A DNA stretch of 64,000 nt. It comes from Nitrospira sp. Lineage in GTDB: Bacteria > Nitrospirota > Nitrospiria > Nitrospirales > Nitrospiraceae. Below, piece after piece: positions 1 to 64,000 of this stretch. The notes under the pieces were generated by a model. It was not told where the DNA came from and searched no databases. It saw only the letters and a list, made by a program, of their open reading frames with translations. The stretch spans positions 1 through 64,000 of the forward strand of contig JANDJC010000010.1 in NCBI GenBank assembly GCA_024331045.1. The letters are read 5' to 3'. The position numbers were made by a program, and so were the translations under genes. Each line of letters begins with the position of its first letter. Position 1 is the first letter of the stretch.

Positions 1-672
1 GAACGAACTGAGCAGATCCAGGACAGTTGGCCCGTCATACCACAGCATGGCCTGGCTGTGATGGGCGATATTGTCGCCGAGCTTGGCACTGACCGGAATG
101 ACCCGTTCCGGCACCGCGCCGAATTGTTGCAAGAACTCTCGATATTCCTTCTCGATACCAGCAAAGACGTCCTGCCGATAGCCGACTAAATCCATCTTGT
201 TTACGACCACCGCAAACTGACGGACACCCAGCAAGGAGAGCAGATAGCCGTGTTTTTTGGACTGTTCCTTGACCCCTTCCAATGCGTCAATCACCAGAAG
301 CGCTGCCTCGGCCCTCGCTGCCCCTGTGATCATGTTTTTAAGAAATTCCTTGTGGCCTGGCGCATCAATGATGATGTACTGCCGTCCCTTCCAGGTGAAA
401 AATGTCCGCGCCGTGTCGATCGTGATGCCCTGTTCTTGTTCCTCCAAAAACGCATCAAATAAAAAGGCATATTCGAATTCCTTCCCTTGCTGGCGACAGA
501 TCGCCTGGACTTTTTCTAGTTTGCCCTCCGGCAACGACCCGGTGTCCGCATACAGACGCCCGACCAATGTGGATTTGCCATGGTCCACATGGCCCACGAT
601 GACGATATTGAAATGTTCTTCCGGCCTGGAAACGACCCGGCCCCGGTCTGTCGTCGTTGCCACCTCGCTCAT
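1..672 (-). CDS. cysN: Sulfate adenylyltransferase subunit 1 (GTPase), partial
   Basis: This is the N-terminal 224 residues of the GTPase subunit of ATP sulfurylase, which with CysD activates sulfate to adenosine 5'-phosphosulfate (APS) in the cytoplasm. My own translation of the minus strand starts MSEVATTT and shows an elongation-factor-type G domain: G1 GHVDHGKST near residue 27, a DTARTF switch segment, G3 DAPGHKEF and G4 NKMD. The ATG overlaps the cysD stop by one base (TAATG), so the two genes are translationally coupled. The frame stays open to base 1. The C-terminal half, and whether an APS kinase (CysC) domain is fused there, cannot be seen. Confidence 0.93.
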
Positions 673-1517
673 TACATGTACCCTTTCTTTCTCAGCATCT
701 CCATGCCACGTCCCGCATCCTGGGCCCGACCAGCCCGTTCCGCAACGGTAGTCGCCCGCAGCTCTTCGATGATGTCATCCACCGTCTTGGCAGTAGACTG
801 GACGGGCATCGTGCAGGGCGCACACCCCAGGCTTCGGTAGCGGGTGCCATCCCCTTTGTCCAAGTAGAGATCGATAAACGGAATGTTCTCCGCCTTGATA
901 TACTCCCAGATGTTGATCTCGGTCCAATCAAGCAGGGGATGGATGCGAATATGGGTGCCAGGCGGAAACGTCGTCTTGAATTGATCCCACAGTTCAGGAG
1001 GCTGATCCCGGAAATCCCAGTCCCCGTGCTTGTCGCGCGGGGAAAAGTACCGTTCCTTGGCCCTCGTGCTATCTTCATCGGCTCGTACGCCCAGAATGAT
1101 CCCCGTATAGCCCTTTTCTTCGATGAGATCTTTCAGCGCCTGAGTCTTGAGGGCCGTGCAACAGACGTCGCGCCCTCTGGTGTGGTTCATTCCCGCCGCC
1201 AACGCCTGTTTGTTTTGTCCCACGACTAAATTCAGCCGCCACTCACGAGCCAACCGATCCCGGTACTCAATCATGGCGGGAATCTTGTAGCTGGTATCGA
1301 TGTGAATCAGGGGAAATGGGACATGTCCGAAAAACGCTTTGCGGACCAACCACAACAACACGGTCGAGTCCTTGCCGATCGACCACAACATGGCGAGATT
1401 GTCGAAGTGCTTGTAGGCCTCCCGCAGGATGTACACACTTTGATCTTCCAACCGACGCAGATGTTTCACCACTCCACCCTTTCTCTTTTTAGTATGAACT
1501 CGCTCATGTTTGGACAC
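672..1517 (-). CDS. cysD: Sulfate adenylyltransferase subunit 2
   Basis: CysD is the catalytic ATP sulfurylase subunit, making APS from ATP and sulfate with CysN. The 281-residue protein has the PP-loop signature SIGKDS near residue 46 and the family segments [15 protein letters not shown] and SLGCAPCT. The start used overlaps the end of the upstream TrpD2-like gene by 14 bases and has GGAG ten bases before it. A GTG about 16 codons in (before KHLRRLED) also has a good Shine-Dalgarno sequence and would match the shorter N-terminus of E. coli CysD. It is the fifth gene of the sulfur operon. Confidence 0.95.
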
Positions 1518-2565
1518 GCTCCGCCTTCGCGGCTACCGGTTCCTGAGTCAGCTCTTCTAATTTGCGGGCCGCAGCCCCTCCTTCCAACGCCGCTTTCGCC
1601 AGTGGGTAACAGGCCGCAAGCGACTGCCCCTTCCCGGCTAGGTAGAGCAACATGGCGGCGTTCATCACCACCCACTCCTGAGGCCCCCCCTGCACCTGAT
1701 GAAGGAGAATGCGGCGCAACAAGTCCGCTTCCTTCTCTCGCTGAGAGGGGGGGAAGCCCGCCATATCTCGCGAAGACCCGATAGAGAGGCCGAAATCCTT
1801 GGGGCTCACCCCCAACGGTATGATCCGTTCGTCTCTCAATTCCAACACCCTTGTGACTCCCGAGAATGACAGTTCCGGTTCGCCCTCAACACCCCGGACG
1901 ACCAGCGCTCTTGGACAACCGAGCATGCGCAGGGCTTCGGCCGTTTTTTCGAAATGCGGAGGATGGGAGAGCCCCACCACTTGGGCTGAAGCACGGGCCG
2001 GATTGAGGAGCCTGGCAATGGGATGGAAGACATTTCTGACCCCCAGCTCCTGCCGGAGATCCAAGAACCGATTGACCGCCGGGTGATAGATGCCAATGTC
2101 CAGATAGGCAAAGTTCTTTCTCAGCAATTCCTCCGTTACGATCTGCGGGCTGGACTCCACAGGGATCCTTAGCGCCTTGAGCACACCGGCACTGCCCGGC
2201 CTACCGGGAATTCCGTCATAGCCGTGCATCAATACCGTGACTCCCGCCGCAGCGGCGACAATTGAGGAAGCCACCAGCGCATGGAAGGTTTCCTGTTTGC
2301 CGGCATAGGTTGGGACATCGACCAGCGCCACGTCTTTCGGAATCGCCAGGGGGGGCACATACTGCCGAACTGCCGCCGTCATGCCCGCCAGTTCTGCGAC
2401 CGACTCCGACTTGACTCGCATGGCAATCAAAAAGGCCCCCACTTGAACGGGACTTGCCTCCCCTTCGACCAGCGCCTTGATCGCCTGCTTGGTTTCGTCC
2501 CACGTCAAATCCTTCGACGTTTTAGGCCCTTTGGCGATTTTGGCAAGGATGTCCTGAAATGCCAT
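1504..2565 (-). CDS. TrpD2-like (YbiB-type) glycosyltransferase family 3 protein
   Basis: The protein has the fold signature of anthranilate phosphoribosyltransferase: an N-terminal helical domain (about residues 1-70) and the segment [19 protein letters not shown] in place of the TrpD KHGNR region. The phosphoribosyl-pyrophosphate loop GTGGD of TrpD is replaced by PTYAGKQET, which resembles the PSYxGxxxxPN loop of the TrpD2/YbiB subfamily. Anthranilate phosphoribosyl transfer is therefore unlikely; E. coli YbiB is reported to bind nucleic acid. The ATG lies two bases past the cysH stop, and the 3' end overlaps cysD, so it is co-translated with sulfate activation genes. Its role in sulfur assimilation is unknown. 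An upstream in-frame start at 2667 would lie inside cysH and is not used. Confidence 0.8.
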
Positions 2566-2567
2566 GG

Positions 2568-3284
2568 CTACGCCTGATGGAGGCCGCACTCCGTCTTGGC
2601 CAGCCCCTGCCACCGACCGGATCGCAAATCCTCTCCCGGCTTCACTGGCTTGGTGCAGTGGACGCATCCGATGCTGGGATAGTTCTGATCATGGAGGGAA
2701 TTGTAGGGAACTTCATAAAGAGTGATGTAGGTCCAGACATCGCTCCACGTCCATCGTGCTAAAGGATTGACCTTGACGAGACCGAACTTGGCATCCCATT
2801 CGATCAGGCCAGCCTGGGCCCGCGAGGGAGCCTGGTCGCGGCGAATGCCCGTAATCCACGCATCGAACGATTTGAGCACGCCTGCGAGCGGCTCGACTTT
2901 TCGCAATCGGCAACAGAGATCTGGATCCCTTGCCCACAAGGCCTCTCCATACTGTTGCTCCTGTTGGGCTGGCGTCAGCGACGGTTTCACGCGAATCACC
3001 TGCGTCGGCTCCAGTCGGTATCGGTCGATGATGCGATCTCTCGTCTTGAGCGTTTCGGGAAAGAGAAAATCCGTATCCAGATAAAACAGTGGAACAGAAG
3101 GATTGATCCGCTGGATCATGTCCACCAACACCACATCTTCCGCCCCAAAACTACAGGCCAGCACAATGCGCGGTCCATACCGTTCGATGACGGCAGCCAG
3201 CACGTCCTGAGGCGTCTTGGATTCAAACGACTCACCCCATGATCGGAGTTGCGTAGCCAGAGCCAGCTGATCACTTGCCGCCAT
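2568..3284 (-). CDS. cysH: Assimilatory adenylylsulfate (APS) reductase
   Basis: It reduces activated sulfate to sulfite. The 238-residue PP-loop protein carries the CC...CxxC cluster motif (CCRLRK near residue 130 and GCVHCT near 215) that binds [4Fe-4S] in enzymes acting directly on APS rather than PAPS. The C-terminal ECGLHQA supplies the catalytic cysteine. Direct APS use fits the absence of a visible cysC in this operon, although a CysC domain on the truncated CysN cannot be excluded. It lies 30 bases downstream of the sulfite reductase gene and two bases before the TrpD2-like gene. Confidence 0.93.
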   Translation of the reverse strand: MAASDQLALATQLRSWGESFESKTPQDVLAAVIERYGPRIVLACSFGAEDVVLVDMIQRINPSVPLFYLDTDFLFPETLKTRDRIIDRYRLEPTQVIRVKPSLTPAQQEQQYGEALWARDPDLCCRLRKVEPLAGVLKSFDAWITGIRRDQAPSRAQAGLIEWDAKFGLVKVNPLARWTWSDVWTYITLYEVPYNSLHDQNYPSIGCVHCTKPVKPGEDLRSGRWQGLAKTECGLHQA

Positions 3285-3314
3285 GGCACCCTTCTCCTTT
3301 TCTCAGAACGATCA

Positions 3315-5822
3315 TTATTCCCCCACCTTTTCCACCAACACGCGATAGTGCAACGCCTCCGGCTCCAATGGTTCTTGCGACAACACCTTGTGGCCGTCGT
3401 TCTTCAAGCTCATTGGGACGTTCCTGATGGGCTCTCCGGCATCCAGCCAGACCTCCAATCGCTCGCCCGCCTCCATCATTTCCAGCCTAAGCTTGGTTTT
3501 GACATAGTTCAGAGGGCAGGCAACTCCTCGCAGATCATACACTGGAGCACCGGTTGGCGCTAAAGCAGAAGCCACCGGCGTGGGCTTGGCCTCCTCCGCC
3601 GCAAGCGGGGACACGGCGACCGTCTCCGTAACAGAGGCGAGGGGGGTCAGCTTGAGGTCTTTCCCCATCTGTTCCGTCACCGCCCGGCAGGCGTCAACAA
3701 ATCCCTTTGCAAAAGCCATTTTCTCCTTGGCAAACTGTTCGGTGTTTTCCTTGCTTCCCAGATCGCCGATCTTGCCGACAAGATCCCGGTAGAGAGCTGG
3801 CACGATGCCTTTCTTGGCAATTCGGTGGTCGAACTCACTGAGCGTCTCGGCATCAGTGGAAGGATCAAGCCCCTCTGTCACCAACAGCGCCTTCGCCGCC
3901 GCCAAGACGGCTCGATACGACTTATTCACCGCCATCGCATACTGGTGTTTTTCTATGTGGAGCCTCGCCAAGTAGAGCTCCTGGTCTGCTTCGAGGATGC
4001 CGTTCTCGATCATCTCCAACGCGCCGCCCGCACACTCACCAGGTCCATGATCCTCCAGCACAAACGGTTCCTCTCCCTCCCAATCGTAGTAAAACGTAGG
4101 GTCTTCTTCGTATGAAGGAACAATGGTGTAAGGAATCAGCTCGTCCTTCAAGGCATTTTTCCCCACACGATCGATGAACGTTGGCAAACTTTCCCCCGCC
4201 TGCCGATCCCGCCGATAGACCTCGAGCAAATGAGTAATTGCAGCCGGCACCGCCTTGGCCGGCAACTTGACGGTCAATTGCCCAATCTTCGCCGTACCAT
4301 TCACCCGACCTCCCAAGTGAAGCTCGTACATAGGTACCGTGTGGTCGCCAATCCGCTTGCCGACACCATGAAGACCAATCGTTGCGATGTGATGCTGGGC
4401 ACAGGAATTGTGGCAGCCACTGATTTTGACGTTGACGCCGGCCAGATCCTCCGGCACTCGACCAGCCGGGAACAATTCCGCCAACGCTCTGGCCATTCCC
4501 TTGGACGAGGTAATGCCCAAGCCACAACTATCGGTACCCGGACAGGCGATGATGTCCTCCACCCGCTCAGCTCCGGGTTCCGCCAGCCCACACTTGGCCA
4601 GATCGTGGTAGAACGCCTCAATCTGATCCTCGGAAATCCAGCGAATAACGAGATTTTGCGTGATTGTTGTCCGAAGATTGCCGTTCGAATACCGTTCGGC
4701 CAAGTCCGCCACCGCGCGCATCTGATCCACCGTGATATCTCCCATAAACAGCCTGATCACCGCCGTAACATAACCCTTTTGTTTTTGCGGGATCACGTTG
4801 CTTCGCTTCCAGACTTCAAAAGGGGTGTCTTGACCGGCATTCTGGTATCCATTGGTGGAATATCCGGCAACGGAAGTGGATCCGTTTCTGGTCGGCATGA
4901 TCAGTGGTGCTGGTTGATCGTGATGCTCGAGCAGGCGAAGCGGTTGGGTCGAAGGCCGGCTATACCCCAAGGCGACATACGCCTCTTCCCATCGTCGTTT
5001 GAATTCGTCGAATCCCAACTTGTCGATGACGAATTTCATACGGGCCTTGTGGCGGTTCTTCCGATTGCCTAGCGCGTCAAAGACTTTGATCACCGCCTCA
5101 ATGCTCGGGATCAGCTCATCCATCGGCGTAAATTCGCGCAACACCTTGGCCATCCGAGGTAAGGGGCCGAGGCCCCCGCCGGCCACCATCCGGAAACCAA
5201 TGGTGCCATCCTCCCGCTTCACCGCCATGAGCCCAATGTCATGAATGGGCGTGAGCGCGCAATCATGAGCGCAGCCGGAAAAAGCGATCTTAAACTTGCG
5301 GGGTAAACTCTGGTTGAGTGGATTGCGGAGTAGATGGTAAGCCACCGTTTTGGCATAGGGGGTCACATCAAACACTTCCCCTGAGCAGACCCCTGCGAGG
5401 TGACAAGCCGTGACATTCCGAACTGTGTTGGAGCAGGCTTCTCTCGTGGTGAGCCCCACCTCGGCCAACCCCCGCATAATCGTCGGCACATCCTGTAGCT
5501 CGACAAAATGCATTTGAATATCTTGACGCGTTGTCACATGCCCAACGCCGGTCGCGTACCGATCCACCAAGTCTGCAAGGCGGCGCAGTTGATTCGCTGT
5601 GATGCCCCCAAAAGGGATTTTGACCCGGACCATTTGCACGCCGGATTGTCGCTGCCCATAGATGCCGAACTGCAAGCGAAAGGGTTTGAAGAGGTCCGGC
5701 GAGAGTTCACCGGACAAACACCGACGTGCTTCGGTCTCAAACGTTTCAATCTCCTCCGCAATGGCTGGCGGGATCGGAGTCGTAACGACCTCAGGGGTGG
5801 TGACAGATTGGGGATTCATCAT
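3315..5822 (-). CDS. Siroheme sulfite/nitrite reductase with C-terminal helical and TusA domains
   Basis: This 835-residue protein probably reduces sulfite to sulfide with six electrons, the step after CysH. Two ferredoxin-like half domains plus siroheme domains occupy about residues 1-560. The siroheme/[4Fe-4S] ligands are CPGTDSC (Cx5C, about 427-433) and CHNSC (Cx3C, about 470-474). The first half has a partial second set (CAHDC near 184). A helical segment (about 600-715, HEPN-like in style) and an Ala/Pro linker lead to a TusA/SirA domain (about 760-830) with CPLNYVK as its sulfur-carrier cysteine motif. The ATG at 5822 has AGGAG five bases ahead, better than the upstream ATG at 5837. 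A nitrite reductase role is possible, but the sulfur operon argues against it. Confidence 0.88.
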   Translation of the reverse strand: MMNPQSVTTPEVVTTPIPPAIAEEIETFETEARRCLSGELSPDLFKPFRLQFGIYGQRQSGVQMVRVKIPFGGITANQLRRLADLVDRYATGVGHVTTRQDIQMHFVELQDVPTIMRGLAEVGLTTREACSNTVRNVTACHLAGVCSGEVFDVTPYAKTVAYHLLRNPLNQSLPRKFKIAFSGCAHDCALTPIHDIGLMAVKREDGTIGFRMVAGGGLGPLPRMAKVLREFTPMDELIPSIEAVIKVFDALGNRKNRHKARMKFVIDKLGFDEFKRRWEEAYVALGYSRPSTQPLRLLEHHDQPAPLIMPTRNGSTSVAGYSTNGYQNAGQDTPFEVWKRSNVIPQKQKGYVTAVIRLFMGDITVDQMRAVADLAERYSNGNLRTTITQNLVIRWISEDQIEAFYHDLAKCGLAEPGAERVEDIIACPGTDSCGLGITSSKGMARALAELFPAGRVPEDLAGVNVKISGCHNSCAQHHIATIGLHGVGKRIGDHTVPMYELHLGGRVNGTAKIGQLTVKLPAKAVPAAITHLLEVYRRDRQAGESLPTFIDRVGKNALKDELIPYTIVPSYEEDPTFYYDWEGEEPFVLEDHGPGECAGGALEMIENGILEADQELYLARLHIEKHQYAMAVNKSYRAVLAAAKALLVTEGLDPSTDAETLSEFDHRIAKKGIVPALYRDLVGKIGDLGSKENTEQFAKEKMAFAKGFVDACRAVTEQMGKDLKLTPLASVTETVAVSPLAAEEAKPTPVASALAPTGAPVYDLRGVACPLNYVKTKLRLEMMEAGERLEVWLDAGEPIRNVPMSLKNDGHKVLSQEPLEPEALHYRVLVEKVGE

Positions 5823-5897
5823 GGTCTCTCCTCTCAATGACTAACTCGTGGAACCGAACAGAGATGCGACGGGGCGAGAATTCCTCCTCGTCTCCCC

Positions 5898-6347
5898 TCA
5901 GATGTGATACATCGGGGCATACTGTTCCTCCAAGGTCCGCAGGCGCTCGGCTAACTGGTCAACCGTAATCCGTTGCAGGACCTCTTGCTCAGCTTGAGTA
6001 ACCTGTTTCCAGATATGTCCCAAAAGAACCTCCTGCTTGGATAGAGGTGGCCGAGAGGCGATCCCATTGGTTAAAGCCGGATCGGCGACAGGACCATCAA
6101 GAACTTCTAGGATGTCAGCCACCGACATGGCACGCGGCTCTTTGAGCAACCTATATCCCCCCTGCGCTCCCCGTAAGCTTTGAATCAACCCCGCCTTCTT
6201 CATGGTCGAGAGCACCTGTTCTAAAAATTTGAGGGGGATCGCCTGTCGTCTCGCAATGGTTCGAGCCTGCACCGGAACGTCTTTCGCATGGATGGCAAGA
6301 TCGATAGCCGCCAGAATGCCATAGAGGGCCCGTTTGGACACTTTCAT
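5898..6347 (-). CDS. Rrf2-family transcriptional regulator, cysteine-free (CymR-like)
   Basis: This is a 149-residue winged-helix regulator with the Rrf2 N-terminal signature (MKVSKRALYGILAAIDLA), a recognition-helix region around IPLKFLEQVL and the wing LRGAQGGYRLL. There are no cysteines, so it cannot hold an Fe-S cluster as IscR or NsrR do. That resembles CymR, the cysteine-metabolism repressor of Firmicutes that works with CysK. It lies 75 bases upstream of the sulfite reductase gene on the same strand and is probably the first gene of the operon. The palindrome at its own promoter suggests autoregulation. The sulfur role is inferred from context. Confidence 0.9.
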   Translation of the reverse strand: MKVSKRALYGILAAIDLAIHAKDVPVQARTIARRQAIPLKFLEQVLSTMKKAGLIQSLRGAQGGYRLLKEPRAMSVADILEVLDGPVADPALTNGIASRPPLSKQEVLLGHIWKQVTQAEQEVLQRITVDQLAERLRTLEEQYAPMYHI

Positions 6348-6358
6348 TATTCTCTAGT

Positions 6359-6373
6359 ATTCCTGTATGGAAT
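6359..6373. promoter_or_regulatory. Palindromic operator candidate for the Rrf2 regulator
   Basis: A perfect inverted repeat, ATTCC-TGTAT-GGAAT, sits at about -6 to +12 relative to the start of transcription predicted from the promoter just upstream on the minus strand. A wider repeat TATTCC/GGAATA (6358-6363 and 6376-6381) overlaps it and reaches into the -10 box. A palindrome at this place is typical of an autorepressed operon, and GGAAT half-sites resemble those reported for CymR. The binding protein is inferred. Confidence 0.6.
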
Positions 6374-6377
6374 TGGG

Positions 6378-6406
6378 AATATACGACTATTTTGTTCGTC
6401 CGTCAA
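6378..6406 (-). promoter_or_regulatory. Sigma-70-type promoter of the sulfur operon
   Basis: On the minus strand TTGACG (6401-6406) is followed after exactly 17 bases by TATATT (6378-6383), about 30 bases before the rrf2-type start codon. Both boxes match the sigma-70 consensus at five of six positions. Confidence 0.75.
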
Positions 6407-6553
6407 GGACCTCTTTGCCATCTTTTGATCCCATCACGACCTTTCCTGCGATCAGAAATTAGTGTTGTTGTTTCAATTGTTTACAAGTGTAATCCCTTCT
6501 TGATATACAGTAAATATATTAAGTGAATGTTCCTAAATCATTCATAAAAATCG

Positions 6554-6582
6554 TTGACATCAGCACCCTTCCTGGTAATAAT
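6554..6582 (+). promoter_or_regulatory. Sigma-70-type promoter of the Fis-like gene
   Basis: TTGACA (6554-6559) is followed by TAATAAT (6576-6582) with 16-17 bases between. The longest reading frame of the downstream gene would begin at the TTG of this -35 box. Reading it as a promoter instead moves the start codon to 6605 and leaves a leader of only about 15-20 bases. Confidence 0.65.
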
Positions 6583-6604
6583 CCCCTTCCTTCTTCGGTA
6601 CTCC

Positions 6605-7195
6605 ATGGCATTGCGCTCTTCGGCCTTCACGATTCTGGCACTGACCTCTGATACGGAGGCACAGGTTCAACTCAAACAGGCCCTGAAAGATGCGGCGGTC
6701 ACCGTGGTACGCGACACTGCCGCTTTTCAGCGAGAAGCGTCCAGGCACCGTTTCGACGCCGTTGTCCTAGAGTCACGTGGCGGTCTGGACAAGATGGTCT
6801 CGCTCCTGACATCGATTGATCCTTCGCATACATTGGTCATCACGGCCTCCCGCACAGTACTCAAAAAAGCCATCAAGACCCTTCAACACCTCACTCGCCA
6901 CAGTTTACGGCCCGGTCTCTCCCCTCAGGGCAAGACCCGCGATGACTCTCTCCAAAGCTATCTTGAAGCCAAAATGGGAGACTTTGTGAGAGACATGAAA
7001 AATGGGGCTGCCAAGAACCTGTACCCCGTTTTGATTGCGGCGGTCGAACGGCCCTTGATTGCATCGGTCCTGCGGGAAACAAACGGCAACCAGATTCAAG
7101 CCGCCGAGCTGCTGGGGCTCAACCGAAATACACTCAGAAAAAAGATTCTCGATTTACACATCCCCTTGAAACGGTCTAAAACACACCGGCGGTGA
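6605..7195 (+). CDS. Receiver-like protein with Fis-type helix-turn-helix
   Basis: This is a DNA-binding protein of 196 residues. The first 100 residues look like a response-regulator receiver fold (alternating hydrophobic strands from FTILALTSD), but no clear phosphoacceptor aspartate pattern is visible. The last 45 residues are a Fis/NtrC-type helix-turn-helix with the signature NQIQAAELLGLNRNTLRKKI. There is no sigma-54 AAA+ domain, so it is not a sigma-54 activator. ATG 6605 is preferred because the TTG at 6554 is part of the predicted -35 box. It is transcribed divergently from the sulfur operon. Targets are unknown. Confidence 0.8.
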   Translation: MALRSSAFTILALTSDTEAQVQLKQALKDAAVTVVRDTAAFQREASRHRFDAVVLESRGGLDKMVSLLTSIDPSHTLVITASRTVLKKAIKTLQHLTRHSLRPGLSPQGKTRDDSLQSYLEAKMGDFVRDMKNGAAKNLYPVLIAAVERPLIASVLRETNGNQIQAAELLGLNRNTLRKKILDLHIPLKRSKTHRR

Positions 7196-7647
7196 ACTCG
7201 ACACCCTCAGGACTCCTCTGCCTGGGGTTCCGCAACCTTGTGCTCGAATGTGAAGAAGCTCCCGTCAGTCTTCATTAGAGGTTTTTGACGTGTGTATCCT
7301 TCAGACACGGACGCGCGCTTACGAGGTCTGTGTGGAACTGACACACTACAAAAACTTGTGAAGTTTTAAGTTTTAAGAAGGAGCCCCCTGTCAGCCATAC
7401 CCCGTCAGCCATAGTGGATCGCCCCCCCATCATATGGGATTATGGGATAGAGATAGGAGATAGTGGGATAGAAAAAGCGCTCACCTTGCGGAGTGACAGA
7501 CGTTAGAGGATGGAATAGGACAGCGCCGCAGGCGAACCCTATCCCCCTGCAAGTTTCAGCTCACACACGAGGAAGTGGCATTTTGACCCTGCGGCAGGTC
7601 AAAGCGGGTCAATAGGCACAGGAGCGGAGTACATGCTCGCGCTTTCC
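7196..7647. other. Non-coding gap with short repeats
   Basis: I find no convincing gene here. The stretch has the tract AAGTTTTAAGTTTTAAG at 7361-7377, a near-exact adjacent duplication of TGTCAGCCATA / CGTCAGCCATA around 7388-7412, and a run of GGGATA-like units around 7436-7470. No clear terminator for the upstream gene was identified. Confidence 0.5.
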
Positions 7648-7676
7648 TTGACACCTTAGGTTGGCCTATATTAGCA
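7648..7676 (+). promoter_or_regulatory. Promoter of tRNA-Val
   Basis: TTGACA (7648-7653), a 17-base spacer and TTAGCA (7671-7676) precede the tRNA by 16 bases. TATATT (7667-7672) overlaps but would give a spacer of only 13. The same -10 sequence TTAGCAT at the same spacing precedes the tRNA-fMet gene in this window, which supports this reading. Confidence 0.6.
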
Positions 7677-7692
7677 TGCCAGCCCGGACGAT

Positions 7693-7767
7693 AGGCGCGT
7701 AGCTCAGGGGGAGAGCGCTACCTTGACACGGTAGAGGTCGACGGTTCAAGACCGTCCGCGCCTACCA
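7693..7767 (+). tRNA. tRNA-Val (GAC)
   Basis: A complete cloverleaf can be folded. Acceptor AGGCGCG (7693-7699) pairs with CGCGCCT (7757-7763). The D stem is GCTC/GAGC. The anticodon stem CTACC/GGTAG holds the loop TTGACAC, giving anticodon GAC. The T stem GACGG/CCGTC holds TTCAAGA. The terminal CCA is encoded. Valine codons GUC/GUU are read. Confidence 0.97.
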
Positions 7768-7775
7768 TAGAGGTG

Positions 7776-7823
7776 AGGCATCCCGACTCCAGGGAAGCGG
7801 AAGGGGTGCCTTTGTTGTTTTTC
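7776..7823 (+). terminator. Intrinsic terminator between tRNA-Val and thrS
   Basis: AGGCATCCC (7776-7784) pairs with GGGGTGCCT (7803-7811), nine pairs with one G-T, followed by a T-rich tract TTGTTGTTTTT. It ends the tRNA transcript and could also limit read-through into thrS. Its position inside the longest possible thrS frame (GTG 7773) argues for the later thrS start. Confidence 0.7.
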
Positions 7824-7844
7824 GCGACTTCTGTTCCAAGCCTC

Positions 7845-9806
7845 ATGAAGATCACGATCAAGGACGGCCCCTCTGGTGAAGTGGGAGAGGGCCACACCGT
7901 GGCAGACGCGCTTCAAGCGTTGGGGGTTTCGCTTGGCCTCGACATATTGGCGGCACGGGTCAATGGGACAGTGGTGGATCTTTCTATGCCGTTGCACGGT
8001 GACGCTGTCATAGAGCCACTCCGATTCGACAGCCCAGAAGGTCGTGAAGTCTACAGGCACAGTAGTACCCATATTATGGCGCAAGCCGTCAAGGAACTCT
8101 TTCCCACTGCTCAATTGACAATCGGCCCCGCACTCGAGGACGGTTTTTATTACGACTTCGCCTACGAGCGGCCGTTCACCCCAGAGGATCTCGAAAAAAT
8201 TGAGCAGCGCGCTCGTGAAATCCTAAAACGCAACCTGACCATCAGGAGACGCGAACTCTCCAAACAGGAGGCAATCGAGTTTTTCAAGGCCAGAGGAGAA
8301 CACTATAAAGTTGAGTTGATCGAAGGCTTTCCCGAGGGAGAACGGGTCTCCGTCTACAGTCAGGGCGATTTCGTCGATCTGTGCCGCGGCCCGCACGTGC
8401 CCTCGACGGGACATGTTGGAGCGTTGAAACTCCTATCCACTGCCGGAGCCTACTGGCGCGGAGACGAACGAAATCCCCTGCTCCAACGCATTTACGGGAC
8501 TTCGTTCCCAACCCAAGCGGAACTGGACACGCACCTCGCCCGCCTCGAAGAGATCAAACGGCGAGACCATCGCAAGGTGGGAAAAGACTTGGACTTGATC
8601 TCCATCCACGATGAAATTGGGCCAGGCCTTGTGCTCTGGCACCCCAAAGGCGCCATGATTCGTCTGCAGATCGAAAATTTCTGGCGCGAACAACACCTCA
8701 ATGCCGGCTACGAGTTGGTCTACTCACCCCATGTGGCGCGACTCGATCTGTGGAAAACCAGTGGCCACGTTGATTTCTACCGCGAGAATATGTTTGCCCC
8801 TATGAAGGTTGAGGGCAGTGACTATCAGCTCAAGCCCATGAACTGTCCTTATCACATCATGATTTACAAATCCCACCTGCGTAGCTATCGTGACCTTCCT
8901 CTGCGATACGGTGAGCTAGGAACCGTCTATCGTTACGAGCGGACAGGAGTGCTGCATGGCTTGTTGCGGGTGCGCGGATTTACGCAGGACGATGCGCACA
9001 TCTTCTGCCTCCCCGATCAAATGGAGGAAGAAGTCAGCCGTGTTCTCGACTTTACGTTCTACATGCTGCGCACATTCGGGTTCACCGAATTCGAAGTGTT
9101 CCTCTCGACCAGGCCCAAAGAATCGGTGGGCAGCGACGAACATTGGGAACAGGCGACCAGCTCACTGGAAGCGGCGATCAAAAAACGAGGAGTCACTTAT
9201 CGCGTGGATCAGGGGGGCGGCGCCTTCTACGGCCCCAAAATCGACATCAAGATCAGGGATGCCTTGGGTCGTTCCTGGCAATGTTCGACCATTCAGGTTG
9301 ACTTTAATAACCCCCAGCGATTTCAATTGCACTACGTAGGAGAGGATGGCAAGCCTCACCAACCCATTATGATCCACCGGGCATTGTTGGGATCGATCGA
9401 GCGGTTTGTTGGAATTCTCATCGAACATTACGGAGGGGCGTTCCCCACCTGGCTAGCTCCGGTGCAGGCCAGGGTGATGAACATCACTGACCGACAGCGC
9501 GACTATGTGAGCTCCGTCTCAGCAGATTTGAAGACTGCGGGGTTTCGCATCGAGACGGACCTCCGCAACGAAAAAATCGGCTTCAAGATTCGTGAGGCAG
9601 AGAAGGCAAAGGTCCCGTTCATGTTGGTTGCGGGAGACCGAGAAGTCCAGGGGAAGACCCTATCAGTGAGAAGACGAAACGGAACGAATGTGGGGGACCT
9701 GACTGTCTCAGAGGTCATCACCCTCTTGCGCGCCGAAGCTGCGCAACCCTATCAGTATAGTCAACCTAGCCAAGGAGGTGGCTTATCGTTCCCAAGCTGC
9801 GCGTAA
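7845..9806 (+). CDS. thrS: Threonine-tRNA ligase
   Basis: It attaches threonine to tRNA-Thr. The 653-residue protein has a TGS domain (about residues 1-60, MKITIKDGPSG), the second N-terminal editing domain with HSSTH near residue 73 and RGPH near 182, the class II catalytic core with MNCPYHIMIY (the Cys is a zinc ligand) and GVLHGLLRVRGFTQDD, and a C-terminal anticodon-binding domain. ATG 7845 matches the family N-terminus but has a weak ribosome-binding site. The GTG at 7773 would add 24 residues that cover the terminator hairpin. The last 22 bases overlap infC, so the two are probably coupled. The usual thrS-infC-rpmI-rplT order follows. Confidence 0.96.
   Translation: MKITIKDGPSGEVGEGHTVADALQALGVSLGLDILAARVNGTVVDLSMPLHGDAVIEPLRFDSPEGREVYRHSSTHIMAQAVKELFPTAQLTIGPALEDGFYYDFAYERPFTPEDLEKIEQRAREILKRNLTIRRRELSKQEAIEFFKARGEHYKVELIEGFPEGERVSVYSQGDFVDLCRGPHVPSTGHVGALKLLSTAGAYWRGDERNPLLQRIYGTSFPTQAELDTHLARLEEIKRRDHRKVGKDLDLISIHDEIGPGLVLWHPKGAMIRLQIENFWREQHLNAGYELVYSPHVARLDLWKTSGHVDFYRENMFAPMKVEGSDYQLKPMNCPYHIMIYKSHLRSYRDLPLRYGELGTVYRYERTGVLHGLLRVRGFTQDDAHIFCLPDQMEEEVSRVLDFTFYMLRTFGFTEFEVFLSTRPKESVGSDEHWEQATSSLEAAIKKRGVTYRVDQGGGAFYGPKIDIKIRDALGRSWQCSTIQVDFNNPQRFQLHYVGEDGKPHQPIMIHRALLGSIERFVGILIEHYGGAFPTWLAPVQARVMNITDRQRDYVSSVSADLKTAGFRIETDLRNEKIGFKIREAEKAKVPFMLVAGDREVQGKTLSVRRRNGTNVGDLTVSEVITLLRAEAAQPYQYSQPSQGGGLSFPSCA
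9772..9787 (+). promoter_or_regulatory. Extended Shine-Dalgarno and AUC start of infC
   Basis: AAGGAGGTG (9772-9780) fully matches the anti-Shine-Dalgarno sequence and is placed for initiation at ATC 9785 (six bases from GGAGG). No ATG, GTG or TTG lies in frame before GTG 9824-9832, by which point the conserved IF3 N-terminus would be lost. A rare start codon on infC is the known basis of IF3 autoregulation in E. coli, where it is AUU. Confidence 0.8.
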
Positions 9807-10294
9807 ATCGCGAAATCCGCGTTCGAGAGGTGCGAGTGATCGGACCAGACGGCGAACAATTGGGCATTCTGCCCACCATGGAGGCGCTTCGCCAGGCCCA
9901 AGAAAGTGGCCTGGATCTTGTGGAAGTCGCCCCAACGTCGGTGCCACCCGTCTGCCGGATCATGGACTACGGCAAATACAAATACGAGCTCAACAAGAAA
10001 GAACACCAGAGCCGGCGCCATCAAAAGTCCACGCAGGTCAAGGAAATCAAGCTTCGACCCCGCACCGACAAACATGACTTGGAGATCAAGATCCGACAAA
10101 TGAAAAATTTTCTGGAGGACGGGAACAAGACGAAGGTGACCCTCACCTATCGAGGACGGGAAATGGCCAACCCGGAAATGGGCCGCGCCGTGATGAATTC
10201 GGTCATTGAACAGTTGGCGCCGTACGGCACCATTGAGCACCCCCCTCACATGGAGGGACGGAATTTGATCATGATCGTGGCCCCTAAAAGTTGA
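9785..10294 (+). CDS. infC: Translation initiation factor IF-3, predicted AUC start
   Basis: IF3 binds the 30S subunit, prevents 50S joining and checks the start codon. From ATC 9785 the protein reads (M)VPKLRVNREIRVREVRV and is 169 residues, the usual IF3 length, with the N-domain (VIGPDGEQLGI), a basic linker and the C-domain (IKLRPRTDKHDLEIK). Conventional start calling would begin at GTG 9830 and lose 15 conserved residues. It overlaps the thrS end by 22 bases. Use of AUC fits the idea that IF3 limits its own translation by rejecting non-canonical starts. Confidence 0.93.
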   Translation: MVPKLRVNREIRVREVRVIGPDGEQLGILPTMEALRQAQESGLDLVEVAPTSVPPVCRIMDYGKYKYELNKKEHQSRRHQKSTQVKEIKLRPRTDKHDLEIKIRQMKNFLEDGNKTKVTLTYRGREMANPEMGRAVMNSVIEQLAPYGTIEHPPHMEGRNLIMIVAPKS

Positions 10295-10384
10295 GGGGCC
10301 GGCCTGATACCACGGGACAAGGATCGAGAATCATTTTGCCAAGAGCCATCTTCACCTTTTATCAGCCGCAGGGCGGAGAGCACC

Positions 10385-10576
10385 ATGAAAATGAAAACGC
10401 ATAAGGGAGCCAGTAAGCGCTTTACAAAAACCGGCAGTGGAAAAATCATCCATCACAAGGCTGGCAAACGGCATCTTTTATCCCACAAGAAGCGCGATCG
10501 GAAGCGCAGGCTAAGCGGGACAGCCGTCGTTACCGGTCGAGCAACGGCTATTTTGCAACAACTCCTCCCTCGCTAA
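10385..10576 (+). CDS. rpmI: 50S ribosomal protein bL35
   Basis: This is a small basic large-subunit protein of 63 residues with the family pattern [21 protein letters not shown] and [27 protein letters not shown] precedes the ATG. It lies 90 bases after infC and 72 bases before rplT, as in most bacteria. Confidence 0.97.
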
Positions 10577-10648
10577 CACGCGAGAGGGCTCGCGTTTTCA
10601 GAGAGAGAAAACGACTGTCGAAGGAAACCAAGGAAAGGAGCGTAAATT

Positions 10649-11017
10649 ATGCCTCGCGCAAAGGGCGGACCCAAAACTCGACATCGACGGAAGAAACGGC
10701 TCAAACTAGCCAAAGGACAATATGGCGGAAGAAGCCGACTGTTCCGCACAGCGACAGAGAGTGTAGACAAGGGGTTGACCTATGCATATGTCGGACGGAA
10801 GGACAGAAAGGGGAATTTTCGCCGTCTCTGGATCACCCGCATTAGTGCCGCGGTGCGCAACCATGGACTGACCTACAGCAGTTTTATCAACGCCCTTACA
10901 AAGGCCAACGTATCGCTGGATCGGAAAATCCTGTCAGACATGGCCATCAGAGATGCAGCGGGATTTGAACAAATCGTTGGCCTGGCGAAGCAACACCTCG
11001 CTCCCGCCTCCCCATAG
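10649..11017 (+). CDS. rplT: 50S ribosomal protein bL20
   Basis: This 122-residue, highly basic protein needed for early 50S assembly begins [19 protein letters not shown] and contains the conserved LWITRISAA segment. AGGAAAGGAG precedes the ATG. In many bacteria pheS and pheT follow rplT on the same strand. Here the next genes are convergent and of archaeal type. Confidence 0.97.
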
Positions 11018-11235
11018 CCTTTACATGTCTTCCATGAACGGATGCGGGAGAGGAGGGAACCAAACGGATATCCCCCTCTCTCCTTGCCATCCCACGCTCG
11101 CCCAAAGGATCTTTCCTGCGAGCCCGATCGGCCTGGTAACCGCCGGCCTTGGCCTGCGGGCCATGTTCCTAAGCGTTGCTCTCCTTGGAGAAAAGGTCTG
11201 ACACGAAGAGTCTGCAGGAGGTCGTCGCATCCTCT

Positions 11236-12963
11236 TTACAGTCGTTCGAGCTCTACGAGGCGGGAGAGGTTGATTTCGAATGCCGCGACCGGCACGGCAA
11301 TCTGCCATCGCTCTAACACCTCTGGATGCAACTCACCGATCAACCCCAACTCCCGCGTTGTGCCTGAAACGACGATCTTCCCCACGCGACCATCAAGGAA
11401 CGAAGGGTGCGAGGTCGGTTCCAGGGCGTAAGTGATCCCCATGTGATAGAGCAGCGAGTCCAAACAGGAATGGAGCTCGGAGAAATGGGCCGAGGCATGG
11501 GCAATAAGGGCGCCCAGCACCGATTCCGTCCGACTGCCAAGTGCATGAGTCGGATCCGGTATTACCACCTCCCCAGCCTCAAATAGCCGGTGCGGATAAA
11601 ACGAACGGGCTGATGCCGCCTCGACTCGCAGCAGAGAAGGCACCATCCACTGGCGTAAACAACTAAAGGTCGCAGACATGACGTTCGCCACTTCCACCAT
11701 GCGCCCCCATGGCGTTCCTTCCAACCGCATGGCATTGCGATAGGCCTCGGGGGAGCCGAGAATATTGGAAATGATCTCCTGGAACCCCAACCCTACCATC
11801 AAGTCTCGCGCACGATCCGACACCTGTTCAAGAGGAGAGAGCCCCCCCACCGTAAACTGCGATGGCATCTCGGGTTGAAAGGTCCCATAACCTAGACTCA
11901 TGGCCACATCTTCAACGACATCCATGGCGTGCATGAAATCATGCCGGTAGGGCGGCAATTGGACCACGACCACCTTTCTCTTGGCCGAGACTTGGTAGCC
12001 GTAGGATTCGAGTGCCTGTTTAACGGTGTGGACTCCGAGCCTCTGGCCCAACGCTCGTTCAATCGTCTCGAGGGGGATGGATCGAGGTTGGCCAAGGGTG
12101 CATGGCGTCACCACACGTTTGCCCAATGGCGTGTCATAGGGATAGTGGACGGCCACTGGTTCGATGGTGGCACCCCGATCCGCTAGATTGACAGCAAAAA
12201 TGTTGAGGGCCAACACCACCATGGTGATGTCGGTTCCCGTCACCTCGATCAAGAGTTGGTCATCACCAACGCGCACTTCGCCAATCTCGCGGCTGTTGAT
12301 GATGGGGGGAAAGGAGAGGGGCTGGAGGGCCGAATCCCGCAAGAGAGGCACACGGCGTTGACCAGCCAAGATGGTGCCATATTCCACTCCCTTGGGATGG
12401 ACCGCCAACATCTCCGAGAGCGTCATGGCGGTCTCCATCCCCAGAGGAGTAAACCGGACATCCTCCGGATTGACCGCTTCATAAGTAATGGGGAACTGAA
12501 TGGGCTCAAGCCGATACAGACCGATGGACACTGTCTTCCGCTTGCGTCCGAAGATGTCCGCCAGCTTTTCTTGAGTTTGAATGAGCTGGGCCAATCCCTG
12601 TTCCGTCACTCGATAGCCTCTTGCCGCGCAGGCGGCGACATAGGGGCGTATGGATTCCAGTTCCGGAGCGACAAGCAGGCGTTTGGGCCGTCGGGGCCGT
12701 GCGGTCAAAAACGAATAGGGCTTGAATGCCCCCTCACGTTTGATGCGAATTTGCCGCGCGATACCTTCACAACACCATAAATCGGGGCGGTTGCTATCTT
12801 GCAATTCTATGCGCAGCTCCCCGGTATCCGCTTGATAGCCCTTGACCTCTCCCTTCACCAGCGCTAGCCATTCGTCCAGTTGGTCGAGTGAGACGGCCCC
12901 CGGCTCGCCAGGCATCGCCACCAGCGATTCCAAATCGCTTTTTAAGATCGAAATCGTCGGCAT
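11236..12963 (-). CDS. pheT: Phenylalanine-tRNA ligase beta subunit, archaeal/eukaryotic type
   Basis: This is the beta subunit of the (alpha-beta)2 PheRS. At 575 residues it is far shorter than the roughly 800-residue bacterial form: it lacks the N-terminal EMAP/Myf tRNA-binding domain and the C-terminal anticodon-binding (FDX-ACB) domain. It starts MPTISILKSDLESL and has LQDSNRPDLWCCEGIARQIR near residue 55, ITGTD-type editing/B5 regions, PPYRHDFMHAMDVVEDVAMSLGYG and a degenerate class II core, all in archaeal order. It lies six bases after pheS in the fmt-rsmB-rpe-pheS-pheT operon. Confidence 0.9.
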   Translation of the reverse strand: MPTISILKSDLESLVAMPGEPGAVSLDQLDEWLALVKGEVKGYQADTGELRIELQDSNRPDLWCCEGIARQIRIKREGAFKPYSFLTARPRRPKRLLVAPELESIRPYVAACAARGYRVTEQGLAQLIQTQEKLADIFGRKRKTVSIGLYRLEPIQFPITYEAVNPEDVRFTPLGMETAMTLSEMLAVHPKGVEYGTILAGQRRVPLLRDSALQPLSFPPIINSREIGEVRVGDDQLLIEVTGTDITMVVLALNIFAVNLADRGATIEPVAVHYPYDTPLGKRVVTPCTLGQPRSIPLETIERALGQRLGVHTVKQALESYGYQVSAKRKVVVVQLPPYRHDFMHAMDVVEDVAMSLGYGTFQPEMPSQFTVGGLSPLEQVSDRARDLMVGLGFQEIISNILGSPEAYRNAMRLEGTPWGRMVEVANVMSATFSCLRQWMVPSLLRVEAASARSFYPHRLFEAGEVVIPDPTHALGSRTESVLGALIAHASAHFSELHSCLDSLLYHMGITYALEPTSHPSFLDGRVGKIVVSGTTRELGLIGELHPEVLERWQIAVPVAAFEINLSRLVELERL

Positions 12964-12969
12964 CGGTCT

Positions 12970-14535
12970 CTAGAACAGTCCTCTGGTCGAACGGATCAGT
13001 TCCAAATTATCGGTGAATAACTCCCGGATGTCGTGAATGCCGAGGGCCACCATGGCCATGCGGTCCAACCCCAGCCCCCACGCGATTACCGGCACGGCAA
13101 CCCCCAGCGGGAGCGTTACTTCTGGTCGAAAGAGGCCAGCCCCTCCCAGTTCCATCCAGCCCAATCGGGGATGACGCACATGTAGTTCAACCGACGGTTC
13201 CGTGAACGGAAAATACGCCGGCATGAATTTGACTTCTTTGGCTTGCGCAACCTCCCTGGCGAACAGATTCAGTAATCCCAGCAATGTCCGGAAGTTAATA
13301 TCGTCCCCCAACACAATCCCTTCGATTTGAAAAAAGTCCGTCGCATGGGTTGCATCAACTTGATCGTAGCGAAAGCACCGGGCAATCGAGAAGTACTTGC
13401 CCGGCACAGACGGTGTAGCGGCAAGGGTCCTCGCCGAGACAGCCGTGCCTTGACTCCGCAACACTAGCCGCCTCGCCCGTTCCCCATCAAACCGGTAGCC
13501 CCAGCCGGTTGACCCGGTCTGCCCCCCCCGCTCGTGGGTCTGAGCAACACGCGACAGGAACGGTTCAGCAATCGACGAGGCATGGGTAGGATCCTTCACG
13601 AAATACACATCGTGAATGTCACGGGCAGGATGGAATTGAGGCATAAACAAGGCATCCATGTTCCAAAATTCCGTCTCGACCAGCGAGCCACGCATTTCCT
13701 GAAAACCCATGCCAACTAATTTGAACTTGACAACGTCCAAAAATTCCCGATAGGGATGCTTTCTCCCAATGGCGATCCGAGGAGGCCGCAGACTGATGGT
13801 GTACTTTCGAAACCGTTTCGTTCTCCATGCTCCGTCCTTCAACAAGTCGGGGCTGAGTTGCGCCACTTCCTCGCGGTATCCCTGGTTCGCCAGGGAGGTC
13901 ACTGCTGCCGCGCCCCCAGGAGACAAGGCGTAGGACCGCGTGACGTGTTCCTCAATTCTAAAGGGTTCTCTCGAACTCCCCCGTTTGACCGCATACTCAC
14001 GAATGAGGGGTCGGTGATCCTCCGGAAAACTATCCAACGGTCGTGTCGCCTCATAAAGCTCGCGGAGCAGCGATCGCATCGCCTCAGCAGAGGGACTCGG
14101 CCTGCCAGTGGATTCGAGACAGCCGCCTTGGATAACCAAGAGCGCTCCCTCTTTTTTGAGGCGTCCTACCGCTCTGCTTACTTCGGAGGGATCCAGCTCC
14201 TCCCGCACCTGAAGATCAGCGATCGTCAGCCGTCTCCCGGTGGCCGAGGCCTCTCGCACAGCGGATAGGATCCGCTCAAGCGGCGAGCCCTGTTCAGCAT
14301 AGGCCTTTCCTATCGGCGTCAGGGATACCAAGGGGGTTACCGTTTCAGACACCGTCACCAACAACTGCTTGGCCACAAGCCATTCGATCGCCATGCTCAG
14401 CTGGGCGGACTCCAGCCCCGTCGCCTCGGCAAGCTGGGCAATCGACAGGGACGACTCAGCCCCCTCTGTCCTAAAGGCTTCGAGGACCTTTATTTCGAGG
14501 GGATGAAGATTGTCAGAGGAGGATGTTGGTTCCAC
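12970..14535 (-). CDS. pheS: Phenylalanine-tRNA ligase alpha subunit, archaeal/eukaryotic type
   Basis: This is the catalytic subunit that charges tRNA-Phe. It is 521 residues, compared with about 330-350 in the bacterial form. Residues 1-160 contain two winged-helix repeats instead of the bacterial coiled coil, as in archaeal and eukaryotic PheS. The core shows motif 1 near HPYREFLDVVKFKLVGMGF, motif 2 FRYDQVDATHATDFFQ and motif 3 AWGLGLDRMAM. The start is seven bases past the rpe stop. The lineage assignment rests on architecture and motifs; a tree is the test. Confidence 0.92.
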   Translation of the reverse strand: MEPTSSSDNLHPLEIKVLEAFRTEGAESSLSIAQLAEATGLESAQLSMAIEWLVAKQLLVTVSETVTPLVSLTPIGKAYAEQGSPLERILSAVREASATGRRLTIADLQVREELDPSEVSRAVGRLKKEGALLVIQGGCLESTGRPSPSAEAMRSLLRELYEATRPLDSFPEDHRPLIREYAVKRGSSREPFRIEEHVTRSYALSPGGAAAVTSLANQGYREEVAQLSPDLLKDGAWRTKRFRKYTISLRPPRIAIGRKHPYREFLDVVKFKLVGMGFQEMRGSLVETEFWNMDALFMPQFHPARDIHDVYFVKDPTHASSIAEPFLSRVAQTHERGGQTGSTGWGYRFDGERARRLVLRSQGTAVSARTLAATPSVPGKYFSIARCFRYDQVDATHATDFFQIEGIVLGDDINFRTLLGLLNLFAREVAQAKEVKFMPAYFPFTEPSVELHVRHPRLGWMELGGAGLFRPEVTLPLGVAVPVIAWGLGLDRMAMVALGIHDIRELFTDNLELIRSTRGLF

Positions 14536-14542
14536 CGGATGC

Positions 14543-15223
14543 CTAAGGGAGAGCTGGTACTGTCCGTTTCACTCCCCGCAAGGCGGCAATGGTCGCCGCG
14601 TAATCGGAACTGGAAAAAATCGCCGAGCCGGCGACGAGGACATCAGCCCCGGCTTCTAACACCCGGGCTGCATTTTCAACTTTCACCCCGCCGTCCACTT
14701 CCAAGAAGGCTTGGCTGCCAAGCCGGTCGAGCATGTTCCGCACCGCGCGGACCTTTGACAGGGTGGACGGAATGAACGTTTGTCCCCCGAACCCAGGGTT
14801 GACGGACATGACCAATACCAGATCCACATCGGGCAAAATCTCTTCCAGCCACTGAACGGGAGTCGCAGGATTCAACGTCACACCAGCCTTGACGCCCTGT
14901 TCTTTAATCGATTGCACGGTCCGATGCAGATGTGGACAGGCCTCCACGTGCACGGTTAAGTAATCAGCTCCCGCCTTGGCAAATTCGCTGATAAAGGCAT
15001 CGGCGTTCGTGATCATCAAATGGACATCGAGGGGAAGTTTGGTCTCTTTCCTTAACGCCTGCACGATCGGAGGACCCACCGTCAGATTCGGCACAAAATG
15101 CCCATCCATGACGTCGATGTGGAGGAAATCCGCCCCCGCCCGTTCAACCGCCGCCGCTTCCTCGGCCAGTCGGGCAAAGTCGGCGGACAGAATAGACGGG
15201 GCAATGAGAGCTGGTCGTCTCAT
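14543..15223 (-). CDS. rpe: Ribulose-phosphate 3-epimerase
   Basis: It interconverts ribulose 5-phosphate and xylulose 5-phosphate in the pentose phosphate pathway. The 226-residue TIM barrel has the family segments [33 protein letters not shown] and EVDGGV, covering the metal-binding His and Asp residues. It sits between rsmB (nine-base gap) and pheS (seven-base gap). Confidence 0.96.
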
Positions 15224-15232
15224 CGCCCCCCC

Positions 15233-16714
15233 CTAGCGCACTCTTTTCAAACGGACGGCGTAGAAACCATCCATCCCGACCCCATTGCCCATGGTCGAAA
15301 ATGCGCCCTGTGCCGTCACAAAGGAAAGGGCAGAGGGAGGGAGCCAGGGCTCCACCGATTCACGGATCCACCCGGCATGATGCCGGCAAAAGCGTTCAAT
15401 CACCTCTTCGGTCTCTTCTTGTTCCGTGGAGCATGTACTATAGACCAGCACCCCGCCGGGCCGCAAGACAGATGCCACAGACTCTAGAATCTCCCCTTGC
15501 AGCCAACGATGACAAGCTAGCCGAGCCGGATTCATTCGACACTTGATTTCCGGATGTCGCCGCAACACACCCAGACCGCTGCATGGCGCATCAAGGAGAA
15601 TCCGATCAACCAGGCCGTCAGGGGCGAATCGAGCATCAGACGTTGCCGAGCTGGGGCCTTCACCGGGTATCGCATAGCTCTTTCCTTCCACAGGACAGCG
15701 GAAGAGTCGGATCGCCTCACGGCTCTTTCGAGCATCAGCAAGAAGGGGGATCACGTTCGTGATGCCCAACCGACGACAATTGTTCTGGAGGAGCTTCAGT
15801 CGAGCCCGTTTGCGATCAACAGCCACGATGTGACCGCGATTGCCCATGAGTTCAGCCATGTGGGTGGTCTTGCCGCCAGGGGCTGCGCACGCATCCAGGA
15901 CGAGTTCGCCCGGCTGGGGGGCTAGCAGCAGAGGAATAAGCTGAGCTGCCTCATCCTCCACATAAAAGTCGCCATCGGCAAAGCCAGGAATAGCCGTGAC
16001 GGATCCACCGCCAGGAAGCAGTAGGACTCCGACCGGGCTAAAAACCGTGGGCATGGCCTCGATCCCGTGATGGTGACATCGATCGAGAAACTGGTCTCTG
16101 GTCAATCGTAAACGATTCACCCGTAAGGTAAGCGGAGGAAGGGAACCGGCCGCTTCACAGACCTGCTCGGCCTTCTCAGGCCCTAATCGATCTATCCAGC
16201 GGCGACACAACCATAGGGGGACTGAATACAGGACGGACAAGGCCCCTGCCGGATCCTGATTGATTGCTGGCCTGGGCGGCTCCGGCCGCCGAAGCAGATT
16301 GCGTAACACAGCGTTGACCAATCCGCTCCAGTCGTGTCCCCATTGTGGTGCATACCATTTGGCCAGTCGGACCGACTCATTCACGGCCGCCGAAGCAGGA
16401 ATACGATCCAAAAACAACAGTTGATAGGCTCCCATCCGTATCGTCATCTGAACCGCAACCGGTAGCCGAGAGAGCGGTTTGTTCAGAAGGGCGGCTAACC
16501 GCCAATCAAGAAACTCCAACCGTCTGAGCACTCCGTAGATCAATTCCATCGCAAGGGCTCGATCCCTCGCATCCACCTGATAGACTGTCACCAGGTGCTC
16601 GAACTCCTCATCGACAGTCCTCGTGCCCGACTGGATCGCCAGTAACACGGCCAAGGCTACGGCTCGAGCTGGAGAATGAGAGGGGATCAGAGGTGAACAG
16701 CGGTTCGAAGACAT
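15233..16714 (-). CDS. rsmB: 16S rRNA m5C967 methyltransferase
   Basis: It methylates C5 of cytosine 967 of 16S rRNA using S-adenosylmethionine. There is an N-terminal NusB-like domain (about residues 10-140) and a Rossmann methyltransferase domain with DACAAPGGKTTHMAE near residue 250, the PC motif LLDAPCSGLGVLRRHPE and the catalytic-cysteine segment VYSTCS. The ATG at 16714 (MSSNRC) is chosen; the frame is open to 16780, which would overlap fmt by 32 bases and add a non-conserved tail. Confidence 0.92.
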   Translation of the reverse strand: MSSNRCSPLIPSHSPARAVALAVLLAIQSGTRTVDEEFEHLVTVYQVDARDRALAMELIYGVLRRLEFLDWRLAALLNKPLSRLPVAVQMTIRMGAYQLLFLDRIPASAAVNESVRLAKWYAPQWGHDWSGLVNAVLRNLLRRPEPPRPAINQDPAGALSVLYSVPLWLCRRWIDRLGPEKAEQVCEAAGSLPPLTLRVNRLRLTRDQFLDRCHHHGIEAMPTVFSPVGVLLLPGGGSVTAIPGFADGDFYVEDEAAQLIPLLLAPQPGELVLDACAAPGGKTTHMAELMGNRGHIVAVDRKRARLKLLQNNCRRLGITNVIPLLADARKSREAIRLFRCPVEGKSYAIPGEGPSSATSDARFAPDGLVDRILLDAPCSGLGVLRRHPEIKCRMNPARLACHRWLQGEILESVASVLRPGGVLVYSTCSTEQEETEEVIERFCRHHAGWIRESVEPWLPPSALSFVTAQGAFSTMGNGVGMDGFYAVRLKRVR

Positions 16715-16748
16715 CCGATTCGGAAATGACCAATCGCAGGGAGGACGA

Positions 16749-17687
16749 TCATGCGCCAGCCCCCAGTCGCTCACCAACACTGAGTCGGTGGCCTGCCAGA
16801 TATTGACCGACCGTCATCCGCTTCGAATTGGCTATTTGGAGTTCGTGGAGTTCCAAAACGCCGTCCCCCGTGGCCACCTTGATCGACTGTTTCGTGACAG
16901 CCAACACCGTCCCAGGCTGACCCGTGGTGGGCTCTTGCACGGCCACTGCTTTCCAAATCATCCACCGATCAGCGCCATGGAAGGTATAGGCACCTGGCCA
17001 GGGCGACAGCCCCCTGATGCGATTGACCAAGGCCGTGGCACTCATTGTCCACTGAATTTCCCCGTCCTCTTTTTTGAGGATCGGGGCCAGGGTTGCCTGA
17101 CTATGGTCTTGGGGAATCGGTCTGATCGTGCCCGCCTTAAGCCCGGCGATCGTTTGCATCAGCAACTCTCCTCCTAGCTTGGCTAAACGGGGAGCGAGAG
17201 TGCTGGTCGTATCGTCTGGCAAGATAGGAATCTTCGCTTGAAGCAAGATCGGGCCAGTATCCATACCTTCGTCCATCTGCATGGTGGTGATGCCCGTCTC
17301 GGTCTCTCCGTTGATCAACGCCCATTGAATCGGAGCAGCTCCCCGGTACTTCGGCAGCAATGAGCCGTGCACGTTGACACAGCCCAAAGGAGGCAGATTG
17401 AGAATCGGCGCATGGAGGATCCGCCCGAAGGCGGCAACGGCAATCAAATCCGGCTTCCAGCCGGCCAGGATTTCCAGAAAGTCCGGCGTCCTCATTTTCA
17501 ACGGTTGAACGACAGGAATGCCCGCTTGTTCGGCAATCACCTTGACAGGAGGCGGTACAAGCATCTGCCCTCGCCCTTTGGGTCGATCGGGCTGGGTCAC
17601 CACCCCAACGACATGATCGTCAGATCGGAGCAATGCTTGCAGGGACGGGACCGCAAAGTCCGGCGTCCCCATAAAGACAATTCGCAT
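16749..17687 (-). CDS. fmt: Methionyl-tRNA formyltransferase
   Basis: It formylates Met-tRNA-fMet for initiation, using 10-formyltetrahydrofolate. The 312-residue protein begins MRIVFMGTPDFAVPSL and contains the formyltransferase signature NVHGSLLPKYRGAAPIQWAL (catalytic Asn, His and downstream Asp) and a C-terminal OB-like domain (IRGLSPWPGAY). It heads the fmt-rsmB-rpe-pheST operon. The initiator tRNA gene lies about 100 bases upstream on the other strand. Confidence 0.97.
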   Translation of the reverse strand: MRIVFMGTPDFAVPSLQALLRSDDHVVGVVTQPDRPKGRGQMLVPPPVKVIAEQAGIPVVQPLKMRTPDFLEILAGWKPDLIAVAAFGRILHAPILNLPPLGCVNVHGSLLPKYRGAAPIQWALINGETETGITTMQMDEGMDTGPILLQAKIPILPDDTTSTLAPRLAKLGGELLMQTIAGLKAGTIRPIPQDHSQATLAPILKKEDGEIQWTMSATALVNRIRGLSPWPGAYTFHGADRWMIWKAVAVQEPTTGQPGTVLAVTKQSIKVATGDGVLELHELQIANSKRMTVGQYLAGHRLSVGERLGAGA

Positions 17688-17753
17688 GATATGCCTTTAA
17701 CACTGCCTCGACCGAATTACAATGGCGGCAGTCACTCCCCCAGCATCGTCGGC

Positions 17754-17782
17754 TTGACTCAACCTTCTGCCCTTTGTTAGCA
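17754..17782 (+). promoter_or_regulatory. Promoter of tRNA-fMet
   Basis: TTGACT (17754-17759), 17 bases, then TTAGCA (17777-17782), six bases before the mature tRNA 5' end. The -10 TTAGCAT and spacing are the same as for tRNA-Val in this window. Confidence 0.55.
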
Positions 17783-17788
17783 TCGGCG

Positions 17789-17865
<77 letters not shown>

Positions 17866-18221
17866 GCCATTTACGACATTCTCCCCCCATTCCCAAGCCA
17901 GTTTCCCAAGCCAATTCGCCATGCTCACGGGGATGCATCGGGCTGAAACCATCCCCCAGCCCGACTCCGTCCTCCCTCATACCATAATCTGTTGTCTGAG
18001 ATCTCGAATCAAGTGAGCAAGCAACCATCGGAATGCCCGGAATGCCGCGCCGCCACAGGCAACCGTCTGCCGTCGTCACAGACAATCGTCGCCTGAGTCG
18101 GGCAAAACGGTCGTCTCCAGCCTGCCGGACAATCTGGTAGAAATGAAGAGCCAGGTAAGACCGTCGCGATTGCGACGATTCGAAGAAGCTGTTGGGCAAT
18201 CGAAGCAAATAGGAGTTTATT
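17866..18221. other. Non-coding gap between tRNA-fMet and the amoC terminator
   Basis: No supported gene. A 128-codon minus-strand frame (17822-18208) ends inside the antisense of the tRNA and is the well-known VAGRGFEPLTFGL artefact. No clear T-rich terminator for the tRNA was found. Confidence 0.6.
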
Positions 18222-18264
18222 AAAAAATCAGAGGGCCGACTTCATGATCCAAGCCAGCCCTCTG
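18222..18264 (-). terminator. Intrinsic terminator of amoC
   Basis: On the minus strand CAGAGGGC (18257-18264) pairs with GCCCTCTG (18229-18236), an eight-base stem, and is followed by ATTTTTTA. It lies 69 bases after the amoC stop. On the plus strand the same hairpin is followed by GTCCTTTT and may also act weakly there. Confidence 0.85.
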
Positions 18265-18332
18265 GTCCTTTTGTGGGTAGAGGGCAGTCACGTGACCGCC
18301 CCTTTTGTCTTAGTCGCTGTGTTAGTCGTGTA

Positions 18333-19142
18333 TTAATAGCCTGCTTTGGCGTTGGGGTTGACCTGGCTGGGGAACGGATCCAGGATGCTCTTGGGCGCCC
18401 CGTTCCAAATCACATCCGCCAGGTTCGACATGCGGCTGACAATCTGCGCCGCCACGCCCCCGGCCGCCCCGAACAACCCGCACCAGCCCAACGTCACAAA
18501 GCCCCAATGCAACGGCGCCGCAAACAACTCGTCCACAAACCAAAACGCATGGCCCCACTCATTGAGCCCCACGTTCGGCAAAATGAACATCGGCCCCACC
18601 ACCGCCGCCACTAACGGAAACGACGTCGCCTGGTTATACAACGGCAACCGCGTCTGCGCATACAGATAGCTCGACACCCCACACGTAATGTACAACGGGA
18701 ACGTCCCATAAAACGCCACAATGTGGCTCGCCGTAAAACTCGTGTCCCGAATGATCACTTGATGCCACGCCGCATCCTGCTCCAACGTGTAGCTGCCCGC
18801 ATAATACACCCCCCACACATAGCAGGCCAACCACCCCATCCAGTAAAAATACCGCTTCAACTCCGTCTTCGGATCCAAATTCGCTAAATTCCGATCCCGC
18901 GTCACCCAAATCCACCCCACCGCCACCGCAAAGAAAATCGCATTCGCCACCACGTTGAACCGCCACAACCCCATCCACACCGCATCAAACTCCGGCGTCA
19001 TCGAGTCCAACCCGTGCGAATACCCAAACGTCCGCTGATACAACACCCAAAAAATCCCAATCGCTAACATCGCAAACCAGCCAATCTTCCACGGCCGCGA
19101 ATCATACCACTGCGAAATATCATAACCCCGCTCTGCCGCCAT
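18333..19142 (-). CDS. amoC: Ammonia monooxygenase subunit C, stand-alone copy
   Basis: AmoC is a membrane subunit of the copper ammonia monooxygenase that oxidises ammonia to hydroxylamine. The 269-residue protein has about six hydrophobic segments and the conserved metal ligands Asp123-x3-His127-x12-His140 (EQDAAWHQ ... [10 protein letters not shown]), the spacing of Asp156/His160/His173 in methanotroph PmoC. No amoA or amoB is adjacent: it is a singleton with its own promoter, leader and terminator. GGAGGG lies seven bases before the ATG. Third codon positions are almost all G or T (GCG, GTG, ACG, TTG, GAT, ATT), unlike the C-rich neighbours, which suggests separate ancestry. PmoC is the alternative reading; sequence style and context favour AmoC of a comammox Nitrospira. 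Confidence 0.95.
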
Positions 19143-19196
19143 AATGAATCCCTCCTTCCTTAAGAATGCTCAAAGGTAGTTATGGTTGCCTGTTCG

Positions 19197-19222
19197 TTTG
19201 ACAACTCGGTAATTTTGACAAC
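19197..19222. repeat. Direct repeat in the amoC leader
   Basis: TTTGACAAC occurs at 19197-19205 and again at 19214-19222, a 17-base period, in the predicted 5' untranslated region of amoC about 55-80 bases before the start codon. In the amoC direction it reads GTTGTCAAA twice. It could be a regulator site or part of an RNA structure; no function can be read from the sequence alone. Confidence 0.5.
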
Positions 19223-19302
19223 CTTGTCTTCCTACCCCGCTTCTTTAAAGCCTACTACTCCCTATTACGTTAGATGAAAAACCATGGGGCAATGGCACTA
19301 AC

Positions 19303-19332
19303 ATTATATCTCTTCCTTGATTTCGAATGCAA
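19303..19332 (-). promoter_or_regulatory. Promoter of amoC
   Basis: On the minus strand TTGCAT (19327-19332) is followed after 18 bases by a perfect TATAAT (19303-19308). Transcription would start near 19296, giving a leader of about 150 bases, long for a single membrane-subunit gene. Confidence 0.7.
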
Positions 19333-19962
19333 GGATTAGAGGTATTAACCAACATCTCGTCATTTTTAAGTTTTAAGGCGGTTTTACTTTTTGCTTCAGC
19401 CTCTTAACAAATTTACACTACGACGCACACAGCGCCGCCATTTTGGTCAGTTGGCCCAGGATCTGCCCTATTTTTGTATCACATTCTTGTATCACATCCG
19501 GGATCTAATTCTCTAACCCTTTGGCGGAGCGGAGACGTGCCGACAGGACATATCCCTCCCCTCCTTAGGGGAGGGAACCTTTACCTTGCGGCAGCTCGCT
19601 CATAGTTCTCTCTCTTGACTTCGTATCCTTAAAGAAAAGTCTAGAAAAGACTGTTCGAGCAGCGTGGCTTTCCCCTTCTCCATTTTCGGCTCCAACACGT
19701 GCACGTGCTTTCGGCTCAAACACGTGTGCTTTCGCTAGCCGGATTGGCGAGACGTCCTGACCCATCGCCTGCGAGCCAGAGATTGTGGGTGGTGACAAGG
19801 GGGCCCCTTGTAACTTCTCAACATCACCTGAATCAAGATCCCCTCTCTCCCCGAAAGAACCCTCTCCGCTATCAAGCATCAAACACAAAGACCACCGACA
19901 CCGGTCTCGCTTTAAGGCAAAGAGGCGAGGGTAGGCATCGCTTGCAGAGAACCCTTTGGACT
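19333..19962. other. Long non-coding gap upstream of amoC
   Basis: I find no convincing gene in these 630 bases. Contents: TTTTAAGTTTTAAG (19364-19377, also at 7364-7377), a duplicated TTGTATCACAT around 19475-19497, a hairpin TCCCTCCCC/GGGGAGGGA near 19554-19577, and two CACGTG-rich units with TGCTTTCG near 19694-19734. A 107-codon minus-strand frame (19565-19888) lacks a ribosome-binding site and protein-like composition. Confidence 0.5.
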
Positions 19963-21186
19963 TTACCCCTTGGGTTGATCAAGATCAAAGGCTGTGTGCA
20001 GTGCTCGCATCGCCAGCTCCAAATACTTTTCTTCAATTACACAGGAAATCTTGATCTCGGAGGTGCTGATCATCATGATGTTGATTCCCTCCCGTGAAAG
20101 CACCTCAAACATTTTCGCTGCCACGCCAGAATGCGATCGCATCCCCACGCCAACTAAGGAGACCTTGGCGATGGCCTCGGTAATGGACACAGACTTGGCC
20201 TCAATATCCTTGGCCACCCCTTGGATAATTGGTTCAGCCTTCCTGAGATCGGCCCGGGGGATTGTAAACGACACGTCCGTCAACGAGGCCTGACTCACAT
20301 TCTGGATGATCATGTCAACATTGATGTGAGCGTGAGCAACAGCTCCGAAAATCCTCGCGGCGATACCCGGCTTGTCTGGCACACCCACAATCGTGATTTT
20401 GGCCTGATTGCGGTCCCCTGTAACCCCCGCCACCGCCACCGCTTCCATATCTGCATCTTCTTTTGTCACAAGCGTTCCCTTTCCCTCTCGAAAGCTTGAA
20501 TTGACCTCGACCGGCACATTGAACTTCGCCGCGAATTCGACCGATCTGGCTTGAAGCACCTTGGCACCCAAACTGGCCATTTCCAACATTTCTTCATAGC
20601 AAATCTTATCAATACGCCTGGCTGCCGGCACAATATTGGGGTCGGCTGTGTACACGCCGTCCACGTCCGTGAAGATAATGCAGCGGTCAGCTTTCAGCGC
20701 CGCCGCCAACGCGACGGCGGAGAGATCAGACCCTCCCCGACCAAGGGTGGTCACATCTGACTTTTCATTAATCCCCTGAAACCCTGCCACTACCGGAACG
20801 ATTCCCTCTTTCAGCGCCTCGCGAATTCGCTCCGCCGACACCCGCGCGATGCGCGCTTTGGTGTGAGCACTATCGGTTAGAATGCCAACCTGCCTCCCTG
20901 TATAGGATCGCGCATTGATACCACGCCCCCTCAGTTCCATGGCTAACAGGGCGATAGTGACCCGTTCGCCGGTCGAAAGGAGCATATCCAGCTCCCGTTC
21001 GTCCGGATTGGGCGTCACCTCGTGGGCAAGCTTAATCAAACGGTCTGTCTCTCCGCTCATCGCTGAGAGCACCACAACCACCTGATGTCCCTCTCTAAGA
21101 GCCCTGACGACACGATCAGCCACGCGATGAATGCGTTCGATTGAGCCGACGGAGGTACCGCCGTACTTTTGGACAATGAGCGCCAT
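19963..21186 (-). CDS. lysC: Aspartate kinase
   Basis: It makes aspartyl phosphate, the first step to lysine, methionine and threonine. The 407-residue protein begins [14 protein letters not shown], has the kinase segments [15 protein letters not shown] and [12 protein letters not shown], and ends with two ACT domains (from about residue 265) that bind lysine and/or threonine for feedback control. The longer frame to 21369 lies within the apgM-like gene and adds 61 unrelated residues. It is the last gene of the alaC-hom-thrC-apgM-lysC operon, seven bases after the preceding stop. Confidence 0.96.
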
Positions 21187-21193
21187 GGGAGTT

Positions 21194-22402
21194 TTATCCG
21201 TTTGAAAAGAGCCGGTTGATAAACTTCGTGGCATCCCTGGGAGCAAGGCCGAGCGCCTGTGCATCTGACTCAGTAAAGCGCCGGCTTGGAGATGCCCCCC
21301 CTTTCGGACCGCCCTCTCCAAAGACATAGAGCGCGAATCCCTCAGCCTTACCATGGTCGCACACGACAAAATACCGATACGGCCCCTGCCGTTCTAATCC
21401 CTCGATCAAGGGACCGACCAGTTCGCGATCAAACGCTTCAATGCCAAGGACTTTGGCCTTTGGGTTGGTGCTCTGAAGTGCCTCATCTGTCAAACCGGCA
21501 TGGACATACACAAAATCCTTTTTGGCACATTCCTCCAGAGCGACGGCCGCCCGAGCCCGGAGGTCTCCCCCAGCCAGTCGTTCCGTATCAACCGCCTCCA
21601 ACCCCGAGGCAATACCGATTCCGCGATGGACATCGCTGGTGGCAACCACGGCTCCTTTGACACGATATTTTTCGGGGAGACTGGGCCACAGAACCGCCCG
21701 TCCTTCACCCCACAACCACACACAGTTGGCCGGTTTCTTTCCTGCGGCCAACCGCTCGTCATTGACAGGATGGTAGCGCAGGATCTGATAGGCAGCGTCC
21801 ATCAATTTGCGGAGAATATCCGAACCGTCGCCTGTCGGCAGCGCCGGTCCGATGGATTTCCCCAGGACAGTTTGGGGATCGACGCAGCGCGCCCTTGGTT
21901 TGCCATTCACCCACACCATCAGATGCCGGTGACCTGAGCCTGGATAAAATTGAATGGTCTCCGACCCCAATTGTTCATTGATGGCCTCGATTAACTCGCG
22001 GGCTTCTTCCGTTTCGATCAAGCCTGCGGTCGCATCATCCAAAATGACGTGCGGGCCTAGTTTCTTGATATCATCTCCCGGCTTTCCTCCCTCGGGCCGC
22101 AGAGTCACCATGGTGCACCGATACACTACATCTTGCTCCGTCACCGACACACCCAAGCTGAGTGCTTCCAGTGGACCAGGCCCCTGGTAGTATTTCTTGG
22201 GGTCATAACCGAGAATCGCTGTGCCGCTCGCGCCACTTCCATGAAGCACTCCCTCCGCGTGAATGACTAGCTGCCCCAATTCTCCCTGTTGCGCCAAACG
22301 GTCGAGATTCGGAGTCACAGAAGCCTCAAGCGGTGTGCGTCCCCCCAGTTCTGGGAGCGGCTGTCCGGCCATCCCCCCGCCGTGAAGGATCAGATATTTC
22401 AT
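21194..22402 (-). CDS. ApgM-like phosphoglycerate mutase homologue, proposed homoserine kinase analogue
   Basis: The 402-residue protein has the archaeal-type 2,3-bisphosphoglycerate-independent phosphoglycerate mutase signature ([35 protein letters not shown]). Residues that bind metal or phosphate in typical ApgM are changed: the N-terminal PDGMAD is HGGGMAG, PGSD is HGSG, and the DEAGH-type segment is DEALQS, although CDHGK is kept. Families like this next to hom and thrC have been proposed as functional analogues of homoserine kinase. No thrB is visible in the window, and the gene is 16 bases after thrC. The function is an inference from position; ordinary glycolytic mutase activity seems unlikely. 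Confidence 0.85.
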
Positions 22403-22418
22403 CGGAGCTCCTCCGGAC

Positions 22419-23477
22419 TTATTGCTCTAGCAAACGGGCGACGTCCTCCCGTGTCGCCTTAACGGTTGTCGGTTGTTTGGAAACGCTGATCGCAATATCG
22501 GCATCCTTCAACCCATGCCCTGTGAGCGTGCACACCACCACATCTCCTTCCCGCAACGCTCCAGCTCGATACAATTTGGCGACCCCCGCTACGGACGCCG
22601 CAGAAGCCGGCTCGCAAAAGACCCCTTCCGTCCGCGCCACAGTGGTGTAAGCAGAGAGGATCTCCTCGTCGGTCACCATGTCAATGGCTCCCGAAGATTC
22701 TTTGATGGCCTGCAGTGCAGAGGACCAACTCGCGGGATTGCCGATTCGGATAGCCGTTGCCACCGTCTGCGGTTGTTCGACCACCCGCCCCAAAACGATT
22801 GGAGCAGCGCCCGCGGCCTGAAACCCCATCATGCGGGGCAACCTTGTGATTTGATTAGCCGCCCGATACTCACGGTACCCCTTCCAGTAAGCCGTGATAT
22901 TGCCGGCATTGCCGACCGGCAACACATGGAGCATCGGTGCATCTCCCAATTGATCACAAACCTCAAACGCGGCGGTTTTTTGCCCCTCAATTCGGAAAGG
23001 ATTCACCGAATTGACCAGCTCGATCTGGCACGACGCCGCGAGTTCCCTTACGAGCGCTAACGCTTGATCAAAGTTCCCTTCGATCTGGATGACCGTCGCA
23101 TGATGCATCATGGCTTGAGAGAGTTTGCCCAGCGCGATTTTCCCCGCTGGGATCAAGACGTACACGGCCAAGCCAGCGCGCGCTCCATATGCTGCCGCCG
23201 AAGCCGACGTATTACCGGTTGACGCGCACATCACAGCGCGAACCCCACGTTCCACGGCTTTGGAGATAGCCAGCGTCATGCCCCGATCTTTAAAGGAGCC
23301 GGTCGGATTGACCCCCTCAAACTTGAGGTAGAGTTCGATGCCGGGAGCGATGGTCTGGGCCAAGCGAACCGCACGGATGAGCGGCGTGTTGCCTTCCAAC
23401 AGTGTTACGACTGGTGTCTTCTCGGACACCGGGAGAAATTTGCGATACTCCTCGATGATGCCTAGCCATCGATTCAT
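22419..23477 (-). CDS. thrC: Threonine synthase
   Basis: It converts O-phosphohomoserine to threonine with pyridoxal phosphate. The 352-residue fold-type II enzyme has the PLP lysine in [11 protein letters not shown] (about residue 60), [19 protein letters not shown], the glycine-rich phosphate loop [14 protein letters not shown] and a C-terminal [13 protein letters not shown] 23477 matches the usual N-terminus; a longer frame to 23588 runs into hom. Its substrate must come from a homoserine kinase, which the apgM-like gene next door may replace. Confidence 0.96.
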
Positions 23478-23490
23478 ATCACGCGCCCCT

Positions 23491-24804
23491 TTACTCGTCC
23501 TTGCCTTCGACTCGAATGAGGGTCGCCGGGTCGGAAACAAATGGCTTGCGATTAATCTCCGCGAGCGCATTCCGCACATCACGCTCACGAGCTTGATGGG
23601 TCTTGATCACGACAGGAACCGTTTGTCCCTCCCGACGCCCCTGCTGGAGCACGGAGGAAATACTGATGCCGAAGCGGCCCAGTTCGCCCGCAATCTGCGC
23701 CAACACACCGGGTCGATCGACAACCATGAAACGCAAATAATAGAGCGAGGAAATTTCTTCCATCGGTTTCAGACGCAACGGCCGGCGTTGATCCTGCCGA
23801 AACGACGCGGCCGGAACGCGCCTCCTGGCGCCGGAAAGGATATCCCGTCCAATGGCAATGATGTCGGCGACAACGGCCTGGCCGGTTGGCATCGAACCGG
23901 CACCGCGACCGTACAAGACGATGTCGCCGACCGCTTCTCCCACTACTTGAATCGCGTTGTACACCCCGTCAACCTGCGCGATCGGAGACGTTGCCGGCAG
24001 CATGGTGGGATGCACCCTTGCCTCAATCTCACCATCCACCAGTTTTGCAATGCCGAGCAATTTGATGACCAATCCAAACGCCTTCGCGTAGGCGATATCC
24101 GTTGGCGTAATCCGTGTAATGCCCTCTGTATAAATCTCTTTAACATTGACGGGTGTGCCGAATGCCAAATTGACCAGAATCGCAAGCTTGTGCGCGGAAT
24201 CGATGCCCTCGACATCAAAGGTAGGATCCGCCTCCGCGTAACCGGCTTGCTGGGCTTCCTGCAAGACCGCGTTGAACTCATGACCCTCTTGGGTCATGCG
24301 GGACAAGATATAATTGGATGTCCCGTTGATAATGCCATAGAGGGAATAAATGGCATCTCCCGACAGCCCCTCCATCAACGATCGGATAATCGGAATTCCG
24401 CCACCGACACTGGCTTCAAACCCTATGGCGACACCTTGACGTGTCGCAGCCTCGTAAATCTCCTCGCCATGCAACGCCAGAAGCGCCTTATTGGCGGTAA
24501 CGACGTGCTTGCCAGCAGCGACGGCGTCCAGCACGATTCGCTTAGCAACATCGCAGCCGCCGATCAGCTCAGCCACGATGTCGACAGCCGGATCATGAAG
24601 GATGGCTCCGATATCCGTCGTTAAGAGGCCTGGTGGAAGTTTGATGCCGCGATCTCTGCTGATATCAAGGTCGGCGATACGAACCAACTCGACAGGAACG
24701 CCTACCCTCCGCTCAATCAGTGCGGCATGGTCAAGCAGAACTCTCGCGACACCTGTGCCGACCGTGCCAAAGCCGATCAAACCGACTCCAATGCGTGACT
24801 TCAC
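23491..24804 (-). CDS. hom: Homoserine dehydrogenase
   Basis: It reduces aspartate semialdehyde to homoserine. The 437-residue protein has an N-terminal nucleotide fold ([19 protein letters not shown]), the catalytic signature around [18 protein letters not shown] (about residue 205) and a C-terminal ACT domain ([22 protein letters not shown]) for threonine feedback. Its start overlaps the stop of the upstream aminotransferase gene by four bases, and thrC follows 13 bases on. Confidence 0.97.
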
Positions 24805-25997
24805 CCTTGCGCCTCGTCAAGCTTGAGCGCCTTGCGAATTCCCCGAATGGCCTGGCGAGTACGGTGCTCATTTTCTACGAGGCCAAACCGGACGTACTCA
24901 TCGCCTCCTTCGCCGAATCCAATGCCGGGAGATACCGCCACTTTGGCTTCTCTCAGCAGCAATTTCGAGAATTCCAGCGAGCCCATATGGCGGTAGGGCA
25001 AAGGGATCCGGGCCCACACAAACATCGTGGCCAACGGCTTCGCCACCTTCCACCCAATTCGGTTCAGCCCACCGACCAGAACATCGCGACGTCGTTGATA
25101 ACGCAGGACGGTCTCTCGGACGCAATCCTGCGGGCCATTCAGCGCAATCACGCTGGCGATTTGAATCGGCTGAAAAATCCCGTAATCCAAATAGCTCTTA
25201 ATTTTGGCCAGTGCTCCCACGATCTCACGATTTCCAACGCAGAACCCCACGCGCCAGCCAGGCATATTGTACGCTTTCGAGAGAGTATAGAATTCGACGC
25301 CCACATCCTTTGCCCCGGGAATTTGCAGGAAACTGGGCGCTTTGTAGCCATCAAACACCAGATCGGCGTAGGCGAGGTCGTGGATGACGATTACATGATG
25401 CGCTTTGGCAAATGCCACAATCTTCTTAAAAAATTCCAAATCGACGACGGTGGTGGTGGGGTTGTGGGGGAAATTAATAACCAATATTTTGGGACGAGGA
25501 AAGGTTTGCCGATACACGCGCATGAGCTCGTCGAAAAAATCCCGGTCCTCCCGTAATTCGATGCCTCTCACCTCCCCCCCAGCAATGATAAAGCTATACA
25601 TGTGGATCGGGTAGGTGGGAGTCGGCGTCAGCACAACATCGCCGGGGCCAATCATCGCAAGGGCCAAGTGAGCGAGACCTTCCTTGGATCCAATGGTGAC
25701 AATGGCCTCCGTCTCCGGATCAAGATCCACATCGTAGTTTCGCTTGTACCATCCACAGATGGCATGCCGCAGTTTGGTGATGCCCCGTGACGCGGAATAC
25801 CGATGGTTCTTTCCTTTTCGAGCTGCCTCGATCAGTTTCTCGACGATGTGCGGAGGAGTTGGTTGATCAGGGTTCCCCATGCCGAAATCGATGATGTCCT
25901 CGCCTCGCTGTCGAGCCTCAAGTTTGAGAGACTGAACCTGTGCAAAGACATACGGTGGAAGTCGTTTGATCCGATAGAACCCTTCCCCGATCTCCAT
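24801..25997 (-). CDS. alaC: Aminotransferase class I, AlaC-type
   Basis: This is a PLP-dependent aminotransferase, probably glutamate-pyruvate (alanine) transaminase of the AlaC/YfdZ group. The 398-residue protein begins [21 protein letters not shown] and contains [23 protein letters not shown], the PLP-lysine segment [16 protein letters not shown] and a C-terminal [10 protein letters not shown] with the substrate-carboxylate Arg. As first gene of the operon it may instead supply aspartate; the exact amino acid is not certain. A good promoter lies just upstream. Confidence 0.88.
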
Positions 25998-26384
25998 GAT
26001 GCCCCTTGCCGCTCAGCCGGTGTGATTGCTGATGGGAAGGCGTATTGTATTGGATGTCCGTGGTTCAGTCAATTTACCTTGTGATTCTAGGGGGTTCTGT
26101 GCCCCCTGCTCTGAAACATCAATCCTCGCTTTTGAGAGCCCACAAGCCGTGACACCTCGGATGCGGTTGATCACTTGTTTTGATCCCTCACATGCCTCCT
26201 CAAGATCCTCCCTCCGCACGCCCTCTCATCGTCGACACACCCACACGTGAATCTATTCGCTGGCCGAAGGGGATCGGCCAACACGTTCTTGCCCCCCATC
26301 TGGCCTTTCTGTTACTAATACCAATGGCGACACTGCCCGTGGTTTTCCACTGCGTGGCCTCGTTGTTTCCCAAGTATAAATGTT
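25998..26384. other. Divergent intergenic region between alaC and pdxJ
   Basis: No supported gene. It contains the alaC promoter. Plus-strand frames here (for example 26180-26455) overlap the pdxJ start and lack coding character. No confident pdxJ promoter was found, although TATAAAT lies immediately before its ATG. Confidence 0.55.
26044..26072 (-). promoter_or_regulatory. Promoter of the alaC-hom-thrC-apgM-lysC operon
   Basis: On the minus strand TTGACT (26067-26072) and TACAAT (26044-26049) are separated by exactly 17 bases, 46 bases before the alaC start codon. Confidence 0.75.
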
Positions 26385-27098
26385 ATGGCACGACTAGGGG
26401 TCAATATCGATCATGTGGCAACCTTGCGACAAGCCCGCGGGGGGACGGACCCTGACCCCTTGGCTGCTGCCGTGCTGGTCGAACTAGCCGGTGCCGACGG
26501 ATTGGTGGTTCACCTGCGCGAAGATCGCCGGCACATCCAAGATCGTGACCTTCAACTCCTCCGGGAAATCACCCGCACCAAACTGGATCTTGAAATGGCA
26601 GCAGATGAGACGATGGCCAAAATTGCCCTTGCGGTCAAACCCGATCTGGTCACCCTTGTACCTGAAAAACGGCAGGAACTGACCACGGAGGGAGGGCTGG
26701 ATGTCTCGGGGCACCGGGATCGAATCGAGCACATGGTCCAGTTACTCCACAATGGCGGAATCCCCGTCAGCCTCTTTATTGAACCGGACCTTCAACAGGT
26801 CAAGGCCGCACATAAAGTATCAGCGGACTTTGTGGAGCTCCACACGGGGCGCTATGCGAACGCTACGCGCTCCAAAGAGGCTGATGCCGAATTTGAGGCC
26901 ATTGCTCAAGCGGCCAAGTTGGCCTACAAGCTCGGCATGGGCGTCAACGCCGGGCATGGACTGAACTATCGGAACGTCAAGCGGTTGACCCATATTCCGG
27001 AAATCGTGGAATACAATATCGGCCACAGTATCGTTGCACGGGCTGTGTTCGTGGGCCTCCCACAGGCCGTCAAAGAAATGAAAGCATTACTTGGCTGA
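26385..27098 (+). CDS. pdxJ: Pyridoxine 5'-phosphate synthase
   Basis: It condenses 1-deoxyxylulose 5-phosphate with 3-amino-2-oxopropyl phosphate to form pyridoxine phosphate. The 237-residue TIM barrel starts MARLGVNIDHVATLRQARGG and has LREDRRHIQDRD, LVPEKRQELTTEGGLD and GVNAGHGLNYRN, all family signatures with the catalytic Glu and His. It is followed by nnr. In many bacteria acpS lies between these two; it is absent here. Confidence 0.97.
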   Translation: MARLGVNIDHVATLRQARGGTDPDPLAAAVLVELAGADGLVVHLREDRRHIQDRDLQLLREITRTKLDLEMAADETMAKIALAVKPDLVTLVPEKRQELTTEGGLDVSGHRDRIEHMVQLLHNGGIPVSLFIEPDLQQVKAAHKVSADFVELHTGRYANATRSKEADAEFEAIAQAAKLAYKLGMGVNAGHGLNYRNVKRLTHIPEIVEYNIGHSIVARAVFVGLPQAVKEMKALLG

Positions 27099-27156
27099 TC
27101 TCTCATCGTGACCTCGCCACACCACTTAACTTTGATCAAGGAGGCTGGAGCAGGCG

Positions 27157-28821
27157 ATGCCTCGTGGTACGACACGATCAGAGGTCGAAAAACTGTCGGA
27201 AACCGTGTCTCTCTCCTTTTTTGACACCAGCCCTTATGGCCAGAGGTCGAAGATGCTGAAGGTTGTGACCGGCGCACAAATGCAGGAACTCGATCGCCGC
27301 ACCATCGCTGAAGCTGGCCTTTCGGCAAAGGTCTTGATGGAGCGGGCCGGAACAGGGGTCGCCGCCGCAGTGCGGGAGACATTCGGTCCACTCAAAGGCA
27401 AGCAAATCACCGTGCTCTGCGGGAAAGGAAACAATGGAGGGGACGGCTTCGTCGCGGCCAGATTGCTTCATCAAGAGGGTGCCAACGTTCATGTTGTCAT
27501 GATGACCGCTCCCACTGAGCTGACCCCCGAGGCATCGTTCATGTACCGGCGGTTTGTTCGGGTGGCGGGGAAGAGTCGCGTTCATCTGTACACCTCTCCC
27601 ACTCAGATCCTTTCCCTCTTACAGGAAAGCGATGTGCTGATTGACGCCCTGCTGGGAACTGGCCTGACCTCCGAGGTCTCAGACCGTTATGCCGACCTCA
27701 TTGATTGCATCAACGAGGCGCACCGGCCTGTCGTCGCCGTCGATGTTCCGTCAGGCCTCCACGCTGACACCGGTCAAACGTTGGGGCGAGCCGTACAGGC
27801 CTCCATGACGGTTTCGTTTGGCTTACCTAAACTAGGGTTCTATCAAAAAGATGGGATCGACCTAACCGGTCAGGTCAGAATCGTGGATATCGGAATTCCT
27901 CCGGCCTTCGTGGACGCCATCAACAGTCGCGTTGCCTTGATTACACCATTGTTCGTGAGAGCGTCACTTCCCTTGCGCAAGGCTTCCAGCCATAAAGGAA
28001 CCTTTGGCCATGCCGGTATCATTGCCGGATCTCTCGGAAAGACCGGGGCAGCCGCCATGGCAGCGACAGCGGCATTGCGGGTCGGTGCCGGCCTTGTGAC
28101 GGTTGCAGTTCCTTCTAGCGTGAACGACATCCTCGAGTCCAAGCTGCTGGAGGCCATGACAGCCCCGATGCCTGAAACGAAGGCTCGAACCTTTTCGCGC
28201 ACCGCCTTTGATCGTCTCTCTACCTTTATTGCGGCCCGAACAGCGGTGGCTCTTGGCCCTGGGCTCTCAACCCACCCGGAGACAGTGGAGCTGGTGCAGG
28301 CGCTTGTTGGACAACTGGACCGCCCTTCTGTCCTTGACGCGGATGCTCTTAACGCTCTTGCGGGGCGGGCATCAGCATTGACGACGTGCAAAGTGCCACC
28401 CATTCTTACCCCTCATCCCGGAGAGATGGCTCGCTTGGAAACGCATGCGACGGCTCAAACGGTGAACTCTGACCGGCTGGGAATAGCGGTGGGGTTCGCC
28501 TGTGCTCGTGGGGTGTTCGTAGTCCTCAAGGGAGCGCGCACGGTTGTGGCTCGTCCCGATGGCACAGCCGCCATTTGTCCCACCGGCAACGCGGGCATGG
28601 CCACGGCGGGGACCGGCGACATCTTAACTGGCATGCTAGTCGGCCTCTTGGCGCAAGGAGTCCCACCATGGGAAGCTGCTTGCACTGCCACCTACCTCCA
28701 TGGCTGGGCCGGGGATTTGGCTGCCGCCGAAAAGGGGCAAGCTGGCCTGATTGCTCGGGATGTGCTGGAGAAAATTCCTGTGGTCCTCAAGATTGCCTAT
28801 GAATCGTCATCCGGCCACTAG
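27157..28821 (+). CDS. nnr: Bifunctional NAD(P)H-hydrate epimerase / ADP-dependent dehydratase
   Basis: It repairs hydrated NAD(P)H. The N-terminal NnrE domain has VTGAQMQELDRRT and GKGNNGGDGFVAARLL (about residues 90-105). The C-terminal NnrD kinase-like domain has HKGTFGHAGIIAGS, LTPHPGEMARL and the catalytic GTGDILTGMLVGLLAQG. The ATG at 27157 has GGAG six bases before it. A second ATG at 27253 (MLKVVTG) also has a plausible site and would give the more usual N-terminus, so 32 residues are uncertain. tsaE overlaps its end. Confidence 0.95.
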   Translation: MPRGTTRSEVEKLSETVSLSFFDTSPYGQRSKMLKVVTGAQMQELDRRTIAEAGLSAKVLMERAGTGVAAAVRETFGPLKGKQITVLCGKGNNGGDGFVAARLLHQEGANVHVVMMTAPTELTPEASFMYRRFVRVAGKSRVHLYTSPTQILSLLQESDVLIDALLGTGLTSEVSDRYADLIDCINEAHRPVVAVDVPSGLHADTGQTLGRAVQASMTVSFGLPKLGFYQKDGIDLTGQVRIVDIGIPPAFVDAINSRVALITPLFVRASLPLRKASSHKGTFGHAGIIAGSLGKTGAAAMAATAALRVGAGLVTVAVPSSVNDILESKLLEAMTAPMPETKARTFSRTAFDRLSTFIAARTAVALGPGLSTHPETVELVQALVGQLDRPSVLDADALNALAGRASALTTCKVPPILTPHPGEMARLETHATAQTVNSDRLGIAVGFACARGVFVVLKGARTVVARPDGTAAICPTGNAGMATAGTGDILTGMLVGLLAQGVPPWEAACTATYLHGWAGDLAAAEKGQAGLIARDVLEKIPVVLKIAYESSSGH

Positions 28822-29416
28822 GCCGCAGCGCCTCTTGACCAGCCACTCCCCTCGCTCTTCCTCTACGAAGAGGCCTCTCCACGGGATCGAGCTGGCTCTC
28901 TCCTCTCCAGCACAGACAGACGCTCTTGGGCGAGCACTCGGTCGAATCCTCAAAGGTGGTGATGTGCTCGCGTTGGTGGGAGAACTTGGCTCAGGCAAAA
29001 CGTCCTTGATTCGTGGCATTGCCGCTGGCCTGGGCATTGCCCGAAAGGCTGTCAGCAGTCCCACCTTTGTCCTGGCCCATGAATATCGAGGGCGACTCCC
29101 TTTGTTTCATCTGGATTTGTATCGCCTAAGAGAAGAGGCCGAAGCCGAAGAACGGGGCCTCTTTTCATATTTTTCTGTCGACGGCGTGACAGCCGTCGAG
29201 TGGGCGGATCGGTTTCCTGCCTTGCTGCCGCCAGATCATCTCAGGATTCACCTTGAGTACGGAACAGGCATGGGACGGCTAGTCCGCCTGACTGCCACCG
29301 GTCCCCGGTCATCCGATCTCCTTTTGCGGATGGGTCGGAGGCCGGCGGTTCGGTCACGTCGCCCCCAAACAACGTCTCCTCTACTGGTCAGCCGGAAAAA
29401 GGCGTCCACACGATGA
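28799..29416 (+). CDS. tsaE: tRNA threonylcarbamoyladenosine biosynthesis ATPase TsaE
   Basis: This ATPase helps TsaB-TsaD make t6A37 in tRNAs that read ANN codons. The 205-residue protein has the Walker A GELGSGKTSL, SSPTFVLAHEY, HLDLYRL and VEWADRF. The N-terminal 30 residues and the C-terminal basic tail (about 40 residues) go beyond the usual 150-residue core. The ATG overlaps the end of nnr by 23 bases, and the last four bases overlap the next gene. Confidence 0.92.
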   Translation: MNRHPATRPQRLLTSHSPRSSSTKRPLHGIELALSSPAQTDALGRALGRILKGGDVLALVGELGSGKTSLIRGIAAGLGIARKAVSSPTFVLAHEYRGRLPLFHLDLYRLREEAEAEERGLFSYFSVDGVTAVEWADRFPALLPPDHLRIHLEYGTGMGRLVRLTATGPRSSDLLLRMGRRPAVRSRRPQTTSPLLVSRKKASTR

Positions 29417-29760
29417 TTCGCCTCATCATTGTGGGGATTCTCCTGTTGTTATCACTTGCGTTCGTCTTGCAAAATCAGGAGCAGGAGGTGACGCTTCGCT
29501 ATTTCTTTGGTCTGCTAGAGGAATCCACACCAGTCTACAAGCCGATTCTGGCCGGATTTGTGGTTGGTCTGTTAGTGGCCGGCATTCTGCTGTTTCCCCC
29601 GTGGATCCGAGGGCGGATCGAATTGCGTCGTAAAACCAGAGCCCTTCAGGAAGCCGAAGTTGACTTGGAACGTCTTAGGCAATCGCTCGAAAAATTAACC
29701 GGACGGATTCCATCTTCTCCACCGTTTGAAGGTTCCGAGGAGCAGCCCGATGAGCGATGA
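29413..29760 (+). CDS. LapA-domain inner-membrane protein
   Basis: This 115-residue protein has two transmembrane segments (about residues 2-20 and 42-62) separated by a loop QNQEQEVTLRYFFG typical of the LapA/DUF1049 family, then a cytoplasmic coiled-coil-like tail. E. coli LapA acts in lipopolysaccharide assembly, but the role here is unknown. It overlaps tsaE by four bases (ATGA) and mutS by 11 bases, so the three genes are coupled. Confidence 0.85.
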   Translation: MIRLIIVGILLLLSLAFVLQNQEQEVTLRYFFGLLEESTPVYKPILAGFVVGLLVAGILLFPPWIRGRIELRRKTRALQEAEVDLERLRQSLEKLTGRIPSSPPFEGSEEQPDER

Positions 29761-32368
29761 GGAACTAACTCCCCTCATGCGCCAATACAAAGACATCAAG
29801 CGACGGTACCCCCACGCCCTTCTTTTTTTCCGCGTGGGGGATTTCTATGAAATGTTCTTTGAGGATGCAGAACTTGCATCACGACTACTCTCCATAACCC
29901 TCACGTCACGTGATAAGCAGAGTCCCCATCCGATCCCCCTCTGCGGCGTTCCTTATCATGCAGCGACCACGTATATCGCCAAACTCCTCAAGGAGGGCAA
30001 GACCGTCGCCCTCTGTGAACAAGTTGAGGATCCCAAACTGGCGAAAGGGCTCGTGCGTCGCGAGGTGGTTCGCGTGTTTACTCCTGGCACTCTCGTGGAG
30101 ACCGACTTCCTCTCTCCGAAGGAGCCAAACTATCTGTCCGCTCTGTCGTCGCATGCCGACCGTGGGCAGCAACGGTTGCTTGGCGTGGCCACCATCGAGG
30201 TCTCCACAGGAGAATTTTGGGTGACGGAGTTCCACGGCCCTCTTGCGATGCGACAGGCAATGGACGAGCTCGCACGGTTGGAGCCCCGTGAACTTCTGCT
30301 AACAAGCGCTCTCGCTTTAGAGGTTGCTCCCCGCCTTGGCCACGTTAAAGGAATTCGCCTCTGTGAAAAACCCTCGGCCTGGTTTGATCGGCAAACATCC
30401 CTCCATCTCCTGCGTGAGCACTTTCAAGTTCCGACCCTTGACGTTTTTGGTTGTCACGATCTCACGGTCAGCATCGAGGCGGCTGGAGCGATTCTCCAAT
30501 ATGTGCGGGAAACTCAGCCTGGTGCACTCTCATCACACATTCGGCGCCTCACCGTTCGCTGGCCGACCGATTCCATGCACCTGGATAGCCACACGATCAG
30601 CAACCTTGAGCTGCTGCGGCCGCTTGCTACATCGTCATCCGGAACAGCCTCCTCCACATCCGACTTACTCACCATCCTCGACCAGACCATGACGGCGATG
30701 GGAGCTCGCCTGCTGCGCGAATGGATTGTGAGACCTTTGCTGAACTGCGATCAGATTCGTTCACGATTGGAGGCGGTGGCGGAGTTAAAGGATCGCTGGG
30801 AAGACCGCCGTGCCATTCGCACTTGCCTTGCCGATGTGCAAGACGTGGCGCGCCTGACAAGCCGGATCGCGTTGAGATGCTGCACTCCCCGGGAGTTGCT
30901 TGGGTTAAAAAAGTCCTTGAGCGTGCTCCCGACCCTGATGGGGCTTCTCGCCCCCCTCCGCAGCAATCTCCTGGCCGATCTACGAGACTCTTTTGATGAC
31001 GGAAAGGATCTCCACGAGGTAATCGAACAGGCCATTCAGCCTGACGCTCCACCGTCGGTGCGTGACGGTAATGTGATCAAAGAGGGGTACCACCCAGGCA
31101 TCGATGAATTGCGGAAGGTCAGCAAGGAATGGAAGCAATGGCTTGCCGACCTCGAAAGTAAAGAACGGGCGAGGAGCGGCATCGATTCTTTGAAAGTCCG
31201 CTACAACCAGGTGTTCGGCTACTATATTGAGGTAACAAAGGCCAACCTCCATCGCGTACCGTCAGATTATGTGCGCAAGCAAACCCTGGTCAACGCGGAG
31301 CGGTTTGTCACTCCCGAATTGTCCTCGTTGGAAGAGAAGATCACCTCAGCAGAAGTCAAGCTGGCGGCACTAGAGCTAGAGGTCTTCGGAACCGTGCTCA
31401 ACCGAGTGGCGGAAGCGGTCTCTCGTTTGGAGCATATCGCGGCCCAGATAGCCTTACTGGATGTCATCAGCGCTCTTGCGGAGGCTGCAGCCCTGTATCG
31501 TTATACAAAGCCGATCGTTGATGAGGGAGGATCTATCCTGATTCGCGATGGGCGACACCCCGTTGTCGAGCAGCTTCGACACGACCGCCCCTTCGTGCCC
31601 AACGACGTGGTGCTCGACCAAGAAGAGAACCGGCTCATCATCCTGACGGGACCCAACATGGCGGGGAAAAGCACCTACCTTCGGCAAGTTGCCTTGATTG
31701 TGTTGATGGCCCAGATGGGAAGCTTTGTGCCGGCTAGTTTTGCTCACATTGGAATAGTAGATCGCATTTTCACCCGCGTGGGCGCCTCGGACAGTCTCGC
31801 TGAAGGGTTAAGCACTTTCATGGTGGAGATGGTGGAAACCGCGCATATCCTTCATCATGCATCGCCTCGCAGTCTTATTCTCTTGGACGAAGTCGGTCGC
31901 GGAACCAGCACCTACGACGGATTGAGCATTGCCTGGGCCGTTGCGGAATACATTCATGACCGAAGGAAATTGGGTGCCCGCACATTGTTCGCCACTCACT
32001 ACCATGAGCTGGCTCAACTCGCTTCTCAGCAGAATGGCATCAAGAACTATCGTGTGGCGGTGCAGGAACGGGACGAGGACGTCGTCTTCCTCTATAAAAT
32101 TGTCGAGGGGGGCGCTGACCGCAGTTACGGCATCCACGTTGCCAAACTAGCAGGACTTCCCGATTGCGTCATTAAGCGAGCCATTGACATTTTAGCTCAG
32201 CTTGAGGAACCAGAATCCTCCGCCTGCAGCCGTCTCGATGGCAAATCCGGCGGTCAAACCCGGCCTGTTACCCCGCTGAAGGTCGCGCCCAGCCCTGCCA
32301 ATGAATGTCAGATGGACTTGTTTCCTGAAACGTTCCCCCCTTCTTCTGTCCGCCCAGTGGATGGGTGA
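29750..32368 (+). CDS. mutS: DNA mismatch repair protein MutS
   Basis: It recognises mismatches and small loops. The 872-residue protein has the mismatch-reading motif FFRVGDFYEMF (about residues 28-38), connector, lever and clamp domains, the Walker A GPNMAGKSTYLRQ near residue 630 and the ABC signature region ending LLDEVGRGTSTYDG, then a C-terminal tail. The ATG at 29750 has GAGGAG seven bases before it and fits the family start MSDEELTPLMRQY; the longer frame from 29726 does not. Confidence 0.97.
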   Translation: MSDEELTPLMRQYKDIKRRYPHALLFFRVGDFYEMFFEDAELASRLLSITLTSRDKQSPHPIPLCGVPYHAATTYIAKLLKEGKTVALCEQVEDPKLAKGLVRREVVRVFTPGTLVETDFLSPKEPNYLSALSSHADRGQQRLLGVATIEVSTGEFWVTEFHGPLAMRQAMDELARLEPRELLLTSALALEVAPRLGHVKGIRLCEKPSAWFDRQTSLHLLREHFQVPTLDVFGCHDLTVSIEAAGAILQYVRETQPGALSSHIRRLTVRWPTDSMHLDSHTISNLELLRPLATSSSGTASSTSDLLTILDQTMTAMGARLLREWIVRPLLNCDQIRSRLEAVAELKDRWEDRRAIRTCLADVQDVARLTSRIALRCCTPRELLGLKKSLSVLPTLMGLLAPLRSNLLADLRDSFDDGKDLHEVIEQAIQPDAPPSVRDGNVIKEGYHPGIDELRKVSKEWKQWLADLESKERARSGIDSLKVRYNQVFGYYIEVTKANLHRVPSDYVRKQTLVNAERFVTPELSSLEEKITSAEVKLAALELEVFGTVLNRVAEAVSRLEHIAAQIALLDVISALAEAAALYRYTKPIVDEGGSILIRDGRHPVVEQLRHDRPFVPNDVVLDQEENRLIILTGPNMAGKSTYLRQVALIVLMAQMGSFVPASFAHIGIVDRIFTRVGASDSLAEGLSTFMVEMVETAHILHHASPRSLILLDEVGRGTSTYDGLSIAWAVAEYIHDRRKLGARTLFATHYHELAQLASQQNGIKNYRVAVQERDEDVVFLYKIVEGGADRSYGIHVAKLAGLPDCVIKRAIDILAQLEEPESSACSRLDGKSGGQTRPVTPLKVAPSPANECQMDLFPETFPPSSVRPVDG

Positions 32369-32402
32369 TTCGCTCATTCTCACCCTACGCGGTCACAATG
32401 AA

Positions 32403-32445
32403 ACGGCGACCGTTCCTCCGAGGGGAACGATCGCCGTCTTTTCTT
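32403..32445 (+). terminator. Intrinsic terminator of mutS
   Basis: A 13-base-pair hairpin, ACGGCGA and CGTTCC pairing with GGAACG and TCGCCGT around one C/A mismatch, with a seven-base loop, is followed by CTTTTCTT. It lies between convergent genes and may also stop transcription from the minus strand. Confidence 0.88.
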
Positions 32446-32464
32446 GCAAGCCTGCTCCTGTGCC

Positions 32465-33124
32465 TTAGTGAGGACGATTGTATTGGGCTGTCCACGGAAT
32501 CAATCCCCCGATCGGTTTCCCACCGGGGAGCATCACGTCATATTGCATAACCGGCTCGCCGTTAGCTGTATTCAAGGCCGATTTCGCAGTGGCACAGGTG
32601 GGCTCAAACTCATGTTTCCCCTGGCATTCCTTCAACCGAAGTGCCGAGATACTCAACGTTTTCCCCGGCGCCCCCGTCACCTCAGGAATTTTCTTGACCG
32701 ATAGAATCACTCGATGGTTCTGCTCCTTTTCAACGGCGACGAATTCTATTAGATCCGCCGTGCTGCTTGGGGGCACTTCCTTCGCCGCCGCTGGGCCGGC
32801 ATGGGGCCTTGCCATTTTCTTGAGCTCTTCCCACGCCCCCTTTTCCGCATAGAACTTAAGCGTTTTCCCAGGATGAACCTTTTGCCACCAGAGACCACTT
32901 TCGGCATTGCCTCCATACACAGCAATGTTGATCCAGACCGCTTCATCATAGGGATCAAGGATAATAACACGTCCCTGGAGGGTGGTCGGCTGGCTCATAT
33001 CTCCCCATTCAAACCTCTCCTGAAATGACTCAATGGCCAATGTCGTCGAGGTCGACACAGCCAAAACCGCCAGCACTGCCCCCACGGCGACGAGCACTCT
33101 TCCTTGTTTTATTAATCTCGTCAT
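32465..33124 (-). CDS. Exported protein of unknown function
   Basis: I do not recognise this 219-residue protein. An N-terminal signal peptide (basic MTRLIKQGR, then a hydrophobic stretch and TTLA-IES) suggests export. The mature part starts with FERFEWGDM-like acidic and aromatic sequence, then TTLQGRVIILDPYDEAVWINI, and later two cysteines (KECQGKHEFEPTCATAK) that could form a disulfide. The ATG at 33124 is preferred because the hydrophobic core then starts at a normal distance. Its neighbour 33211-33726 also has a signal peptide and an LQGRV motif, so the two may work together. Confidence 0.8.
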   Translation of the reverse strand: MTRLIKQGRVLVAVGAVLAVLAVSTSTTLAIESFQERFEWGDMSQPTTLQGRVIILDPYDEAVWINIAVYGGNAESGLWWQKVHPGKTLKFYAEKGAWEELKKMARPHAGPAAAKEVPPSSTADLIEFVAVEKEQNHRVILSVKKIPEVTGAPGKTLSISALRLKECQGKHEFEPTCATAKSALNTANGEPVMQYDVMLPGGKPIGGLIPWTAQYNRPH

Positions 33125-33210
33125 TGTCACCTGTTCCTCCTTCATAGGGCCAGCACACAGGGCCCCACATGCAGCGAGTGATGGTTGGTCTCCTTATTTG
33201 TTGGTCTTCG

Positions 33211-33726
33211 TTAGTCTTTCAACACCTTGAAGCCGGTAATCGTCCGACCGTCCAGCGTTACTTCCATCGCGACGAGTTCTTGTGAAGCCTTAATGATCTT
33301 ATCCATCAAAGCCTTGTCCTTGACTGCAAGGCGGACCGTGGTGGCGGCATGGTACCACCCTGAATAGGGATTATTCTTTTCCACTCCTCCGACAAACCCC
33401 CATGCACAACACGTAAACAACGGATCGGGAGGCTTCACATCCAACATGGTTGAGGAACGGCCTGAAGGTGTACCAGAGGCAGGCTCTCCGGAGTTCCAAT
33501 ACTGAATCCCGAAAAGAAGCTCTCCATCAGGATTGTCAGCCCACTGTGACCACACCCGACCCTGCAATGTCTTCACAGGACCTTCGGCCTTTAACGGCTT
33601 CCCTCCCACAATAGCGTCAGCAATGCCGATCTTTTCAACACTTCCATCAGCCGATACCAGTTCAGCCTTCATCAGATTGGCTGCCAGGCATGCTCCAATG
33701 GCAGCGAACACCAGTGCCCTTTTCAT
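33211..33726 (-). CDS. Exported protein of unknown function with LQGRV motif
   Basis: This is a 171-residue protein with a short signal peptide (MKRALVFAAIGACLAANLMKAE). The mature part has KTLQGRVWSQWADNPDGELLFGIQYW, resembling the TTLQGRV segment of the neighbouring exported protein, a FTCCAWGF double cysteine, and a C-terminal DGRTITGFKVLKD. GGAGG precedes the ATG by five bases. It is upstream of, and on the same strand as, the other exported protein, 86 bases away, probably one transcript. No function is suggested. Confidence 0.8.
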   Translation of the reverse strand: MKRALVFAAIGACLAANLMKAELVSADGSVEKIGIADAIVGGKPLKAEGPVKTLQGRVWSQWADNPDGELLFGIQYWNSGEPASGTPSGRSSTMLDVKPPDPLFTCCAWGFVGGVEKNNPYSGWYHAATTVRLAVKDKALMDKIIKASQELVAMEVTLDGRTITGFKVLKD

Positions 33727-34167
33727 TGTATCCCTCCTTCAAGAGAGTGTCGGTCACTCGACTTTTTCCCTGTACACTTGTTGACGCCTTGTACTCTTTG
33801 ATCGGATCGTCGATCTTTCCTTATGAGTGCAGGCGCGGCATTCACCTGTTACCTATTATTTTCTTTGAGCGTGAACTGGACCATTTTTGCTTTGCTGTCC
33901 TGTCCTTCGCTTCCAGCTTAAAAACGCTTCTTCCCCTCCGTAAAAAAAGAAGGGGGCTCTTTCCCGTGACCTACGTGGCGCGGAAAACGGTACTCAAGAG
34001 CAGCCCCGATGTCAAGAAATTGTTTCTGCCCCCCATCAGGAGCCCCCGTCGTCTGCCATCGATGAGGGCAACCATACCATTAGAACAAACGCGAAATCAA
34101 CGTGTTAGATTTACTGGCCCCGATCGCCTCACTGTCTTCCCTGCCAGATGAACATTCCGCGGCTGTG
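33727..34167. other. Non-coding gap
   Basis: I see no convincing gene. There is a widely spaced inverted repeat GGGGGCTC (about 33954) / GAGCCCCC (about 34041) and several A- or T-rich runs. A 153-codon plus-strand frame (33690-34151) begins inside the antisense of the preceding gene and looks spurious. Confidence 0.5.
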
Positions 34168-35466
34168 TTATGCCTTCAAGGCAGTCACCAGACGTGGAGC
34201 AAGGGGCCCGAGGCAGGTAATGGCCAGAGTCTTTTCGTTGAGCAACTCTTGGGCAACCGATACCACCTGTGTTTGAGAAATGGCGTCAATGTGGACCAGA
34301 ATTTCCTCGAGACTCATATGTTGACCAGTGATCATCTCATCTTTCGCTAGCTTGTTCATCCGACTGTGAGAGCTTTCAAGACTCAGCATCAGGCTGCCCT
34401 TCATCTGCTCCTTCGTACGCCGCAGCTCCTCCTTTTCAACCCCCTGGGTCGCAATCTTTCTGATCTCTCGTCGGATGAGATCCAACACCCGTTCCACTTC
34501 CTGCGCTCTGGTTCCGGCGTAGATGGTGATGGTCCCACAATCGGAATAACTGGAAAGGAATGAATAAATCGAATAGACGAGCCCCCGCTTTTCTCGCACC
34601 TCTTGGAAAAGGCGCGAACTCACCGTTCCGCCCAGCATGTTATTAAGGGCATAGGCGGCGAAGCGGTCCTTGTGGCCAGCAGCAACTCCCTTGAGCCCCA
34701 CACACACATGCACCTGCTCCAGTGGCTTCCGCTGGACGATCACCCCACCGCAAATTTCCGGCGGCCAGCGTCCGTGGCCGTTGGTGTTGACGACTGCTTC
34801 CGAAGGGGAATACGTCCCAAAGAGCCGGTCGACCATTGTGTCAAGGCCGCGCTGATCGAAATTTCCGGCCACCGCAAGCACCATTTCTTGCGGCCGGTAC
34901 CGTAGCTCGAAGTAGCGACGTAAATCGTCCCGCCGCAGGCGGGCGATGGTGGACTCCTGGCCCAGCACCGGCCGGCCAAGCGGGTGACGGCCCATCATCA
35001 ATGCCGTATGGATCTCCTGAGCCAAATCCTCCGGGTCGTCCTGCACCATGCGAATCTCTTCCAGCACGACCTGTTTTTCTTTTTCAATCTCCCGCGCTCC
35101 AAGCCGTGAATGAAACAAAATGTCCGCGAGGAGCTCAAGCGCCCGGGGCAGATGTTGATCGAGCACTTTGACATAGAAGGTCGTCGTCTCGCGCGTGGTG
35201 AAGGCGTTCATTTCACCTCCGATTGCATCAATCTCGCGAGAAATGTCGGCGGCCGAACGGGTTTTCGTTCCCTTGAACAACATGTGCTCAAGAAAATGGG
35301 AATAGCCCGCTTCGGAAGGGGCTTCATCGCGCGAGCCGGTGTTGACCCACATGCCAACCGTCACCGACTTGAGCGTGGGGATCTGTTCGGTCACGAGCCG
35401 AATCCCGTTGTCCAGGAAGCGCTTGCGATAGAGAGAAGAGACGACCTGCCGCTTATCGCTTCGCAC
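34168..35466 (-). CDS. M16-family zinc peptidase (processing-peptidase-like)
   Basis: This is a PqqL/YmxG-type metallopeptidase of about 432 residues. The inverted zinc motif HFLEH (HxxEH) lies near residues 57-61, followed by MLFKGT and a downstream glutamate cluster (EKEKQVVLEEIRM); an inactive M16 C domain follows, with RGLVYSIYSF. It has no signal peptide. GTG 35466 is chosen: AAGGTG lies six bases ahead and it overlaps the pnp end by 14 bases. The longest frame starts at 35499. M16 peptidases commonly follow pnp in bacteria. The substrate is unknown. Confidence 0.88.
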   Translation of the reverse strand: MRSDKRQVVSSLYRKRFLDNGIRLVTEQIPTLKSVTVGMWVNTGSRDEAPSEAGYSHFLEHMLFKGTKTRSAADISREIDAIGGEMNAFTTRETTTFYVKVLDQHLPRALELLADILFHSRLGAREIEKEKQVVLEEIRMVQDDPEDLAQEIHTALMMGRHPLGRPVLGQESTIARLRRDDLRRYFELRYRPQEMVLAVAGNFDQRGLDTMVDRLFGTYSPSEAVVNTNGHGRWPPEICGGVIVQRKPLEQVHVCVGLKGVAAGHKDRFAAYALNNMLGGTVSSRLFQEVREKRGLVYSIYSFLSSYSDCGTITIYAGTRAQEVERVLDLIRREIRKIATQGVEKEELRRTKEQMKGSLMLSLESSHSRMNKLAKDEMITGQHMSLEEILVHIDAISQTQVVSVAQELLNEKTLAITCLGPLAPRLVTALKA

Positions 35467-37564
35467 TGACTTCACCTTCGCTCGGAACCGGCATGGCATC
35501 TTTTCGGCTGAGTCGGATTTTCCCCTGCTTATCGATTTCCAGCACCTTCACCAGCACTTGATCCCCCTCGGCCACTTCGTCCGAAACAGCCTTCACTCGA
35601 TGATGGGCCAACTGCGAAATGTGGACAAGGCCATCGACCCCGGGCAACACTTCGACGAAGGCGCCGAAGTCCATGATCTTTTTCACGGTACCTAGATAAA
35701 TCTTGCCGACCTCCACTTCTTCCGTGAGACGAGCGATCATCTCCCGCGCTTTTTGCAACGACGCTTCGTCGGAAGAGGCGATGGTGACAATCCCACTGTC
35801 TTCGACATTGACCTTGACACCACAGTCGGTTTGAATGCTGCGAATCGTCTTTCCCCCCTGGCCGATGATCTCCCGAATTTTGTCTTGCTTGACTTTCATC
35901 GTAAAGATGCGCGGCGCAAGTGGTGACAAGGCGGGACGCGCCGCAGAAAGAGTTTTGCTCATGTGCTCAAGGATGTGGAGCCGTCCGACACGGGCTTGCT
36001 CGAGGGCTCGGTGCATCAACTCCGTCGTAATGCCCGCAATCTTGATGTCCATCTGCAGAGCCGTCACCCCGTTTTTCGTTCCACAGACCTTAAAATCCAT
36101 ATCGCCCAGATGATCCTCGAGCCCGAGAATGTCGGACAGAATCATCACCTGATCGCCTTCTTTGATAAGCCCCATGGCAATGCCTGCGACCGGTTCCTTG
36201 ATTGGAACGCCGGCATCCATCAAAGCAAGAGTCCCCCCACATACGGTTGCCATGGAAGACGATCCATTGGACTCCAGGATTTCCGAGACAATGCGAAGCG
36301 TATAGGGGAACTCCTCCTTGCTAGGAATCACGGGGCGTAACGCTCGTTCGGCTAACGCACCGTGGCCGACTTCGCGACGGCCAGGCGATCGAAGGGGACG
36401 CGCCTCTCCTACGCTAAACGGCGGAAAATTATAGTGGAGCATGAAGGCTCTCGTGTATTCGCCCTCCAATGCATCGACCCGTTGCTCATCATCCGTGGTG
36501 CCCAATGTGACAACTGCCAAGCTTTGGGTTTCACCGCGTGTGAAGAGGGCTGATCCATGTGTACGAGGCAAGACCCCCACCTCGCAGGTAATCGGTCTGA
36601 TATCCGCCGGCCCTCGGCCGTCTGCGCGAATGCCCTTCTCAAGGATCATGCTCCGGACTTCCGAGTATTCCAGCTTATGAAACACGATCCTGATATGCCG
36701 CTCGCTGTCGGGGTTCGCCGGATCCTTGAGTTTTTCGATCGCCTCGGCCAACACCATATCCAACCGTTCCTGGCGCGCTGTCTTATTGGGAATCATGATG
36801 GCCTCACGGATGGGGTGAGCCACCAGATCTTTGACCCGTTGCGCCAACGATGGATCGATCGTTTCAGCCTGCACTGGTCGTTTCTGATTCCCGACTTTTT
36901 CGGCCAACTCATTGATCGTCGCGACGATCTTCTTAATTTCCGCGTGAGCTAATTCCAGCGCTTCGAGCATGACGGCTTCGGGCAATTCATTGGCTCCTCC
37001 CTCCACCATCATCACGGCGTCGGCCGTCCCGGCCACCACTAAGTGGAGTTCGCTTTTTTCCATGGTGTCAAGATCGGGATTGACGATGAATCGCCCATTG
37101 ACACGACCGATCTTGACTCCGGCGACCGGACCAAGAAACGGAATTGGCGAGATAGTCAACGCTGCTGCTGCTGCTGTAATCCCCACCACATCGGATGAGC
37201 CGGTTTTGTCGGCCGAGAGCACCGATGCAATAACTTGGGTTTCGAGGTAATAGCCTTCTGGAAATAACGGCCTGAGGGGGCGGTCGATGAGGCGACTGGT
37301 AAGAATTTCTTTTTCCGACGGTCTTCCTTCACGCTTGAAGTAGCCGCCGGGAATTTTTCCCGCCGCATAGGTTTTTTCCTGATAATCGACGGTCAAGGGC
37401 AAAAAATCCGTCCCTGGCTTTGCCGTTTGCGCCGCCACGGCCGTGGCCAGGACCACCGTCTCGCCGTAGGACGCCCAGATCGCCCCGTCCGCCTGCTTGG
37501 CGACCCGTCCCGTCTCCAACCTAAGAGCTCGGCCCGCAACTTCAATCTCTACAGTGTGCACCAT
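35453..37564 (-). CDS. pnp: Polyribonucleotide nucleotidyltransferase (PNPase)
   Basis: It is a phosphate-dependent 3'-5' exoribonuclease of the RNA degradosome. The 703-residue protein has two RNase PH-like domains (the first with [22 protein letters not shown], the second with [12 protein letters not shown] and the active-site region [19 protein letters not shown]), a KH domain ([13 protein letters not shown]) and a C-terminal S1 domain ([18 protein letters not shown]). AAGGAG lies eight bases before the ATG. It is downstream of rpsO as in E. coli, with a structured 250-base gap between. Confidence 0.97.
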
Positions 37565-37815
37565 CGAGGGTTCTCCTTAAGTTCCGTCCCACAGATGCCC
37601 ACAGAGATAGGCTCCGCTGCCCCATCCAATCCTCCCAATCCTCCCACCCATTCTCTCCCAGAAGCCGATAGTGGTGACAGTACACCTGCCTCCGGAAAAC
37701 GGAGGGGACCATTAAGCCTATGTCCGTGTTCACCTGTGTGACACCTGTTGACCTTCTTCATTGTCACGGCAGAATCAGCGGTGCTGCCGTCTTCTCCCCG
37801 CTGGACTTTCTGACC
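37565..37815 (-). promoter_or_regulatory. rpsO-pnp intergenic leader with hairpins and G-tracts
   Basis: Read on the minus strand, this region has hairpins ACGGCAG/CTGCCGT (about 37770-37795) and CCTCCG/CGGAGG (about 37691-37707), then a G-rich tract around 37617-37653 with four runs of three or more G and a duplicated GGGAGGATT. In E. coli the equivalent region holds the rpsO terminator and the RNase III site used in pnp autoregulation. A similar role here is an inference. Confidence 0.45.
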
Positions 37816-38085
37816 TTACTTCCTAATGCCCAACCGTTCGATGATCGCCCGGTACCGTTCCTGGTCTACACTGCGAAGATAGTCCAATAACCGGCGTCGA
37901 CGTCCTACCAACTGCAACAATCCACGCCGTGAATGATGATCCTTTTTGTGGACCTTGAAATGCTCCGTGAGGTAGGCAATGCGGCTCGTCAGCACCGCGA
38001 TTTGAACTTCCGGTGATCCGGAATCCCGTTCATGCCTCCGATGCCGTGCAATCAGTTCCGCCTTTGCTTCCTTCAACAACGCCAT
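37816..38085 (-). CDS. rpsO: 30S ribosomal protein uS15
   Basis: This is an 89-residue small-subunit protein that binds 16S rRNA helices 20-22. It starts [15 protein letters not shown] and contains [37 protein letters not shown], the family signature. ATG 38085 follows GAAAGGAGAAGG at good spacing; the frame is open 11 codons further but that extension is not conserved. It lies between truB and pnp, the usual order. Confidence 0.97.
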
Positions 38086-38157
38086 TGTTACCTTCTCCTT
38101 TCTATTCTTTAGATACACCGATCGGCGTCCATCAGCCTAACCAACGCCGCACTCCCA

Positions 38158-39114
38158 TCAACTCCCCCTCTCGAGTTCGGCCAAGACCTTGTGAGCTCTG
38201 ATCATCCCAGGAACCCGCGCATCACGCACGCCGATTCCCAGCAACCGCCCCTCCTTGTCCTCCAATCGGAGCGCCACTGACGGAGCAGCCCCCATCGGCA
38301 GTCGGCTTCCCGTAGGACAGACCGCCCCCCCGTGCACCACCAGCCGAGCTTCTTCGTCAGTCACAACTACCGAGGGCAATCCTTCGAGCACCCGGCGAAG
38401 AGGCAGCAGCTGCTCGTGCAGTGTTCCGTTCTGCACCAGCTCAGCGACCTGCCGTATCGTCATCGCCTGGGCGAGGGACAGAGGGCCGACCCGTTGCCGT
38501 TCCAGGGTGAGCAGGTGGCCTCCCACTCCCAACATGCGGCCGATGTCCGCACACAGTGTGCGGACATAGGTGCCTTTTGAGCACACGACATGCAGGGTGA
38601 CATCGGGACCGTCAATGGCGAGCACGTCCAGCACATGGATGACGATAGACCGTTCTTCCCGCGCAACCGTCTTGCCGGCACGGGCAGCCTTATAGAGCGG
38701 CTGACCGCCAACTTTGACAGCCGAATACATCGGCGGCAGTTGCCGCTGGGGGCCGCGAAACCGCGCGATCACATCGTCAATTGCCTGTCTGCTGATACCG
38801 CTGGCGTCAACCCTCGTGACAACGCGGCCGGTGGCGTCTTGGGTATCGGTGGTCTCTCCAAGACGGAGCACGGCGCGATATTCTTTGTCCCAATCAATCA
38901 AAAATTCAGCGATCCTGGTCGCACGCCCGACCAGGATCGGCAACACTCCAGTTGCGCCAGGATCTAACGTCCCAGCATGGCCAACTTTGACACCACCCAA
39001 CAACCTGCGGATCTTTGCTACCACATCGTGGGAGGTCCATCCCACCTCCTTGTTGACCACAAGCACACCATCCCATGAGACGGTGTGCTGACCGCTGTGC
39101 ACAGAGGTGCTCAT
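38158..39114 (-). CDS. truB: tRNA pseudouridine-55 synthase
   Basis: It makes pseudouridine 55 in the T loop of tRNAs. The 318-residue protein has the catalytic aspartate in KVGHAGTLDPGATGVLPI (about residue 45), the KEYRA segment, a thumb-loop region and a C-terminal PUA-like domain from about 245. The ATG at 39114 is used; a TTG two codons earlier is possible. It lies nine bases after the rbfA stop. Confidence 0.96.
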   Translation of the reverse strand: MSTSVHSGQHTVSWDGVLVVNKEVGWTSHDVVAKIRRLLGGVKVGHAGTLDPGATGVLPILVGRATRIAEFLIDWDKEYRAVLRLGETTDTQDATGRVVTRVDASGISRQAIDDVIARFRGPQRQLPPMYSAVKVGGQPLYKAARAGKTVAREERSIVIHVLDVLAIDGPDVTLHVVCSKGTYVRTLCADIGRMLGVGGHLLTLERQRVGPLSLAQAMTIRQVAELVQNGTLHEQLLPLRRVLEGLPSVVVTDEEARLVVHGGAVCPTGSRLPMGAAPSVALRLEDKEGRLLGIGVRDARVPGMIRAHKVLAELERGS

Positions 39115-39123
39115 GGACAAACG

Positions 39124-39531
39124 TCAAGATCGCTCCGCTTCATCAGAGACCGACGAGGAAGTCAGCCCACCTTGGGCCTGTTCTCCGGATAATGTGTCCA
39201 GCAATTGCAGAATGCGGTCGCCACGCACACCACTGATGTCTTTAACGAAAATCACTTCAGGGAGATACCGCAGCGTCAACCGTCTCCCCAATTCGGACCG
39301 CACATAGCCGCTGGCGTGAGAGAGGCCGGCAAACAGATCCGCTTCGGCTTGTCCCGTTTCCATGGTCGTCACGAAAACTTTCGCGACTCGCAAATCCGCT
39401 GTCACATCAACAGCCGTGACGGTCACAAAACGAACTCGCGGATCCTTGATTTTCCGCATCAGGATGTCGGCGACCTCCATCTTGATTTGATCGGCCACCC
39501 GTTCCGCTCTGTTGTAGGCCGTTTTGGACAT
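39124..39531 (-). CDS. rbfA: Ribosome-binding factor A
   Basis: It is a 30S maturation factor with a KH-type fold. The 135-residue protein begins MSKTAYNRAERVADQIKMEVADIL and has IKDPRVRFVTVTAVDVTADLRVAKVFV, typical of the family. The longer frame to 39588 adds 19 non-conserved residues and meets the stop of the DUF503 gene exactly. It is followed by truB. Confidence 0.94.
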   Translation of the reverse strand: MSKTAYNRAERVADQIKMEVADILMRKIKDPRVRFVTVTAVDVTADLRVAKVFVTTMETGQAEADLFAGLSHASGYVRSELGRRLTLRYLPEVIFVKDISGVRGDRILQLLDTLSGEQAQGGLTSSSVSDEAERS

Positions 39532-39587
39532 CGTGCAGTGGTCGTTTGAACCCAGCAAGGCCCTCCAACTCGCTTCCCTCGCGATCA

Positions 39588-39869
39588 CTACAACACTTCA
39601 ACCTGCGCGCGAACGACCTCGACAACCGGTACCCCCTTGATCACGTTCAAGGCCTGCTCTAACACGCTGTTGACGTGACTGGTTTCATTGGCCACGCACG
39701 CCATGGCCAGGACCGCTTTCTGCCAGAGGTCTTGACCATCCACTTCGGCTACCGAGACATTGAACGTTCCCCGCAGGCGATCCTTGAGACTATGCAGCAC
39801 CTGACGCTTGTCCTTGAGCGATCGACTTTCGGCGAGAAAGAGTTCGACCGTACAGAGCCCCACCACCAT
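39588..39869 (-). CDS. DUF503 (YlxP-like) protein
   Basis: This is a 93-residue protein of the DUF503 family, found between infB and rbfA in many bacteria. It shows the family pattern VVGLCTVELFLAESRSLKDKRQVL and VSVAEVDGQDLWQKAVLAMACVANE. The function is not established; a role in ribosome maturation is suggested only by position. It lies 17 bases after infB. Confidence 0.9.
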   Translation of the reverse strand: MVVGLCTVELFLAESRSLKDKRQVLHSLKDRLRGTFNVSVAEVDGQDLWQKAVLAMACVANETSHVNSVLEQALNVIKGVPVVEVVRAQVEVL

Positions 39870-39886
39870 GTATTTTCCGTCCCCGT

Positions 39887-42484
39887 TCAGAGCTTGGCGG
39901 CAATCTTATCGACAGCATAGGCTTCGATGATGTCACCGACCTTCACGTCGTTGAAGTTCTCGATACTCAGGCCGCATTCATACCCCTGCTGAACTTCGCG
40001 CACGTCATCTTTGAAGCGACGCAGGGAGGCAAGTTTGCCTTGGTACACCACCACGTTGTCCCTGAGCACGCGGACGCCGGCGCTCGCCCGCGAAATAGTG
40101 CCGTCTAGCACATAACACCCGGCCACCGTCCCGACCTTCTGAATCGTGAATACCTGCCGGACCTCGGCCCGCCCCAGCGTCCGTTCCTTCAACGTGGGCT
40201 CCAGCAACCCTTCCATGGCCGCTTTGACGTCGGCAATGGCGTCATAAATCACCGTATAGAGCCGGATGTCGACTCCCTGCTGCTCCGCCAACGCAGCGGC
40301 TTTGGGATCAGGCCTGACGTTGAATCCGATGATCACCGCCCGGGACGCAGCGGCCAGCAGAACATCGGACTCCATGATCCCTCCTACGCCGTTGTGAATG
40401 ACGCGAAGCTTGACGGCATCTGTGGATAGTTTTTCGACCGCGCCGGCCAACGCCTCCGATGAACCCTGCACATCGGCCTTGATCACAAGGGCCAGTTCTT
40501 TGACCGCCCCTTCTTGAATTTTCGCAAAGAGATCATCCAGCGACACTCTGGGAGGCGCGGCCAGCTCGGAAGCCTTGCGTTTTTGAGCCCTCTCCTCAGC
40601 AATCTGTCTCGCCATCCGTTCATCCGTGACTACTTGAAAAACATCGCCGGCGGACGGCACTCCCGGCAATCCGATTACCTCGACTGGGATCGAAGGACCG
40701 GCCTGCTGGATTTTCAGCCCTTGATCATTGACCAGCGCTCTCACCCGTCCGCTGAACGTGCCCACGACAAAGGCATCTCCAACCTTGAGCGTCCCGCTCT
40801 GTACCAACACGGTGGCAACCGGCCCCCGACCCCGCTCCATCTTGGCCTCAATCACAGTCCCCCGTGCCTGGCGATAAGGATCGGCCTTGAGTTCCAGCAC
40901 TTCGGCCTGCAAGAGGATCATCTCCAGCAACGTATCAAGGCCGGTTTTTTGCCTGGCTGACACCTCCACCATAATGGTGTCGCCGCCCCACGCCTCAGGG
41001 ATCAACCCATGCTCGGCCAGGGCATGTTTGACCCGCTCGGGATTGGCCTCCGGCTTATCAATCTTGTTAATGGCGACCATCAATGCCACGCCGGCCGCTT
41101 TGGCATGATGAATCGCCTCCACCGTTTGAGGCATCACACCGTCGTCCGCCGCCACGACCAACACGACGATATCGGTCACTTTCGCGCCCCGCGCACGCAT
41201 TGCGGTGAAGGCTTCGTGCCCTGGTGTATCAAGAAACGTGACCAACTTGCCGTGCACCGACACGGTATAGGCGCCGATGTGCTGCGTGATCCCGCCGGCT
41301 TCCCCCTCTGCAACCTTCGTTTTGCGAATCGCATCCAGCAGCGACGTCTTACCATGATCGACATGGCCCATGATGGTAACGACGGGAGGCCGAGGCTCAA
41401 GCCGTTCAGCCCCCCCTGCTTCTACCGCTTCCTTGAGCAACTCCTCCCCGCCTTTTTCCACAGCCACCTCAACCTTGATGCCGCATTGCTCGGCGAGAAT
41501 TGACGCGGCATCCAGATTCATCGGCTGATTGATGGTGAGCATTTGCCCCATTTCCATCAACTTTCGCACAATGTCCGCCGGCCGTTGTCCAATCAATTCG
41601 GCGAATTCCTTTACCGTGATACCGGGAGCCACCTTGACACTTTTCTTGCGCGGCTTGGTGATTTCGCTCGGCGTACTGTGATGAAGGTGCTTGGAGCGAT
41701 CGTCCCGGCGCTGGATGGGAATTGCTCGCAGATCTTGCCAGCGGGCGGTATCCTCGCGGAACCGGAGATCCTGCTCATCATCTTTCGTGCGTCCGAGCTT
41801 GCGCGGTTTTTTTAGCTTGTCCCGTTGCCCTTCGGCCTCAATGGCTTCGAACGCCATACTTTTTTTCTTGCCAATCACCGGCTCAAGGGTCACCGTCGCG
41901 GACAGTGGAACGGTACCCACTGGCTTGGAGGACACAGGCTCTAGCGAGGGTGACACCCCAGGCGGCGGCGCCTCGGAAACTGGAGGAGGCATCGGCGTCT
42001 GAGCAGCAGCACCACTACCAGCAGCAGCAGAAACCCGCTCACTCTCAGCCACGACCGGCACCACCGGCTGGGAAACGGAACTCACAAGCGGAGCAGGTTG
42101 CGAAACCAGGGGGGACATCGAGGGGATCGGTTCCGCTTCAGACGCAACGGGAGGAGGCGCCGGCGGCTCAGCCAGTCCCTCTTCTTTTTTCCGCTTAATC
42201 AGGATGCGCCGTTTTTCCGGTTTGGCTGGCTGTTCGACACCTGAACCTTTTAATTCAGCTTTGCCCGAGAGAGGTTCATGCCGCACCTTCCCGCCCGACG
42301 CGGCACTCATCGGCTCATCAGCCTTGGCCGACGAGAGGAATCGATCCATCACCTTCTGGACGACACTGTCGTCGAGCGTGCTGCTGTGCGACGCAACAGC
42401 GTTTCCCATTTTCTTGAGTTCGGCCAAGAGGGTTTTGTTCTCCATCCCCAGTCGCTTGGCCAATTCGTAGACTCGCATCCCCAT
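39887..42484 (-). CDS. infB: Translation initiation factor IF-2
   Basis: This GTPase brings fMet-tRNA to the 30S subunit. The 865-residue protein has an IF2N domain ([18 protein letters not shown]), a long Pro/Ala/Ser-rich linker (about 50-240), a second IF2N domain ([23 protein letters not shown], about 290), G1 GHVDHGKT at about 373-380, G3 DTPGHE, G4 NKID, then domains II-IV. A second ATG two codons downstream could be the start. It lies between nusA (22-base gap) and the DUF503 gene. Confidence 0.97.
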
Positions 42485-42506
42485 CGACGAAACCTATTCT
42501 TTTTTC

Positions 42507-43664
42507 TCAAGTCGTGGCCGCCTCATCAGCTGCCGCTCTAGCTGCCCGCCGCGCTTCTTCTTGCAACCGTTGAGCCTCAGCCTCTTCCGCCAGAGCAGCC
42601 TTGATTTCCTTATCCCGTTCAACCTTCTCTTTTTCATATTCGGTCGCGCTGATGATATCAATCTTCCACCCGGTCAACCGCGCTGCCAGTCGGACATTTT
42701 GTCCGTTCTTTCCAATGGCCAACGACAGTTGCGAATCGGCGGCGACCACGAGCGCCGACTTCTTTTCCTCGTCGATTCCAACCTTTTCAATGGTGGCCGG
42801 GTTCAACGCTTCGGCAATAAACACCCGGGGATCCTGAGTCCAGGTGATGATGTCGATCTTCTCACCTCTCAACTCCCGGACTACAGCTTGAACGCGCGAT
42901 CCCTTGACCCCCACACAGGCCCCCACCGGATCTACTCCCTTTTCCCGCGAAACCACGGCAATCTTCGTGCGATCGCCCGGCTCGCGGACAACCGATTTTA
43001 TTTCGATAATCTTCTCCATAATCTCAGGCACTTCGAGCTCGAACAGTTTGGCAACGAACTGGGGGTGACTACGGGAAAGAATGACTTGGACATCTTTGGG
43101 CGTTCGCCGCACCTCAAGCAACAGGGCTTTGATCCGGTCCCCACGGCGGTAGGTTTCCCGCGGGATCTGTTCTTGAACGGGAAGAATAGCTTCGGTCTTT
43201 CCCAAATCGACGATATAGTTGCGGCGTTCCATCCCGAGAATGATGCCGTTCACCAACTCACCTTGCTTCGTCGAGTATTCTTTTTGGACAGCCTCCCACT
43301 CAGCCTCACGCACTTTTTGGAAAATGACCTGCTTGGCGGTCTGAGCTGCAATCCGCCCCAACTCATTCATTTCGATCAGAGACCCGATTTCATCCCCGAT
43401 CTCCGCCTCCGCATCATACTGACGGGCCTCTTCTAGTGAAATCTCCGCCTTCGGATTCGTTACCCGCTCAACGATGACTTTCTTTGAAACGACGGAGATT
43501 TCTCCGGTCTTGGGATCGATTTCCACCTGGATGTTCTCGGACTGCCCAAACCGTTTCTTGGCTGCCGTCTGAAGAGCGGACTCGATGGCTCCAATTACCC
43601 GCGCCTTGTCAATGCCTTTTTGCCGCCCGATCTCGTCGATCACGGAGATCAGTTCTCGATTCAT
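42507..43664 (-). CDS. nusA: Transcription elongation/termination factor NusA
   Basis: It modulates pausing, termination and antitermination. The 385-residue protein has the N-terminal RNAP-binding domain (MNRELISVIDEIGRQKGIDK), an S1 domain (about 130-200), and KH1/KH2 domains with VGACVGVKGSRVQAVVREL and SLAIGKNGQNVRLAARLTGWKIDI. The C-terminal acidic repeats of the E. coli protein are absent; it ends in a short Ala/Glu/Arg-rich tail. GGGAG precedes the ATG. It lies 78 bases after rimP. Confidence 0.97.
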   Translation of the reverse strand: MNRELISVIDEIGRQKGIDKARVIGAIESALQTAAKKRFGQSENIQVEIDPKTGEISVVSKKVIVERVTNPKAEISLEEARQYDAEAEIGDEIGSLIEMNELGRIAAQTAKQVIFQKVREAEWEAVQKEYSTKQGELVNGIILGMERRNYIVDLGKTEAILPVQEQIPRETYRRGDRIKALLLEVRRTPKDVQVILSRSHPQFVAKLFELEVPEIMEKIIEIKSVVREPGDRTKIAVVSREKGVDPVGACVGVKGSRVQAVVRELRGEKIDIITWTQDPRVFIAEALNPATIEKVGIDEEKKSALVVAADSQLSLAIGKNGQNVRLAARLTGWKIDIISATEYEKEKVERDKEIKAALAEEAEAQRLQEEARRAARAAADEAATT

Positions 43665-43742
43665 GCGTCATACTCCCACTGGTTGTTCGGTACCAGCAAC
43701 GTCGGCCTGTTGCTTTTTCCAGAGCCGGAACTCCAATTGGAT

Positions 43743-44255
43743 CTAAATTTTGACCACCAGCTTTGCCTCAGCAATGGACTCCCGGCTCAGCCTCACCAAC
43801 TGCCGCTCGCTCGGTTTGCCTGCGAGACCCTTTTTACCATCCGCGACAGCCACACAAATCTCCTGTTCTCCCACTTCCTCGAGCAATCCAACCAGACGCC
43901 ATCGGCCGTTGAGCGGGGAACGCAGTTTGAGGCTGACTTCTTTCCCCATCGCCCGTTGATAGTCTTGAAGACGTTTAAACGGTCTGTCGAGGCCGGGCGA
44001 AGACACTTCCAACGTATAGGCGTGGGCGACGACATCCGCGACGTCGAGCGCCGGACCCACGGCCCTGTGGGCTCGTTCACAGTCTGCGATGGTCACACCA
44101 GCAGGCTTATCGATCACAATGCGGACGGTGGAACGAGGCCCCTGTCCGATCCACTCCACTTCGACTAACTCTAACCCCAACGCCCAGAGGATAGGCGACG
44201 CAACCTCCTCCACCCGTTCGGCAACCGTTTTTGCTCCGCGATCATGCGTGCTCAA
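43743..44255 (-). CDS. rimP: Ribosome maturation factor RimP
   Basis: It is a 30S assembly factor of 170 residues with the segments GLELVEVEWIG, VRIVIDKPAGVTIADCERAHRAVGPALD and YTLEVSSPGLDRPFK. The start is TTG (44255), with GGAGAAGGGG shortly before it; no upstream ATG exists in frame. It heads the rimP-nusA-infB-DUF503-rbfA-truB-rpsO-pnp group. The preceding gene on the same strand is closed off by a terminator, so rimP needs its own promoter within about 100 bases; none is obvious. Confidence 0.93.
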   Translation of the reverse strand: MSTHDRGAKTVAERVEEVASPILWALGLELVEVEWIGQGPRSTVRIVIDKPAGVTIADCERAHRAVGPALDVADVVAHAYTLEVSSPGLDRPFKRLQDYQRAMGKEVSLKLRSPLNGRWRLVGLLEEVGEQEICVAVADGKKGLAGKPSERQLVRLSRESIAEAKLVVKI

Positions 44256-44354
44256 CCAGCCCCTTCTCCTTGGCGCCTCACTTGTCTGGCGTCCCGCTCC
44301 TCGCCTCCGCTTTTCACGCCCTCTCGTTGTCTACTCCGGTGGCGAGAGGCCCAA

Positions 44355-44380
44355 ACAAAAAAGTGGGCCTGAGCCCACTT
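44355..44380 (-). terminator. Intrinsic terminator after the aminotransferase gene
   Basis: On the minus strand AAGTGGGC-TCAG-GCCCACTT (44361-44380) is a perfect eight-base stem with a four-base loop, followed by TTTTG. It ends the transcript of the upstream minus-strand genes before rimP. Confidence 0.9.
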
Positions 44381-44431
44381 CCAGTCGCTGCACCATACCA
44401 CGCACACAGAGGCAAAGCAAGGGGGGCACGC

Positions 44432-45271
44432 TTACGAGGTAAGAGCCTCCCATCGGGCCGCCAACGTTTGCGTGATGGGGCCAGGACGCGCGGCTCCGAT
44501 GGTCCTGCCATCGATGTGGGTCACCCCTAACACCTCGATCGTGGTGCCGGTTAAAAACACCTCATCCGCCTCATAGAGGAATTCGACCGGAAAGAACCGT
44601 TCCTCCACCACGATCCCCTCCTTCGCCGCCAGTGCCAGGACCACGGTTCTGGTCACCCCGGACAGGATGCGGGGCCCTTCGGGAGCCGTCACGAGGACTC
44701 CCGACCGAATAGCCATAACATTACTGATCGACCCCTCAGTCACCACACCATCCTTCACCAAAATTGCCTCGAACACCCCCGCTCGCCTAGCCTCTTCACG
44801 GGCCAGGACGTTGCCGAGCAAATTGAGGCTTTTAATATCACACCGCCCCCAGCGCAGATCGGGGACTGTACAAGCCGTCACTCCCGTCCGCCGTAACTCG
44901 GCACTCAGCGGATGTAGCTCTCGAATGGTCATTACAACCGTGGGGGAACTCTGCAAAGGAAACGCATGGTCCCGAGGGGCGACCCCCCTGGTGATTTGGA
45001 TATAGACCTTGGCATCGCGATAGCCGGACAGTTCAATGGCTCGCTCGATCCACTCTCTCCATTGTGGTCGAGCGTAAGGCTGGGGGATGGACAGTTCTTT
45101 AGCACTTCGTTCGAGCCGATCGAGATGCGCCTCTAGCTCAAAAGGCTTGCTCCTATAGGTTCTGATGACTTCGTACACCCCATCTCCGAACTGAAACCCC
45201 CTGTCATCGATCGAAACAGTGGCTTCAGCCCAGGCAACAAAGCGGCCATTGAGAAATGCAATGTCCGGCAT
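44432..45271 (-). CDS. dat: D-amino-acid aminotransferase-like class IV PLP enzyme
   Basis: It is a fold-type IV transaminase of 279 residues, most like D-alanine aminotransferase. Signatures are RGFQFGDGVYEVIRTY, the PLP lysine in CDIKSLNLLGNVLAREEA, EGSISNVMAI and FLTGTTIEVLGVTHIDG. The DIKSLNLL form favours the D-amino-acid group over branched-chain aminotransferases, but 4-amino-4-deoxychorismate lyase and branched-chain enzymes share the fold. It is seven bases from the upstream inhibitor-like gene. Confidence 0.85.
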   Translation of the reverse strand: MPDIAFLNGRFVAWAEATVSIDDRGFQFGDGVYEVIRTYRSKPFELEAHLDRLERSAKELSIPQPYARPQWREWIERAIELSGYRDAKVYIQITRGVAPRDHAFPLQSSPTVVMTIRELHPLSAELRRTGVTACTVPDLRWGRCDIKSLNLLGNVLAREEARRAGVFEAILVKDGVVTEGSISNVMAIRSGVLVTAPEGPRILSGVTRTVVLALAAKEGIVVEERFFPVEFLYEADEVFLTGTTIEVLGVTHIDGRTIGAARPGPITQTLAARWEALTS

Positions 45272-45277
45272 GGTTGT

Positions 45278-45655
45278 TCAGCCGCTCGGCGAATTCGCGG
45301 CCTCAATCTGAAAGACGCGGCGATCCTCTGCTGTAAACTTCCACCCCATACGTTTCTCGAACACAAGCCGGTGTGTCCCCGGCGTCAGCGCTTTAAATTC
45401 AAAGATCCGCTGCCCATTTTCGACCGCGTTGTTGCTTGCGATGCGGAGAAAATCATCACTCAACAGCACCAGGTTTTTCGTATCATAAGAAGGAACCCAC
45501 AACTCGCCTCTCGTCCGATCTTCCCAGAGGCGGATGACAATCGGCTGGCCGACCGTCGCCGCCAACAAACGAGCGTCGTATGTCTCGCCAACCGGGGCCA
45601 TCTGCTGATCTGGCTTTGAGGGATTCACCGGAGCTGCTCTTACTGTCGCGGGCAA
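45278..45655 (-). CDS. Chagasin-like (I42 family) protease-inhibitor-domain protein
   Basis: This is a small beta-rich protein of 125 residues. The segments EDRTRGELWVPSY, NGQRIFEFKALTPGTHRLVFEKRMGW and a terminal beta strand match the order of the three inhibitory loops of chagasin (NPTTG, GxGG, RPW), though the loop residues themselves are not well kept. Inhibition of cysteine proteases is therefore uncertain. The start is a TTG at 45655 without a clear ribosome-binding site; the frame is the same as the upstream Rieske gene, separated by its stop codon and eight codons. Confidence 0.65.
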   Translation of the reverse strand: MPATVRAAPVNPSKPDQQMAPVGETYDARLLAATVGQPIVIRLWEDRTRGELWVPSYDTKNLVLLSDDFLRIASNNAVENGQRIFEFKALTPGTHRLVFEKRMGWKFTAEDRRVFQIEAANSPSG

Positions 45656-45679
45656 GAGGCACGGAGCTTGAGGAGTTCG

Positions 45680-45997
45680 CTAGACCTTGCGCCGAGGCCC
45701 AATCAGCACGTCGGCTCCTTCCACAAGGATCTCATAACTGCCGACACAATAGCCCCCTCCGTCTGTTCCCTGCCCATTCCGCACATCGAATGCCAGATCA
45801 TGCCACGGGCAGGATACCACGAATCCCTTCAGGCGTCCCTCCGCGAGAGGCCCTCCCTCATGGGGACAACTGTTGTGGATGGCGTAATATTGACCGTCCA
45901 CGTTGAATAGCGCGATGGCCCGCGAATTAACCACGACAACCTTTGATTGTCCGGGACGTAACTCATCCACGCGGGCCACTTTTTGAAATCCTTCCAT
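45680..45997 (-). CDS. Rieske [2Fe-2S] protein
   Basis: It is a soluble 105-residue ferredoxin-type protein with cluster ligands Cys44-x-His46 (SCPHEGGPLAEG) and Cys63-x2-His66 (SCPWHDLAF). It has no transmembrane segment, so it is not a cytochrome bc subunit; it resembles NirD-like and dioxygenase ferredoxin components. ATG 45997 (MEGFQKVARVDEL) is used, as a ten-residue extension is not conserved. The partner enzyme is not evident nearby. Confidence 0.88.
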   Translation of the reverse strand: MEGFQKVARVDELRPGQSKVVVVNSRAIALFNVDGQYYAIHNSCPHEGGPLAEGRLKGFVVSCPWHDLAFDVRNGQGTDGGGYCVGSYEILVEGADVLIGPRRKV

Positions 45998-46076
45998 CGT
46001 CCACCTCTCCACCTTGTGACAGGACACCCGCTGCTACTTTCGCGCTCTCGTTCGTAGTACTTATACTGTCTCAGCT

Positions 46077-46592
46077 TCACATGCGAAGCGAGTATTTGAG
46101 TTCATCATTGTGTTTTACACCGGTTCTTTTGAGAAATCCGGCCTCAGCTTGGATGACATAGCGAGCCGCCACCGGCGGCGGACCATAGAACGGGCATGGA
46201 TCGTGGCGGCAAGGCTCAGCATGTTCTACCATATGCACGACATGATGGCTCTCGTCGACCCACAGAATATCGACGGGGAACCGGTACTCCTTCGTTCGAA
46301 CACGATGGAGACCATTTTCTTCAAAGATATAGAGCATCGCACCGTTCGGAGGCAACCCATCCCGGAACGCCAACCCGAACAGAAGCTTCTCCGGTGTATC
46401 GGCCACTTCGGCCTCCAGCTCGATCCCGCTGGGAAATTGGACAACGATGACACTGGACTCTTTGCGCTCTCCGATGAACACAGAAAGACTCATCAGGAGA
46501 AGCGCGAGGAGGACCATCATGACAAGCCGGTTTTTGGATTGCCCGTACCCACCTCCTCCAGCGGCCCCCTGATCAATCGTGGTCATCGTCAT
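46077..46592 (-). CDS. DUF192 membrane-anchored protein
   Basis: This 171-residue protein has one N-terminal membrane segment (about residues 24-42, VMMVLLALLLMSLSVFI) and a DUF192 domain with the pattern ADTPEKLLFGLAFRDGLPPNGAMLYIF, FPVDILWVDESHHVVHMVEHAEPC and ARYVIQAEAGF. The function is unknown for the family; the domain would face the periplasm. The ATG at 46592 or the one two codons on may be the start. It is divergent from the ferredoxin gene. Confidence 0.85.
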   Translation of the reverse strand: MTMTTIDQGAAGGGGYGQSKNRLVMMVLLALLLMSLSVFIGERKESSVIVVQFPSGIELEAEVADTPEKLLFGLAFRDGLPPNGAMLYIFEENGLHRVRTKEYRFPVDILWVDESHHVVHMVEHAEPCRHDPCPFYGPPPVAARYVIQAEAGFLKRTGVKHNDELKYSLRM

Positions 46593-46726
46593 AGATCCAG
46601 CTTTTGCCCGTTTCCTTTCCCTTCTTAATCTTATCTCCGTCTTATCTCCGTTTCCCTTAATCAAAGCTGGGTCGAATGGCCCAAGTTCTTATGGCCACCT
46701 AGGCCTTCTTCCCGCCCCTCGTTCTG

Positions 46727-46756
46727 TTGACTTGGAAAAGATTCGCGGCATAGAAT
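46727..46756 (+). promoter_or_regulatory. Promoter of the ferredoxin gene
   Basis: TTGACT (46727-46732) and TAGAAT (46751-46756) are separated by 18 bases, giving a leader of about 130 bases before the ferredoxin ATG. Confidence 0.6.
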
Positions 46757-46895
46757 GCGGCTCCATTTTTGTTTCCACGGTTCCCACACACAGTGAAACT
46801 GGTACGGAGCGCTGTGGCAAGAACTATGGTCAGGGCGGCGCAATGTTGTCAACTTCGTCTTGCCGAGTTGCCGGAGTGAGAAGGAGGCACCAATC

Positions 46896-47243
46896 ATGGC
46901 ACTGTTGATTACGGACGAATGTATTTCCTGCGGGGCGTGCTTGCCGGAATGTCCCAATGAAGCAATTTTTGAGACACGCAGTGATGCAGAAAGCAAAGGG
47001 TTTCACGTCGGAGACGGCCAAGGAGTTGGTGATAACATTTACGTTATTACCCACGAGCGATGCACGGAATGCGTCGGCCACTTTGATGAGCCTCAGTGCG
47101 CCGCCGTCTGTCCGGTCGACAACTGTTGCATCCCAGACCCCGCCTATCCCGAAACAACGGAAGCTCTCCTTGAGAAGGCAAAGCGGCTGAACCCTGACAA
47201 GACGATTGATCCCTCCAAGGTGTGGAGCGGCGTCAGAAACTGA
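46896..47243 (+). CDS. 2[4Fe-4S] ferredoxin (YfhL/Alvin type)
   Basis: It is a low-potential electron carrier of 115 residues. Cluster cysteines are in CISCGACLPECPNEA (residues about 9-20) and CTECVGHFDEPQCAAVCPVDNC, with the seven-residue insert in the second motif and the C-terminal extension typical of the Allochromatium-type ferredoxins. GAAGGAGG precedes the ATG at good distance; the longer frame from 46860 is not needed. In Nitrospira-like organisms such ferredoxins could serve the reductive TCA cycle, but nothing here proves the partner. Confidence 0.92.
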   Translation: MALLITDECISCGACLPECPNEAIFETRSDAESKGFHVGDGQGVGDNIYVITHERCTECVGHFDEPQCAAVCPVDNCCIPDPAYPETTEALLEKAKRLNPDKTIDPSKVWSGVRN

Positions 47244-47337
47244 CCATTGCCGACGGGCAGGGTAGGCCTTCGGTGGCCCGTCTGTCTCCTGCCGGCCGTT
47301 TCATTCGCAGGGCGTCACGAGATCTCCCTGACAAGTA

Positions 47338-47371
47338 CAACGGCCTCAAGGATCGCTCCTTGAGGCCGTTG
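47338..47371. terminator. Perfect 15-base inverted repeat between convergent genes
   Basis: CAACGGCCTCAAGGA (47338-47352) pairs perfectly with TCCTTGAGGCCGTTG (47357-47371) around a TCGC loop. There is no clean T-tract on either side, so it may be a bidirectional terminator of non-classic form or an RNA 3'-end stabiliser for the ferredoxin and cupredoxin messages. Confidence 0.65.
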
Positions 47372-47481
47372 CTATATCTTCCTCTTCTTCGTTGGTGATT
47401 CTGCTTAGCTGCTCAATTCACAGTTGATCGTTCCACGTTTTCCCATGCCACATTTTGCCATGTGCCCATTCCAGCACTAGG

Positions 47482-47961
47482 TCATTTGATCATGAGCAAT
47501 TTTCCACCCACATGAGCCGGGTGGAGATGGCAGCGATATTCCAACACTGCTCCAGCCCCATAAAACAAGTCGCTCGTCGGCACACCAATGTATTGGGTTT
47601 CACCAGGCTTTAACACGAGTTTGGTATCCAACACCGTTGGGGTCGATTGATCTGCGGCCGCAGCGGTAAGATGGAACCCATGTTCGGCCGTTGCTTTGTT
47701 GGTCACTTTCAAGAGAACTGGCGCCCCCGGTCTGGTTTTAAAATCAATCACGGTCATCGGTGGATACCATGTCTTGATGTCACCAATCTCGATGGAGTAA
47801 AAGGCGGCGTCCACAGTTAATTCTTTAAACGGCTGACCAACAACCGACCCCGTTTCCAAACTGCCGACCTCCACTCCGCCAGCTTGCAGTGCGTACACGG
47901 CCGACGTCCCGGCCACTACCATTCCCAGGCTTAACAGAGCAACACACATCTTCTTCGTCAT
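47482..47961 (-). CDS. Exported cupredoxin, nitrosocyanin-like copper-site pattern
   Basis: This is a periplasmic copper protein of 159 residues with a signal peptide (MTKKMCVALLSLGMVVAGTSAVYALQA). Candidate copper ligands are Glu93/His94 in AEHGFHL and Cys144, His147 and His150 in YRCHLHPAHVGGKLL. Nitrosocyanin of ammonia-oxidising bacteria uses Glu60, Cys95, His98 and His103 in a similar layout (SEGFS ... CxxHPxxxxH), and the preceding LKPGETQYI matches its KAGETKTI strand. No methionine ligand is evident. A plain blue-copper electron carrier is the alternative. GGGAGG lies five bases before the ATG. Confidence 0.8.
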   Translation of the reverse strand: MTKKMCVALLSLGMVVAGTSAVYALQAGGVEVGSLETGSVVGQPFKELTVDAAFYSIEIGDIKTWYPPMTVIDFKTRPGAPVLLKVTNKATAEHGFHLTAAAADQSTPTVLDTKLVLKPGETQYIGVPTSDLFYGAGAVLEYRCHLHPAHVGGKLLMIK

Positions 47962-48265
47962 TCCTACCTCCCTAAAGAAAAATGCAGAAAAGTAAATTGG
48001 CCGGTGAGGCCTGCCTCAAAATTGGACGTTTGTTATGGAAGACTGATGGGCTTCTCGAATTGCACCGGCTCCAGGAGCCCAGGCCATAGGCCCATGGATC
48101 TCATCGGTCGAGGTTTATAACATAGGGCTTCAAAGGGAAGCAACCGAGCTGGATTGCCAGAAAGAGAGCATCCCCTCTCCCATCCTCTTCAGAGCCATAG
48201 CACGCACAGCTCGCCCGTGAGAAGCACGGCTGGCCAACCGCACAGAAGAAATCCCTTCTTCTTTT
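47962..48265. other. Non-coding gap upstream of the cupredoxin
   Basis: No gene is seen. It must hold the cupredoxin promoter: TTGAGG with TTTACT 17 bases on (minus strand, about 48000-48030) is a weak candidate. A plus-strand frame at 48154-48594 is antisense to the lipoprotein gene and is rejected. Confidence 0.4.
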
Positions 48266-48718
48266 TTAACGAGCGCTCAGCGCTTCCCGCGTCCCTGGGG
48301 CACATTCCTCTCGCTTCCAACTTTTCAACACCCGATCCTCTGCAAAGGTCAGGAGGTATCGATAACAGTACAAGGTGGGTTTGGGCTGATCGGTTGGCTT
48401 GCCAACAAGTGATCCGACCGATTGGGATGCCTCCACCAAGAAAGTCGGAGTCCATTTTGATAATTCCTGCTCGCTCAACGCCACTCGATAAACCCAGAGA
48501 CTGTCACCGCCCAAAACCGGAGTCTTTGCGGCATGAGGAGGGCCCAGCTTGTCTCGAACATCATCTTGGGTTAATCGCCCGACCCCCCGCTTAAAATAAC
48601 CGTCCCATCCTGGTCCTCCGCAGGCAGCGAGAGTCGCCGTGACGGCGAGGAGCATTAGGGTGCGCCAGGGAAAACACCGATGGATAGGAGGAGTCCCCTT
48701 TCGAATTCGCATTCTCAC
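48266..48718 (-). CDS. Lipoprotein of unknown function (SmpA/OmlA-like pattern)
   Basis: This 150-residue protein has a type II signal peptide with lipobox LAAC near residue 33, followed by GGPGWDGYFKRGVGRLTQDDVRDKLGPP. The last resembles the LTQxxVxxxLGxP helix of BamE/OmlA-like lipoproteins, and WVYRV and CYRYLLTF beta strands follow. A role in the outer membrane is possible but not shown. The frame begins with GTG 48718; the ATG two codons on is an equal candidate. Confidence 0.75.
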   Translation of the reverse strand: MRMRIRKGTPPIHRCFPWRTLMLLAVTATLAACGGPGWDGYFKRGVGRLTQDDVRDKLGPPHAAKTPVLGGDSLWVYRVALSEQELSKWTPTFLVEASQSVGSLVGKPTDQPKPTLYCYRYLLTFAEDRVLKSWKREECAPGTREALSAR

Positions 48719-48910
48719 ATAATTACGCTACACTGGTCCCTGGGCTCATTGCAACCACAGCCCCCAGATCCGTTCCCCAATTGCTCCTCAACCGCATTGC
48801 TCCCCAACCACGGCTGCCCTCCTGCAACAAGAGGGGGACATCCCGCTTCTTTCGGGTTCCTCTAAAGTCTTGGACGAGAGATTCCGATACGATCCTTGAG
48901 GATTTCCCCT

Positions 48911-49528
48911 ATGCCTCTCATCATCACCGTCAACGGCGTCGTGCAGACATACCAATCCTCTCCGGTCGGCGCACGTCACGCACCGGCCCAAGCAAGCGAG
49001 GTGCGCGACCATCCTCGGCACACCCCTCCCTCCTCGGAGGACCATCGAGCATCCATAGCCCAACAGACATACCAGCGCCTGGCGCACCCCGAATCGAGAT
49101 TGAGAGCGGCAGTCGTCGCTCGTGATCTCATGACATCGCCGGTCATTACCCTGGCCTCCACTCACACCCTGGGCGACGCATGGCATATCATGACGACCAA
49201 GGGATTTCGGCACCTCCCCATCACCTCGTTGGACGGCATCCTCGTGGGGTTGGTGTCCGAGCGCGACCTGTTGTCTCAGGCCCCTGATCTCATCATGGGG
49301 AAATCACCGTCTGCGGCGGCGCACATTAAACTGGCCGAGATCATGACCACGAGGGTCATTTCAGCCACCCCCTCGACGGATATTCGTGACATCGCCCGCA
49401 TCATGCTGGATGAGCGAATTCACGCCGTTCCCGTTCTGGACGGGAACCGACACCCGGTCGGGATTGTCTCATCACGCGATCTTCTGCGGGGCATTGCCAA
49501 CCATGGGCCCCTTGAGTTGTGGACTTGA
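48911..49528 (+). CDS. CBS-domain-pair protein
   Basis: This 205-residue protein has an N-terminal variable stretch (1-70) and two CBS domains: VVARDLMTSPVITLASTHTLGDAWHIM ending SERDLLSQ, and LAEIMTTRVISATPSTDIRDIARIM ending SSRDLLRGI. CBS pairs bind adenine nucleotides and sense energy state. There is no attached catalytic domain, so it probably acts on a partner. ATG 48911 is used; a TTG five codons earlier is possible. Confidence 0.88.
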   Translation: MPLIITVNGVVQTYQSSPVGARHAPAQASEVRDHPRHTPPSSEDHRASIAQQTYQRLAHPESRLRAAVVARDLMTSPVITLASTHTLGDAWHIMTTKGFRHLPITSLDGILVGLVSERDLLSQAPDLIMGKSPSAAAHIKLAEIMTTRVISATPSTDIRDIARIMLDERIHAVPVLDGNRHPVGIVSSRDLLRGIANHGPLELWT

Positions 49529-49648
49529 CCACGATCGCCAGCCTCCCTATTGCCTATCTTGTTTCACCTTGGTGTTCCTCTTAAGGTGATCGAGAGAACA
49601 CCGTGAACTGCAACACGGCCAACAGTCTCTCTCCCTATCGAAGAACTC

Positions 49649-50131
49649 TCAGCACATTTCTTCCCAGTTCTGAAATGTAGCAGCCTGCCCGAGGCGACAG
49701 CCATGCTCATCGAGGACGTTCCAGAGGATGGCGTCAACCACCAGAAATCGGCGGCCAGTCGCGGAAATCCTGACACCGCGATATCCCTCCACATACCCCC
49801 GCGTCTGAGCCATCTCCAACATTCGTCGCCGTTCCTCTCGATGGACCGGCTCCGCCGTCATCCGCGAGGGAGTGCGGGTGAACTGATCCCATTGCATTTC
49901 CCACAGTCGGAGTGCCGTTTGATTTCCATAATTGAGGACCGGGTCCGGCTCACTCCCATGCGACACTACCACGAAGGGTGCCGTAAACAGGACCTCCGCG
50001 TCACGTAGGATCGATCCAGAGCGGACGATCAGTTCTCGCCCCATCCAGTGCCGAAAACTGTTGAGCAACTGTTGCGACCATCTCAGCACCGGGGGGCTGA
50101 TCCAGATGGGAATATCCCCTCTCGATTCCAT
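49649..50131 (-). CDS. MEKHLA-domain protein
   Basis: This is a stand-alone MEKHLA domain of 160 residues. The family segments LNYGNQTALRLWEMQWDQFTRTPSRMTAEPVHREERRRML and GYRGVRISATGRRFLVVDAILWNV are clear. The domain is PAS-like and also occurs at the C-terminus of plant HD-ZIP III proteins; the function in bacteria is unknown. It is divergent from leuC. Confidence 0.85.
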   Translation of the reverse strand: MESRGDIPIWISPPVLRWSQQLLNSFRHWMGRELIVRSGSILRDAEVLFTAPFVVVSHGSEPDPVLNYGNQTALRLWEMQWDQFTRTPSRMTAEPVHREERRRMLEMAQTRGYVEGYRGVRISATGRRFLVVDAILWNVLDEHGCRLGQAATFQNWEEMC

Positions 50132-50261
50132 TGCACGTCGTCGCGCAAGCGAGCAGTGATGGCTTCTTCGTCGGGCGCCGTGGCCTGATGCCGCACTAAC
50201 ACAGAGGGACGAGGCGTTGCAAGCATGACAGCGATGTCGGCATTGCCCGCGCTTCCCCTCC

Positions 50262-50291
50262 TTGGCGCCCCGTTTCTGCTCCTTGTATAAT
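50262..50291 (+). promoter_or_regulatory. Promoter of leuCD
   Basis: TTGGCG (50262-50267), 18 bases, then a perfect TATAAT (50286-50291), about 65 bases before the leuC ATG. No leader peptide with repeated leucine codons is visible in the short leader. Confidence 0.6.
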
Positions 50292-50356
50292 GGCGTTTCT
50301 CATCCGCTGTTTGTTTCGCTGGGTGCCGTTGTCTGGCGGAGAGGGAGGAGAAAAGC

Positions 50357-51760
50357 ATGGCTGGGACGACGTTGTTCGATAAGATTTGGGACGCGCACGT
50401 GGTCCGTGCAGAGGCGGACGGCACCACCTTGCTGTACATCGATCGACAACTGATCCATGAAGTAACCTCTCCCCAGGCCTTCGAGGGGCTGAAGCTGGCG
50501 GGACGCCGTCCACGGCGTCCCGCCGCCACATTGGCAGTGCCGGATCACAACGTGCCGACCACCGATCGGACTCTGCCCATCGCCGACCCCATCAGCGCCA
50601 AACAGATCGAGACCCTCGAGGAAAACTGCCGCGAGTTTGGTATCCCTCTGTTCGGCATGAAGGATATCCGCCAGGGCATCGTGCACGTGATTGGTCCGGA
50701 ACAGGGCTTTACCTTGCCTGGCATGACTCTCGTCTGCGGTGATTCCCATACCTCAACCCATGGAGCGTTCGGCGCATTGGCGTTCGGCATTGGCACGAGC
50801 GAAGTCGAACATGTCCTGGCCACCCAGTGCCTCATCCAAAAACGACCGAAAACGATGGAAATCCGCGTCGAGGGGATCTTGCCCGACTATTGTTCAGCCA
50901 AAGACATCATCCTCGCCATCATCCGCAAGATTGGGACAGCCGGTGGAACCGGCCACGTGATCGAATACACCGGCTCGGCTATTCGCGCCTTGAGCATGGA
51001 AGGCCGCATGACCCTCTGCAATATGTCGATTGAAGGAGGAGCCAGGGCCGGCATGGTTGCCCCTGACGAGAAGACCATCGCCTATCTCAAAGGCCGGCCC
51101 CTTGCCCCACAAGGCACGCTGTTTGATCAAGCGGTGAAGAGCTGGGAGCAGCTCCAGACCGATTCGGACGCCCGTTATGACACCACCGTGACCATGCAGG
51201 CTGAGGACATCGCTCCCCAGGTCAGTTGGGGCACCAATCCGGGCATGGTGGTGGGCGTAGACGAAACGGTGCCGGACCCTCAAACAATGTCGGACGAAAA
51301 CGCGAGACGCGCAACCGAGCGGGCATTGGAATACATGGGCCTCAAGCCCAACACCCCGATCACAGACATTGTGATCGACCGGGTTTTTATTGGGTCGTGC
51401 ACCAATGCGAGAATTGAAGACCTTCGACTTGCCGCGCGTTTTGTCCAAGGGAAACGAGTGGCAAAGGGGGTCCACGCGATGGTCGTTCCCGGCTCCGGCC
51501 TGGTGAAGGCCCAGGCGGAAGCGGAAGGGCTCGACCGGATCTTTCGCGAGGCAGGATTCGAATGGAGAGAAGCAGGGTGCAGCATGTGTCTCGCGATGAA
51601 CGCCGATGTCCTGCAACCCGGCGAGCGGTGCGCTTCCACAAGTAACCGGAACTTTGAAGGGCGTCAGGGCGCAGGCGGACGAACCCATTTGGTCTCGCCA
51701 GCCATGGCGGCGGCCGCTGCCATCGAAGGACATTTCGTGGACATCAGGCGGTGGGCTTAG
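50357..51760 (+). CDS. leuC: 3-Isopropylmalate dehydratase large subunit
   Basis: It isomerises 2- to 3-isopropylmalate in leucine synthesis, with LeuD. The 467-residue aconitase-type protein has [24 protein letters not shown], the [4Fe-4S] cysteines in [13 protein letters not shown] (about residue 345) and CSMCLAMN (about 408-411), and the C-terminal [20 protein letters not shown] precedes the ATG. leuD follows 88 bases on. Confidence 0.97.
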
Positions 51761-51848
51761 AATTCGGTCGTGCGCATGCTCGCAGTCTGTTAAGCCGGCT
51801 CGTTTTCGCACGACAGCGCTCAAACTAATCACTTAAGGTTGGACTCCC

Positions 51849-52469
51849 ATGCAGGCATTCACCCGAATAACCGGTCTGGTCGCTCCGCTGGACCGGGTCA
51901 ATGTGGATACGGACCAGATTATCCCCAAACAGTTCTTGAAGACGATCAAACGAACCGGCCTGCGAGAAGGGCTCTTTTACGATTGGCGGAGGAAGCCGGA
52001 TGGGTCACTGGATCCCACCTTTTTCTTAAATCAGCCCCGTTATGAAGGTGCTACGATCTTGCTCACACGTGACAATTTCGGTTGCGGATCGTCGAGAGAG
52101 CATGCCCCCTGGGCACTCCTCGATCAAGGCTTTCGCTGCATCATCGCGCCCAGTTTTGCGGACATCTTTTATAACAACTGTTTCCAGAACGGTATCCTGC
52201 CAGTCATGTTGGAGCGTGAGACAGTCTCCTCCCTTATGAAAGACGTGTTTGCCACAGAAGGATACCGGCTCACCGTCGATTTGGGTGCGCAGCAGGTAAT
52301 CACACCAAGCGGAACGGTGTATCAATTTGACATCGATCCGTTCAGAAAAGACTGTCTCTACCGGGGACTGGATTCCATCGGCCTCACGCTCCAGCACGAA
52401 GACGCTATTGCAGCCTACGAACGTCGGCGGAAACAGGAAGCTCCATGGCTGTTTGCCGATCTTCCCTAG
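51849..52469 (+). CDS. leuD: 3-Isopropylmalate dehydratase small subunit
   Basis: It is the swivelling small subunit of isopropylmalate isomerase. The 206-residue protein has [52 protein letters not shown] and NGILPV, all typical of LeuD. It pairs with leuC upstream. A long minus-strand frame (52026-52763) is its antisense shadow. Confidence 0.96.
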
Positions 52470-52570
52470 CACACAGCCGTTGCATCCCACAGGTTTATGG
52501 ATACAGGCGCATGGCCAGCGCTGATCATCGAGAAGAACGGGGAAGAGTTGTGAATAGTCAGAGGCGACCG

Positions 52571-52996
52571 TCAGGGACCTGAAGGGGTGGCGCCACATTT
52601 GGTGAGTGACGTTCGTTTGCTCAGATGAAACGTGCCGCCCTTTTGGAGCGGGGTGAAATCCGCCCCGATTCGATCGTACCACCAGGTGCCATCGCCCTCC
52701 GTGTAGTCCTCGGAGAGGATCACCGTGAAGCCCCCCTCCCGATCGTTTTCCTTTTGATACCACTTGCCGACCCAGGTATGGCCATCAAGTCGGCTGGTTT
52801 CGAATCGTCCGTCTTTGTAGGGATAGGTCCCGTTTCCTCTTTCATCGAGCTGGAGCACGACGACCGCGCCATCTTCGTACTCCCATTCTCCTGCCAATAC
52901 GGACTTGTCTGCGGATAATGAGGCATCATCGCTCAACGGCTGGTGGACGCAGGCTGTAACGAGGAGACCCGTGACAAGGATACCCCAATGGGACAT
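52571..52996 (-). CDS. Lipoprotein of unknown function
   Basis: It is a 141-residue protein with a type II signal peptide: MSHWGILVTGLLVTAC, lipobox at Cys16. The mature part is rich in Trp, Gly and acidic residues (LAGEWEYEDGAVVVLQLDERGNGTYPYKDGRF, WVGKWYQKENDREGGF), a repeated beta pattern like that of small lipocalin-type or DUF-type lipoproteins that measure product against a baseline. I do not recognise the family. GGAGGAGG lies four bases before the ATG. The frame is open far upstream (to 53509), overlapping the next gene, and that part is rejected. Confidence 0.75.
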   Translation of the reverse strand: MSHWGILVTGLLVTACVHQPLSDDASLSADKSVLAGEWEYEDGAVVVLQLDERGNGTYPYKDGRFETSRLDGHTWVGKWYQKENDREGGFTVILSEDYTEGDGTWWYDRIGADFTPLQKGGTFHLSKRTSLTKCGATPSGP

Positions 52997-53064
52997 AGCT
53001 ACCTCCTCCCACCCTCTCATACCGTGAACATGGAAAATGGGCAAGCAAATGCTCTCTCGCTCAG

Positions 53065-54225
53065 CTACCACCTTGCTCGCTTGAGGCGGCAACAGGCCTC
53101 GTCGAGGTCTTCGTCGGTTTTGGCGTAACTGAACCGAATGAAGCGTGCGCCTTCCGGTCCGGAGAAAAACGCCTCCCCCGGCACCCCCGCAATACCGGTG
53201 GCCTCCAAGAGCGTCATCGCGCGAGCCTTTCCGGTCACTCCCGGCACCTTCGAGACATCCGCCAACACATAGTAGGCTCCCTGAGGAATTGACGGAGGCA
53301 AACCGCTCTCGGCCAAGACCTCGCAAAACCGATCCCGCTTGTGCTGGTAGGCACGTGCCAGCTCCTTGTAGAAGTCCTCGGAGAGATCCGTGATGCCCGC
53401 CGCAATTCCCCATTGAAGAGGAGCTGGAGCGCAGACGTACAGCAGGTCGTTGACGGCCCCGATGGCCTGGGCCCAGGGTTGAGCTGCCACACTGTAGCCG
53501 ATGCGCCATCCTGTGACGCTAAAGGTTTTGGAATAGCCGCCAACGGTGATCGTCCGCTCCGCCATGCCGGGCAACGAAGCCATGCTCAGATGAGACCGCC
53601 CGTCATAGAGAAAGTATTCGTAGATTTCGTCCGAAAACACGAAGAGATCGTGCTTCTTTGCAATGGCCGCGACCGTTTCCAGCTCATCCCGCGTCCACAC
53701 TTTTCCACAGGGATTGCCCGGCGAGTTGACCACCACCGCCTTGGTCTTTGCGGTCACAGCCTGTTCCAGTTGCGTCACCGCGAAGGTCCAGTCTGGAGGC
53801 TCCATCGTGACTGTCACCGGCACCGCCCCCACCGCCAACAAGGCACTCAAGTGATATTGATAGAACGGCTCAAAGACGATGACCTCATCGCCCGGTTCCA
53901 ATAGCGCCTCGCACGCGCAATGGAAGGCCCCGGTCGCACCGGCACTGACGACGATCTCCGAGTCGGGATCAGCCCGAATGCCGTTGTAGCGGACCAGCTT
54001 CTGAGCCAACGCCTCCCGCAATTCCGGCAGACCATCAAACCTGGTATAGGTGTTTCGCCCCTCGTTGATGGCCCGTTGCGCGGCCTCGAGCACCAAGGCC
54101 GGCGCCGGTGTGTCACAGACCCCCTGAGCCAGGTTGATCCCCTTGACACGGGCGCAGGCCTGCGTCATCGCTCGAATCTCGGACTGCGTCAGATCCGCCA
54201 TCCTCCGACTGACCACCCGTTTCAT
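53065..54225 (-). CDS. Aminotransferase class I/II
   Basis: This is a PLP aminotransferase of 386 residues in the aspartate/kynurenine group (fold type I). It shows INLAQGVCDTPAP, SAGATGAFHCACEALLEPGDEVIVFEPFYQYH, NSPGNPCGKVW, FSDEIYEYFLYDG and the PLP lysine in GGYSKTFSVTGWRIGY, with Arg in FIRFSYAKT. Start MKRVVSRRMADLTQSE at 54225 has GGAAGCAGG upstream. The substrate is not predictable; methionine, aspartate or kynurenine-type activity are all possible. It is 65 bases downstream of msrA. Confidence 0.88.
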   Translation of the reverse strand: MKRVVSRRMADLTQSEIRAMTQACARVKGINLAQGVCDTPAPALVLEAAQRAINEGRNTYTRFDGLPELREALAQKLVRYNGIRADPDSEIVVSAGATGAFHCACEALLEPGDEVIVFEPFYQYHLSALLAVGAVPVTVTMEPPDWTFAVTQLEQAVTAKTKAVVVNSPGNPCGKVWTRDELETVAAIAKKHDLFVFSDEIYEYFLYDGRSHLSMASLPGMAERTITVGGYSKTFSVTGWRIGYSVAAQPWAQAIGAVNDLLYVCAPAPLQWGIAAGITDLSEDFYKELARAYQHKRDRFCEVLAESGLPPSIPQGAYYVLADVSKVPGVTGKARAMTLLEATGIAGVPGEAFFSGPEGARFIRFSYAKTDEDLDEACCRLKRARW

Positions 54226-54290
54226 CTGCCTGCTTCCCTTCCTCACAATACGATCGTTGCCCTCATCGCGCGGCCCACGGGCGCGAGCCA

Positions 54291-54917
54291 TTACGGCTTG
54301 CCCCACAAAGCCTCGAGCCGCTGAGCCCGTCCGCAACCGAGCTTGTAATACTTATAGCGGATCGGATTCTTCTTGTAATAATCTTGGTGTTCCTCCTCTG
54401 CTGGATAAAACGTGGAGGCCTTGACAATCTGGGTTACGATTGGTTGCGCAAACCGTTTCGATCGTTCAAGCGCCGCCTTCGATTCCTCCGCCAGCCTCCG
54501 CTCATCGTCGGTTCCATAAAAGATGGCCGATCGATACTGCGTGCCGTGGTCACAGAATTGCCCGTTAGGCGTCAGGGGGTCCACATTGCGCCAAAAGACA
54601 TCGAGTAGCGTTTGGTAACTCACCTTGGCGGGATCATAGATCACCTCCACCGACTCGGCATGACCGGTTTTGCCGCTGGATACTTGAGCATAGGTGGGAT
54701 TGGCAATGGTGCCTCCCATGTAACCAGACATCACCGATAGCACTCCCTCCACAGCTTCGAACGCTTCCTCCATGCACCAGAAGCAGCCTCCCGCAAAATA
54801 GGCCTTAGCCGGCTCTGCCGCCCTGGTGATTTGGGGTTGATTGAGAGGGAAGCTCACCAGCACCCCGAACAGACTCAACACAATCAAGTTGCGTGCCCTC
54901 TGTCGCCGCGACGTCAT
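54291..54917 (-). CDS. msrA: Peptide methionine sulfoxide reductase MsrA, exported
   Basis: It reduces methionine-S-sulfoxide in proteins. The 208-residue protein has a signal peptide (NLIVLSLFGVLVSFPL) and the catalytic GGCFWCMEEAF (about residue 50), GYMGGTIANPTYAQVSSGKTGHAESVEV and DHGTQYRSAIFY. A C-terminal cysteine (YKLGCG) could be the resolving one. An exported MsrA suggests repair of periplasmic proteins, useful where reactive nitrogen or copper chemistry occurs. GGGAAGAAG precedes the ATG. Confidence 0.95.
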   Translation of the reverse strand: MTSRRQRARNLIVLSLFGVLVSFPLNQPQITRAAEPAKAYFAGGCFWCMEEAFEAVEGVLSVMSGYMGGTIANPTYAQVSSGKTGHAESVEVIYDPAKVSYQTLLDVFWRNVDPLTPNGQFCDHGTQYRSAIFYGTDDERRLAEESKAALERSKRFAQPIVTQIVKASTFYPAEEEHQDYYKKNPIRYKYYKLGCGRAQRLEALWGKP

Positions 54918-55095
54918 CTCTTCTTCCCTCCTTGTCCATGACGGTATCCCTGGCAACCACTTGCTCCGCCAGCTCCCTTTTGATCCTACATGATAGATTC
55001 GGTCGGTGCGAGAGAACGAGCGCGCCAAGGAAGACGATCCGGGGAGTACAAAAGGGGAAACAGCGGGTGTGTTCCCTCCCCCTCATCTTAAAAAG

Positions 55096-55638
55096 TCATA
55101 TGGAAAGACCGTCATACCCGCTCGCGGAATCAGTCCAGGAACGGCCGCGAATCTTTCCCAATCGTTTCATGATCATTGCAATCGCCTCTTCCGGCGAATC
55201 AACGGCGGTTACCAGTCGTTTGCCCAGTTTTCTAAAGAACGCCACCTCCGCAGCAGAGGCTCCCACCAAAATGACCGGCCTTCCAGCTTTGACCGCCAAG
55301 GCCACTTCCGACACCGTGCCGGACCCCGTCAAGCCGCAGACCACGACCACATGGCTGGTCAAGACGTTGATGTTGTTGCGACCACTGCCCATCTCCGTAA
55401 TGATCGGCACATCGACGTGGCGCGACACCCGGTCCTTGGCGGTCGGCAAAATACCCACGGTGAGGCTTCCCCCTACCTTCTTGGCCCCTTCGCAGGCGGC
55501 ATCCATCACGCCGACATCCCGACCTCCCGTCAACACCACCCACCCCCGCCGTGCGATCAATTCGCCAAGCAGTCTGGCATTTTCGAGATCCTTTTTTCTG
55601 GCGTTAGCCGGCCCCATCACCCCTACGATCACATACAT
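55096..55638 (-). CDS. LOG-related Rossmann protein (TIGR00725 type)
   Basis: This 180-residue protein has a Rossmann-like fold and belongs with the SLOG/LOG superfamily: VIVGVMGPANARKKDLENARLLGELIARRGWVVLTGGRDVGVMDAACEGAK and CGLTGSGTVSEVALAVKAGRPVILVG. True cytokinin-activating LOG proteins carry PGGxGTxxE, which here is GLTGSGTVSE, so phosphoribohydrolase activity is doubtful. Nucleotide or cofactor binding is likely. It stands alone on the minus strand between msrA and the TPR gene. Confidence 0.82.
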   Translation of the reverse strand: MYVIVGVMGPANARKKDLENARLLGELIARRGWVVLTGGRDVGVMDAACEGAKKVGGSLTVGILPTAKDRVSRHVDVPIITEMGSGRNNINVLTSHVVVVCGLTGSGTVSEVALAVKAGRPVILVGASAAEVAFFRKLGKRLVTAVDSPEEAIAMIMKRLGKIRGRSWTDSASGYDGLSI

Positions 55639-55666
55639 CGTCCTTCCTGCTCCGTTCTCTTATCCC

Positions 55667-57334
55667 TCAAAAGCGTGACCCCGTGAGCGACACCTCGGCA
55701 TAGGCCCATGCCGCCCTGAATCGACGCTCGGCCTCGTCCGCTTCGTGGATCCTGCCTTGGGCACGGAGGCTTTGCACGAGCCCCATAAGCGCCCATCCAT
55801 TGTGAGGGTTCTTGGCCAAATCAGCGTGATAGACCGCTTCCGCTTCACTAGGCCATCCCGCCGCCAGCAAGGCCTCCCCCAGATAATGGCGAACGGGAAT
55901 CGGCCAGACAGACAGCTCGGGAGAAGGTATGTGGTCCTCGATCGTCAAGGCCTCCTTCAAGCGCGCAATCGCTTGTGAATAGTTGCCCACTCGCCTCGCA
56001 ATCTCTCCAGCCAACAGCCGTTCGGCAAGGTTGATCATGGCCCGTTCGATCTTGTCCTCGTCTGTTCGAACACGCCCCACTTGCTTCGTTGCGGCGGACA
56101 AGACCACCCATTCCGCTTCCGCCTCCGGCAACCGGTCGGTAGCCGCCAACGCCAACCCCCGCCCTAATCGCCAGATTCCGTGATGCAACCTGAGCTCTTT
56201 GCTGGGAGCTGGCTCACGCAGCAGTTCGTTCCATTGGCCGAACCGAATCATGGACCACAGGGGAGCAGGAAGGTACCATTCCTTCCATTTGGCCCGTTGC
56301 GCCTTGGTCTCCCCGATTAAAGTGGTCAACTGCCGCGCGACCTTCAACGATTCAGCCTTGCGCCCTTCCATCAGCAAGGAAACCCACAAGAAATAGAGAT
56401 GGTGCACAGAGGAAGTCTCGGCATATTCACCGGCCTCGGTTCGCCCACCGAGATATTCTCGATCGACAAGAACAGCGTGTGCATTCCGTTCCGTAGCCTC
56501 GTGATATCGCCCAAGCCGCATGTAGATGTGAGCCGGCATGTGAAGGAGGTGACCGGCGCCCGGCATGAGTCTCGGCAACCGTTCGGCACAAGTCAACGCC
56601 CGCTCTGGCACCGCGGAGGCCTCCACGGCATGAATGTAATAGTGGCACGCCCCAGGATGGTCGGGAAATCTGGCGAGGACAGCCTCCAGTGTCGAGACCA
56701 TTTCCTCTATTTCCGGTTGTGGCCTTGCGCTCGGCACCCATAAATCCCAGGGCCGCAGATCCATCAGCGCCGCCGCAAAGAGCACACCGGCATCAGCATC
56801 ATGAGGGAAATCCCGCCAGAGCGCCCTCATGGCATCGACATAGGCTCCATCCCCTGTCGTCCTGGCTCCCCTTTTCGAGCCGTAGCGGAGGCTCAGTGCT
56901 TCGATATAGCGCCGTTCGGCCTCGCTTGCATGAGCAAGCCGGGCACGGGCTTGGTGAAGCGCCTCTGCCGCCCTGCGTTCTTGCTCCTTGCTCAATGGCG
57001 TGTTGATATTCGGTCTCAGTGCCAGGGCGATCCCCCAATAGGGCATGGCGGCGGAAGGATCAAGCCGCGCGGCTTCTTCAAATGCCCGCACTGCCTCCTC
57101 ATGGTTAAAGGCATAGACCAGTCGCAGCCCTTGATCAAAATACCGTTGCGCCAGAGCGGATGTCGTCGTCACCGGATGGTGCAGAGTCCCCAGCGTGCTA
57201 GACAGCGGTACAAGGGAGCGGCCAAGATCGGATGATGACTCGAGCGCCGAAGCCGTTTGCCCGATCACGCCAGTCATGATCGAGAGGGCCCAGGCGGCGA
57301 ACGCTCGCCCAGGACTCAGGAGATGCTGGACCAT
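55667..57334 (-). CDS. Exported TPR-repeat protein
   Basis: This is a 555-residue protein with an N-terminal signal-like segment (AFAAWALSIMTGVIGQTASALE). Tetratricopeptide-type helices run through most of the length: ALAQRYFDQGLRLVYAFNHEEAVRAFEEAARLDPSAAMPYWGIAL near residue 60, and the last ones (PSEAEAVYHADLAKNPHNGWALMGLVQSLRAQGRI) near 510. Middle segments such as PDHPGACHYYIHAVEAS and HMPAHIYMRLGRYHEA recur in a bacterial family of unknown function and keep several His residues. A scaffold or sensing role is likely, but no partner is evident. Confidence 0.85.
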   Translation of the reverse strand: MVQHLLSPGRAFAAWALSIMTGVIGQTASALESSSDLGRSLVPLSSTLGTLHHPVTTTSALAQRYFDQGLRLVYAFNHEEAVRAFEEAARLDPSAAMPYWGIALALRPNINTPLSKEQERRAAEALHQARARLAHASEAERRYIEALSLRYGSKRGARTTGDGAYVDAMRALWRDFPHDADAGVLFAAALMDLRPWDLWVPSARPQPEIEEMVSTLEAVLARFPDHPGACHYYIHAVEASAVPERALTCAERLPRLMPGAGHLLHMPAHIYMRLGRYHEATERNAHAVLVDREYLGGRTEAGEYAETSSVHHLYFLWVSLLMEGRKAESLKVARQLTTLIGETKAQRAKWKEWYLPAPLWSMIRFGQWNELLREPAPSKELRLHHGIWRLGRGLALAATDRLPEAEAEWVVLSAATKQVGRVRTDEDKIERAMINLAERLLAGEIARRVGNYSQAIARLKEALTIEDHIPSPELSVWPIPVRHYLGEALLAAGWPSEAEAVYHADLAKNPHNGWALMGLVQSLRAQGRIHEADEAERRFRAAWAYAEVSLTGSRF

Positions 57335-57407
57335 ACAGTCACATAACGAGGGACTGGTACGGGAGGCGACACCCCATTACTCAACTACCCGACTGATGGA
57401 TTGGATG

Positions 57408-58097
57408 CTAGACGTTCAGCGGTAACCACAGTGACTCATTCTTTGTTGCTGCGCTCTTTTCACTTTTGGGGGCTTTGGGCCGCCCCTGCCTACCTGGCCG
57501 AGACTGGACCGCTGGAGAACCGTCCGGCCTCAACGAGGCAGCGTCGGGACACAACGTCTCTATCAGTTGGGCGATCACCCGTTGTTGTGTCGACACGAGA
57601 GACCGTAACTCTTGGATCTGAGAGGCCAACCGCACAATGTCCTGTTGCTGCTGGAGGAGAAAGACGCGCAATTCGGCCACTTCTTCGGGATGAACGAGGG
57701 AAGAACCAGAAGCGAGCTCGGCCGGAACATTCGCCCGAGACGTTTCTTTGCCCTCTCCTCCCTCTCTCATCGGAACCGACGCGTTGTCGTTCACCATGCC
57801 CCTCCCTTCCTCTTCGGCCCCTTCCCTTGTCTGCCCCACAACTTCTTCTGCCACGACATCATCCGGCCCTTTCCGACACTTGTCCCGCGATGCTTCTGAT
57901 GCTTCTCTGGAAACGTCAGACTGTTGGGGGCTCGAGGAAGCGGTGAAGCGCTGGGCGAGCAAACGGGCCAAGGATGTCGCCGCCTCGCCAAGCCGTTCTC
58001 CCAACGGTCGTGTGCCAGAGCGAACCGCCTCAATCTGATCAGGCGGGGGAATGCGACGGATAACATAGATCGGGTCGTCACTGGATCGGTGGGGCAT
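57408..58097 (-). CDS. Hypothetical protein with C-terminal coiled coil
   Basis: I do not recognise this 229-residue protein. It starts MPHRSSDDPIYVIRRIPPPDQI, has a low-complexity, charged middle (about 50-130, many Glu, Ser and Arg), a predicted coiled coil (EEVAELRVFLLQQQQDIVRLASQIQELRSLV, about 135-170) and a basic Pro/Lys-rich tail. The ATG at 58097 has GGAG eight bases upstream. The frame can be extended to a TTG at 58163, which lacks a ribosome-binding site. Confidence 0.65.
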   Translation of the reverse strand: MPHRSSDDPIYVIRRIPPPDQIEAVRSGTRPLGERLGEAATSLARLLAQRFTASSSPQQSDVSREASEASRDKCRKGPDDVVAEEVVGQTREGAEEEGRGMVNDNASVPMREGGEGKETSRANVPAELASGSSLVHPEEVAELRVFLLQQQQDIVRLASQIQELRSLVSTQQRVIAQLIETLCPDAASLRPDGSPAVQSRPGRQGRPKAPKSEKSAATKNESLWLPLNV

Positions 58098-58273
58098 CAG
58101 TCTGGCTCCGGATTGTTCACATGTTGTCCGACTCTCGTCCAGCTCTTCGTAGTGGACGACCAATCCGACCCGGCGATATCAGCGGGATCATTAGAGGGTG
58201 TGTCTACTCCTGCTCGATGGAAGAGTCAAGGGTTTGTTCTTAGATCAGCCCACCGCTGTTGATCGCCCTTTTC

Positions 58274-59662
58274 CTACCATCTGGTCACGCTCGAAAAGTG
58301 GAACCGCGGCAAGATCAAGGCCGGCGTCAACATCTTGCCTGTCTCCGGCGAGAGCGCTTCCAAGGGGACTGTCGCGGCATCGATGTCGCGAAAGACTCGC
58401 AGGGGACTGTCATGGAAGCGGAAATTTTTCACCGGGCACACAAGGTGACCGTTCTCTACCAGGAACGTTCCATCTCGCGTCATGCCCGTCAACGTCAGGT
58501 CACGACGATTGACGGAACGGATATACCAGAAGTTTGTCACGAGGATGGCCCGGTCTATCTGCTTGACCAGATCGCGAATCGTCCCGTATGACGCGCCCTG
58601 GACAGAGAGGATCGGCGCTTCCAACGTGGGAATCTCCTTGATGCCACAGGCTTGAGCGGTGAAGCGGTCATAGGAGAGTTGCTGTAAACAGCCAGCATCG
58701 ATCCACCTGGACGGAGCGCTCGGCAACCCTTCTTGAGTAAACCCGACGCCGAGCAAGTCGGGATGGTCCGGTGCATTGCTCAAGGTGAGGCGCTGGTCCA
58801 CAATGGGTTTGCCCATCTGTCCTGTGACCGGGCTGGTCCCCTTCGTATAGGACTTGGCATCAAGGGCTTGGATGAGCCAGAACCAGAGTCCCGCCACCGC
58901 AGCTGGTTCAAGGATGACCGGGTACTCTCCGGGCGGCAATTCCCTGGCGTCGCGGTTCCGCTTGGCCTTATCAATGGCCGCCAAGGTCCGTTCTTGAATC
59001 CTTAGATGATCGATCGACCGGTGAGAAGCGGCACTCCATCCGGTACCCATCGATCCGGTTCCAATCGAGTCTGACCCTGGGAGGGCGGTCGTGTCACCAG
59101 TGTGAACCGTGATGCTAAACTCTGCCTCCGTTCTCATTTCATAACCGAACAGACCATTGTCTGCCGCCACACCAATTGCGGCGACCGATGACGACACAAT
59201 CCCGGCTCCCATCAGATTTTCCATCCGACAGAGGCCAATAGCCTCGTTCGCATACTCAAGACGGCGGGTCGGGCCAGCGGCGATCGTTTCCGCCCGCGCT
59301 GTTTCCCTGGGGGGAAATGGGCAAGGGGCCGGCGGTGGGAGATATTCCGGATCCTCAGGGGCTACACGAGCAATGCGCTCAGCCCGCGCCACCATGTTTC
59401 GAACAGCGCCGGCGGTGAAATCCGTCGTGGAAGCCGTGCCATGTCGATGACCAAACGACACCCGCGCCGTCAGCAGCCCGCGCCGCCGATCAACGTTTTG
59501 AATCACGCGATTGTTGGCGAATCTCGTGGTGCCGGACTGTTCATCCTGGAGGGTCACCACGGTATGGTCACCCGACGAGCAGGCGAGAATCACATCGACC
59601 AAAAAACGAAACTCCTCTCGGCTTGTCATCTTGGGCCACGGCTTTGCGGAGGGCTGGCTCAC
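58274..59662 (-). CDS. tldE: TldE/PmbA-type subunit of the TldD/E protease
   Basis: It is the non-catalytic partner of TldD; the heterodimer cleaves peptides and matures some ribosomally made peptides. The 462-residue protein shows the PmbA pattern: SGTTRFANNRVIQNVDRRRGLLTARVSFGHRHG, FTAGAVRNMVARAERIARVAPEDPEYLPPP, AAVAGLWFWLIQALDAKSYTKGTS and RDLTLTGMTRDGTFLVENG. No HExxxH is present. GTG 59662 overlaps the tldD stop (GTGA) and has GGAG ahead of it, so it is preferred to the in-frame ATG at 59629 or the longest frame. Confidence 0.9.
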   Translation of the reverse strand: MSQPSAKPWPKMTSREEFRFLVDVILACSSGDHTVVTLQDEQSGTTRFANNRVIQNVDRRRGLLTARVSFGHRHGTASTTDFTAGAVRNMVARAERIARVAPEDPEYLPPPAPCPFPPRETARAETIAAGPTRRLEYANEAIGLCRMENLMGAGIVSSSVAAIGVAADNGLFGYEMRTEAEFSITVHTGDTTALPGSDSIGTGSMGTGWSAASHRSIDHLRIQERTLAAIDKAKRNRDARELPPGEYPVILEPAAVAGLWFWLIQALDAKSYTKGTSPVTGQMGKPIVDQRLTLSNAPDHPDLLGVGFTQEGLPSAPSRWIDAGCLQQLSYDRFTAQACGIKEIPTLEAPILSVQGASYGTIRDLVKQIDRAILVTNFWYIRSVNRRDLTLTGMTRDGTFLVENGHLVCPVKNFRFHDSPLRVFRDIDAATVPLEALSPETGKMLTPALILPRFHFSSVTRW

Positions 59663-61116
59663 AGTCCCTCTCCTCCCCTGATCACATGCACCCGTCGAAA
59701 CAAGGCGGGGGACGCTGCATGGGTCATCCAGCCCGACTGCACTGGCTGCCCCTTGCCGCAGGTGATGAACCCGTACCGACGTCGGTGGGACCAATTTGCC
59801 ACACCGTCGCATTTACCCCAAAACTCCGGCGTGATACCCTGATAGATGACGTCGCGCACCATATGGGTGCGCCGTCCGTTTTCAATCAACCAGAAAGCGT
59901 CGCCGCCAAATTGAAAATTGTATCGGTATTGATCGATGCTGTAGGAGCCGTGCCCTTCGATGTAAAGCCCGCGCTTGACATCCGCGATCAGCTGGTCCAG
60001 CGAAGCGGTGCCAGGGACCAGTCCGAGATTGGCAATGCGGACAATCGGGATACTTCCCCATCCCTCGGCCCGATTGGATCCGCGCGACCGTGCTTCACCA
60101 ATCTTGGGCGCCACTTCGCGACTCGTCGCGTAGCCGACGAAGATCCCCTCGCGGACCACATCCCATCGCTGACACTGGACTCCGTCATCATCATAGCCGG
60201 TCGCGGCAAGCGTCCCTGGTTCTGTGTTGTCCGCCACAAGCGTGACGTGTGAGGAGCCGAATTGAAAGGTGCCCAGCTTCTCTGGCGTCAGAAAGGTCGT
60301 GCCGGCGTAATTGGCCTCGTAGCCGAGAGCACGATCCAATTCCGTCGGATGGCCGCACGATTCGTGAATGGTCAGCGACAAATGTTCTGGATCGAGAACC
60401 AGATCATAGACACCGCCATCGACGGCCGGCGCGCGAACCTTTTCGACAGCTTCATGCGCTACACGAATCGCCTCTTCCGGCCAACACGTTTCTTCGATCA
60501 ATTCATAGCCTTGGCGAAGATACGGCAGATTGAACGAGCGGGTAGCAAACCGCCCCTCGAAGACGGCTGTCGCGCTAATCGAGCCGTTCACGGCCATGAG
60601 ATCGAAATCCAGCACCGTACCTTCCGTGGATTGGAACCGTTTGCGATCGCGACACCACCAGAGTTCAGCCGTGCTTCGAACAATGTCCGCCCTCTGGTGG
60701 ACCACCTCCATCATCTCCTGGAGCAGACCAGTCTTTTGACCCAGCGGGATCGCCTGAGGGTCGATCCTAAAAGAGGTGGCCACCCGATCGCGATGGACCG
60801 GCTCTTCGGCCAACCGGACCTTCTCGGTGGCGATCGACGCTGCCTGTTTGGCAAGCTCCACAGCCAGATCCGCCACGCGGGGGACATCCTCCAACGACAG
60901 GACTGAGCTGGCCGCAAACCCCCACGCCCCATGGTAGAGGACCCGAACGCCGAATCCGCTGTCCTCATCGTTGGAAATCGACGCAATGCGGCGATCTTCG
61001 CCTGTGATCTGCTCGACAACGCGGTGTTGGATGCGGATGTCACCATAGTCGGCGCCGGATCGGCGCACCCGGGCCAGCGCGAGATCAGCCAATTCTTCCC
61101 ATGTTTGAGATCCCAT
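59659..61116 (-). CDS. tldD: Metalloprotease TldD
   Basis: It is the catalytic zinc subunit. The 485-residue protein has the HExxxH motif HESCGH at residues 251-256, a third ligand cysteine in a later segment, and typical sequences EDSGFGVRVLYHGAWGFAASSVLS, GVYDLVLDPEHLSL and RSRGSNRAEGWGSIPIVR. It is coupled to tldE by an overlapping GTGA. No small precursor peptide gene is visible next to the pair, so the substrate is unknown. Confidence 0.95.
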   Translation of the reverse strand: MGSQTWEELADLALARVRRSGADYGDIRIQHRVVEQITGEDRRIASISNDEDSGFGVRVLYHGAWGFAASSVLSLEDVPRVADLAVELAKQAASIATEKVRLAEEPVHRDRVATSFRIDPQAIPLGQKTGLLQEMMEVVHQRADIVRSTAELWWCRDRKRFQSTEGTVLDFDLMAVNGSISATAVFEGRFATRSFNLPYLRQGYELIEETCWPEEAIRVAHEAVEKVRAPAVDGGVYDLVLDPEHLSLTIHESCGHPTELDRALGYEANYAGTTFLTPEKLGTFQFGSSHVTLVADNTEPGTLAATGYDDDGVQCQRWDVVREGIFVGYATSREVAPKIGEARSRGSNRAEGWGSIPIVRIANLGLVPGTASLDQLIADVKRGLYIEGHGSYSIDQYRYNFQFGGDAFWLIENGRRTHMVRDVIYQGITPEFWGKCDGVANWSHRRRYGFITCGKGQPVQSGWMTHAASPALFRRVHVIRGGEGL

Positions 61117-61542
61117 CGTGATGCCCTGACCAAACCACTCCGGCGGTCGAATCGGAACGATAGCTCAGTATACCAGGTCACATCCTCAGGGGAGTGACAG
61201 GCTTAGTAGGGGGTCAAACACCGTCGCAATGCTGAGCACACTCCGTGGAGAGAACATGGAGGGTCTGCGAGCAGCAGCCACCTGTCCCGCCCAGACCATG
61301 CAGTTTATGACAGCTCCTTCACTTCGCTCGGGAAGAGATCTCCGCCAGCCTGACCCCTCTTCATATTGGAGCGCACCGCGAGCATACCGCGTAAGGAATG
61401 CCGCCAGAGGGAGTGGGCCCTGGCAACGTCACCAACTGATGGCCTGATGGCACATGACTAACCTCATCACGGGGTGACTCGCTCAACACGGTATGAATCA
61501 CGCGGCACAGACAACGGCACAGCGTGGGAGAAGAAACCGGCT
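61117..61542. other. Non-coding gap between hpnR-like gene and tldD
   Basis: No supported gene. A 72-codon plus-strand frame (61229-61447) has no ribosome-binding site. There is no obvious terminator hairpin for tldD or strong promoter. Confidence 0.5.
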
Positions 61543-63093
61543 TCAGATGCTCGTTCCCGTGCGGGTGGCCTCCACGAACTGTTCGCTGGACTCATCCAAC
61601 GCCCGCCCTTTGCGACCCTTGGCGGGAAGGATGAACAACTGTTTGGGATCAATGGCCTTAGCCTCTCGCGGAGCCACGGGAAGCTTCATTTCATACTTCA
61701 CAGGCCGTTGATGGTCGGCAAGTTGGAGCTTGGGGTTATACACGCTGTTGAACTTCCACAGCATCTTGATGAAGTTCGTCTGTCCCCGCAGCAGATGGCC
61801 CATGGCGATTTTGGCGGTGCTCTTCAGAGCGGCCCAGCCCAAATGTTTCTTGTTCAGCACCTGCTGCGTCTTCACCAACTCTTCGTAGAATTCAGGCAGC
61901 GGCAGCTTGGTCGGCAAGACAGCATGCTGGATGTCGAATAATCGGTAGTCCCGCGTTTGAATCTTCCGCGCTTCGGTATACCAACTTTCTGTGCCAGGAT
62001 AGGGAGTATTGACACTGATGTTGACGATTTCTGGGATCTCCAGGCACCACTGGCGTATCACTTCAAACCGCCGCCGATCCCAATCGGGATCGGCAATGAT
62101 ATTAATCGCCACGGTGATACCGAGGGAACGAGCAAATTCCAATGCCTCAAAATTCTTCCCCAGCGAGATGCGTTTGCGGTGCATCTTCAGGCCTTCCTCA
62201 TCGATCGCTTCCACCCCCAAAAACATGTACTGGAGGCCGATCTGCTTCCAAAATTGGAAGACCTCTTTGTTCCGGAGCAAGACATCGCCCCGCGTCTCCA
62301 GATAGAATTGTTTTTTGATCCCGCGCCGGGCGACGGCTTCGCCGATCTCCAACCCCTGTTTGGCTTGAATGAACGCCACGTCATCAACCAAGAAGATACC
62401 GGGTTCTTGAATCTGCTCTAACTCCTCAACCGCCTTCTCCGTGCTGACCATCCGATAACTACGGCCGTAAAACGTCCACGCGCTGCAAAAGGAGCAGTCC
62501 CACGGGCAGCCCCGTGCAAACTCGATGGACGCACAGGGATCGAGGACCCCGATAAAGTACTTACGCCGGTTCCGAAGCAGGTCGCGGGCCGGACGCACCT
62601 CGTCCAGGTTTTCGACGAACTGCGGGGGCGGCCCCTCCCCATCGAGGGTCACGACGCCGGCAATCTTGGTGATGGCCTTGCGATCATGCTCCACGGCCTC
62701 GACCAGCTTGGGGGCCGCTGCTTCCCCTTCACCTTTGAGCACGCAATCGATCGCCCCATTGGCATGTTCCAAAAATTCCTGGGCCACGAACGAGGCACTA
62801 TGGCCTCCCACAAAGACAAAGGAGTTCGGCAGAATGGTCTTCGTTAACTTGGCCAGGTCCACCACCTCGGGCACGTTCGCGAGGTAATTACACCCAAAGG
62901 CCACAACGTCCGGTTTCCAGGACCGGATCAATGCCTCATAGTCTTTCCAGGTATCCGCCTGCAGGTCGATTAACCGGACCTCATGGCCCGCCTGCCGAAC
63001 CGCCTGAGCAACCATTTCCAGACCGAGTGGTTCCAGACGGAGATAGATCTTTGTGTACATCAACGGACCGGGATGAACCGCGAGGAACTTCAT
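61543..63093 (-). CDS. hpnR: B12-binding radical SAM protein, HpnR-like hopanoid C-3 methylase
   Basis: The 516-residue protein has an N-terminal cobalamin-binding Rossmann domain (EPLGLEMVAQAVRQAGHEVRLIDLQ; no DxHxxG) and a radical SAM domain with the CX3CX2C cluster Cys196, Cys200 and Cys203 in ARGCPWDCSFCSAW, followed by a C-terminal alpha-helical region. The opening MKFLAVHPGPLMYTKIYLRLEPLGLE closely fits the HpnR family, which methylates the C-3 position of hopanoids and produces 3-methylhopanes. No hopanoid biosynthesis gene is nearby. HpnP-like and other B12 radical SAM methylases are alternatives. Confidence 0.85.
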   Translation of the reverse strand: MKFLAVHPGPLMYTKIYLRLEPLGLEMVAQAVRQAGHEVRLIDLQADTWKDYEALIRSWKPDVVAFGCNYLANVPEVVDLAKLTKTILPNSFVFVGGHSASFVAQEFLEHANGAIDCVLKGEGEAAAPKLVEAVEHDRKAITKIAGVVTLDGEGPPPQFVENLDEVRPARDLLRNRRKYFIGVLDPCASIEFARGCPWDCSFCSAWTFYGRSYRMVSTEKAVEELEQIQEPGIFLVDDVAFIQAKQGLEIGEAVARRGIKKQFYLETRGDVLLRNKEVFQFWKQIGLQYMFLGVEAIDEEGLKMHRKRISLGKNFEALEFARSLGITVAINIIADPDWDRRRFEVIRQWCLEIPEIVNISVNTPYPGTESWYTEARKIQTRDYRLFDIQHAVLPTKLPLPEFYEELVKTQQVLNKKHLGWAALKSTAKIAMGHLLRGQTNFIKMLWKFNSVYNPKLQLADHQRPVKYEMKLPVAPREAKAIDPKQLFILPAKGRKGRALDESSEQFVEATRTGTSI

Positions 63094-63541
63094 ACCCTCA
63101 ACCCTCCTCGTCTGCGCAACGTGCAGCCTGCATCCCCCATCATCAGGATGGACGGATCACGATGCCGGGCCGATCGGCCAGATGACCATGGCGAAACACC
63201 TGACGCGGCGGGGCATTGTGACAGAACGACCGGGTAGGTTCAAGGCGGAACCGCCTCTGAAACCGGCGAGGCGGCAGGGGCACGGGGCAAACTGCCGGGA
63301 GCCAAGGTTTCCTTCTGTCTTGTCCGACTCCGGCGCCAACACCGCCTTAGACATGACCGCCAGGTCCAGCTCCGAGGCTACGGGATCTCGCACTGAGGCG
63401 AACACTGCGCGGGAGCCTTCTGAACGTGCAAGAGGCTCCCTGTCAACGAGGGCGAGTTCAACGGAGAATGGAACCGTTTCTGCACGGCCGAGGTGGCACA
63501 AGACACTGCCTAGGCAGAAGCCCCCAAAAAGCCGGGCCTCC
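63094..63541. other. Non-coding gap
   Basis: Two opposed overlapping frames (63157-63501 minus, 63182-63634 plus) cover the gap, but both are low-complexity and lack ribosome-binding sites. I do not accept either. No terminator with a T-tract is obvious. Confidence 0.5.
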
Positions 63542-64000
63542 TCAAGTGTGATTCAGGGTATGACGCTTCAACTGGACGACGAGGTAGAGCACGATGAGGA
63601 GATTCAGCAGCAGCACGCCGACTCTGAGGATTGAGACCCTTTCGATCACTTCATACACCTCAAACGGAACGAACAGACTCGTCGAGACCACCGTGAGATA
63701 CGCAGCCCAGGACCGTTCAAACCAGAGCCCGATTCCTTCCACCAAGAACAGGCCCGCATAGCCCAGACTGACAAGGCTTGCGACGAGCACGCTGTGGGGT
63801 TGGAGAGCATCTATCCGCAGCACCAGCGCGTGGATGATCCGCGAGTCGGCGTTCAGGTGCAGCGCCTCGATCAGCCGGGAGAACAACGTTGCCAGATCCG
63901 CGTGCATCAATTCGAGCAGGCCCAACCCGACCATGAGCAACAACAGGCCTTTCACGACCTTGAACAGGGCGATCACGACGAGGCCGGTCTGATGAGAGTG
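63542..64000 (-). CDS. DUF2127 membrane protein, probably 5'-truncated by the window edge
   Basis: This is an integral membrane protein with about four hydrophobic segments (IALFKVVKGLLLLMVGLGLLEL, SVLVASLVSLGYAGLFLVEGIGLW, AAYLTVVSTSLFVPFEVYEVIE and ILRVGVLLLNLLIVLYLVVQL). It fits the DUF2127 family, whose function is unknown. A GTG at 63976 could be the start, but the frame stays open to base 64000 (HSHQTGLVVIALFK), and family members usually have residues before IALFK, so the true start probably lies beyond the window. Confidence 0.8.
   Translation of the reverse strand, partial: HSHQTGLVVIALFKVVKGLLLLMVGLGLLELMHADLATLFSRLIEALHLNADSRIIHALVLRIDALQPHSVLVASLVSLGYAGLFLVEGIGLWFERSWAAYLTVVSTSLFVPFEVYEVIERVSILRVGVLLLNLLIVLYLVVQLKRHTLNHT

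Follow-up and report, generated by a model that had tools for sequence, protein, structure and literature searches.

The TIGR02535 family was first put forward as a homoserine kinase by TIGRFAM curators. Phosphohomoserine is a product of ThrH, which converts phosphoserine and homoserine to serine and phosphohomoserine. The biochemistry of ThrH has been published (PMC1079889). Within TIGR02535, BT2402 is required for threonine in B. thetaiotaomicron, although an E. coli strain mutated in thrB is not complemented by it (PMC7311316), and its zinc ligands are retained (PMC9765024); the name ThrB2 was given to the family in comparative work, as its occurrence complements that of thrB (PMC9026213). 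In the phylum to which Nitrospira belongs, canonical TIGR02535 proteins score over the cut-off in 76 of 148 genomes, and their genes adjoin thrC and lysC where ThrB is absent. ThrB is absent from the TIGR02535-bearing genomes tested from outside the class (8/8), and is over its cut-off in each of the eight genomes examined in other families of the class. Intact TIGR02535 proteins occur mostly without ThrB or ThrH in the genomes tested, the one exception (G135, family f5) having ThrB plus a TIGR02535 protein with all seven of the active-site residues described below.

The locus described here lies in a stretch of 64,000 nt of Nitrospira sp. DNA (the window), on contig 7 of a 2.85 Mb assembly that is 84.7% complete. 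An ApgM-like protein is encoded by the fourth gene of an operon (aminotransferase-hom-thrC-apgM-like-lysC) whose members are all on the minus strand and separated by gaps of at most 16 bp:

24801..25997, minus strand: aminotransferase, 398 aa, first gene of the operon (best model, alanine transaminase PRK08175)
23491..24804, minus strand: hom, homoserine dehydrogenase, 437 aa
22419..23477, minus strand: thrC, threonine synthase, 352 aa
21194..22402, minus strand: gene of the ApgM-like protein, 402 aa, a degenerate orthologue of TIGR02535
19963..21186, minus strand: lysC, aspartate kinase, 407 aa

The ORF at 21194-22402 contains no internal stops and has its own ribosome-binding site, with a good Shine-Dalgarno sequence (GGAGGAGCTCCG-ATG), and the protein that the original prediction placed between thrC and lysC is indeed the product of a real gene in a tight operon. 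Among named relatives, the closest are Nitrospira metagenome genomes, at 95% protein identity; the same gene is present in N. moscoviensis and N. defluvii. Four congeneric genomes (G001, G015, G026 and G029, genus g1) have no ApgM-like match; the operon thrC is missing from these as well, so the whole locus is probably absent from the assemblies, rather than the single gene lost.

The ApgM-like protein is an orthologue of TIGR02535, a family of metal-dependent phosphotransferases, and was inherited vertically. It combines descent from this family with the hom-thrC-lysC neighbourhood, and the suspected relation to the proposed homoserine kinase analogue is borne out in the form of syntenic orthology. 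Its score against the “proposed homoserine kinase” model TIGR02535 is 301.3 bits, well below the cut-off of 446.3, while the broader NCBIfam apgM subfamily model (TIGR00306) is passed narrowly, at 325.5 bits for a cut-off of 320. Pfam matches are to PhosphMutase (PF10143, 153 bits), which covers the cap domain at residues 37-214, and to Metalloenzyme (PF01676, 40 bits). The closest solved structures are those of archaeal ApgM (2zkt, 3kd8 and 3idd), and the same three lead the Foldseek results obtained with the predicted model, whose core resembles archaeal ApgM (E 7e-18 to 3kd8). The AlphaFold model (39 sequences; mean pLDDT 62.6) has a good core and an unusable cap, in which pLDDT is mostly below 50, so that the structural support is limited.

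The metal site was compared in an alignment of 144 distinct homologues, comprising 33 canonical TIGR02535 proteins of other lineages in the phylum, 99 Nitrospiraceae (f1) proteins, six of family f2, three of f3 and three of other families of the class. Seven residues (Asp9, Ser56, Asp300, His304, Asp343, His344 and His353, in L128 numbering) are present in all 33 canonical sequences, and we take these, from established knowledge of cofactor-independent phosphoglycerate mutases, to be the metal ligands and the nucleophile. The window protein has four of the seven left (Ser56, Asp306, Asp349 and His350), and so lacks the complete two-metal site of an ApgM phosphoglycerate mutase (TIGR00306). The relevant codons are:

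22376..22378, minus strand: residue 9, Gly; metal-2 Asp position, Asp in 33/33 canonical sequences
22232..22237, minus strand: Ser56-Gly57; Ser56 is at the nucleophile position and kept, residue 57 is Asp in 33/33 canonical sequences
21473..21475, minus strand: Gln310; metal-1 His position, His in 33/33 canonical and 63/99 Nitrospiraceae sequences
21353..21358, minus strand: Asp349-His350; metal-2 ligands, kept; the RTHTxEPVPF segment with the last metal-1 His is expected next and is missing

These positions bear out the three losses named in the original prediction, namely those of the N-terminal metal Asp, of the PGSD motif (HGSG here, with Gly57 after the nucleophile Ser) and of the DEAGH segment (DEALQS, with Gln310 in place of the metal His). 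The damage is greater than was stated, since the RTHTxEPVPF segment is also gone; four of the seven residues persist. The GYDPxxYYxGxGPLEA signature, described as kept, is present but not fully intact: the invariant Arg of the canonical cap sequence GYDPxxYYxGR.PLEA is replaced by Pro75 in the window protein and in at least 97% of Nitrospiraceae.

The losses differ in how widely they are shared, and in route from one lineage to another. The His310 to Gln change is local, most congeners having His, the loss at position 9 is genus-wide, and that of the seventh ligand is family-wide: His353 is gone in 99/99 Nitrospiraceae proteins, as the RTHTxEPVPF segment has either been deleted or replaced by other sequence. 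Copies in this family usually lack the first Asp in addition to this His, and retain between one and five of the seven residues; a full metal-1 or metal-2 set is found in none of the 99. Asp306 and Asp349 are kept in at least 90%, the nucleophile Ser56 is kept in 65 and gone in 34, and His350 is present in 56 of 99. In f2, the nucleophile Ser is replaced by Gly or Thr in four of six sequences and Asp343 by Asn in all six, while His353 is retained; in f3 (three sequences), almost all ligands are lost. As sister families have followed different routes of loss, at least some of the decay must postdate their separation. In a tree of 39 representatives Nitrospirales is monophyletic (99/97), and the nearest outside branch, with weak support (79/86), is f5, in which all seven residues are present. 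One f2 protein (L032:5001-6230, G035) has Gly for the nucleophile Ser and Asn for a metal Asp, yet scores 469 bits with TIGR02535 and 485 bits with PRK04200, over both cut-offs. Degenerate ApgM-like genes occupying the same operon slot are also seen in f6 (L180:3926-5095, G146; 0/7 ligands) and f10 (L179:4076-5296, G191; 4/7 ligands), which are ThrB-bearing families outside Nitrospirales.

The prediction that thrB is absent held up. The sole GHMP-kinase match in the genome is IspE, with 46 bits for a ThrB cut-off (TIGR00191) of 168.25, and ThrB is over this cut-off in none of the 59 Nitrospirales genomes sampled, where the other GHMP proteins found were all well below it, nor in eight further Nitrospiraceae genomes. 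There is no match in the genome to the APH-type homoserine kinase (TIGR00938, the ThrB2 of APH type), and viral contigs that were searched yielded nothing. An APH protein that occurs throughout the order was considered as a ThrB2 and set aside, because its gene adjoins one for a MurU-like nucleotidyltransferase, which makes it AmgK-like. A shikimate-kinase-like homoserine kinase of the DvMF_0971 type was discarded too, there being mostly one AroK-like SKI protein per genome and no conserved second copy. Nearly all genomes checked encode a second ThrC-like protein of about 416 aa, 36-40% identical to the ThrC of the operon; in two Nitrospira genomes (G022, L084:3095-7998; G024, L085:2942-8073) its gene lies beside ORFs that resemble ThiF/MoeB, JAB-domain and CysK/M proteins (families assigned by eye), an arrangement that may point to synthesis of a sulfur amino acid by way of a protein thiocarboxylate.

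To judge from family and distribution, homoserine is instead most likely phosphorylated by ThrH. The gene lies elsewhere in the genome (G000:C29, outside the window) and encodes a protein of 205 aa that scores 317 bits with TIGR02137, over the equivalog cut-off of 223.4, and is 67.5% identical over 194 aa to P. aeruginosa ThrH (1rku); the ApgM-like protein is consequently not the only candidate for homoserine phosphorylation in this genome. ThrH was found in 50/50 Nitrospirales genomes sampled (48 over the cut-off, and two, G173 and G177, cut by contig ends), and is over the cut-off in 0/98 other genomes of the phylum; it is present in genomes of f2 and f4 as well. As no other SerB-type phosphatase exceeds its own cut-off in Nitrospirales, ThrH probably has a part in making serine as well as threonine. 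Its family and distribution suggest that the homoserine activity would be the physiological one, although ThrH may act mainly as a phosphoserine phosphatase in these bacteria. A literature search of limited reach found no paper on ThrH in Nitrospira or Leptospirillum.

In nine Nitrospirales genomes whose thrC region was read (G036, G039, G050, G052, G045, G037, G040, G043 and G046), thrC is followed directly by lysC in the same operon and the ApgM-like gene is cleanly absent. It has been lost in g3 (Leptospirillum-like, the genus name being inferred), g8 and f4, and in G058 an ApgM-like pseudogene with three TGA and one TAG codons (L088:5915-6664) still lies between intact thrC and lysC. Together, the nine intact operons and this pseudogene mean that something else must phosphorylate homoserine in the order. 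The central proposal of the original prediction, that the ApgM-like protein replaces homoserine kinase, is accordingly not supported: ThrH is order-wide, relatives keep hom, thrC and lysC without the gene, and the metal site is incomplete in every Nitrospiraceae copy. We consider it probable that the protein, an orthologue of a candidate homoserine phosphotransferase, was made redundant by ThrH and has been kept as a pseudoenzyme with a second role, probably structural or regulatory.

It is unlikely, in our judgment, that the protein is still the homoserine phosphotransferase, or a second one, with a reduced or re-built metal site. Its operon position, the lack of ThrB and the retention of Ser56 and two Asp residues would all agree with such an activity, as would the need for BT2402, of the same family, in threonine synthesis (PMC7311316). 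Indeed, the conservation of Asp306 and Asp349 in the family, with Ser56 and His350 also left in the window protein, means that a one-metal or altered activity may persist. Against this stand the absence of a complete site from all 99 Nitrospiraceae proteins, the loss of the nucleophile in a third of them (34/99), the substitution of the canonical invariant cap Arg by Pro75, the presence of ThrH, and the relatives that keep hom and thrC without the gene.

The losses in g3, g8 and f4 and the G058 pseudogene might also be taken to mean that the gene is a functionless relic, tolerated on its way out. Over 306 common pairs with 0.1 < dS < 1.5 in all four genes, its median dN/dS is 0.108, about twice the values of its neighbours (thrC, 0.053; hom, 0.066; lysC, 0.052). 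A value of 0.11 nevertheless indicates that purifying selection still acts on the Nitrospira gene, if less strictly than on the neighbours (0.05-0.07), and the frame is open in nearly all Nitrospiraceae matches examined, down to about 57% identity, the exceptions being fragments at contig ends and one Nitrospirae MAG (L246:1933-3138). In this MAG, an in-frame TGA falls exactly at the otherwise invariant Cys227, and may be a sequencing error. The constraint is also unevenly placed, as canonical invariant columns are kept at 90% or more in Nitrospiraceae for 38/61 in the cap and only 17/61 in the C-terminal core (Fisher p = 2e-4). Moreover, about 20 positions are newly fixed and invariant in Nitrospiraceae with a residue that differs from the canonical one, among them His7, Glu41, Pro75 (for Arg), Met98, Lys113-Leu115, Asn142-Gln144, Gly157-His158 (for Ser-Tyr), Asp175 (for Pro) and Cys227 (for Ser). 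The conserved cap, the new invariant residues and the low dN/dS show that constraint continues, on something other than the metal site, and we think it improbable that the gene is a mere relic. Nor is it likely that the protein now catalyzes another reaction, at an active site newly formed from the cap and those Asp residues that are left: His7, His158 and Cys227 are invariant in the clade and Asp306 and Asp349 are retained, but the other metal-site residues still vary (His350 in 56/99, Ser56 in 65/99) and there is no candidate substrate.

On the pseudoenzyme reading, ThrH would supply phosphohomoserine in Nitrospirales, and the ApgM-like protein, freed from catalysis, would have had its two-metal centre dismantled step by step, along a different path in each family, some lineages losing the gene outright. 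From the state of the site, we infer that the protein would have no phosphotransfer activity; its present role would be structural or regulatory, and the regulatory alternative that the original prediction had allowed for was a fair reading. The conserved cap domain of the Nitrospiraceae protein would most likely serve to bind a ligand, or else one of the enzymes of the aspartate pathway as a partner. A more specific version, which we offer tentatively and hold to be less than an even prospect, is that this former phosphotransferase now works in Nitrospira as a regulator or scaffold, without catalysis, at the point where the threonine and lysine branches part, its cap binding an amino acid of the pathway or joining ThrC and LysC. 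If this is true, the disarmed f6 and f10 copies in the same slot would imply a second role of long standing that can be uncoupled from catalysis.

For the question of whether the TIGR02535 family phosphorylates homoserine, the phylum amounts to a natural experiment. In genomes with ThrH (Nitrospirales) or ThrB (f6 and f10), the TIGR02535 gene is usually missing or its product has a decayed metal site, while the canonical set conserves this site completely; the contrast agrees with the role proposed for the intact family, f5 excepted. The pattern lends indirect support to the homoserine assignment where the protein is intact, and cautions against that assignment where it is degenerate; the f2 proteins that pass the TIGR02535 cut-off with Gly for the nucleophile Ser are an annotation pitfall of this kind. 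The apparent threonine gap in Nitrospira would be closed by a known enzyme family, ThrH.

Compared with the known systems, the window protein is closest to TIGR02535 (BT2402; ThrB2 in PMC9026213), with which it shares orthology, the thrC/lysC slot, similarity over the full length and occurrence without ThrB, and from which it differs in its score (301 vs 446 bits), its broken metal site, the Arg to Pro75 change in the cap and the co-occurrence of ThrH. With archaeal ApgM (2zkt, 3kd8, 3idd) it has in common the fold, the domain order and a score over the broad subfamily cut-off (325.5 vs 320), but it misses metal ligands and sits in a threonine operon. ThrH (TIGR02137; P. aeruginosa 1rku) is likewise a candidate for the phosphohomoserine-forming step and is encoded elsewhere in the same genome, but it is a HAD-fold protein and shares neither family nor fold with the ApgM-like protein.
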